From Alphaproteobacteria bacterium RIFCSPLOWO2_01_FULL_40_26 (GTDB lineage Bacteria > Pseudomonadota > Alphaproteobacteria > Rickettsiales > UBA1997), in contig MEMO01000021.1 of NCBI GenBank assembly GCA_001767955.1, forward strand, positions 72,344 through 111,120: a stretch of 38,777 nt of DNA. Direction: 5' to 3'. A program made the position numbers and the translations under genes. A model generated the notes under the pieces. The model was not told the origin of the DNA. It was given only the letters and a program-made list of their open reading frames with translations, and made no database searches. Positions 1 through 38,777 of this stretch are shown here, one piece after another. Each line of letters opens with the position of its first letter. Positions within the stretch are counted from its first letter, which is position 1.

Positions 1-537
1 TTTTGCGATAAAATTTATGTCTTTGGCAACAAGATTTATCTGCCTGCGCGAAAGAAAATTAGCCAGCAATTGTTTGATTGATTCAAAATCGGGATTTTTT
101 ATTTCGGCAATAAAAATGTTTTTCAGGCGCGAATTTAGATCTTTCAGGCGAAATTTTGGATTTTCTCCCACGCTAAAAATCAAAAAAGATTTGGCTTCAG
201 CAGCAAAATTTATCATGCGCAACAACCACTCCTCATCGGTAATTTTTTCGATATCTTCAAGAATATAAAATTTGTTTTCACAAAAAATTTCAGACGGATT
301 TTTTGTTATGTCCAAAAATTGCGCATTGGATTTGTGGGCAAAAATATTGAGTAGATGGGTTTTGCCGCAGGCTTTCTCACCTTTAAGAATTAGTGATGAA
401 AACTGCGCCGAAGCAAAATTTTTCTGAGAAAAAAATTTTTCCAAATAACCAAATGCAGAAGAATTTTCTGGCAACAAAAGAAAAACTTCTTCTCTGTAAT
501 CATCGCTAATTTGAAAGGGGAGCGGTAGCTGTGACAA
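1..537 (-). CDS. hdaA: HdaA-like DnaA-related ATPase, 3' end outside window
   Basis: About 179 codons are visible; the gene runs off the left edge. The frame reads SQLPLPFQ near the start, then a P-loop GEKACGKTHLL and a Walker-B-like stretch FYILEDIEKI, followed by an AAA+ lid-like region ending ..RRQINLVAKDINF. This is the layout of the short DnaA paralogs (Hda/HdaA) that promote hydrolysis of ATP bound to DnaA at the replisome and so restrain re-initiation. The likely start is TTG at 537, one base after the gatC stop, so translation is probably coupled to gatC; no strong ribosome binding site is seen. The N-terminal DnaA oligomerisation domain is absent from the visible start. Family assignment rests on P-loop context and size, so a DnaA-like loader of another type remains possible. 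Confidence 0.75.
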   Translation of the reverse strand, partial: MSQLPLPFQISDDYREEVFLLLPENSSAFGYLEKFFSQKNFASAQFSSLILKGEKACGKTHLLNIFAHKSNAQFLDITKNPSEIFCENKFYILEDIEKITDEEWLLRMINFAAEAKSFLIFSVGENPKFRLKDLNSRLKNIFIAEIKNPDFESIKQLLANFLSRRQINLVAKDINFIAK

Positions 538-538
538 G

Positions 539-829
539 TTATTCGATAACTTTTGGAACCGAGAAATAGCCATATTTGGCATTTTTGGCGTTTTTTAAAA
601 TATCCGCGGAGATGTTGCCATCGCTGATCTCGTCTTGATTCAGACGAAGCGACATGTCATGAACATTGATAAAAGGTTTAACATTGTCGGTGTTGACTTC
701 GTTTAACTGCTCAACCCAATTTATGACATTGCCTATTTGGCTGGCCAGAAATTCCTGACGATCCTCGGGAACTTCGATTCTTGCCAGGCGGGAGATTTTT
801 TTGATGTCTTCTTTAGTAATTTGCGACAT
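539..829 (-). CDS. gatC: Glu-tRNA(Gln)/Asp-tRNA(Asn) amidotransferase subunit C
   Basis: A 96-residue protein of full GatC length starting MSQITKEDIKKISRLARIEV, the conserved N-terminal helix of the family, and ending in the usual YGYFSVPKVIE-type tail. GatC stabilises the GatA amidase within GatCAB, which converts misacylated Glu-tRNA(Gln) (and Asp-tRNA(Asn)) to the amidated form in the cytoplasm. It is transcribed divergently from ruvX across a 31-bp gap, an arrangement common in alphaproteobacteria. In those genomes gatA normally follows gatC; here an hdaA-like gene follows directly and gatA is not in the window. Confidence 0.93.
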   Translation of the reverse strand: MSQITKEDIKKISRLARIEVPEDRQEFLASQIGNVINWVEQLNEVNTDNVKPFINVHDMSLRLNQDEISDGNISADILKNAKNAKYGYFSVPKVIE

Positions 830-860
830 TGTTTTAAAAAAGATTTAGGACAGGTTCTGA

Positions 861-1325
861 ATGATTTTTAGCGATCCAAACCAATTAAATCAAGTTTCTG
901 GGCGTTTGATAGCGCTTGATGTCGGCACTAAAAGAATCGGCATTGCCATTTGTGATGAAACCAGACTGATTGCCACTCCAAAGCTGATTCTATATCGCCA
1001 AAGCAATCAAAAAGATTTTGACAAAATAAAGAATCTTATCGCGGAAAATAGGATTGTTGGGATCGTGATTGGCTGGCCATTAACCATGGATGGCAAAACC
1101 CAGCCAATGTCGCAATTCGTACAAAAATTTGCCAAAAATCTTGATGAATTTCTGGAAGAAAAATTACCAATCATTCTTTTTGAGGAAAGACTAACCAGCT
1201 TTGAGGCCAGACAAATCAACGCCTCTCCCCTATCGCGTAAAACAGATAGACACAAAAAAAATAAATTCGTTGATGACATTGCCGCCAGTTTGATTTTACA
1301 GCACTTTTTGCAAAGCCGAAACTAA
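861..1325 (+). CDS. ruvX: RuvX/YqgF RNase H-fold nuclease
   Basis: A 154-residue protein with the YqgF fold: [11 protein letters not shown] at residues 19-29 holds the first catalytic Asp (D20), ILFEERLTS supplies the acidic residues near E108-E109, and [10 protein letters not shown] near 138-145 supplies the last Asp. The family matures the 5' end of 16S pre-rRNA and is also described as a Holliday-junction resolvase-like nuclease. It starts 31 bp from the divergent gatC start. Its 3' end overlaps the 3' end of the convergent hemA by 30 bp. Confidence 0.93.
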
Positions 1326-2468
1326 ATCATCTGTCATTTTTTCATCATGAAACGGCGTGATGGTGATGCGCAATCTCTCATCTCCTTTGGCAATTGTTGG
1401 ATAATTGATGTGCTGAACATAAATTCCAAATTCATCAAGCAAACGCTGTGAGATCGCTTTTACTCTCGCTGCATCACCTATCTTGACAGCGATGATGTGT
1501 GATTCATTTGCAACAAAATTGATATTTTTTTGACGCAATTTCTGACGCAAAGATTCAGCGCTTTGACATAATTTTTTTCTTTCAGAAGCGGAATTCTGCA
1601 CGTGAAGAATATTGACAATCGAGCTTTCAGCAATTGCCGGAGGTAGGGAAGTGGTAAAAATAAATCCGGAAGCGACGCTGCGTATGGCATCAACAATTTC
1701 AGTTTTTGCGGCAATATAACCGCCGATCACGCCAAAAGCCTTGGCAAGAGTTCCCTGAATCAGATCAATTTCATCAGCGATGCCGATTTCCTGGCAATAG
1801 CCTCCGCCTTTTTCGCCATAAAGCCCGACGGCATGAACTTCATCAACGTAAGTCATAGCATTGTGAGATTTGGCCAAATCGACAATTTCTTTAATTTTGC
1901 CGAAATCGCCATCCATTGAATAAACCGATTCGCAGATGATCAGTTTTGGCTGTTCATACGCGTGTATCTTCAACAATTCTTCCAAATGCAGCATGTCATT
2001 ATGATGGAAAATATGCTTGTGTGCGCGGCTATTTTTGATGCCAGTAATTATTGAGGCATGATTTTTTTCATCAGAAAAAATGACTAAATTGGGAATGATT
2101 TTGGCAATAGTTTGAATCGAAGCATCATTGGCAACATAACCGGAAACAAAGCTTAAAGCTGATTCTTTGTTGTGCAGACCAGCAATTTCTTTTTCCAACC
2201 GCACCACACAATTGCTGGTTCCAGAAATATTGCGTGTGCCGCCGGAACCGATGCCATAAGATTTCAAAGCTTTTATTGCTGCTTCAATTGCTTCACGATT
2301 TTGACCAAGTCCGAGATAATCATTAGAACACCACAAAATGATTTTTTTGCCGGTTTTGTTGTTGACGGCATAAGGAAACTCGCCGCAAATACGCGAAATA
2401 TCGAGAAATTCGCGATAGCGATTTTCCTGTTTAAGAATTGATATTGCCTGTTTGAAGTAATCTAGCAT
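1296..2468 (-). CDS. hemA: 5-aminolevulinate synthase (C4 pathway)
   Basis: A 390-residue PLP enzyme of the alpha-oxoamine synthase family. It condenses glycine with succinyl-CoA to 5-aminolevulinate, the first step of tetrapyrrole synthesis in alphaproteobacteria. Visible signatures are [10 protein letters not shown] (47-55), [10 protein letters not shown] (74-83), [12 protein letters not shown] (207-218) with the cofactor-contacting Asp, and GTLAKAFG with the Schiff-base Lys at 243. 8-Amino-7-oxononanoate synthase and KBL ligase share the fold, but the CSNDYLG and [10 protein letters not shown] spacing fits ALAS best. It is the last gene of a minus-strand run; its start overlaps the upstream transporter by 38 bp. 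hemC, two steps later in the pathway, lies at 14269. Confidence 0.93.
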
Positions 2469-3324
2469 TGCGTTTTGGTATGACGATAATTGCGCCGCTC
2501 AAAATCACCATTGAGCCTATAACCACCCAAAAATCAATTATCTCACCGAAAGTGAAATAGGCAATAATCGTGGTAAAAATCAGGCGCGTAAAATCAAAAG
2601 GCTGCACTAAAGACAAATCAACTTTTGCAAAAGAACGCGACATAAAAATGTGAGTCAGATTCGAAACCAGACCCAAAGCGGCAAAATAGCAGAAATTCTC
2701 AAAATTGATCGGTTTCATATAAGGCAAAGCAAATGGAATCGAGATGATAAACATGACAAGCGACATATAAGCGACAATGGTTTGCGGCCTTTCTGTTCTT
2801 GCCATCACCTTGACAAACAGATTGGTAATAACCCATAGGCTGGTTGAAAAAATGACAGCCAAATGGGCAATATTTAGATCCTTAAAACCCGGACGAAGCA
2901 CAATTAAAATTCCCATAAAACCAACAAAGACAGCAATCCAAATGTGTGATTTAACTTTTTCCTTGAGAAAAATCATTGCTGCCAAGGTGGTTAGAATCGG
3001 CGCGATAAAACTGATGGCAACCGCCTCGGAAAGTGGCAGAATGCTAATCGCATAAAACCATACAAACATTGACAGCAAGCCATTGATGGCGCGCCAAATA
3101 TGCAAGTTGATTTTTTGAGTTTTAAACACCTTGTTATGATCTCTGACAATTTGCGGCAGAAAAAAAACCAGCGCAAAAAAATTGCGCAGCATCACGATAA
3201 AAAAAACATGAAATTCGGCCGATAAATGGCGTGCGATAGCGATCAAAATTGAAGCAAAAAAACAGCAGATAATGTTATAAAATATGCCTTGGGAGTTGTC
3301 AGAAAGGCGCTGAAAAAAATTCAT
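2431..3324 (-). CDS. EamA/DMT-superfamily membrane transporter
   Basis: A 297-residue, strongly hydrophobic protein with about ten predicted membrane segments arranged as two EamA repeats; the first contains ..[20 protein letters not shown].. and [11 protein letters not shown], hallmarks of the drug/metabolite transporter superfamily. Rickettsial members of this family include S-adenosylmethionine carriers, but substrate cannot be read from sequence. The ATG overlaps the stop of the PIF1-like gene (ATGA), and the 3' end overlaps hemA by 38 bp, so it belongs to the dsbA-hemA operon. Confidence 0.85.
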
Positions 3325-4577
3325 TTAAACTGATAAAACTTAACCGCATCATCATCGGCAGCAATACGATCGAAATTCATGGATTCGATAAAAACACCAT
3401 CAAAATTCCTAGCGCGCGACAAGGCGACATAGGCTTGACCAGGACTAAAAACATGGGCTAAATCGCAAGAAATTTTATCCAGAGTCATACCTTGCGATTT
3501 ATGAATCGTCATTGCCCAAGCAAGAATCAGCGGCACTTGCAACATTCCAGCTTCAGTTATGACCAATTTTTTTTCCTCATCAAATTTCTCAATCAGCCAT
3601 TCTTCGGAAGAAATTGTCAGGATTTTGCCATTTGTAAATTCTACTAAAGGATAAGATTTTCTTGGCGAAAAATCGCGCACAATTCCAAGAGAACCGTTGA
3701 TAACACCTTCTTTCTGGTAGGTATTTTTTATCATCATCACTTGCGCTCCAACCTTTAATTTCAAAGTTTCAGCAGCAATACAGTTTCTTTTCAGAAATTC
3801 GATTTTTTCATTTGATCCAAAATATTCTGCCAGATGAATCACCTCATTATGCAAAATTTTTTGCAACTCATGCTCATTAATTTTTTCAACCTTGACATTG
3901 TGCGTGCTCAAAATGGTTGGACGAATTGTAGAAGTTTCATCTTTAGCTTTCAGCCTTGATATCAAAGCATCACGATCATTTTCATCAACTTTTCCGAAAC
4001 GCAGATTATTGAGAAGTTTTATAAATTTTTTATCTTCCTGACGAAAAATTTCTTCAAAAGTAATGGTTTGCAAATCAAGATCATGCCAGATTTTGCTATT
4101 GAAACAGAAGCCTGAATTCACCGGTGGCAATTGCAAAAAATCACCAAAAAACAGCATTTGTATACCACCCATCGCAGCAGAATTTTCACGCACTGCACAA
4201 AAAACTTTGTTTAAAATTTCAAGAACATCGGATGAGATCATTGAGATTTCATCAATCGCCAAAGCTTTGACACATCTGATTCTGCGCCTGACACGGGCAA
4301 ATTTCGCACTAAAAATATTTTCAACGATCTGCTTGATCGGCAAATTCGCCAAACCAATTCCGGCCCATGAATGAATGGTTGAACCGCCAATATTAACCGC
4401 AGCAATTCCAGTGCTTGCTGTTACTTCAAGGCCTAGATGGCCATAATTTTTTTTGAGAAAATTTAAGAGATAGGATTTGCCGCTGCCGGCGCCACCAGTG
4501 ATAAACAGGTTTTTTCCCTGTTCAAATAAGGAAATTACGGATTTTTGCTTATCAGATAGACAAGAACCATCTGTCAT
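3321..4577 (-). CDS. PIF1/RecD-like superfamily 1 helicase
   Basis: A 418-residue ATPase with Walker A GGAGSGKS at 28-35, TASTGIAA at 53-60 with the following IHSWAGIG, Walker B IDEIS at 108-112, the LPPV sensor region after GDFLQ, and the C-terminal TIHKSQGMTLD plus YVALSRAR motifs. This order matches PIF1-type 5'-3' DNA helicases. Bacterial PIF1-like proteins unwind forked and structured DNA, but the specific role here is unknown. It is shorter than eukaryotic Pif1 and ends soon after motif VI. It overlaps both neighbours by ATGA junctions, so it is co-translated with the DsbA-like gene and the transporter. Confidence 0.88.
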   Translation of the reverse strand: MTDGSCLSDKQKSVISLFEQGKNLFITGGAGSGKSYLLNFLKKNYGHLGLEVTASTGIAAVNIGGSTIHSWAGIGLANLPIKQIVENIFSAKFARVRRRIRCVKALAIDEISMISSDVLEILNKVFCAVRENSAAMGGIQMLFFGDFLQLPPVNSGFCFNSKIWHDLDLQTITFEEIFRQEDKKFIKLLNNLRFGKVDENDRDALISRLKAKDETSTIRPTILSTHNVKVEKINEHELQKILHNEVIHLAEYFGSNEKIEFLKRNCIAAETLKLKVGAQVMMIKNTYQKEGVINGSLGIVRDFSPRKSYPLVEFTNGKILTISSEEWLIEKFDEEKKLVITEAGMLQVPLILAWAMTIHKSQGMTLDKISCDLAHVFSPGQAYVALSRARNFDGVFIESMNFDRIAADDDAVKFYQFK

Positions 4578-5461
4578 TTTTTTGCCCTGACAGCGGCAAT
4601 TTTTTCTTTAAGTGTAGAAAGTTCAAGAGCGCCGGGAACCAGCTCTTCTCCGATCACAAACCCGGGAGTGCCATTGATGCCAATTGAATTTCCGAGAGTC
4701 AAATTTGCCTGAATTAAGCTGCTAATTTTATCAGCATCTTTTGTCAAAACCGCTTCTACGGCAGCAGCATTAATGCCAACAGATTTTGCAACTTTAAGCG
4801 CGCCGTCTTTTCCCCTTTCATTACCTTTCATCAAGGCATCATGAAATTTTTTGTAAGAAGATGGGCTAACCATGTTAACCGCCAAAGCAACTTGCGATAC
4901 TTCATGAGAAGGCTGGCCTAAAATCGGAAATTCTTTGTAAACGACTCTAACTTTTTTATCTTCCTTAAGCAGCTGCTCCAGCGTTGCTTGCGCTTTTTTG
5001 CAATAGCCGCAGGAATAATCAAAAAATTCAACTATTGTGACATCATAATTTTCTGGTGCATATTGCGGAGAATTTTGATCGTTAAACAACTCTTCCTTTT
5101 TATTGCCGATGTTTTTTTGTGCGTTTTGCATCTGTTCCTGCATCATTTTTTGCTGCATATTTGCAACTGATTGCAGAATGGCTTGGGGATTGGCTTCAAC
5201 CCATTTTACAATCACCTCTTCAACATCGCCGACATTGTCAATATCCTTGTTTTTATCGAGACCACTGCTCTTGATTTCACCCTTGAGAAAATCAAGACCT
5301 GCCGGAACATTTTCTTCTGTTTTTTGTTCTAATTCAGATTGTTGTGATTTCTTGCCAGACAGACTATAAACTCCTCCAATTACAAGAATGATCGCAACAA
5401 CGATTGCAACAGGTTTAACTAGAGACGGCTTTTCACTAAGATTTTTTTTAATGAAGGACAT
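4574..5461 (-). CDS. Membrane-anchored DsbA-family thiol-disulfide oxidoreductase
   Basis: A 295-residue protein with an N-terminal membrane anchor (about 15-33), a linker and helical region rich in Gln/Met (95-120), and a thioredoxin-fold domain from about 140 containing FFDYSCGYCKKA (active-site Cys151 and Cys154) and the cis-Pro loop GTPGFVIG near the C-terminus. It should act on periplasmic cysteines; the CGYC motif resembles DsbA/DsbG/Com1-type proteins, so oxidase versus isomerase activity is unresolved. It is the first gene of the operon continuing to hemA. A candidate promoter of the shared CGCGCC class lies at 5495-5528, overlapping the divergent rnhB start codon. Confidence 0.88.
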   Translation of the reverse strand: MSFIKKNLSEKPSLVKPVAIVVAIILVIGGVYSLSGKKSQQSELEQKTEENVPAGLDFLKGEIKSSGLDKNKDIDNVGDVEEVIVKWVEANPQAILQSVANMQQKMMQEQMQNAQKNIGNKKEELFNDQNSPQYAPENYDVTIVEFFDYSCGYCKKAQATLEQLLKEDKKVRVVYKEFPILGQPSHEVSQVALAVNMVSPSSYKKFHDALMKGNERGKDGALKVAKSVGINAAAVEAVLTKDADKISSLIQANLTLGNSIGINGTPGFVIGEELVPGALELSTLKEKIAAVRAKK

Positions 5462-5494
5462 GGAAACTGAAATTGAATTATCTAAAAAATGAGC

Positions 5495-5528
5495 GGCGCG
5501 ATTAAATTAAGCTCAAATTGAAATGCAA
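5495..5528 (-). promoter_or_regulatory. Candidate promoter of the dsbA-PIF1-transporter-hemA operon
   Basis: On the minus strand: TTGCAT (5523-5528), 16 bp, TTTAAT (5501-5506), then CGCGCC (5495-5500), about 34 bp before the dsbA-like ATG. The layout matches the promoter family seen before rpmJ, rplY and tuf, but the -10 differs from the TANNTT form and the G+C block is shorter, so this is the weakest member. The -35 overlaps the divergent rnhB start codon. Confidence 0.45.
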
Positions 5529-6155
5529 CCTGGTTTTTTAATCGAAAATAAATACGGCAATTCAATTATTGCCGGAATTGACGAAGCCGGACGCGGACCG
5601 CTTGCGGGGCCGGTTGTTGCTGCTTGCGTAATTCTTAATCGCGATGATTTTCCACAAGAAACAGATGATTCAAAAAAACTCTCAAAAACGAAGCGCTACA
5701 AAGTTTTTTTGGAGTTGCAGCAAAAGGCAAAATTCGGCATCGGCATCGTTGACGAAAAAACAATAGATAAAATCAATATCCTTGAGGCAACAAAGCTGGC
5801 AATGCTTCATGCCTATCTCGATTTGCAAAAAAAATATGGAATTTTTGCGCAGGTAATTTTGGTTGATGGAAATTTTTTACCTTTTGAAAAGCGCGATGAA
5901 ATTACGGAAATTTTACCTGTTGTAAAAGGTGATCAGAAAAGTCTCTCTATTGCCGCCGCTTCAATAATTGCCAAAGAAACACGCGATGAAATCATGAAAA
6001 AATTTAGCAAAAAATATCCACAATTTGGCTTTGAAAAACATGCTGGCTATCCAACAAAATTTCATATTGCAAAAATTAGAGAGCATGGAATTTCTGAAAT
6101 TCACCGCAAGTCATTTGAGCCAATAAAATCAATGCTTTGTGCTAGGGCGTGTTGA
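5523..6155 (+). CDS. rnhB: Ribonuclease HII
   Basis: A 210-residue RNase HII, which nicks RNA in RNA-DNA hybrids including single embedded ribonucleotides. GIDEAGRGPLAGPVVAA places the DE pair at D20-E21; ILVDGN gives D115; KETRDE places the last acidic residue near D155. The C-terminal four residues (ARAC) and the TGA stop lie within the MITE beginning at 6143, so the original C-terminus was probably displaced by that insertion. The catalytic core is complete, so activity is likely retained. Confidence 0.95.
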   Translation: MQPGFLIENKYGNSIIAGIDEAGRGPLAGPVVAACVILNRDDFPQETDDSKKLSKTKRYKVFLELQQKAKFGIGIVDEKTIDKINILEATKLAMLHAYLDLQKKYGIFAQVILVDGNFLPFEKRDEITEILPVVKGDQKSLSIAAASIIAKETRDEIMKKFSKKYPQFGFEKHAGYPTKFHIAKIREHGISEIHRKSFEPIKSMLCARAC

Positions 6156-6367
6156 CATTCATTTTTATTCCCATTTTTCCACAAATTTTTGCTCATTTTT
6201 TTGAAGAATTTTTCGCAGTGTTTGAGCGTTAAAAAATCGCGAAGCGATTTTAGCGAAAACGGGCATGAGCGCAGAGCGCGAATCCCGATACAGCTTCAAA
6301 ATTCTTCAAAAAAGTCGCTAAAAATTTCTGAAAAACTGTGAATAAAAATGAATGTCAACACGCCCTA
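6143..6367. mobile_element. Long-type palindromic MITE (225 bp) between rnhB and tsaC
   Basis: TA-ended element with inverted ends: TAGGGCGTGTTGACATTCAT at the left and its complement closing at 6367. Arms continue as an almost full-length hairpin whose inner parts (tttttgaagaattttt / aaaattcttcaaaaaa) are shared with other copies. A central extension with gcgaagcgattttagcg and its G+C-rich continuation is also found in the interrupted copy at 37206-37819. It encodes no protein. It supplies the stop of rnhB and the GTG start of tsaC. Confidence 0.8.
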
Positions 6368-7039
6368 ATAATTAACCAGAAAGCTCCAAATGCTGTCAAT
6401 TTGGCCTGCAAATTTTTGCGCGAAGGAAAAGTGATTTCTTTTCCAAGTGATACAATTTACGGCATTGCCGTTGACGCTTCTAATTCAAAAGCCGTTCGAG
6501 CTTTATATCGAATAAAAAATCGTGATGAAAAAAAGCCAATCGCAATTTTTGTAAAAGATCTGAAAGCGGCGGAAAAAATTTTTTGTTTTGATAAATTGTC
6601 AAAAAAAATAGTGCGGAAATTTTTTCCAGGACAATTGACATTGGTTTTAAAAACAAAGCCTGAAGCCTCTTCCTTTCTCGCTTCAAATCTGAATAAAAAT
6701 AATGATGGCTTTCTTGGATTTCGAATTATCGATAGTTTTTTTGTACAAAAATTATTTGAAAAATTTGACGGCAATCTGGCGGTAACCAGCGCCAATATCA
6801 GCGATCAAAAAGCAGCAACTAGCGCGAAAGAAGTGGCAAAATATTTTGAAAAACTTGATTTAGTTATTGATGGTGGAATATGTGATGGACAGCCTTCAAC
6901 TGTGGCTAAAATCACCGATGACAAAATCGAAATTTTACGCCAAGGAAAAATAAAGGTGAAGATAAAGGGGAAGATAAAATTGGTTGTTATCAAAAATATT
7001 GTGTCTCTAAAAATAGATCCTGAAACAAGTTCAGGATGA
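6338..7039 (+). CDS. tsaC: Sua5/YciO/YrdC-family threonylcarbamoyl-AMP synthase
   Basis: A 233-residue YrdC-fold protein. TsaC makes threonylcarbamoyl-AMP for t6A37 of ANN-decoding tRNAs. Seen are LREGKVISFPSDTIYGIAVD (YrdC core), KNRDEKKPIAIFV, LAVTSANIS and ILRQGKI. It lacks a C-terminal Sua5 domain; YciO is an alternative. The chosen start is GTG at 6338 inside the upstream MITE; no better start exists in this frame before the conserved core, so the insertion appears to have replaced the native start region. The last 19 residues (from LVVIKN) are encoded by a second repeat (6982-7102), preceded by a Lys-rich slippage-like tract. Both protein ends are thus repeat-derived while the core is intact. 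Confidence 0.8.
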   Translation: MNKNECQHALIINQKAPNAVNLACKFLREGKVISFPSDTIYGIAVDASNSKAVRALYRIKNRDEKKPIAIFVKDLKAAEKIFCFDKLSKKIVRKFFPGQLTLVLKTKPEASSFLASNLNKNNDGFLGFRIIDSFFVQKLFEKFDGNLAVTSANISDQKAATSAKEVAKYFEKLDLVIDGGICDGQPSTVAKITDDKIEILRQGKIKVKIKGKIKLVVIKNIVSLKIDPETSSG

Positions 7040-7102
7040 CATGTTTTGGAACCATCTTTCCCTAATTGTCATTTTTCTGGACACAAAATTTTAAGAACAA
7101 TC
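6982..7102. repeat. 121-bp inverted-ended repeat, copy 1
   Basis: Near-identical (one visible substitution) to 15468-15588. Its ends are imperfect inverted repeats: ggttgtt..attgtgtc at the left, and gattgttc..ttttgtgtc when the right end is read on the other strand. The middle holds a hairpin, ATCCTGAA paired with TTCAGGAT around loop ACAAG. This copy supplies the tsaC C-terminus and stop and ends 8 bp before the FKBP-like start. Confidence 0.75.
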
Positions 7103-7110
7103 ATAAAATT

Positions 7111-7671
7111 ATGAAAATTTTTGAAATTCTAAATAACCCGTTGATTAAGCTAACTGGTATTGTCGCAATTCTTTATTTTGCACTTTTTGCCAATACGGAA
7201 AATCCGGAATCCCTTGGAAATCGCCTGTCGCCACAACAAATGAAAAAAGATTTTGGCGAGGTAAAAGACAAAAGTCTCTTCATTATCACCAATGTCAAAA
7301 TGGCGCAGGAAATCGCAAAAAATACACCACAAATTACTATCGAAGACATTGAATCAGGAGCTGGAGAAAACGCAGTTTCCTGCGGCGATGAAGTTGAAAT
7401 TTCCTACGGAATTTTTGATGCAAATGGCAAACAATTGCAGATGACAAATTCACAAAAACTGCAAATCGGCAGCAAAGAAAACGATCTTGTCGAAAAAAAC
7501 ATCATCAACATGAAAAAGGATGGAATCAGAAATATCATCATCCCTGCCAACTTTCAAACCGAAGACAAAAGATTGCAGGAAATGCTTAAATTCAGCGGCA
7601 ATGGCATACGATATCAAATCGTAATTCTGTCTCTTGCTCACAACAAAAATTCACAAATTTCCTGCCAATGA
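7111..7671 (+). CDS. Membrane-anchored FKBP-like peptidyl-prolyl isomerase
   Basis: A 186-residue protein from ATG 7111; a TTG at 7066 would add 15 residues but lies in the upstream repeat and is not preferred. An N-terminal membrane segment (about 11-28) is followed by a linker and a C-terminal FKBP-like domain: ITIEDIESGAGENAVSCGDEVEISYGIF then ..KKDGIRNIIIPANF.. and a closing strand YQIVILSLA. FKBPs isomerise Xaa-Pro bonds; here the domain would face the periplasm. It is divergent, so catalytic competence is uncertain. The stop overlaps the next ATG (ATGA), indicating coupling to the septation protein gene. Confidence 0.65.
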   Translation: MKIFEILNNPLIKLTGIVAILYFALFANTENPESLGNRLSPQQMKKDFGEVKDKSLFIITNVKMAQEIAKNTPQITIEDIESGAGENAVSCGDEVEISYGIFDANGKQLQMTNSQKLQIGSKENDLVEKNIINMKKDGIRNIIIPANFQTEDKRLQEMLKFSGNGIRYQIVILSLAHNKNSQISCQ

Positions 7672-8228
7672 AAAAATCAACCACAAAATTTCTGTGCGAT
7701 TATTTTCCGCTAATCATTTTTTTTATCTGCTACAAATTTGCACGAACCCCTGAGCCGCTTATCACCGCAACAATATTCATGATTATCACAACTCTTATCG
7801 CTCTGATATTTTCCTATTTCCTCACCAAACAAATCCCGATGGTGGCCTTGGTTTCAGCAATAATTCTCACAATTTTCGGCGGTCTCACCGTGTTTATGAA
7901 AGATGAAATTTTCATCAAAATGAAGCCAACCATCATCAATTTACTTTTCGCCACAATTTTGTTTTATGGATACTTTGCGCGCAAACCGCTGATTTCCTAC
8001 CTTTTGGAAGGGCAGATCAAAATGAATTTGCAATCATGGCTGATTTTATCGCGGCGCTGGGCCTGGTTTTTTATTTTTCTTGCAGTTTTAAATGAGGTAA
8101 TCTGGAGAAATTTTTCCACCGATTTCTGGGTACAATTCAAGGTTTTTGGCATGATGCCGATTTCGCTGATCTTCACTATCGCTCAAGTGCCGTTTATGGT
8201 GAGGGAAATGAAAAAACTGGAAAAATAA
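7668..8228 (+). CDS. yciB: Septation protein A / YciB (IspZ family)
   Basis: A 186-residue inner-membrane protein with about five or six hydrophobic segments. The family signature is visible: FFICYKFARTPEPLITATIFMI near the N-terminus, KMKPTIINLLFATILFYGY in the middle, and WAWFFIFLAVLNEVIWRNFSTDFWVQFKVFG toward the end. YciB proteins are linked to cell-envelope synthesis and septation. It is translationally coupled to the FKBP-like gene and abuts mreC tail to tail, placing two envelope-shape functions side by side. Confidence 0.9.
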   Translation: MKKSTTKFLCDYFPLIIFFICYKFARTPEPLITATIFMIITTLIALIFSYFLTKQIPMVALVSAIILTIFGGLTVFMKDEIFIKMKPTIINLLFATILFYGYFARKPLISYLLEGQIKMNLQSWLILSRRWAWFFIFLAVLNEVIWRNFSTDFWVQFKVFGMMPISLIFTIAQVPFMVREMKKLEK

Positions 8229-11624
<3,396 letters not shown>

Positions 11625-11668
11625 TTTTGAATTGGAAATCTACGAAGCAAAATACAAGTCCGTATGTC

Positions 11669-11832
11669 TAGAGCCTGTCTTTAAATTCATTTAACTTTGA
11701 TTTTTTGTAAATTTTTAGCGACTTTTTTGAAGAATTTTGAAGCTGTATCAAGCATACTGCGAAAAATTCTTCAAAAAAATGAGCAAAAATTTGCGGAAAA
11801 GCAAAGTTAAATGAATTTAAAGACAGGCTCTA
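11669..11832. mobile_element. Short-type palindromic MITE (164 bp) between leuA and ldcA
   Basis: Begins TAGAGCCTGTCTTTAAATTC and ends with its complement, both with TA, consistent with duplicated TA targets. The arms form a long hairpin around a core gctgtatc..gcatactgc. No open reading frame. It lies between the divergent starts of leuA and ldcA and ends 13 bp before the ldcA ATG, so it may provide part of the ldcA leader. Confidence 0.82.
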
Positions 11833-11845
11833 AATTGCAAATCAA

Positions 11846-12847
11846 ATGATGCTCAAAAAGAACGATATTGTTGACATAGTTTCTCCTAGTACCCCATGTA
11901 CTTTTGATGAGATTCAAAAAATAAAAAATTATGTAAAAAAAATTGGATTTACTCCAAGAATTTTTTTGGAAAAAGAGACGGCGATAAAAAAATCACAAAG
12001 CCACGAATTCGCGTCAATTGCGGCTGAAACGCGTTTCGAACAATTAAAGGAAGCAATTGAAAATCCCCATTCAAAAATAATTTGGTGCACGCGCGGCGGT
12101 TATGGCAGCGCAGAAATTTTGCCGTTTTTGATGAAGATGAAAAAACCAAAAAAACCAAAAATTTTTATCGGTTTTTCTGATATTTCTTCGCTAAATATTT
12201 TTCTAATCCAGCAATGGGGATGGAAAGTTGTAAGTGCTCCAATGCTAGTGCAACTTGCCTTGGAGAAGGTTTCTAAAAAATCTGAAAAGGCAATTTTGGA
12301 TTTGGTTTTTGGGAAAAACAAAGAATTAAAATATAAACTGGATTCACTAAATGGACCCCGCAACGAGTGCGGGGTGACACGGTTCTGGAGTTATACTCAA
12401 AACAATGTCACCCCGCATTCTAGAAACAATGTCACCCCGCACTTGTTGCGGGGTCTGATAGTTGGGGGTTGCATCAGCGTCGTTTCCGCCCATTTCGGCA
12501 CTCAAAACCAAATCGATTGGAACAAAAAAATCCTATTCCTCGAAGATGAAGGCGAGGATGGTGAACGGCTTGATCGTTATTTCCATCAGATTGCCATCAT
12601 CATCAAAGAAAGTGAAAAAAAACCAGCGGCAATTCTGCTTGGAAATTTCCTCGAAGCCAATCCTCATGGCGCTCCAAAAGCAAAAAATATCGAAATTGCT
12701 ATAAAAAAATTCAGCGGAAAACTCGGCAATATTCCACTCTTCATCGAAAAATCAAAATGCCTTGGACATAGCAAAAACATGATGCCACTAGTTTTGGGAA
12801 CAGATGCGAAAATTACGGCAGATAATTTTTTGGTTCAGAAACTTTAA
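11846..12847 (+). CDS. ldcA: L,D-carboxypeptidase (murein tetrapeptide, S66 family) with in-frame repeat insertion
   Basis: A 333-residue S66 peptidase, which removes the terminal D-Ala from recycled muropeptide tetrapeptides in the cytoplasm. Ser88 sits in CTRGGYGSAE, the Glu of the triad in FLEDEGED (about E233), and His308 in CLGHSK. Residues 170-203 (NGPRNECGVTRF..) are encoded by a 102-bp paired-hairpin repeat at 12354-12455 that keeps frame; the flanking family sequence resumes at GLIVGGCISVV. The insertion lies between the two domains, in a region likely to tolerate a loop, and all catalytic residues are kept. Confidence 0.9.
   Translation: MMLKKNDIVDIVSPSTPCTFDEIQKIKNYVKKIGFTPRIFLEKETAIKKSQSHEFASIAAETRFEQLKEAIENPHSKIIWCTRGGYGSAEILPFLMKMKKPKKPKIFIGFSDISSLNIFLIQQWGWKVVSAPMLVQLALEKVSKKSEKAILDLVFGKNKELKYKLDSLNGPRNECGVTRFWSYTQNNVTPHSRNNVTPHLLRGLIVGGCISVVSAHFGTQNQIDWNKKILFLEDEGEDGERLDRYFHQIAIIIKESEKKPAAILLGNFLEANPHGAPKAKNIEIAIKKFSGKLGNIPLFIEKSKCLGHSKNMMPLVLGTDAKITADNFLVQKL
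12354..12455. repeat. Paired-hairpin repeat inserted in frame within ldcA
   Basis: 102 bp, exactly 34 codons. The left hairpin pairs ACCCCGCA with TGCGGGGT around ACGAG; the right one (12431-12455) is the inverted form with loop CTTGT. Between them is a third partial copy, gtcaccccgcattctag. Outer ends are GACCCC and GGGGTC. The same plan occurs at 21956-22039 in pabB with a different stem sequence. Confidence 0.85.
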
Positions 12848-12848
12848 T

Positions 12849-12883
12849 TTGAGTTTTTGATCTCGATTCCTAAAAAGCGCGCC
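12849..12883 (+). promoter_or_regulatory. Candidate nuoD promoter with G+C discriminator
   Basis: TTGAGT (12849-12854), 16 bp, TAAAAA (12871-12876), then GCGCGCC (12877-12883), ending 26 bp before the nuoD ATG. It shares the layout of the rpmJ, rplY, gcvPA and tuf promoters, with a block one base shorter. Confidence 0.55.
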
Positions 12884-12909
12884 TTCGAATTTCAGCAAAT
12901 CTAGCAGAT

Positions 12910-14088
12910 ATGACCTCCCCCCAAACCAAAAACATGACAATCAATTTTGGTCCACAACATCCGGCGGCGCATGGGGTTTTGCGTTTGGTTTTGGAGATGG
13001 ATGGAGAAGTGATTACACGTGCCGATCCACACATTGGCTTGCTGCATCGCGGCACGGAAAAACTGATCGAATACAAAACTTATCTACAGGCTGTGCCTTA
13101 TTTTGACCGGCTCGATTATGTTTCGCCAATGTGTCAGGAACACGCTTACGCCTTGGCGGTAGAAAAACTTTTGGGCTGCAAAATTCCGCGTCGCGCACAG
13201 TTCATCCGTGTTTTGTTTTCCGAAATCACCCGCATCCTCAATCACATCATGGCTGTAACCACGCAAGCTCTTGACGTCGGAGCAATGACGCCGCTTTTAT
13301 GGATGTTTGAAGAACGCGAAAAAATGATGGGATTTTATGAAAAAGTTTCCGGCTCAAGAATGCATGCCGCTTACATACGTCCAGGTGGAGTACATCGTGA
13401 TCTGCCGGAAGGATTGCTTGAGGAAATTGCCGCTTTTGCCAGACAATATCCAAAATGGATTGACGATGTGGAATCACTTTTAACCGACAATCGCATCTTC
13501 AAACAGCGTATGGTTGAAATCGGCGTGGTTTCAAAAGAACAGGCTTTGGATTGGGGTTTTTCCGGCCCGATGATTCGCGGCTCCGGCATCGCCTGGGATT
13601 TACGTAAATCACAACCATATGAAGTTTATGGCGAATTGGATTTTGACATTCCGATTGGAAAACATGGCGATTCTTACGACCGCTATTTGATCCGCATCGA
13701 GGAAATGCGCCAATCGGTGAAGCTGATCGAACAATGCATCGAAAAAATGCCGGCAGGCGCAATCACATGCGACGACCCAAAAATCGCGCCTCCAAAAAGA
13801 GATGAGATGAAGCGCGACATGGAATCACTCATCAATCACTTCAAACTTTACACTGAAGGCTATCACGTTCCAGAAGGCGAAACCTACGCCGCCGTTGAAG
13901 CGCCAAAAGGTGAGTTTGGTGTTTACATAATTTCTGATGGCGGAAATAAACCGCATCGCTGTCGTGTTCGTGCTCCAGGTTTTGCTCATTTGCAAGGTTT
14001 GGAATTCATGGTCAAAGGCCATATGCTTGCCGATGTCGTCACCATAATCTCCACACAAGACATCGTTTTTGGCGAGGTTGACAGATAA
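12910..14088 (+). CDS. nuoD: NADH-quinone oxidoreductase 49-kDa subunit D
   Basis: A 392-residue complex I subunit that forms part of the quinone-binding cavity on the peripheral arm. [14 protein letters not shown] near the start, [31 protein letters not shown] and the C-terminal DIVFGEVDR are family signatures and the length is full. It has its own candidate promoter and stands alone: none of nuoA-C or nuoE-N is adjacent, unlike the usual alphaproteobacterial nuo operon. The flanking genes are ldcA and rpmJ. The -35 element for rpmJ lies in its last codons. Confidence 0.97.
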
Positions 14089-14113
14089 ATTTCGCTAACT
14101 ACCTTGCCGCGCC
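14078..14113 (+). promoter_or_regulatory. Candidate rpmJ-hemC promoter
   Basis: TTGACA (14078-14083), 16 bp, TACCTT (14100-14105), then GCCGCGCC (14106-14113), 30 bp before the rpmJ ATG. The -35 overlaps the nuoD stop region. The G+C block after the -10 matches the rplY, tuf and gcvPA promoters exactly. Confidence 0.65.
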
Positions 14114-14143
14114 TTCGTTTAACCAATCCTTTAAGAGAGCCGG

Positions 14144-14269
14144 ATGAAAATTTTTAATTCACTAAAGACAGCAAAAAAGAGAGATAAAAACTGCAAAGTA
14201 GTACGCAGAAAAGGCCGGCTTTACGTAATCAACAAAACCAATCCGCGTTTCAAGGCTAGACAGGGATAA
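14144..14269 (+). CDS. rpmJ: 50S ribosomal protein L36
   Basis: A 41-residue protein, [20 protein letters not shown] at the start and a basic tail ending NPRFKARQG, matching the longer L36 form. It carries a single Cys (Cys17), so it is the zinc-less type. An AAGAGAG stretch precedes the ATG. Its TAA overlaps the hemC ATG (TAATG), so hemC translation is probably coupled to a ribosomal protein. Confidence 0.92.
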
Positions 14270-15192
14270 TGCGGTTAAAGCTCCGAATCGGCACAAGAAC
14301 CAGCAAATTAGCGCTTTCGCAGGTTGCAGAAGTTCATCTTTTACTAGCTGATCATCTTACAGATTTTCAAGTTGAAATTGTTCCAATAGTCACTTCCGGC
14401 GATAAAATTCAGGATCGCAATCTTGCCGAATTTGGCGGCAAAGGTCTGTTTATAAAAGAGCTGGAGGAAGCTCTGCTTTCAAACAAAATTGATATCGCCA
14501 TTCATTCAGCAAAAGACATGCCACCGCTGATCGATGATGAAACTGAAATCGTCGCTTTTACGAAGCGCCTTGATGCACGCGACTGTTTCATCTCCAAAAA
14601 TTTCAACTCAATTGAAGATTTGCCGAAATGCGCCGTTGTTGGAACTTCTTCCCCACGCCGCAAAGCAATTTTATTGCGCGCGCGGTCTGATTTAAAAATT
14701 GTCAATTTCCGCGGCAATGTTGACACGCGCCTTATCAAAATCGAAAATGAAGAAGTTGATGCCGCAATCCTTGCCGTATCAGGATTGATAAGGCTTGGCA
14801 AAGAATCAAAAATCAGGAAAATCATCGAAAAAAATGTGATGCTTCCAGCGGGAGGTCAGGGTGCATTAGTAATTCAAGCAAGAAAAAATCACCAAGAATT
14901 GGGAAGAGTTTTAAAAAAAATCAGCGATGAAAAAACCGAAATTGAAATCAGATGCGAACGCGCATTTTTGCAGGAACTTGGCGCATCATGCACCACTCCC
15001 GTCGCAACTCATGCCGAAATCAGCAACAACAAACTCAACTTAAAAACAATCCTCCTTGCCCATAATGGCGATGAATTTTTTGAGACAAATCTAAACACAA
15101 AAGCAAATCCGGAATCAGCAATAAAACTTGGAATAGACAGCGCAAACAAAGTGAAAAAAGAGGCTGAAAAACTTTTGGCAAAGCTTATTTGA
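14269..15192 (+). CDS. hemC: Porphobilinogen deaminase (hydroxymethylbilane synthase)
   Basis: A 307-residue HemC, which polymerises four porphobilinogens to hydroxymethylbilane. IGTRTSKLAL at the start, KDMPP (82-86), VGTSSPRRKA, NFRGNVDTRL, and GASCTTPVA with Cys241, the attachment site of the dipyrromethane cofactor, are all present. Expressed with rpmJ from the shared promoter; hemA lies elsewhere in the window at 1296. Confidence 0.97.
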   Translation: MRLKLRIGTRTSKLALSQVAEVHLLLADHLTDFQVEIVPIVTSGDKIQDRNLAEFGGKGLFIKELEEALLSNKIDIAIHSAKDMPPLIDDETEIVAFTKRLDARDCFISKNFNSIEDLPKCAVVGTSSPRRKAILLRARSDLKIVNFRGNVDTRLIKIENEEVDAAILAVSGLIRLGKESKIRKIIEKNVMLPAGGQGALVIQARKNHQELGRVLKKISDEKTEIEIRCERAFLQELGASCTTPVATHAEISNNKLNLKTILLAHNGDEFFETNLNTKANPESAIKLGIDSANKVKKEAEKLLAKLI

Positions 15193-15448
15193 AGGCTGAA
15201 AAAATCAGAGTTAAAATCGCCAAAATCAAACTGGCATAAAGAACAGCAACAAAATGACGATTCTGCAGAGAAAATTTTCCTGGAACTTTTACTTCTGTTG
15301 ATTTTTCTCCCACGATTTTTTCACCTTCAAACTCGGTTTTTCTTTTCAGAATTCTTGAAAACAAAAACCCTTCAATCACAAAAACCCAAAAAACATAAAC
15401 CGTGATCGGAAGCAGACCTGGCCAGATTTTTAGAAGAAATTTTAACAT
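15185..15448 (-). CDS. Small two-helix membrane protein, function unknown
   Basis: An 87-residue protein with one hydrophobic segment near 10-30 (WPGLLPITVYVFWVFVIEGFLF) and another at 67-85 (FVAVLYASLILAILTLIFSAF), separated by a charged loop. I do not recognise a family. It overlaps the 3' end of hemC by 8 bp in the convergent direction. Coding status is supported by length, two clean membrane segments and an otherwise empty strand. Confidence 0.6.
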   Translation of the reverse strand: MLKFLLKIWPGLLPITVYVFWVFVIEGFLFSRILKRKTEFEGEKIVGEKSTEVKVPGKFSLQNRHFVAVLYASLILAILTLIFSAFK

Positions 15449-15467
15449 AATTTAGAAGTAATTTTTT

Positions 15468-15588
15468 GGTTGTTATCAAAAATATTGTGTCTCTAAAAAC
15501 AGATCCTGAAACAAGTTCAGGATGACATGTTTTGGAACCATCTTTCCCTAATTGTCATTTTTCTGGACACAAAATTTTAAGAACAATC
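15468..15588. repeat. 121-bp inverted-ended repeat, copy 2
   Basis: Second copy of the element at 6982-7102, differing at one visible position, 8.5 kb away and in the same orientation. Here it is intergenic, upstream of hisA. Its near identity suggests recent duplication or conversion. Confidence 0.75.
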
Positions 15589-15599
15589 CTTTTTTAACC

Positions 15600-15640
15600 C
15601 CAGATTTTAGACAGGTTCTAAATCATAAATCGTAAATTCA
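15600..15640. repeat. MITE-end remnant and degenerate heptamers upstream of hisA
   Basis: The stretch agacaggttcta matches the closing end of the TAGAGCC MITEs with one change and stands without a partner. It is followed by atcataa atcgtaa, resembling two degenerate units of the heptamer found between lysC and ppiD. Confidence 0.4.
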
Positions 15641-16360
15641 ATGATAATCTTCCCAGCAATAGACATCAAATCCGGACAATGTGTGCGGCTGTTCAAGGGC
15701 GATATGAACAGCGCAACAATTTTTGCTCCCAATCCGGCAAGGCAGGCAAAGGAATTTGAAGAGGCCAGATTCAAATTTTTGCATATTGTTGATCTTGACG
15801 GCGCCATTGCTGGAAAATCAGTTAATGAACAATCGGTTAAAGAAATTCTTTCCACTGTAAAAATTCCAATTCAGCTCGGTGGTGGAATTCGCGATTTGGC
15901 AGCAATCGAAAAATGGTTGTCGCTCGGTGTAAACCGCGTGATTCTTGGCACAATCGCAGCAAAAAATCCGCAATTTGTTGTTGAGGCCTGTCAAAAATTT
16001 CCTGGAAAAATCGTAGTTGGAATTGATGCCACAAATGGTCAGGTTGCAACTGAAGGCTGGGTTAAAACCGAAAAAATTTTGGCAGAGGAATTAGCAAAAC
16101 AATTCGAATATTGCGGCGTTTCCGCAGTGATTTATACCGACATTTCGCGCGATGGCACCATGTCTGGAGTGAACATCGAAGGAACACAAAAACTGGCACA
16201 ATCTCTCATGATTCCAGTGATTGCCTCCGGCGGAATTTCTTCGTTTGAAGATGTGATAAAAATCAGAAATCTGGAGAAAGACGGAGTAAGTGGCTGCGTA
16301 ATCGGCCGCGCTCTTTATGACAAAAAAATCAGTCTTAAAGATCTGGCAGATATAGCTTGA
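15641..16360 (+). CDS. hisA: ProFAR isomerase of histidine synthesis
   Basis: A 239-residue TIM-barrel isomerase converting ProFAR to PRFAR in step four of histidine synthesis. PAIDIKSGQCVRL has catalytic Asp8; GGGIRDLAAIEKWL and GIDATNGQVATEGW (Asp129) follow; TDISRDGTMSG and IASGGISS complete the phosphate site. HisF is the main alternative but the Asp8/Asp129 context and ATEGW point to HisA. It stands apart from other his genes in this window. Confidence 0.95.
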   Translation: MIIFPAIDIKSGQCVRLFKGDMNSATIFAPNPARQAKEFEEARFKFLHIVDLDGAIAGKSVNEQSVKEILSTVKIPIQLGGGIRDLAAIEKWLSLGVNRVILGTIAAKNPQFVVEACQKFPGKIVVGIDATNGQVATEGWVKTEKILAEELAKQFEYCGVSAVIYTDISRDGTMSGVNIEGTQKLAQSLMIPVIASGGISSFEDVIKIRNLEKDGVSGCVIGRALYDKKISLKDLADIA

Positions 16361-16392
16361 TATTTTGTGTCTCAAACATAGCTTGCCGCGCC
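16357..16392 (+). promoter_or_regulatory. Candidate promoter of the gcvPA-pabB operon
   Basis: TTGATA (16357-16362), 16 bp, TAGCTT (16379-16384), then GCCGCGCC (16385-16392), 29 bp before the gcvPA ATG. The -35 overlaps the hisA stop. The -10 plus block is identical to that of rplY. The leader is too short for a glycine riboswitch. Confidence 0.65.
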
Positions 16393-16421
16393 CTCTCCAC
16401 TTACGACTTACAAACTAAAAC

Positions 16422-17690
16422 ATGCGCTATCTGGCTTTAACAAAAAATGATCGCCGTGAAATGCTTGCCGAAATTGGCGCATCATCCGTTGATCATCTTT
16501 ACGACACCGTTCCATCAGAATTTTTATTAAAAAAACCAATCGAAAATTTACCAAATCACCAAGGTGAAATTGAAGTGGAAAATTTTGTCAAATCCCTGGC
16601 AAATAAAAATCGCAATGCTGCGCAAGGCCCGTTCTTTCTTGGTGCTGGGTGCTATCGTCATCATATCCCATCCGCAGTTGATCACATTATCCAGCGCTCT
16701 GAATTTCTAACTTCCTACACCCCATATCAGCCAGAAATTTCACAAGGCACTTTGGCAACAATTTTCCAATTCCAAAGCATCATCGCTTTATTGACTGGAA
16801 TGGAAGTTGCCAATGCTTCGATGTATGATGGAGCAACCGCCATGGCAGAGAGTTGTTTGATGGCTTTAAGAATCAAAGCTGGCAAAAAAAACATCGCAAA
16901 AATCGATCATATTCATCCTGACTATCTCGACGTCACCACAACCTATCTCGATTTAAATGAGACAAAATTCGTTGACAAAATCGATGAAAATTGTGCCGCA
17001 GCAATCGTGCAATATCCCAATTTTCATGGCGAAATTGGCAATCTTGATGAGATCAGAAAAAAATGCGATGAGGCTGGAGCGCTTCTGATTGTAGTGGTTA
17101 ACGAAATTCTATCACTTGGCCTTCTTGCCGCACCGTCAATGGCTGATATTGTTGTTGGCGAAGCTTCATCTTTGGGAGTCGGATTAAATTTCGGCGGCCC
17201 ACTTCTCGGATTTTTCGCCTGCAAAAAAGAATTTGTCCGTCAAATGCCAGGCAGAATTTGCGGCGCCACAGTTGATACCAATGGCAGACCTGGCTATGTT
17301 CTAACACTTAACGCACGCGAACAGCACATCCGCCGCGAAAAAGCCACCTCCAACATCTGCTCAAATCAAGGCTTATGCGCCACCGCTTTCACAATTCACG
17401 CCTCACTTCTTGGCGAAATTGGTTTTAAAAAACTGGCTTTGATCAATCACAAAAAGGCCTGCGACCTTGCAGATATGCTTGCCAAAGTCAAAGGCGTGAA
17501 AATTCTGAACAAAAATTTCTTCAATGAATTTACAATTGAACTTGGTCAAGATGCAGAAGAAATTAACAAAAAACTTCTTGCAAAAAACATCATCGGCGGA
17601 TTTGCGGAAGGAAAAAAAATGATCGTTGCGGTTAGCGAATTAACCAGTGCAAACGATATGGAAAACCTTGCTCAAGAACTTATAAACTAA
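16422..17690 (+). CDS. gcvPA: Glycine dehydrogenase (decarboxylating) subunit 1
   Basis: A 422-residue N-terminal half of split P-protein. Opening MRYLALTKNDRREMLAEIGASS, then GPFFLGAGCYRHHIPSAVDHI, TPYQPEISQGTL and MYDGATAMAE are the family signatures. With subunit 2 it decarboxylates glycine and passes the aminomethyl group to the lipoyl arm of GcvH. It is one base from gcvPB and leads a plus-strand run continuing to pabB. gcvT and gcvH are not in the window. Confidence 0.96.
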   Translation: MRYLALTKNDRREMLAEIGASSVDHLYDTVPSEFLLKKPIENLPNHQGEIEVENFVKSLANKNRNAAQGPFFLGAGCYRHHIPSAVDHIIQRSEFLTSYTPYQPEISQGTLATIFQFQSIIALLTGMEVANASMYDGATAMAESCLMALRIKAGKKNIAKIDHIHPDYLDVTTTYLDLNETKFVDKIDENCAAAIVQYPNFHGEIGNLDEIRKKCDEAGALLIVVVNEILSLGLLAAPSMADIVVGEASSLGVGLNFGGPLLGFFACKKEFVRQMPGRICGATVDTNGRPGYVLTLNAREQHIRREKATSNICSNQGLCATAFTIHASLLGEIGFKKLALINHKKACDLADMLAKVKGVKILNKNFFNEFTIELGQDAEEINKKLLAKNIIGGFAEGKKMIVAVSELTSANDMENLAQELIN

Positions 17691-17691
17691 C

Positions 17692-19173
17692 ATGTCTGCT
17701 CCAAAAGAAATTGGTGGATTAAATCACGAAACTGAACTTCTAATCAAACAATCACATGAAGGCGCGTGCGGCGTTGATTTGCCAGAAGTAGAAAATACCA
17801 AACTATGCCTTCGGATTGGTCAAACAAAACGTGAAAAAATTGGTTTGCCGCAAGTTAATGAACCACAAGTGATACGCCATTTTATTCGTCTCTCGAACCA
17901 GAATTATTCAATTGATGCCGGCTTCTATCCACTTGGCTCCTGCACCATGAAACACAATCCGCGCCTCAATGAAAAAATGGCGCGCCTGCCCGGCTTTGCC
18001 GATATTCACCCGCTGCAAGATCAATCAACAATTCAAGGTGCTTTGGAATTGATGTTTAATCTGCAAAACTGGCTTGCAACTTTAACTGGTCTTCCCGCTG
18101 TTTCTCTTGCTCCTGCAGCTGGCGCACAAGGCGAGCTTGCCGGTATGCTTACGATTAAAAAAGCGCATGAATCACGCGGCGAAACCAATCGTAAAATTGT
18201 TTTGATTCCGGATTCTGCTCACGGCACTAATCCAGCAACCGCGGCAATTTGCGGCTTTGAGATCAAAGTTATTCCGTCAAATTCCGAAGGTTTGATTGAT
18301 ATTTTGCTGTTCAAAAAACTTATCGCCGAACATGGCAAAAACATTGCCGGCACCATGATCACCAATCCCAACACCTGCGGCAAATTTGAAAAAAACATCA
18401 AAGAAATTGCTGATTTGATTCATGAGGCCGGCGCTTATTTTTACTGCGACGGCGCCAATTACAACGCCATCGTTGGCAAGGTTAAGCCTGCTGATATCGG
18501 AGTTGACGTGATGCATTTCAATTTACATAAAACCTTTTCCACTCCGCATGGCGGCGGCGGACCTGGCTCTGGACCAATTGCCGTGCGCAAGGAATTGGCA
18601 GAATTTTTGCCAACTCCGCATGTGATTAAAGAAGGCGAAATCTACAAATTCACAACGCCGAAAAATTCCTGCGGCAAAGTAAAAGGCTTTAGCGGCCAAT
18701 TTGGCATGCATGTTCGTGCCTTGTCCTATATGCTTTCACACGGAGCTGATGGTTTGCAAAAAGTTGCCGAAGATGCGGTTTTAAGCGCCAATTACATCCT
18801 CGCCAAATTGAAGAATTTTTATCATGCGCCATTTGAAGGCAATTGCATGCATGAATGTCTGCTCACCGATAAAATTCAGAAAGCGCAAGGGGTTTCAACT
18901 CTCGATATCGCCAAAGCTCTGGTTGAATATGGCATTCATCCAATGACGATCTTTTTCCCACTTGTTGTTTCAGGCGCGATGCTGATCGAACCAACAGAAA
19001 CTGAAGGCAAGGAAATCATCGACGAATTCATCAACGTAATGATCTTCATTGCCAAAGAAGCAAAGGAAGGCCGAGGTGAAAAATTCCATAATTATCCACT
19101 CAACACCCCGCGCCGCAGATTGGATGACATCAAAGCCGCAAAAAATCCAATTACAACCTGGATGCAGTTATGA
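17692..19173 (+). CDS. gcvPB: Glycine dehydrogenase (decarboxylating) subunit 2
   Basis: A 493-residue C-terminal half of split P-protein, carrying the PLP site: HFNLHKTFSTPHGGGGPGSG places the Schiff-base Lys. GFYPLGSCTMKHNPR, SLAPAAGAQGELAG and PDSAHGTNPATA are also conserved. The start follows the gcvPA stop directly and its own stop overlaps the ATG of the prepilin gene. Confidence 0.96.
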   Translation: MSAPKEIGGLNHETELLIKQSHEGACGVDLPEVENTKLCLRIGQTKREKIGLPQVNEPQVIRHFIRLSNQNYSIDAGFYPLGSCTMKHNPRLNEKMARLPGFADIHPLQDQSTIQGALELMFNLQNWLATLTGLPAVSLAPAAGAQGELAGMLTIKKAHESRGETNRKIVLIPDSAHGTNPATAAICGFEIKVIPSNSEGLIDILLFKKLIAEHGKNIAGTMITNPNTCGKFEKNIKEIADLIHEAGAYFYCDGANYNAIVGKVKPADIGVDVMHFNLHKTFSTPHGGGGPGSGPIAVRKELAEFLPTPHVIKEGEIYKFTTPKNSCGKVKGFSGQFGMHVRALSYMLSHGADGLQKVAEDAVLSANYILAKLKNFYHAPFEGNCMHECLLTDKIQKAQGVSTLDIAKALVEYGIHPMTIFFPLVVSGAMLIEPTETEGKEIIDEFINVMIFIAKEAKEGRGEKFHNYPLNTPRRRLDDIKAAKNPITTWMQL

Positions 19174-20135
19174 GGCAAAATTTGAAGAATTTTTATGGAA
19201 GATTCGTGCATCGTGCATCGTGCATCGTGCATCGAATTCATAATTTTACGAAGCACGAAGCACGAAGCACGAAGCACACCAACGCCTTCTCCCTCCTCGA
19301 ACTAGCAATCGTCCTGGTAATCATCAGCATCCTGATTGTTGGAGTCACTCAAGGTGCAGCAATGATTAATGCAGCACGTCTTACCAATGCCAGATCTGTC
19401 ACCTCCAAATCTCCTGTGCCAAATATTCCAGGACTTACAGCATGGTATGAAACATCTCTGAGAGATTCTTTCAAAGGCAGTGAAGCAATTGAAAATGGAC
19501 AGATTACGGAATGGTATGACATCAGCCCAAACTCACTTGCCTCCAAAAAAAACAAGCTAACCAAAACTGCTGGGAGTGACGCAATCTATCGCATTTCCGG
19601 CATCAACAAAACTCCATCAGTTAAGTTCAGTGGTTCCGGAAAAATTTCTCTGGCAAATTTTTATCAGGGCAACACTGCGCAGGCCACAGTGTTTTTGGTG
19701 TTTAGAGCTGATTTTACTCCAAGCGCAACACAAGTAATTCCGTTTGATTCTTACAACGGTGCAAGTCGTTTCTCCATCGGCATTAAAAACAATGCAATTA
19801 GGCTTGATGCGGGAACCGCCGCAGATACAGCAACTGCTTCAAATCCGGCAAATTTTGTTGCCGGTGGAGAATATATCCTTGCCGTCTATTTCAACGGCTC
19901 GTCATCCGGAGCATATCTCAACAACGCAGCCACTCTTGCCGGCGCTGGCAACATCAATGCCGGCAGCAATTCCTTAACCGGCACAAGCATCGGAGCTGAT
20001 AAAAACGGCACCAGCGGTTTCACCGGCATGATTTCTGAAGTGATAATTTTCAACCGCTCGCTCAAAATTCAGGAACGCAAAGATGTGATGAATTACCTGT
20101 CCAAAAAATATAAAATCGCGGTGAGCGGAATTTGA
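19170..20135 (+). CDS. Type IV prepilin-like protein with C-terminal LamG-like domain
   Basis: A 321-residue protein from ATG 19170, which overlaps the gcvPB stop. Residues 40-57, FSLLELAIVLVIISILIV, form a class III signal: cleavage before Phe40, Glu at mature position 5, then the hydrophobic helix. From about 70 onward, GLTAWYETSLRDSF.., VKFSGSGKI, GMISEVIIFNRSL and DVMNYLSKKYKI resemble concanavalin-A/LamG-type beta sandwiches. It is probably a minor pilin or pseudopilin exposing a glycan- or surface-binding domain; the prepilin peptidase at 31534 could process it. Most of the 39-residue leader is encoded by two inverted heptamer arrays (19205-19275), so the true start may be one of the array GTGs. 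Its stop overlaps the rpoH ATG. Confidence 0.8.
   Translation: MRQNLKNFYGRFVHRASCIVHRIHNFTKHEARSTKHTNAFSLLELAIVLVIISILIVGVTQGAAMINAARLTNARSVTSKSPVPNIPGLTAWYETSLRDSFKGSEAIENGQITEWYDISPNSLASKKNKLTKTAGSDAIYRISGINKTPSVKFSGSGKISLANFYQGNTAQATVFLVFRADFTPSATQVIPFDSYNGASRFSIGIKNNAIRLDAGTAADTATASNPANFVAGGEYILAVYFNGSSSGAYLNNAATLAGAGNINAGSNSLTGTSIGADKNGTSGFTGMISEVIIFNRSLKIQERKDVMNYLSKKYKIAVSGI
19205..19275. repeat. Opposed heptamer arrays in the prepilin leader
   Basis: cgtgcat occurs four times (19205-19232), then a short spacer, then acgaagc four times (19248-19275). Read on the opposite strand the first unit is acgatgc, so both are ACGANNN and lie in inverted orientation with one mismatch per unit. 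Copy changes of 7 bp would shift reading frame between ATG 19170 and the mature pilin. Confidence 0.85.
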
Positions 20136-21031
20136 TGAGTTCAGAGCTTCCACAAAAAAAGTCAGATTTAATCAGATCTTCGGAAAGCGGTTTTTTGCAA
20201 TATTTGCACAAGATTCAGAAATTTCCCCTCCTCACTCAAGAAGAAGAAAAAGAATATGCCATCCGCTTTGCTGAAACTGGAGACAAAGAGGCGGCAAAAA
20301 TGCTTATTCAAAGCCATCTGCGTCTGGTGGCAAAAATGGCAGGAAAATATCGCAATTATGGCTTGCCGATGACTGATTTGGTTGCTGAAGGAAATCTTGG
20401 TTTGATTCACGCAGTAAAAAAATTTGATCCGCATAAAGGCTTTCGTTTTTCCACTTATGCCATGTGGTGGATTCGCGCATTTTTGCAGGATTACATTCTG
20501 CGTTCCTGGTCCTTGGTTAAAATCGGCACTACGGCGGCGCAAAAAAAACTTTTTTTCAATCTGCATAAAATCAAAAAAAAGCTTGGAATACACACCAGCG
20601 AAAATGCCATACCGCCAGAGCAAATCACACAAATTGCAGATAATCTGAATGTTTCGCCAAAGGAAGTGGTTGAAATGGATTCACGCCTTTCTCAAGGTGA
20701 TACTTCGCTTAACAAAATGATTGGCGATGAAGATGACAAGGAAATGGTCGATTTGATGGCATCAAAAGAAGAAAGTCAGGAGGAAATCGCCATCCGCAAT
20801 CAGGAAAAATCGCGCCAGCAATCACTCTTCAAAACCGCTTTTGAAACTTTGAATGATCGCGAAAAAGATATTTTGTTCAAACGCCAAATGTCGGAAGACG
20901 CGATGACACTGGAAGAATTAAGCCAGATTTACAAAGTCTCACGCGAGCGCATCAGACAAATCGAAGAAAATGCAATCAGAAAAATCAGGAAGGAAATCGC
21001 ACAAAAGATGAAAAAATGTTTACCGGAATAA
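20132..21031 (+). CDS. rpoH: Heat-shock sigma factor RpoH (sigma-32)
   Basis: A 299-residue sigma-70 family factor without region 1.1. HLRLVAKMAGKYRNYGLPMTDL and GNLGLIHAVKKFDP (region 2), STYAMWWIRAFLQDYIL (2.3-2.4), the RpoH box QKKLFFNL at 137-144, and the region 4 helix-turn-helix YKVSRERIRQIEENAIRKI are present. It directs RNA polymerase to heat-shock promoters. The start overlaps the prepilin stop (ATGA) and the 3' end overlaps ribE by 16 bp, so it may be made at a level tied to the operon. Confidence 0.96.
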   Translation: MMSSELPQKKSDLIRSSESGFLQYLHKIQKFPLLTQEEEKEYAIRFAETGDKEAAKMLIQSHLRLVAKMAGKYRNYGLPMTDLVAEGNLGLIHAVKKFDPHKGFRFSTYAMWWIRAFLQDYILRSWSLVKIGTTAAQKKLFFNLHKIKKKLGIHTSENAIPPEQITQIADNLNVSPKEVVEMDSRLSQGDTSLNKMIGDEDDKEMVDLMASKEESQEEIAIRNQEKSRQQSLFKTAFETLNDREKDILFKRQMSEDAMTLEELSQIYKVSRERIRQIEENAIRKIRKEIAQKMKKCLPE

Positions 21032-21594
21032 TCACTCATATCGGCAAAGTTGAAGAATTGAAATTCAATGATGCACTGCTAAAAATTTCTGTTGAAAAAA
21101 AAATTGATCGTAAGCTTGAAAAAGGCTGTTCTATTGCCTGCAATGGCATTTGTCTGACTCTGATTGCCAAAGAAAAATCCGGCAAAAAAACTTTTCTCTC
21201 TTTTCAGGCATCAGAAGAAACCCGCACTAAAACAACTTTGCAAAACTGGAAAAAAAACCAAAAAATAAATCTCGAATTTGCTCTACGAATTGGTGATGAA
21301 TTAGGCGGACATATGGTTTTGGGACATGTCGATGGAACCGCAAAAATCAGGACTATAAAGCCAATCAAAAATTCTTATGAATTCATTTTTGAAACCAGAT
21401 TTATGAAATTCATCGCCAAAAAAGGTTCAGTAGTGCTTGATGGCGTTTCTCTTACTGTGAACGAAACTGGAAAAAATTTTTTCAGCGTAAATATCATCAA
21501 ACACACTATGACCAACACCACTTTTCAAAATATGAAAATCGGCGATCTGGTTAATCTGGAAATTGATCCGATTGCGCGTTACTGGCTGAAATGA
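21016..21594 (+). CDS. ribE: Riboflavin synthase alpha chain
   Basis: A 192-residue protein with the invariant start MFTGII and two lumazine-binding repeats: first repeat through CNGICLTL, second with GDELGGHMVLGHVDG and LDGVSLTVNE. It dismutates two 6,7-dimethyl-8-ribityllumazines to riboflavin. The ATG lies inside rpoH and its stop overlaps the pabB ATG (ATGA). Other rib genes are not seen here. Confidence 0.96.
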   Translation: MFTGIITHIGKVEELKFNDALLKISVEKKIDRKLEKGCSIACNGICLTLIAKEKSGKKTFLSFQASEETRTKTTLQNWKKNQKINLEFALRIGDELGGHMVLGHVDGTAKIRTIKPIKNSYEFIFETRFMKFIAKKGSVVLDGVSLTVNETGKNFFSVNIIKHTMTNTTFQNMKIGDLVNLEIDPIARYWLK

Positions 21595-22907
21595 AGTTAG
21601 CGTGGCAAAATCCTCTGCATTTGGCTCAAAAAATTGCCGATAGCTACAACGAAGACTGGGTTTTTTTATATTCAGGACTGCATAAAAAAATTAAAAATTC
21701 GACTTCCTACATCGCACTTTTTCCGCGAGAAAAAATCATTTGCGATAATTTCAAAACCGCAGAAGCAAAAATAAAAAACGGCAAAGAAAAGTGGTTTGGA
21801 TACTTGTCATATGAGGTTGCACACGATTTTGAGAAATTGCCAAAAACCAAAAAATCCTTCATCAATCTGCCAAAAATCCATCTGATAAATTTTTCCCTGA
21901 TTCTTGAATTTGATCATGACAAAAAAATTCTTACCGCAATTTGTGATGATAAAAAGATCCTGAAACAAGTTCAGGATGACGAAGCACGAAGCACGAAGCA
22001 CGAAGCACGAAAATGTCATCCTGAACTTGTTTTGGGATCTATCAAAAATATTTACTCCAACTTCACCGACAAATCATATCTTAAAACCATCGCCAATATT
22101 AGAGAAATGATCGCAAAAGGTGATTTTTATCAAACCAATTTAACCCGAAAATTTTTTGGTGAATTTACGCAGAAACAAAATCAGCAATCTTCATTTCAAC
22201 TCTTTACCGATTTAGTAAAATCAAGCCCCGCCAATTATTCATCTTTTTTAAGACTGGATAAAAATTTTATTGTTTCCTCAAGTCCGGAATTATTTTTGGA
22301 GATTAAAAACGGCAGAATTATTTCACGTCCGGTTAAGGGCACAATGCCGCGTTCTGCAAATGCAAAAGAAGATCATAAAAATAAATTGGCATTAAAAAAT
22401 TCTGCCAAAGAACGTGCTGAAAATTTGATGATTGTTGATTTGGTCAGAAATGATTTATCCAGAATTTGTAAGGCCGGAAGCGTCGCGGTGAAAAAACTTT
22501 TTACCATCACAAGCTACAAAAATATTCACCACATGTCTTCTGAAATTCATGGAATATTGAACAAAAACTCTTCAACCATTGATGCAATCAAAGCTACATT
22601 TCCCGCGGGATCAATGACTGGAGCGCCGAAGATAAAAGCAATGGAGATAGCGGCAAAAAAAGAAAAAATGGATCGCGGAATTTACAGCGGATGTATCGGA
22701 TTTTTGGACGGGACGAGTAAGGCAAATTTATCTGTGGTAATCAGAACTCTAATTTTGCAGGGGAAAAAATTTGAATTTCAAACTGGCGGGGCGATCACTT
22801 TTAACTCTGACTCACAGGCAGAACTGCTGGAAATATTCAGCAAGGCAAAAGCAATTATAAAAGCACTGGACGCTACTTCTTTTCTTCAGTTTTCGCAGCA
22901 GAAGTAG
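21591..22907 (+). CDS. pabB: Aminodeoxychorismate synthase component I with in-frame repeat insertion
   Basis: A 438-residue chorismate-utilising enzyme that makes 4-amino-4-deoxychorismate for folate with a glutaminase partner. GDFYQTNLTR, ISRPVKGTMPRS (PIKGT-type motif near residue 249), MIVDLVRNDLSRI, FPAGSMTGAPKIKAME and the closing FQTGGAI support PabB. Anthranilate synthase is the close alternative, but trpE is separate at 28109 and the KGT motif favours PabB. Residues 122-150 come from an 84-bp repeat (21956-22039) inserted in frame in the N-terminal domain. The 3' end overlaps the convergent rplY by 35 bp. Confidence 0.92.
   Translation: MKLAWQNPLHLAQKIADSYNEDWVFLYSGLHKKIKNSTSYIALFPREKIICDNFKTAEAKIKNGKEKWFGYLSYEVAHDFEKLPKTKKSFINLPKIHLINFSLILEFDHDKKILTAICDDKKILKQVQDDEARSTKHEARKCHPELVLGSIKNIYSNFTDKSYLKTIANIREMIAKGDFYQTNLTRKFFGEFTQKQNQQSSFQLFTDLVKSSPANYSSFLRLDKNFIVSSSPELFLEIKNGRIISRPVKGTMPRSANAKEDHKNKLALKNSAKERAENLMIVDLVRNDLSRICKAGSVAVKKLFTITSYKNIHHMSSEIHGILNKNSSTIDAIKATFPAGSMTGAPKIKAMEIAAKKEKMDRGIYSGCIGFLDGTSKANLSVVIRTLILQGKKFEFQTGGAITFNSDSQAELLEIFSKAKAIIKALDATSFLQFSQQK
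21956..22039. repeat. Paired-hairpin repeat with heptamers inserted in frame within pabB
   Basis: 84 bp, exactly 28 codons. The left hairpin pairs ATCCTGAA with TTCAGGAT around ACAAG; the right hairpin is inverted with loop CTTGT and two stem mismatches. Between them are four acgaagc heptamers (21979-22006). Outer ends GATCC and GGATC correspond to GACCC and GGGTC of the ldcA insertion. Confidence 0.87.
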
Positions 22908-23550
22908 TAGTTGTTGCAGCGGCATCAGGAGTTGCGCCGGCAGCTGTTGCTGGCGCTGCGGCGGCTGCTTCAGCGGCTTTTTCTTCTTCAGACTTTCCGC
23001 GGCCGATAATGCTTCCGATCAGGAAATTGTCTTTTCTTACCAATTGCACACCAGCGGGAAAATTTAAATCTTTGGTTCTGATTTTGCTGCCAAGATGAAG
23101 AGCGCCAATATCAACTTCAACTTTTTCTGGAATCGCTTTTTCGGAATCGCAAACAACCTCAACCTTACGTAAAACTACGTGAAGAAACCCGCCCTTTTTA
23201 ATCCCGGGAGATTTGTCCTGATTTGTGAAAACCAATTTCGGTTTAGCGCGAATGATTTTGGTTTCTTCGCAATTAAGAAAATCAATATGAACCGGACGAT
23301 CCGTGACTGGATCAAGCTCAATTTTATGAGCAATTACTTTGGTTTTTTTGCCGGCATATTCTAGCTCAATAATGGTGGTTAAAATGCCACCTTTGAAATA
23401 TTCATGCTCAAAATCATGGGAAGAAATGGCCAAATTGATATTGCCATTTTTAGAATAAATGATGACAGGAATATTGCCGGATTTTCTTAATTTTTTGGCA
23501 GAAGAAGAGCCAAGAATTTCTCTTTTTTCTGCTTTTAGAGTGATAGACAT
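22873..23550 (-). CDS. rplY: 50S ribosomal protein L25 (CTC type)
   Basis: A 225-residue L25/CTC protein: the N-terminal 5S rRNA-binding domain (LKAEKREILGSSSAKKLRKSG near the start) followed by the TL5 C-terminal domain and a low-complexity Ala/Thr tail from about 185 (EEKAAEAAAAAP..). It binds 5S rRNA in the central protuberance. The tail is longer than the folded domain requires and overlaps pabB convergently. No Shine-Dalgarno sequence is evident; a promoter of the shared class lies at 23578-23613. Confidence 0.95.
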   Translation of the reverse strand: MSITLKAEKREILGSSSAKKLRKSGNIPVIIYSKNGNINLAISSHDFEHEYFKGGILTTIIELEYAGKKTKVIAHKIELDPVTDRPVHIDFLNCEETKIIRAKPKLVFTNQDKSPGIKKGGFLHVVLRKVEVVCDSEKAIPEKVEVDIGALHLGSKIRTKDLNFPAGVQLVRKDNFLIGSIIGRGKSEEEKAAEAAAAAPATAAGATPDAAATTTTSAAKTEEKK

Positions 23551-23577
23551 GGAGGAAAAATTATGACTTAAAAACGA

Positions 23578-23613
23578 GGCGCGGCAAGCTATTTACGGGT
23601 GGAAAAGAATCAA
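23578..23613 (-). promoter_or_regulatory. Candidate rplY promoter
   Basis: On the minus strand: TTGATT (23608-23613), 16 bp, TAGCTT (23586-23591), then GCCGCGCC (23578-23585), 27 bp before the rplY ATG. The -10 and block are identical to those of gcvPA. Confidence 0.65.
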
Positions 23614-23626
23614 GTTAAAGTTTTGC

Positions 23627-23789
23627 TAGGCACTGTTAACTAATTATTTTTTTCGGGATTTTTCGCAAATTTTTAGCGACTTTTTTAAAAAATTTCGCCG
23701 CTGTATTAACATACTGCAAGAAATTTTTTGAAAAAATGAGCAAAAATTTGCGGAAAAGCACGGGGAAAATAGTTAGTTAACAGTGCCTA
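23627..23789. mobile_element. Short-type palindromic MITE (163 bp) at the end of bcp
   Basis: Starts TAGGCACTGTTAACTAA and ends with the complement, with TA at both ends. The inner arms and gctgtat..catactgc core match the copies at 11669 and 37416, but the outer ends differ. It encodes the last residues (GTVN) and the stop of bcp. Confidence 0.82.
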
Positions 23790-24240
23790 ACGCTTCAAGC
23801 ACTTCTTCAACATGACCATTCACTTTTACCGAGCGCCAAATCTGTGAAATTTTTCCCATTTTATCTATGAGAAAAGTGCTGCGATCAATGCCGAGATATT
23901 TTTTGCCAAACATCGATTTCTGCCTGATAACGCCATAATCCTCGCACACTTCGCCTTGTTCATCGCAAAGCAGATTGAATGCCAGATCATATTTTGAAAT
24001 AAAGCGACAATGGCTGGCCATATCGTCTTTTGAAACTCCCAAAACTACACAATCAAATTTCTCAAATTCCTTGATTTTTTTAGTAAAATCTTGCGCTTCA
24101 ATGGTGCAGCCCGGAGTGTCATCTTTGGGATAAAAATATAAAACAACATTTTTTCCCTTGAGTTCTAAAAGTGCGATTTCATTGCCTTCATCACTCTTAA
24201 GAGCGAACAGGGGAGCAGATTGTCCAATTTCCAATTTCAT
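23773..24240 (-). CDS. bcp: Thioredoxin-dependent peroxiredoxin (Bcp/PrxQ)
   Basis: A 155-residue PrxQ-type peroxidase. YFYPKDDTPGCTIEAQDF has the peroxidatic Cys45 in the TxxC context, and RSTFLIDKMGKI is the conserved Arg region. The PrxQ resolving Cys five residues on is absent here (E at 50), suggesting a 1-Cys-like mechanism. It reduces peroxides in the cytoplasm. The start overlaps the trcR stop, forming a trcR-bcp unit. The C-terminus ends inside a MITE. Confidence 0.93.
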   Translation of the reverse strand: MKLEIGQSAPLFALKSDEGNEIALLELKGKNVVLYFYPKDDTPGCTIEAQDFTKKIKEFEKFDCVVLGVSKDDMASHCRFISKYDLAFNLLCDEQGEVCEDYGVIRQKSMFGKKYLGIDRSTFLIDKMGKISQIWRSVKVNGHVEEVLEALGTVN

Positions 24241-24803
24241 GATTTTTTGATCTTCTTTTTTTGCTCAACTTCAACAGAGCTAACCTGTATCTGTGAAATC
24301 ACATCGTTAAACTGTGATTGGCTGCAAAGGCCAAGCAAAACCACATCGCGCGGCTTAATGTTTTTCATGTTCCAATGGGTACGATTTCTGATGGAATCAA
24401 TCATTTTGTCAGTAGTGCCAACCAGTTTTTTGATTTGGGAATTGGTAATTTCAGGATAATATTTAAGCAGATAGGAAATGCCGTCCGGCTTGTCCTGGCG
24501 GCGAGCAATCGGAGTATATTTTGATACTTTGCCGCCTGTTTTAACCGGACTCGCAGAGCTTCTATTCAAAGTCAAAAGTGCATTTTGGTCTTTTTCACAA
24601 CGAGTAATTTCTTCATGGATTAATTGTCCGGACAAAATCGGGCTTTGTCCGATAATGCCAGTTGCAACATCGCCATCGGCAATACCCTGAACTTCAAGCT
24701 CGTGAAGCCCGCAAAATTGCGCGATTTGATGAAATGTCAGAGAGGTATTTTCAACCAGCCAAACGGCGGTTGCTTTACGCATAAGAGGTAATTCCTGTGT
24801 CAT
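24237..24803 (-). CDS. trcR: TrcR/DUF1013 cell-cycle transcriptional regulator
   Basis: A 188-residue DUF1013 protein, a family confined largely to alphaproteobacteria and named TrcR in Caulobacter-type annotation. MRKATAVWLVENTSLTFHQIAQFCGLHELEVQGIADGD is a helix-turn-helix-like opening; a second one lies around YYPEITNSQIKKLVGTTDKMIDSIRNRTHWN. It is probably a DNA-binding regulator. It heads trcR-bcp, preceded by a candidate promoter at 24844-24879. Confidence 0.88.
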   Translation of the reverse strand: MTQELPLMRKATAVWLVENTSLTFHQIAQFCGLHELEVQGIADGDVATGIIGQSPILSGQLIHEEITRCEKDQNALLTLNRSSASPVKTGGKVSKYTPIARRQDKPDGISYLLKYYPEITNSQIKKLVGTTDKMIDSIRNRTHWNMKNIKPRDVVLLGLCSQSQFNDVISQIQVSSVEVEQKKKIKKS

Positions 24804-24843
24804 GTTAGCGTGTCATTTTAGCAAATTAAAAACGGAAAAAAGA

Positions 24844-24879
24844 GGCGCGCACATTTAGGCAGCATCACCTTAAAAGCAA
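24844..24879 (-). promoter_or_regulatory. Candidate trcR-bcp promoter
   Basis: On the minus strand: TTGCTT (24874-24879), 16 bp, TAAATG (24852-24857), then TGCGCGCC (24844-24851), about 40 bp before the trcR ATG. The -35 is identical to that of tuf. Confidence 0.6.
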
Positions 24880-24891
24880 CTAAACTTTACC

Positions 24892-26133
24892 TTATTTTTT
24901 ATCCAAACCATAAGCATCGTGCAAACTTCTGACGGCTAATTCTCCATATTCCTTTGCAATCAAAACTGAAACTTTAATTTCGGAAGTCGAGATGAGTAAA
25001 ATGTTGATACCTTTAGAAGCTAAAGTTTTGAACATGATATGCGCAACACCGCAGTGGCTGGCCATACCAACGCCGATTACTGAAATTTTGGCGATGTTAT
25101 CATCAATTGCGATATGATCATATTTCACCTCGTCTTTGACTGATTCGATAGCAATTTTAGCGCGCTCCAAATCGTCTCTTCCGACAGTGAAAGTGATATC
25201 GATGAATTTGCCATCCTGGCTGATATTTTGCACAATCATGTCGACATTGACTTCCTTCTCCGACAAAGCACCAAAAATGGCGGCAGAAACTCCGGGATGA
25301 TCCGGCATTTTAACCAGAGTAACATGAACTTCATTTTTGGCATAGCTGATGCCGGTGATCATTCTGCGTTCCATAATTTCCTCATTATTGTTGATCAAAA
25401 TTGTTCCTGAATTGTCATTAACTTCTTCGAAAGTTGATAAAACGCGCACACGCACATTATGCGCCATAGCCATAGCAACTGATCGCGTCTGCAACACTTT
25501 CGAACCGCTATAGGCCATTTCCAACATTTCTTCATAGGTGATTTTTTTTAGACGTCTGGCTTTTTCAGTGATGCGTGGATCGGTTGTGTAAACACCGTTA
25601 ACATCGGTGTAAATATCGCATAAATCAGCTTTTACTGCCGCGGCAATTGCAACGGCAGAAGTGTCAGAACCGCCACGTCCCAGAGTAGTAATACGATTTG
25701 ATTTTTCATGAATTCCCTGAAATCCGGCAATCACAACCACGTCAAACTCTTCCAAAATTTGCAGCAATTTTTCGCCGTCGATTTCTTCAATTCGTGCTTT
25801 GCTTGCCACATCGTCGGTTTTAAGCGGAATTTGCCAACCAAGAAACGATCTGGCCTTATATCCCATTGACTGCAATTCAAGCGCAAGCAAGCCACAAGTC
25901 ACCTGCTCGCCGGTTGCAACAACTGAATCATACTCGATTAACGCCTCATCAGAAGTAAGAGATGAAACCTGATTGCAATAGTTAACTAGCTGGTTGGTAA
26001 CTCCAGACATTGCCGAAACTACAACTATGACTTTATTTTTTTTGTCAAGCTCGGCTCTGACTTTGTGTGCAACATTTTTAATGCGCGGGATATCGCCAAC
26101 TGAAGTCCCGCCAAATTTTTGAACGATTAACAT
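24892..26133 (-). CDS. lysC: Aspartate kinase
   Basis: A 413-residue aspartokinase of the short, monofunctional type. VQKFGGTSVGD at the start, VSAMSGVTNQL, GRGGSDTSAVAIAAA and DIYTDVNGVYTTDPRI form the kinase domain; two ACT domains follow from about 265, the usual site of feedback by lysine or threonine. It makes aspartyl phosphate for lysine, diaminopimelate, methionine and threonine. Its start faces ppiD across an 87-bp gap filled by an inverted heptamer array. Confidence 0.97.
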   Translation of the reverse strand: MLIVQKFGGTSVGDIPRIKNVAHKVRAELDKKNKVIVVVSAMSGVTNQLVNYCNQVSSLTSDEALIEYDSVVATGEQVTCGLLALELQSMGYKARSFLGWQIPLKTDDVASKARIEEIDGEKLLQILEEFDVVVIAGFQGIHEKSNRITTLGRGGSDTSAVAIAAAVKADLCDIYTDVNGVYTTDPRITEKARRLKKITYEEMLEMAYSGSKVLQTRSVAMAMAHNVRVRVLSTFEEVNDNSGTILINNNEEIMERRMITGISYAKNEVHVTLVKMPDHPGVSAAIFGALSEKEVNVDMIVQNISQDGKFIDITFTVGRDDLERAKIAIESVKDEVKYDHIAIDDNIAKISVIGVGMASHCGVAHIMFKTLASKGINILLISTSEIKVSVLIAKEYGELAVRSLHDAYGLDKK

Positions 26134-26140
26134 TTAAATT

Positions 26141-26215
26141 ATTTACGATTTACGATTTACGATTTACGATTTGTCCACAACCTAAAAATTAAATCGTAAA
26201 TCGTAAATCGTAAAT
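26141..26215. repeat. Inverted heptamer arrays between lysC and ppiD
   Basis: Four atttacg units (26141-26168) and, after a short spacer containing tccacaacctaaaa, three aaatcgt units plus aaat (26191-26215). The arms are perfect complements over 25 bp, so the region can form a long hairpin. It fills the divergent lysC/ppiD promoter region. On one strand each unit is ACGATTT. Confidence 0.88.
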
Positions 26216-26220
26216 TTTAC

Positions 26221-28119
26221 ATGCAATTATTTCGTAAACTTGCCGGCAATATTCTTTTCAAAATTATTCTCGCTTTTGTCGCTGTTAGCTTTGTCTTGTT
26301 TGGCGTCAGCGATTTTATTTTGGGCAGCCCAAATTCATGGGTAGCAAAAATCGGCGATACAACAATCAGCTACAATGCCTTCAATAAAGCGGTAAAATCT
26401 GATCGCGACATCATAGCATCTTCGGCAAAAAGTGAAGAGGCTATGAAATATCTGGAATCAGAACGTTTCAAATCAGAAGTTCTCGGCCGGTTAGTTAACA
26501 AAATCATGATTGAAAAAATCACTGATGATCTCGGCATTGTTTCCGACCGAAAAATCATCCTCGAAAACATAGCCAAAGATCAAAGCTTCAAAAATGAAGC
26601 CGGAAAATTCGATCATGCCAGATTCAAAGATTTTCTGAAAAAAAACGGTATCAATGAAGAAAGATATGTCAGTGAAATCGCTACTGAAACTAGCGCACAA
26701 ATGACATTGCAAAGCCTTGCCATGGCTGCACCTATGAACAATTCTTCAATTCTTGCGGCAGAAAATTTCAAACAGGAAAAACGCATCGCTGATATCATAA
26801 CCATTTCACAAAAAAATATCAGACAACCTGCGCAACCAAACCAGGAAGAGCTGGAAAAATTCTTTGCCGAAAACAGGCAGCAATATGCTTTGCCGGAGAT
26901 GCGCAAAATTTCTTATTTGCATTTTTCCAAGAAAGATTTTTCCAAAGATTTCCAGATTTCCAATCAGGAAATTTTGGCCGAATATGAAAAAAATAAAGAT
27001 CAGTTTGTCAGTCCCGAAAGCAGAAATTTCTATCATCTGCTTTTTGAAAAAGAGAATGAGGCAAAGGAATTTTTAAACAAATTCGATACTTCGGCAAGCA
27101 AGTCAAAAAGCGAGTTTGCGCAGCTGGCAAAAGAACTGCAAAAAAAGAATTTAAAGGAAATCGAGCTAACTAAAATCACACAGAAAGATCTGATTCCGCA
27201 ACTCGCAGATCAAGTTTTTCAACTGGCAATAAATGAAAATAGCGAAGTTTTGCAAAGTCCTCTTGGTTTTCATATTTTCTTTCTAACCGAAATAAAACCA
27301 TCGCATCCTTTGCCATTTGCGGAAGTCAAAGATGCGATAAAACAACAGCTGGCGCAAAATCGTGATGACAAAGTTTTGCAGGAAAAAATTTCAGCAATTG
27401 ATGACGCACTTCTGACTTCAAATTCACTTTCGGAAGTAGCAAAAAAATTTAATCTGAAAACGCCGCAATCAGTTACAATCGATCTTGGCGGAGAACAAAA
27501 CCAAATCAAATCTTTCGACAATTTTGCGCAAAACGCCTTTGCTTTACAAACAAATCAAACTTCCAAAATTTTCTACGCCAAAAATTCCGATGGGTTTTAC
27601 GCGCTAAAAGTGGACGAAATTTTTCCAGCGCATGAAAGAAATCTTGATGAAGTCAAAACGCAACTTGTGCAGAATTTTATTCAAAACAAAAAAATGGAAG
27701 CGGTTGCGGAATTGGCAAAAAAAGTTGGGGATGAGATAAAACAGAATCCAGATTCTGCTGCACAAATCGCAGCAAAATATCGTCTGTTATTTGAAAAAAA
27801 TCACGAATTTCCACGTCAATTTTATGTTGCATTTCAAGGCCGCCAATTGGCGTTTCAGAGCAAACTTTTACAAAATCTTTTCAATCTGAAAATCGGCCAG
27901 ACAACCTCTGCTTTATCAGAAAAAGATGGTGAATTTAAAATCGGAATTCTGCGTCAGATTAAAGAAACGAATGTCAATTCATCGCAATTTGCTGAAGCAC
28001 AAAAACAGGCAGAAGAAAATTTTAAAAATGAGGTGATGCAGGAATATAATTCCTATCTGCTCAAAAAATTTCCGGTGAAAGTGAATGAAAAAATTATCGG
28101 TAAGAAAGATGAATCTTAA
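26221..28119 (+). CDS. ppiD: PpiD/SurA-type periplasmic folding factor (parvulin)
   Basis: A 632-residue protein with an N-terminal membrane anchor (about 12-34, ILFKIILAFVAVSFVLFGVSDFIL), a SurA_N-like chaperone region, a parvulin-type domain around 225-345 with LQSPLGFHIFFLTEI, and a long helical C-terminal part. PpiD assists folding of proteins leaving the Sec channel. The parvulin domain is divergent, so chaperone function is safer than isomerase activity. It is followed by trpE, whose start lies within its 3' end. Confidence 0.9.
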   Translation: MQLFRKLAGNILFKIILAFVAVSFVLFGVSDFILGSPNSWVAKIGDTTISYNAFNKAVKSDRDIIASSAKSEEAMKYLESERFKSEVLGRLVNKIMIEKITDDLGIVSDRKIILENIAKDQSFKNEAGKFDHARFKDFLKKNGINEERYVSEIATETSAQMTLQSLAMAAPMNNSSILAAENFKQEKRIADIITISQKNIRQPAQPNQEELEKFFAENRQQYALPEMRKISYLHFSKKDFSKDFQISNQEILAEYEKNKDQFVSPESRNFYHLLFEKENEAKEFLNKFDTSASKSKSEFAQLAKELQKKNLKEIELTKITQKDLIPQLADQVFQLAINENSEVLQSPLGFHIFFLTEIKPSHPLPFAEVKDAIKQQLAQNRDDKVLQEKISAIDDALLTSNSLSEVAKKFNLKTPQSVTIDLGGEQNQIKSFDNFAQNAFALQTNQTSKIFYAKNSDGFYALKVDEIFPAHERNLDEVKTQLVQNFIQNKKMEAVAELAKKVGDEIKQNPDSAAQIAAKYRLLFEKNHEFPRQFYVAFQGRQLAFQSKLLQNLFNLKIGQTTSALSEKDGEFKIGILRQIKETNVNSSQFAEAQKQAEENFKNEVMQEYNSYLLKKFPVKVNEKIIGKKDES

Positions 28120-29593
28120 CCGAAATGAATTCGATTCATCTCTAAAAAAATGCGGTAAAACAGTTTTATTCAAAAAAATCTCCAGCGATGCGATCACACC
28201 AGTCCTGGCTTTACGAAAGATTGCACAAAAATTTCCTCATCATCATTTCCTGTTTGAATCTGCCGAAAATGGCAACAATAAGGGGCGTTTTTCCGTGCTT
28301 GGTTTTATGCCAGATTTGTTATGGAAATCCGTTGGCAAACAATCTTTCATCAATGAAAATTTTACCAAGAATCCTCGCAAATTTTCTCCGCAGAAAGGCA
28401 ATGTTTTGAACAATCTGCGCCAATTAATTCAACGCTCGCAAATCGAATGTTTTAACATACTTGATTTGCCGGCAATGGGCAGCGGTATCTTTGGCTATAT
28501 GGGATATGACATGGTTCGGCTGATGGAAAAAATTCCCGATCGCAGTTTGCCTGATGAAATAAAAATCCCCGACAGCATTTTTATCCGCCCGCAAATTATC
28601 ATTATTTTCGACAATTTTTTCGATCACGCATTTTTATGCGCTCCGGTTTTTTCTGCGCAAAAATATGATGATGTCGTCGCCAAAATTTCATTGGCAGAAA
28701 AAATTTTGAATGAGCCTTTAAAGCCGCATAAAATCAAGACTGATCCACATTTCAATTTCAGCTCAAATTGCCTGGAAAAAGAATATTGCGAAATGGTCAA
28801 GCGCGCCAAAAAATATATCATTAATGGCGATATTTTTCAGGTTTTGCCTTCACAAAGATTCACTTCCGCATTCAACAAAAATTTGCCGGAATTTTCTTTT
28901 TATCGCGCTTTACGCTCGGTAAACCCCTCGCCATTTTTGTTTTATCTCAAATTCGACGATTTTGTTTTAAGCGGCGCCAGCCCTGAAATCATGGTTTCGC
29001 TAAAAAACCGCAAAATCACCATACGCCCACTCGCCGGCACGCGCAAACGCGGCAAAAATCCGTCTGAAGATAAAAAAATCGCCAAAGAACTTTTGCACGA
29101 TGAAAAGGAAATCGCCGAACATTTGATGCTGATTGACCTTGGCAGACATGATGTCGGAAGAGTGGCAAAACCTGCTTCGGTTGAACTCACCGAGAAAATG
29201 GTCATCGAATATTACTCGCATGTCATGCACATATCTTCCAATGTCGAGGGAATTTTGCGCGATGATCTTGATGCGCTTGACGCTTTGATTTCAGGCTTTC
29301 CCGCTGGCACTGTTTCCGGCGCACCAAAAATCCGCGCCATGGAAATCATCGAAGAATTGGAAAAAGTACGACGTAGTTTTTATGCCGGATGTGTGGGATA
29401 TTTTGCTTCCAATGGCGATATGGAAAGCTGCATCACCTTAAGATCAGCTTTAATTAAAGACGGCAAAATCCATCTTCAAACTGGTGCCGGCGTTGTGTTT
29501 GACTCCGATCCAAAATCAGAATATCAGGAATGTCTAAGCAAAGCCAAAGCCATGATGCATGCTTGTGAGTTGATAAGGAATTTTATTGTTTAG
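28109..29593 (+). CDS. trpE: Anthranilate synthase component I
   Basis: 494 residues from ATG 28109, preferred over 28085 because AAGAAAG precedes it; both overlap the ppiD 3' end. FESAENGNNKGRFSVLG is the LLES-type tryptophan feedback region, IRPLAGTRKRG (PLAGT) marks anthranilate synthase, and FPAGTVSGAPKIRAMEIIEEL and LQTGAGVVFDSDP complete the chorismate site. It makes anthranilate with TrpG, which is not adjacent; no trp leader or other trp gene is seen. The TAG stop is one base before a repeat element. Confidence 0.95.
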   Translation: MNLNRNEFDSSLKKCGKTVLFKKISSDAITPVLALRKIAQKFPHHHFLFESAENGNNKGRFSVLGFMPDLLWKSVGKQSFINENFTKNPRKFSPQKGNVLNNLRQLIQRSQIECFNILDLPAMGSGIFGYMGYDMVRLMEKIPDRSLPDEIKIPDSIFIRPQIIIIFDNFFDHAFLCAPVFSAQKYDDVVAKISLAEKILNEPLKPHKIKTDPHFNFSSNCLEKEYCEMVKRAKKYIINGDIFQVLPSQRFTSAFNKNLPEFSFYRALRSVNPSPFLFYLKFDDFVLSGASPEIMVSLKNRKITIRPLAGTRKRGKNPSEDKKIAKELLHDEKEIAEHLMLIDLGRHDVGRVAKPASVELTEKMVIEYYSHVMHISSNVEGILRDDLDALDALISGFPAGTVSGAPKIRAMEIIEELEKVRRSFYAGCVGYFASNGDMESCITLRSALIKDGKIHLQTGAGVVFDSDPKSEYQECLSKAKAMMHACELIRNFIV

Positions 29594-29729
29594 AACGCCA
29601 ATTCCGGATAAGGCATCAAGCCAATCTCGATTAGTTCCCTCTCCCCTTGTGGGAGAGGGTTGGGGTGAGGGGTAATATTTTGTGAGGGGTAATATTTTGT
29701 GAGGGGTAATATTTTGTGAGGGAACGCCT
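29594..29729. repeat. REP-bearing element with 17-bp tandem units between trpE and ftsY
   Basis: From 29595 the start ACGCCAATTCCGGATAAG is identical to the 18-bp inverted end of the element at 37350-37728. Next is a hairpin pairing CCCTCTCCC with GGGAGAGGG around CTTGT, then gaggggtaatattttgt repeated three times (29667-29717). The far end is degenerate (taagaacctg). The hairpin may serve as a terminator for both convergent genes, but no T-run follows. Confidence 0.75.
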
Positions 29730-29745
29730 AAGAACCTGTTCAAAA

Positions 29746-30618
29746 TCAATAAATCAAATTTCTTACAAAATCTTCAGCGTCAAATTCTCGTAGATCACCA
29801 TCCTTTTCGCCAACGCCAATTGCATAAACCGGTTTCTGAAATTTTTGTGCTAAAGCCACCACAACTCCACCTTTGGCGCTGCCATCGAGTTTGGTTATGA
29901 TAAGTCCGGTGATGCCCACAATCTGATTAAAAATCTCCATTTGCGATCTGGCGTTTTGGCCGGTTGTGGCATCTAAAATCAACAAATTTTGATGCGGCGC
30001 TGCTGAATCAAGCTTCTTCAAAACCAAGTTAATTTTTTTCAACTCATCCATGAGGTTTTGCTTATTTTGCAAGCGTCCGGCGGTATCAATCAACAACACG
30101 TCAAAATTATTTTTTCTGGCAAAATCCAAAGCGCGATATGCAACTGATGCCGGATCTTCCGCTTCTTTTTGCGGCAGAATAATTTCACAACCAACTTTGT
30201 TTGCCCAAATTGCTAATTGCTCTGAAGCCGCAGCTCTGAAGGTATCGCAAGCTGCAATCAGGATTTTTTTATTCTGATTTTTTAGTTTTGCAGCAATTTT
30301 TCCAATCGTTGTAGTTTTACCAACTCCATTAACACCATTAAAAATTATCACATAGGGCTTTGCCATTTCGTCTATGTCCAGCTTGCCTTCGCAAGGTTTT
30401 AAAATTTTTTCGATTTCCTGCGCCAAAAATTTTCTTACCTCATCATCGCCAATATTTTTGCCAAATTTTTGCGCTTTGAGATGGGAAATAATTTGCTGTG
30501 TCACTTCAATTCCAAGATCACCAAGAATCAGCGTTTCTTCTAGCTGCTCGAGAGTTTCATCATCAAGTTTTTTATGAGTAAAAATGCGTGAAATCGCCGT
30601 GGAGATTTTGGAGATCAT
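29746..30618 (-). CDS. ftsY: Signal recognition particle receptor FtsY
   Basis: A 290-residue FtsY with only the N and G domains; the acidic A domain of longer FtsY proteins is absent. NGVNGVGKTTTIGKIA (G1), ACDTFRAAASEQL (G2), LLIDTAGRLQNKQNLMDEL (G3), TKLDGSAKGG (G4) and AIGVGEKDGDLREFD (G5) are complete. It docks SRP-ribosome complexes at the membrane. Its ATG overlaps the stop of the nlpD-like gene. Confidence 0.96.
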   Translation of the reverse strand: MISKISTAISRIFTHKKLDDETLEQLEETLILGDLGIEVTQQIISHLKAQKFGKNIGDDEVRKFLAQEIEKILKPCEGKLDIDEMAKPYVIIFNGVNGVGKTTTIGKIAAKLKNQNKKILIAACDTFRAAASEQLAIWANKVGCEIILPQKEAEDPASVAYRALDFARKNNFDVLLIDTAGRLQNKQNLMDELKKINLVLKKLDSAAPHQNLLILDATTGQNARSQMEIFNQIVGITGLIITKLDGSAKGGVVVALAQKFQKPVYAIGVGEKDGDLREFDAEDFVRNLIY

Positions 30619-31517
30619 TTCAAATAATTTTCCGGATTCACCGCATCACGACCTTTGCGCAAACCAAAATAAAGCTGCGGTGACTGAACATTTCCAGTTG
30701 CGCCAATTGTAGCAATTTTTTGCCCTTTTTTAACTCTTTGCCCGCGTGAAACTGTGGTATCTTTCAAATGCGCATAGGCTGTAATCCAGCCTCCGGAATG
30801 TTTGACGATGATAAGATTTCCATAGCCTTTCAATTCATTGCCGACATAGGCAACAACTCCGTCTTCAGAAGATTTTACCACCTCACCTTCTTTGGCGGAA
30901 ATGTTGATGCCGTCATTGTAAAGCCCGCCGCTTTTTGGCCCGAATTTGGAAATAACTTTGCCATATACCGGCCATGAAAAATGGTTGAATTTGTCGAGAG
31001 TTTTTTCGATGAAATTGGGAGAATGAATTTCTGCTTTTTCTTTAATGATTCTGAAATTTTGCGATGAATCTTTGCCGAATTTTTCAATACGCAAACGCTC
31101 GCCAACCTTGATTGCATATGGGGCTTGCAGATCATTCATCTCAACAAGCAAATTGAGTTTCATGCCATAAAGGCGGGAAATGCTGTAAAGCGTATCACCG
31201 ATTTTAACTTCATGATAGCTGGGAGCGGGAATAGTCAAACGAGCTCCTGGCTTTAGAATATAAGGCGCAACCAGATTATTCTGTTTTATCAAATCACGCA
31301 AAGTGATGTTATGACGTTTAGCCAGAGAATAGAGAGTATCGCCAACTTGAACTTCAACCTCATGATTACGCAATTGTGTTGATGGTTTTTCGGATGATTT
31401 TTCGAGACGCTTGCTAAAATTTTTATTGTAAACCACATTGCCGCGATTCACTATTTGCGCTGGTTTTTGCAAGCAAGAGAAGGAAAATATAAAAACAAAA
31501 ATCAGTAATAATTTCAT
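30615..31517 (-). CDS. nlpD: NlpD-like lipoprotein: two LysM and a degenerate LytM domain
   Basis: A 300-residue protein with a lipoprotein-like signal (IFSFSCLQ, Cys15), LysM domains at about 54-97 and 102-145 (VGDTLYSLAKRHN.., IGDTLYSISRLYG..), and an M23/LytM domain from about 198 to 295. The expected zinc ligands are largely lost: NDGINI replaces HxGxD and QLYFGL replaces HLHF; only TAYAH retains His. This is typical of NlpD/EnvC-type activators of N-acetylmuramyl amidases in septum splitting. It is divergent from the prepilin peptidase across 16 bp. Confidence 0.88.
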   Translation of the reverse strand: MKLLLIFVFIFSFSCLQKPAQIVNRGNVVYNKNFSKRLEKSSEKPSTQLRNHEVEVQVGDTLYSLAKRHNITLRDLIKQNNLVAPYILKPGARLTIPAPSYHEVKIGDTLYSISRLYGMKLNLLVEMNDLQAPYAIKVGERLRIEKFGKDSSQNFRIIKEKAEIHSPNFIEKTLDKFNHFSWPVYGKVISKFGPKSGGLYNDGINISAKEGEVVKSSEDGVVAYVGNELKGYGNLIIVKHSGGWITAYAHLKDTTVSRGQRVKKGQKIATIGATGNVQSPQLYFGLRKGRDAVNPENYLK

Positions 31518-31533
31518 TCTAGCAAAAGAATTT

Positions 31534-32325
31534 ATGAGTTTTGAAATGCAAATTTTTTTAGTAGCAATTTTTGCTTTGGCGATGGGAAGTTTTGTTAGTC
31601 TTTTAAGCTACCGCCTGGCTAACAAACAACCGATAATTTTCACCCGTTCAAAATGCATCAATTGCGGCTGTGTTTTAAAAGCAATTAACCTGATCCCGCT
31701 ATTTTCCTGGCTTTGTCAGAAAGGAAAATGCTCGCAATGTCATTGCAAAATTTCTGCACGTTATCCGGCAATTGAATTGAGTTTTTTAATCACTTTTCTG
31801 GCGATTTTTTTCGTTCTGGGAAGCGAAATAAATTTCAAAATTCTGCTCTATTTTCTAATCGCATCAACTCTGATTGCGATGTGCGTCATAGATCTGGAGC
31901 AATATTTTATCCCCAATTCACTGCAATATGCTCTGGCGATTCTTGCCACAATTCTCGTAATTCATCAGGGCGGAACAAATGCTGCAATCATCAATGTCAA
32001 AGCCGCTTTTCTTTATGCCGGATTTGGCGTCGCTCTGTGGATATTTTTTTATTTTGCCGGAGGTTTTGAGGCCATCGGAATCGACGATATAAAATTTTTT
32101 TTCATCGCCGGATTAATGCTTGGCACAAAAAATTTTCTTGCCTTCATGTTGTTAAGTGGCGTTTTTGGATTGGCTTTTGGCGCGGCCTGGCAAAAATTCA
32201 AGAAAGATGAGACATTTCCTTTTGCACCGGCAATATGCCTTGCCGCTATGTTCTGTCTGCTTTTCGACAAAAAAATAAATCCGGTAGATCTGCTGGGATC
32301 GATGTTATTCTTTAACTCCTTCTAA
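31534..32325 (+). CDS. pilD: Prepilin peptidase / N-methyltransferase (A24)
   Basis: A 263-residue polytopic protein from ATG 31534; an upstream in-frame start at 31438 would run into the divergent gene and is rejected. GSFVSLLSYRLA opens the methyltransferase region; Cys41/Cys44 and Cys66/Cys69 form the zinc site. MCVIDLEQYFIPN places catalytic Asp120, and GIDDIKFF places Asp185, with Asp where GxGD usually has Gly. It would cleave and methylate prepilins such as the one at 19170. Confidence 0.93.
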   Translation: MSFEMQIFLVAIFALAMGSFVSLLSYRLANKQPIIFTRSKCINCGCVLKAINLIPLFSWLCQKGKCSQCHCKISARYPAIELSFLITFLAIFFVLGSEINFKILLYFLIASTLIAMCVIDLEQYFIPNSLQYALAILATILVIHQGGTNAAIINVKAAFLYAGFGVALWIFFYFAGGFEAIGIDDIKFFFIAGLMLGTKNFLAFMLLSGVFGLAFGAAWQKFKKDETFPFAPAICLAAMFCLLFDKKINPVDLLGSMLFFNSF

Positions 32326-33307
32326 CATCAAACGCATCACGCATCGCCTCGCCGATAAAAACAAGAAGGGTCAAAATCAGGGTAATCACGATAAAACCGC
32401 TAATACCAAGCCAATAAGCAGAAAGATTGTTTTTTCCCTGCGCCAATAATTCACCAAGTGAAGGCGAACCTGCTGGCAGACCAAGCCCGAGAAAATCAAG
32501 AGATGTCAGAGTGGTAATTGAGGCGGCAAGCAAAAATGGTAAATTGGCAATGATGATCGGCGAAGCATTTGGCAAAATATGACGAAAAATTATGCGTAAA
32601 TTGCCAGCACCTAAAGCTTTGCTTGCACGCACAAAATCAAAATTGCGCAAACGCAAAAATTCAGCGCGCACATAGGAAACCAGAGACATCCAGCTAAAAA
32701 TCAGCATCAAGCCAAGCAAAGTGAAAAAATTTGGCTCGATAATCGAGGATAAAATTATCAGCAAAAACAAAACCGGCATGCTCGACCAGATTTCCATGAA
32801 ACGTTGTAGCAAAAGATCACACAAACCACCAAAATATCCCTGAATTGCGCCAAGAAAAATTCCAAAAATTGCAGAAAAAAAAGTTAGAATCAGACCAAAA
32901 ATCAGGGAAATTCTGATGCCATAAATCACACGCGCTAAAACATCGCGACCCTGATCGTCAGTGCCAAGAAAATTTTCAAAACCAGGTTTTGAAGGCGCGG
33001 GAGATGTGATTTTGTAATTGATGGTGTCATAAGAAAACCTGATTGGTGGAAAAATTGCCCAGCCGTTTTTTTCAATCAGATTTTGCACAAAAGGATCGCG
33101 AAAATCCGCTTCGCTTTCAAAAACTCCGTCCAATTTTTTTTCAGAAATTTTCTCAAAAACCGGAAAATAAAAACTGCCACTAAAACGCATCAATAAAGGC
33201 TTGTCATTGGCAACAAATTCGGCAAACAAAGTGAAAAAAAACAGCAAAGAAAAAATCAGAAAAGAAAAATAACCACGGCGATTTTTTTTGAATTTTGTAA
33301 AGAACAT
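32312..33307 (-). CDS. yejE: Oligopeptide-type ABC transporter permease (YejE-like)
   Basis: A 331-residue permease with an N-terminal membrane helix, a periplasmic stretch containing DFRDPFVQNLIEKNGWAIFPPIRFSYDTIN typical of YejE, the GTDDQGRDVLARVIYGIRISL entry motif, and the EAA loop ALGAGNLRIIFRHILPNASPIII. YejABEF imports peptides. No other yej gene adjoins. It directly abuts the ferredoxin-NADP reductase gene upstream and overlaps pilD by 14 bp tail to tail. Confidence 0.9.
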   Translation of the reverse strand: MFFTKFKKNRRGYFSFLIFSLLFFFTLFAEFVANDKPLLMRFSGSFYFPVFEKISEKKLDGVFESEADFRDPFVQNLIEKNGWAIFPPIRFSYDTINYKITSPAPSKPGFENFLGTDDQGRDVLARVIYGIRISLIFGLILTFFSAIFGIFLGAIQGYFGGLCDLLLQRFMEIWSSMPVLFLLIILSSIIEPNFFTLLGLMLIFSWMSLVSYVRAEFLRLRNFDFVRASKALGAGNLRIIFRHILPNASPIIIANLPFLLAASITTLTSLDFLGLGLPAGSPSLGELLAQGKNNLSAYWLGISGFIVITLILTLLVFIGEAMRDAFDVRRS

Positions 33308-34318
33308 CTAACTGGTAATTCCTTTACTCGTTGAATATTCAAAATGGAAAATCTGGTTTGGATGCACGATTTTGTAGATGTCGTGCGCTGCTGTTGCGGC
33401 TTCGGCAAAACCGGTTAGAATCAGTTTTAATTTGTTTTTGTAAGTGGCGATATCGCCAATCGCATAAATTCCTTTTTCGGAAGTTTGCATGGTTGTTGGA
33501 TCAACTGCGATATGATTTTTTTCCAGATTTAAGCCCCAATTGGCAATCGGTCCCAACTCCATCGCCAACCCAAAAAATGGCAGAAGATAATCAGCGGAAA
33601 GTTTTTTTATATTGCCGTCAAAATCTTTTACCATCACGTGTGAAAGCTTGCCTCCATTGCCTTCCAAACCATCAAGCTGAAATGGAATTACCAGTTCAAT
33701 TTTACCATTTTCTGCCAGTTTTTTCATTTTATCGGCACTTTCGGGAGCGCATCTGAATTTGTCGCGGCGATGCACGACATAGATTTTTTTGGCAATTTCT
33801 GAAAGGCCAATTGCCCAATCAACAGCAGAATCGCCGCCGCCGGCAATCACAACATTTTTTCCGGCAAATTCCGCCTTGTTGCGCACAGCATAAAAAACTG
33901 ATTTTCCTTCAAACTCCTCAAGCCCCGCAAGTGGCGGACGATTGGGGCCGAAAGCTCCACAACCTGCAGCAACGACAATGGCCTTACAGTTAATTTTGGT
34001 ATTTTTTGAAGTTTCAACCACAAAAGTTCCGTCAGAATTTCTGGAAATTTTTTCCACACATTGGTTGAGGTGGTAAATGGGATGAAACGGTGCGGCTTGT
34101 ACTTCCAGCATTTCGATCAACTCGCTGGCGAGAATTTTTGGATGCGCCGGAATATCATAAATTGGCTTTTCCGGATACAGTGCCAGACATTGTCCGCCGA
34201 TAATTTCAAGCGTATCAATCACATGCGATTTTATCTTCAACATGCCGGCTTCAAAAACAGAAAACAAACCTGCGGGACCAGCGCCCACTATGACGAGATC
34301 AGTGTTGTGAATTGTCAT
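33308..34318 (-). CDS. Ferredoxin/flavodoxin-NADP reductase, thioredoxin-reductase-like type
   Basis: 336 residues from ATG 34318, chosen because [19 protein letters not shown] follows within a few residues; an upstream in-frame start at 34372 adds an unconserved basic tail. FAD motif [29 protein letters not shown] motif [17 protein letters not shown] and [11 protein letters not shown] fit the YumC/FNR2 class. It lacks the CxxC of thioredoxin reductase, so it transfers electrons between NADPH and ferredoxin or flavodoxin. It abuts yejE. Confidence 0.93.
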
Positions 34319-34414
34319 TTGGAAAAAATTTTGGAAAGATGATTTTTTAGATTCCGCCTTGCTTTTAAGCAAAGCAAAAATATTTTTCGCCGCGCTTTGA
34401 TAAGCATCTCATTG

Positions 34415-34578
34415 TAGAGCCTGTTTTCAAACCCACCACATTTCGCTTTTGCCCAAATTTTGGCTCGTTTTTTGGCAAAATTTTTTGCTGTATGCCAGAT
34501 ACAGCGGCACAATTTTGCCAAAAAGTCGCACAAAATTTGGGCAAAATCGAAACGCGCTGGGTTTGAAAACAGGCTCTA
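34415..34578. mobile_element. Short-type palindromic MITE (164 bp)
   Basis: TA-ended, TAGAGCCTGTTTTCAAACCC with its complement closing at 34578. Arms use ggcaaaattttttgctgtat and its partner; the core is gctgtatgccagatacagc. It lies between the FNR gene and the DUF1640-like gene, whose start is 24 bp further on. Confidence 0.82.
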
Positions 34579-34601
34579 AATAAAACTTAACTCAAAACAC
34601 C

Positions 34602-34859
34602 ATGTCATACACAGAAACCATGCCAAAATATTTTGATAATCCTATCAAAATCCTGCATCATTTAAAAGAAGCCGGATTTACAGAACAACAGGCTGAAGCC
34701 CAGGTTGAGATTTTCACCGATTACATTGATCATAATCTGGTCACCAAAAAAAATCTAAAGAACGCCCTACAAGAATTAGAGTTAAGGCTCACCATCAAAA
34801 CCGCTGTAATTGTTGGATCAATCGTTGGATTTTTCTCTTTGATGGAGAAATTTTTCTAG
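34602..34859 (+). CDS. DUF1640/CCDC90-like small coiled-coil membrane protein
   Basis: An 85-residue protein: PIKILHHLKEAGFTEQQAEAQVEIF, an amphipathic helix typical of DUF1640-type proteins, then TIKTAVIVGSIVGFFSLMEKFF, a C-terminal membrane segment. Bacterial members have no defined role; mitochondrial relatives regulate the calcium uniporter. An inner ATG at 34620 is possible. The TAG stop is supplied by a 27-bp MITE remnant, so the C-terminus may be cut. Confidence 0.7.
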   Translation: MSYTETMPKYFDNPIKILHHLKEAGFTEQQAEAQVEIFTDYIDHNLVTKKNLKNALQELELRLTIKTAVIVGSIVGFFSLMEKFF

Positions 34860-34883
34860 AGCCGGGTTTGAAAACAGGCTCTA
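34857..34883. mobile_element. 27-bp MITE remnant
   Basis: Begins TAGAGCC and continues gggtttgaaaacaggctcta, the closing end of the element at 34415-34578. It appears to be an internally deleted copy with both TA ends kept. It provides the stop of the DUF1640-like gene. Confidence 0.7.
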
Positions 34884-34920
34884 TTCGCAAAGCCTTGCGC
34901 AAACTTTAAATCAAAATGCA

Positions 34921-37197
34921 ATGTTAAAAACTGCAAACCTGGGATTTCCCAGAATTGGTGCTAATCGCGAGCTTAAAAAAGCCGTTGAAAATTATTGGAA
35001 AAAAACTTTATCCGTTTCTGATCTTCAAAAAGAAGCGGCAACAATCCGTGCTAAAAATTGGCAAACACAAAAATCTGCGGAAATCGCTTTCATCCCTTCA
35101 AATGATTTCTCATTTTACGATCAAACTCTCGATACCATTGCCTTGTTTGGCGCAATTCCGGACCGCTTTAAATTTTCCGGCGGCAATGTCGATCTTGATC
35201 TCTATTTTGCCATGGCAAGGGGCAATGCTGAAACAACAGCGATGGAAATGACAAAATGGTTCGACACCAACTACCACTACATCGTCGCTGAATTCAAAAA
35301 AAATCAGCAGTTTAAAATTTCTTCGAGCAAAATTTTCGATGAATTTCTCGAAGCAAAAAAACTTGGGATTGAAACACGTCCGGTAATTTTGGGGCCAATT
35401 TCCTTTTTGCTTTTGGGCAAATCAGTTGATGGCTCAAACAAGCTCGATTTGCTTGATAATCTTCTTTTAGCTTACAGGGAATTATTCAAAAAATTGCGGG
35501 AAATCGGCGTGAAAAATGTGCAAATCGATGAACCATTTTTGGCAACCGATTTATCTTCTGAAAATTTGCAGTCTTATTTGAAAGCCTATCCTCAAATCAA
35601 GCAGGCGGCGGGCGAAATTGATCTTCACCTTACAACTTATTTCGAAACTTTGAGTGAAAATACTTCTTTGGCTTTTGATCTCGAAACCGCTTCAGTTCAT
35701 GTTGATTTGGTGCGCGCATCGCAGCAATTCGAAGAAGTTTTAAAAAATGTAAAACCAAATCAGATTTTATCTCTCGGACTAGTTGATGGCCGTAATATCT
35801 GGATCAATAATTTCGAAAACTCGATTTCTTTGGCAAAAAAGGCAGTAGAAAAACTTGGCAAAGATCGCGTGATTATCGCGCCTTCATGCTCGCTATTACA
35901 CAGTCCGGTCGATCTTGAAAATGAAACAATGCTTGATAGCGAATTAAAATCATGGCTCGCTTTTGCGACACAAAAACTTACTGAAATTGCCGTAATTGCC
36001 AAAGCCGTAAATGGTCAGGAAAATGATGTCAAAACAGCGCTTGAAGCTAACAAAAACGCAATTGCTGTTCGCAAAACTTCAAAAAGAATCCATGATGAAA
36101 ATGTGAAAAAACGTGTTGCCGCAATTGATGAATCAATAACAAAACGCCAATCAAATTTTGCCGAACGCAAAAAAGTGCAAACCTCTCATATCAATCTGCC
36201 ATTGCTTCCAACCACAAGTATCGGATCATTTCCGCAAACCAAAGAAGTGAGAAAATATCGCGCTGATTTTAAAGCGGGAACAATTTCCGCTGCAGAATAT
36301 GAAAAATTTATCAGAGAAGAAACTACCCGCACCATCCGCTTTCAGGAAGAAATCGGACTTGACGTTTTAGTCCATGGCGAGTTTGAAAGAAATGACATGG
36401 TCGAATATTTCGGTGAACAACTTAAAGGTTTTTTCTTCACTAAAAATGGCTGGGTACAAAGCTATGGTTCACGCTGCGTAAAGCCACCGGTGATTTTCGG
36501 CGATGTCTCGCGCCCACGGGCAATGACTGTCGAATGGGCAAAATATGCGCAGAGCCAAACTACAAAAATCATGAAGGGCATGTTGACTGGCCCGATCACG
36601 ATCTTGCAATGGTCTTTCGTACGCGATGACCAGCCAAGAAAAGATACGGCTTTACAAATTGCTTTTGCCATTCGCGACGAGGTAGTTGATCTCGAAACAG
36701 CCGGAATAAAAATTATCCAAATTGACGAAGCAGCATTGCGCGAAGGCTTGCCTATTCGTAAAAACAAATGGCAGGAATATCTGAAATGGGCAGTTGAGGC
36801 CTTTAGAATCACATCTTCTGGCGTTGCCAATCGCACGCAAATCCACACCCATATGTGCTATTCTGAATTTAACGACATCATCGAAGCCATTGCGCAAATG
36901 GACGCAGATGTGATTTCAATTGAAACTTCACGCTCACAAATGGAATTGCTCAATGCTTTTGTGAATTTCAAATATCCAAATGAAATCGGTCCCGGAGTTT
37001 ATGACATTCACAGCCCACGCGTGCCAAAACAACAAGAGATGGAAAATCTGCTGAAGAAAGCGCTTGATGTCTTAAAGCCGGAACAAATTTGGGTGAATCC
37101 AGATTGCGGACTAAAAACCCGCGATTGGCCGGAAACCAAAGCTGCATTACAGGGCATGGTTGATGCAACAAGAGTTGTAAGAGCGCAAATTCAGTAA
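34921..37197 (+). CDS. metE: Cobalamin-independent methionine synthase
   Basis: A 758-residue MetE with both barrels. The N-terminal half starts LKTANLGFPRIGANRELKKA; the C-terminal half begins at TTSIGSFPQTKEVRK and holds the zinc ligands: HTHMCYSEF (His, Cys), ISIETSRSQ (Glu) and NPDCGLKTRDW (Cys). It methylates homocysteine from methyltetrahydrofolate. The 37-bp gap to the MITE remnant leaves no room for a SAM or cobalamin riboswitch. Confidence 0.97.
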   Translation: MLKTANLGFPRIGANRELKKAVENYWKKTLSVSDLQKEAATIRAKNWQTQKSAEIAFIPSNDFSFYDQTLDTIALFGAIPDRFKFSGGNVDLDLYFAMARGNAETTAMEMTKWFDTNYHYIVAEFKKNQQFKISSSKIFDEFLEAKKLGIETRPVILGPISFLLLGKSVDGSNKLDLLDNLLLAYRELFKKLREIGVKNVQIDEPFLATDLSSENLQSYLKAYPQIKQAAGEIDLHLTTYFETLSENTSLAFDLETASVHVDLVRASQQFEEVLKNVKPNQILSLGLVDGRNIWINNFENSISLAKKAVEKLGKDRVIIAPSCSLLHSPVDLENETMLDSELKSWLAFATQKLTEIAVIAKAVNGQENDVKTALEANKNAIAVRKTSKRIHDENVKKRVAAIDESITKRQSNFAERKKVQTSHINLPLLPTTSIGSFPQTKEVRKYRADFKAGTISAAEYEKFIREETTRTIRFQEEIGLDVLVHGEFERNDMVEYFGEQLKGFFFTKNGWVQSYGSRCVKPPVIFGDVSRPRAMTVEWAKYAQSQTTKIMKGMLTGPITILQWSFVRDDQPRKDTALQIAFAIRDEVVDLETAGIKIIQIDEAALREGLPIRKNKWQEYLKWAVEAFRITSSGVANRTQIHTHMCYSEFNDIIEAIAQMDADVISIETSRSQMELLNAFVNFKYPNEIGPGVYDIHSPRVPKQQEMENLLKKALDVLKPEQIWVNPDCGLKTRDWPETKAALQGMVDATRVVRAQIQ

Positions 37198-37349
37198 ACT
37201 TGCCCTAGAGCCTGTCTTAAAACCCACCGCGCCTCGCTTTTCCATAAATTTTGAGCGACTTTTCGGCAAAATTTTGCCGCTGTATCTTATCGGGATTCGC
37301 GCTTTGCTCTCATGCCCGTTTTCGCTAAAATCGCTTCGCGATCTTTTAA

Positions 37350-37728
37350 ACGCCAATTCCGGATAAGGCATCAAGCCAATCTCGATTAGTTCCCTCTCCC
37401 CTTGTGGGAGAGGGTTAGAGCCTGTCTTCAAACTCATCACAGCTCGATTTTTCAGAAATTTTGAGCGACTTTTCGGCAAAATTTTGCTGCTGTATCTGGC
37501 ATACTGCAAAAAATTTTGCCGAAAAACGAGCCAAAATTTGTGGAAAAGCGAGCTGTGATGAGTTTGAAGACAGGCTCTAGGGTGAGTGGTATTAACTTTT
37601 TTAATCGATTCTTTCCAAAATTTCTGAATCGATGTTTTAAAATTTACCCCTCACCCCAACCCTCTCCCACAAGGGGAGAGGGAGTAGATCGAGAAAAATT
37701 TAGGCAGGTTCTTATCCGGAATTGGCGT
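37350..37728. mobile_element. 379-bp inverted-ended element inside the long MITE
   Basis: Perfect 18-bp inverted ends (ACGCCAATTCCGGATAAG at the left and its complement at the right), flanked by TTTAA at 37345-37349 and 37729-37733, a probable 5-bp target duplication. It carries two opposed REP hairpins and a complete short MITE. No coding sequence. Confidence 0.78.
37416..37579. mobile_element. Short-type palindromic MITE (164 bp), innermost insertion
   Basis: TAGAGCCTGTCTTCAAACTC and its complement with TA at both ends; arms gcaaaattttgctgctgtat and partner. It splits a REP repeat: gagagggtt on its left and gggtgagtggtattaa on its right correspond to the continuous gagagggttggggtgagg seen at 29655. 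Confidence 0.8.
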
Positions 37729-37817
37729 TTTAACGCTCAAACACTGCAAAAAATTTTGCCAAAAAACGAGCCAAAATTTGTGGAAAAGCGAGCTGTGATG
37801 AATTTGAATACAGGCTC

Positions 37818-37880
37818 TAGAGCCTGTATTCAAATTCATTCGCCCCCGCTTTTTTGTAAATTTTTGCTCTTTTTTGCATA
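37818..37880. mobile_element. Partial MITE, left end
   Basis: tagagcctgtattcaaattc begins at the TA that ends the preceding MITE, giving a back-to-back palindrome at the junction. It continues through gtaaatttttgctctttttt and is lost where the 100-bp element enters. Confidence 0.6.
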
Positions 37881-37886
37881 CATAAT

Positions 37887-37986
37887 GGGACTGTCGCAAA
37901 TCCCCATTTCCTGCCATTTTTAAACTCGACGAGCCCTTGTAAATCAAGGGTTCAGATTTTTCAGAAAGTTGATTTGCGACGGGGCC
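37887..37986. mobile_element. 100-bp non-coding insertion with 5-bp target duplication
   Basis: Ends GGGACTGTCGCAAATC and, inverted, GGCCCCGTCGCAAATC; flanked by ATAAT at 37882-37886 and 37987-37991. An inner palindrome cccttg..caaggg lies at about 37933-37950. It looks like an internally deleted IS derivative. Confidence 0.72.
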
Positions 37987-37991
37987 ATAAT

Positions 37992-38342
37992 TTTACATGA
38001 TTGTTCGCGTGATTGATGCAAACCATAGGTAGAAATTTTTTCTCATGATTAAGCCTGGGATTAGTAGTAATTTTTTTAATAATAAAAAATCTGCATCGCT
38101 CATCTTTGTTTCATTTCAACTTTGATGAAAGCGATGTATCCGCCATCGCCATCACAAAGCCTACCAGCCTCATACAAACCTTACCCAAACCTACAAACCC
38201 ATTAACCAAAACACCACACAACTCCAGGGAGCCACCGCCATCATCACTTAAAATCCACCAAACCCAAAACTCATTGATATAACCTCAATAACGCTTAAAA
38301 AAATACTCCCAACATCACTCTTTGAAGAACATTACCCCCCCC
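37992..38342. other. Non-coding stretch, G-poor and A/C-rich
   Basis: No gene seen. 38150-38340 is strikingly poor in G on this strand (one G in 38161-38220), and ends in a run of ten C at 38335-38344. No tRNA or known RNA structure was recognised. Confidence 0.5.
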
Positions 38343-38512
38343 CCTCACAAAAATATTACCCCTCACCCCAACCCTCTCCCACAAGGGGAGAGGGAGTTGC
38401 ACCGAATTCGGACTTACTCCCTCTCCCCTTGTGGGAGAGGGTTGGGGTGAGGGGTAAATAATTTGTGAGGGGTAATATTTTTGTGAGGGGTAAATATTTT
38501 TGTGAGGAAGGT
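38343..38512. repeat. Large inverted repeat of REP hairpins upstream of tuf
   Basis: Left arm from 38343 (cctcacaaaaatattacccc.. to ..gagagggagt) and right arm from about 38416 (actccctctccc.. to ..tgagg) are complementary over roughly 55 bp with few differences, around a centre containing ccgaattcgg. Three diverged copies of the 17-bp gaggggtaatattttgt unit follow to 38512. Confidence 0.8.
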
Positions 38513-38612
38513 AAATAACCCAGGAAGAGTGGAGTAATTACAAATTTTCTTAAGCATCATTGTGGTTAAATTTTAATTTACTTCGGATCGCATTTCGTAA
38601 ATTAATTTCTCT

Positions 38613-38648
38613 TTGCTTTTTATTTAGCTCTTCATAAATTGCCGCGCC
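38613..38648 (+). promoter_or_regulatory. Candidate tuf promoter
   Basis: TTGCTT (38613-38618), 16 bp, TAAATT (38635-38640), then GCCGCGCC (38641-38648), 45 bp before the tuf ATG. The exact block recurs before rpmJ, rplY and gcvPA. Confidence 0.68.
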
Positions 38649-38693
38649 TTTCTGTCCCATAGATTTTCATTAATTTACAAATTTTTCAGAGCT

Positions 38694-38777
38694 ATGTCCA
38701 AATCAACCTTCCAACGCACCAAACCCCATGTCAATGTCGGAACTATCGGGCATGTTGATCATGGTAAAACAACCTTA
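38694..38777 (+). CDS. tuf: Elongation factor Tu, 5' end only
   Basis: 28 codons to the window edge: [20 protein letters not shown] followed by VDHGKTTL. The [10 protein letters not shown]-loop is the G1 motif of EF-Tu, which delivers aminoacyl-tRNA to the ribosome as a GTP complex. The start is preceded by a weak CAGAG. The gene has its own promoter downstream of about 1.4 kb of repeats; fusA is not upstream. Confidence 0.95.

Follow-up and report, generated by a model that had tools for sequence, protein, structure and literature searches.

The question raised by this locus is how 84 nucleotides of palindromic DNA, two inverted hairpins around a heptamer array, come to be read through as part of pabB. 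The window, meaning the whole stretch of 38,777 nucleotides that was analysed, belongs to a source genome (G000) of 1.44 Mb in 38 contigs, 97.5% complete; relatives are designated below as G001 and so on. The answer developed here, and held to be highly probable, is an inverted pair of CGTC-tagged REPs with a heptamer array as spacer, lying in frame in the interdomain linker of PabB.

An inverted REP pair within pabB

The features of the window on which the argument rests are as follows.

21591..22907, + strand: pabB (aminodeoxychorismate synthase component I), 438 aa
21956..22039, + strand: REP pair in frame in pabB, an inverted dimer of the CGTC-tagged REP with the tags inside
21956..21980, + strand: left REP arm, GATCCTGAAACAAGTTCAGGATGAC, a perfect copy, translated ILKQVQDD
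21979..22011, + strand: ACGAAGC heptamer array forming the spacer of the pair, translated EARSTKHEAR
22015..22039, - strand: right REP arm, GTCATCCTGAACTTGTTTTGGGATC, with three changes against the consensus; its + strand is translated HPELVLGS
7016..7040, + strand: solo arm of the pabB-type REP with a family-A spacer and no recognisable partner arm
15502..15526, + strand: solo arm of the pabB-type REP, within a 123-nt direct repeat common to 6980-7102
12354..12455, + strand: second in-frame REP pair, 102 nt, stem CCCCGCA/TGCGGGG, in ldcA (11846-12847)

The stretch 21956-22039 is a 26-bp inverted repeat, with a hairpin in each arm, whose arms flank a 33-nt heptamer array. The arms also pair with each other, so that the whole folds into a single hairpin of 26 bp at -40.9 kcal/mol (z -8.8), a stability equalled by none of 200 shuffled sequences. 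The first-pass annotation had described paired hairpins with ACGAAGC filler in frame in pabB, and this is what is present: two arms, a perfect array of 4.7 copies, and an open reading frame in which the 84 nt are translated as ILKQVQDDEARSTKHEARKCHPELVLGS (28 codons), with ILKQVQDD as the sole stop-free forward frame of the left arm. In detail that description needs amending for the right arm, which carries three changes.

The pair sits between the Pfam matches to Anth_synt_I_N (69-115) and Chorismate_bind (161-418), and alignment with E. coli PabB is poor in the linker region that holds it; a structure model of PabB, built from four sequences, reached a pLDDT of 33 and is too poor to use. At up to three mismatches the arm occurs four times in the window, as the two pabB arms and two solo copies, against 0.00 expected. 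The solo copies lie in two direct repeats of 123 nt (6980-7102 and 15466-15588) that are 99% identical, each with one REP arm and the family-A spacer and without a recognisable partner.

A dispersed repeat with patchy expansion

The element is multi-copy and dispersed, as had been proposed from the window. In the source genome the 15-nt inner arm has 161 matches at up to two mismatches and forms at least 50 exact arm pairs, with none in the reversed-pattern and pair controls. Across the stretches around these pairs the outer ends are largely constant (YAGATCC..GGATCTR), whereas the spacers vary. In most pairs outside genes the spacer is a common one of 27 nt or a variant of this, a second spacer of 27 nt and one of 11 nt recur in smaller sets, and the remainder are unique; the spacers of in-gene pairs are unique while most outside-gene pairs share a few, so that no parent copy could be identified. 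A compensated stem variant, GATCCCGAAACAAGTTCGGGATGAC, occurs in two arms. The ldcA pair, which had been recognised as having the same plan with a different stem, is real, 102 nt long and in frame, and uses a second stem, CCCCGCA/TGCGGGG.

Among 20 genomes of the genus, GGATGAC..GTCATCC pairs occur in 13 (58 in the source genome, 69 in G015) and GGGTGAC..GTCACCC pairs in 10 (43 in G008, 27 in G016, 15 in G019 and 14 in the source genome, two of them nested), with controls of 0 for both; G002, G003, G007, G011 and G018 have no pair by either pattern. The 21-nt stem of the pabB pair, at up to one mismatch, is found in seven of the 20 (216 copies in G015, 135 in the source genome, 24 in G017, 12 in G019, 4 in G014 and one each in G005 and G011; control 0). 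These uneven counts mean that the REP expansion is patchy.

The heptamer array is a separate repeat. Twenty ACGAAGC arrays of 25-37 nt were found in the source-genome stretches, the window included, and for 12 of them the frame is open for 40 codons on both sides. At three other loci (L114, L121, L125) an array or array-like tract begins at or near a REP tag, and the composite seen in pabB is therefore not unique. An Rfam search returned nothing near any gathering score; families of miRNA hairpins match by shape only.

Other repeats were observed in the window. At 19204-19277, opposite-sense heptamer arrays (TCGTGCA, 4.4 copies; ACGAAGC, 4.3 copies) occupy the 5' end of a pilin-like ORF with N_methyl and Laminin_G_3 matches and are translated in frame as HRASCIVHRIHNFTKHEARSTKH. 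Inverted repeats of about 70 nt (TAGAGCCTGT...) at 6143-6367, 11669-11832, 23627-23789, 34415-34578 and 37206-37820, with arms 81-87% complementary, make up a second, larger MITE-like family. Tandem repeats of 17-18 nt, GTGAGGGGTAATATTTT, stand beside a TCCCTCTCCCC palindrome at 29665-29722 and 38447-38517.

Relation to known palindromic elements

REPs of the CGTC-tagged class are described as having a CGTC (or TGTC/CCTC) tag, an 8-9-bp stem opening with AT, a loop of 4-5 nt and a 3-nt tail that is mostly CCA, according to the sections drawn on here of the survey by Di Nocera, De Gregorio and Rocco (2013; PMC3733652). The pabB pair carries an unpaired tag at each arm, CGTC at the left (GATGACG) and TGTC at the right; the arm stem ATCCTGAA/TTCAGGAT has 8 bp and starts with AT, the loop is CTTGT (5 nt), and the 3-nt tail is mostly CTA or CTG (CTR), or CCA where the CCCCGCA stem is used in purK and ABC-F. 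Tag, 8-bp AT stem, 5-nt loop (the CGTC-2 format) and alphaproteobacterial host agree with the class, as do multiple dispersed copies that lie mostly outside genes and sometimes within them (PMC3733652, same sections). The tail may agree in its 3-nt length, and the lack of a Y1_Tnp match in the source genome, Y1_Tnp being the one transposase searched for, would be in keeping with a class that has no known dedicated transposase. The same part of the survey catalogues REPs within genes, suggests that they may be tolerated in linkers or loops, and reports no transposase link for CGTC REPs.

The arrangement of the arms departs from that account. Tags-outside (HH) dimers are predominant and tags-inside dimers rare in the material presented in PMC3733652, whereas in the stretches of the source genome 59 of 62 neighbouring arm pairs are tags-inside (TT), two are tandem (HT) and one is tags-outside. 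The CTR tail of the pabB-type stem, in place of CCA, and the heptamer-array spacer also differ from the class as characterised there.

In R. conorii, CGTC-1 corresponds to RPE-6 and CGTC-4 to RPE-4 (in the corresponding part of PMC3733652), and the Rickettsia in-frame case is repeated in what we draw on of a MITE review (PMC10969869). Like RPE-4 and RPE-6 as presented in these portions of the two papers, the present repeats are palindromic, of REP type, and in frame in many unrelated protein genes (22 pairs over the source genome, G008 and G014); the likeness is one of kind and placement, stem sequences aside, and the host is not a Rickettsia. Judged on these features, the element is of an ordinary kind, a CGTC-type REP pair as in the in-frame palindromic elements of Rickettsia.

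Two further comparisons are looser. REPINs are GTAG-type elements tied to RAYT genes. The pair shares with them the plan of two inverted REPs and a spacer (compare PMC3116915), and differs in its CGTC/TGTC tag in place of GTAG and in a host genome without a Y1_Tnp match. Palindromic elements of Wolbachia are protein-coding palindromes in Rickettsiales; the pair is likened to them by description, not by sequence. The CGTC-4 repeats of Wolbachia are given as unrelated to WPE in the relevant passage of PMC3733652. None of the papers searched contains the peptide HPELVSGS, and a query for comparable elements in assemblies of Rickettsiales gave none on this subject, judging by titles.

Pairs within genes keep the reading frame

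Whether pairs within genes preserve the frame was assessed by a frame-blind test. A Markov model of fourth order that takes account of codon position, trained on long ORFs totalling 371 kb, judged the two flanks separately for coding that extends as far as the element, and for the strand and phase of that coding. The sample comprised 116 pairs (70 from the source genome, 22 from G008, 12 from G001, 8 from G019, 2 from G014 and one each from G005 and G010), 110 taken by a strict stem rule and six, including the pabB pair, added by hand because their second arm is weaker. Pairs of G015, G016, G017, G009, G004, G006, G012 and G013 were counted only, and several contig-end pairs of G008 were likewise left aside.

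Same-strand coding was found on both edges of 26 of the 116 pairs; 89 lacked it and one lay at a contig end. The two edges agreed in phase in 23 of these 26, and random positions in the same stretches did so in 181 of 207, so the few discordant calls fall within the noise of the method. Two of the discordant pairs lie between genes, L096 between hisE-like and iscA-like and L100 between pgi-like and dsbB-like genes (names read from the flanking peptides), while L177 occupies residues 8-32 of its own ORF, ahead of the FAD-binding start. One in-phase pair, L091, is interrupted by stops and precedes a kdsB-like gene (name again read from peptides), and was taken out of the in-gene count. After reclassification all 22 in-gene pairs keep the frame (13 in the source genome, 8 in G008, 1 in G014), 93 are judged to lie outside genes and one stays at a contig end. 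The proteins thus tolerate the element, as the first-pass annotation had suggested: each of the 22 pairs is read through.

Length modulo three, tabulated inside and outside genes, bears out the proposal that insertions are selected for frame. In the source genome 12 of 13 in-gene pairs have a length divisible by three, compared with 8 of the 54 pairs that are not bordered on both sides by same-strand coding (8 of 57 after reclassification). Over all genomes the figures are 17 of 22 against 17 of 89 (18 of 93 with the four reclassified pairs), with the qualification that outside-gene lengths are dominated by one 77-nt spacer family, so that Fisher values overstate independence, and that three in-gene pairs common to the source genome and G008 are not independent counts. 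Five of the 22 in-gene pairs (L157, L186, L205, L207, L209), with GACCC-type arms and spacers of their own, are not a multiple of three between GAYCC and GGRTC, and their frame is still open. Spacing between like-oriented arm motifs, present inside some pairs, follows the same rule. Within genes all 27 spacings, from 10 of 10 pairs, take one of three values (21, 24 or 51 nt); in other pairs 16, 17, 20, 25, 28, 40 and 58 nt are seen as well, and only 4 of 13 of these have multiples of three throughout (L091 counted outside).

For the pabB-type stem the rule has a reason in the frames of the arms. The right arm has two stop-free forward frames (HPELVSGS and VILNLFQD), and all seven GATCC-type in-gene pairs use the same one, reading ILKQVQDD (IPKQVRDD in L124) and then HPELVSGS, HPELVLGS or HPELVSGF; because all are read in the same arm frames, their length is divisible by three. 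If the offset seen in ABC-F holds, the common 77-nt and 61-nt pairs would always shift the frame, which would account for no shared-spacer pair being called in-gene. That selection filters pairs for frame is well supported by these observations.

Tolerance was also placed on protein domains. Nine proteins of the source genome were compared with Pfam, several of the queries being protein pieces. Five (pabB, ldcA, sdhA/nadB-like, pepP-like, trmB-like) have the pair between domain matches or bordering on one, one (Fe-ADH_2) has it outside any match, and three (folC-like, acs-like, fadD-like) have it within a domain. In ldcA the pair falls between two Peptidase_S66 domain matches and touches the second with its final residues. 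Since the folC-, acs- and fadD-like proteins have interrupted domains, tolerance is not limited to linkers. In a folylpolyglutamate-synthase-like gene on contig 11 of the source genome (3783-3947 of L086), the REP pair has a spacer with a nested inverted repeat, TGTCGCAAATC..GATTTGCGACA, also in frame.

The pabB linker and other shared sites in relatives

A clean insertion of 84 bp into pabB, as first envisaged, does not agree with the relatives. The homologous linker stretch, read in 19 of them, measures 108-111 nt in 12, 117-126 nt in five, 144 nt in G016 and 192 nt in G015, and that of the source genome, at 138 nt, is about 27 nt rather than 84 nt above most. A net gain of about 27 nt would mean either that native sequence was lost or that an older occupant was replaced. 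The ILKQV of the left arm resembles the native LLEKV/KIDQV of relatives, and the arm could in part be native.

None of the relatives examined has the source genome's pair at this site, and an intact pair of any kind is absent from 17 of the 19 linkers. The linkers of G015 and G016 contain pairs built on the other type of stem (GGACCCCG..GGGGTCC), as that of G008 probably does: its pabB is split, and the first portion stops no more than about 30 nt short of an other-stem pair at the contig end. Codons such as those for WTPQQ or WTSQQVRGD in several other relatives may be remnants of a decayed arm. Repeated occupation of the linker is thus probable, the pair of the source genome replacing or displacing native codons.

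Other sites are shared outright. The source genome and G008 have pairs at the same codon of three genes, ldcA, purK and one for an ABC ATPase, whose proteins are only 64-77% identical. The arms are nearly identical, at the DNA level in ldcA and purK and at the peptide level in the ABC ATPase, and the spacers differ. Insertions independent of relatives in general, as first supposed, do not fit this sharing. In pepP the pairs of the two genomes lie at different places, and the G008 pair is absent from the source genome. For old shared insertions to have freshly identical arms, copies would have to convert one another or the site would have to be hit more than once.

The ABC-F site is 147 nt long in the source genome against 78 nt in nine of 14 congeners, and holds a 63-nt pair (GACCC to GGGTC) with a net gain of 69 nt (23 codons). 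Over 15 genomes (L265-L279) this loop has nothing extra in nine congeners, other strong palindromes in G007 and G008 (z -6.3 and -6.0), and extra sequence in G002, G005 and G014, of which folding is unexceptional in G002 and G005 (z -1.8 and -1.0). In purK of G003 there is a perfect 11-bp hairpin. It is intriguing to hypothesize that the pabB linker, the ABC-F ATPase loop and the purK and ldcA sites are fixed landing loops, refilled in frame by different palindromic families, and that continuing conversion or re-targeting keeps the in-gene arms identical as their spacers turn over; we regard this as speculative and rather unlikely as a whole.

Origin and spread of the pairs

The course of events that we favour is the following. 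REPs would copy themselves into many sites through an activity that probably acts in trans, and copies that break a frame would be purged. To survive within a gene, a pair would need arms in stop-free frames (ILKQVQDD, then HPELVSGS), a stop-free spacer and a net change in length of 3n, and survivors would lie mostly in loops and linkers tolerant of extra residues, where the spacer may then drift or expand by codon-sized units. In all likelihood the inserted peptide serves no purpose itself, and we infer its neutrality.

A different course, possible if doubtful, is that the pair is a MITE moved as a unit by an end-acting transposase, for which the hairpin arms would be the terminal inverted repeats. 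The largely constant outer ends around variable spacers would suit such an element, as would the single +69-nt insertion in ABC-F at an otherwise empty site. Solo and tandem arms argue against it, and Y1_Tnp, the one transposase searched for, is absent from the source genome.

Spread by a RAYT, the kind of Y1 tyrosine transposase put forward for REPs of the GTAG type, is unlikely, even though inverted REP pairs resemble REPINs and Y1_Tnp matches stand above the cut-off in seven congeners (G001, G002, G003, G005, G009, G014, G015). A Y1_Tnp search of the source genome gave no match despite its 50 or more pairs; G008 and G019 have none despite 43 and 15 other-stem pairs, whereas G002 and G003 have Y1_Tnp and no pairs. 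Over 47 genomes, the source genome included, matches occur in 16, in 11 above the cut-off, and do not track the number of pairs. None of 10 congener Y1 loci, read with flanks of at most 1.5 kb that in some cases were truncated where the contig stops, has a pair; one, in G015, has a single cognate arm at a distance of about 1.1 kb. The CGTC REP survey, in the sections cited above, is likewise without a transposase link (PMC3733652). With no link by copy number or by flanking pairs, RAYT was set aside as the mobiliser. A separate observation concerns G036, of the same order (2.0 Mb), whose 73 Y1_Tnp matches, most with equal scores, represent a large IS200-like expansion.

Selection for the feature itself, for instance as an mRNA hairpin or a useful PabB linker, is very unlikely. 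The hairpin is very stable, and palindromic pairs fill the pabB linker in G015, G016 and probably G008 too, but the same pairs occur in unrelated genes, their spacers are not conserved, and an intact pair is missing from the linker in 17 of 19 relatives. A chance palindrome or an assembly artefact has a negligible probability: repeats do break contigs in these metagenome assemblies, as with the G008 pairs at contig ends, but the repeat controls and the shuffled folds all gave 0 and the flanks form one intact gene.

A terminator role was considered for pairs outside genes. Of 54 such pairs in the source genome, 11 lie between convergent, 22 between tandem and 15 between divergent genes, with six unresolved; 11 of 48 resolved pairs compare with 38 convergent among 231 background gene pairs (147 tandem, 46 divergent), no clear enrichment, in which the repeat differs from CGTC-tagged REPs as presented in the consulted sections of PMC3733652. 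Directly 3' of the pair, T makes up 5.5 of 10 nt outside genes against 3.8 of 10 for in-phase pairs, and some outside-gene pairs may act as terminators.

Implications

The best-described palindromic repeats read in frame are those of Rickettsia, a genus of obligate intracellular bacteria. In the present case in-frame REP pairs are common in another alphaproteobacterial genus, with genomes of 1.0-1.7 Mb, whose named members are metagenome assemblies and which counts some 20 species genomes. This genus makes two matters testable, namely the activity that spreads CGTC REPs and the way in which proteins gain sequence from selfish DNA, and it shows empty, filled and refilled versions of one and the same loop. 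What remains of interest beyond the pabB pair is the scale of the phenomenon in the genus, the refilled loops and the missing mobiliser. If landing loops are indeed refilled, they would represent a living population of protein-coding repeats, together with a mobilising activity still to be discovered.
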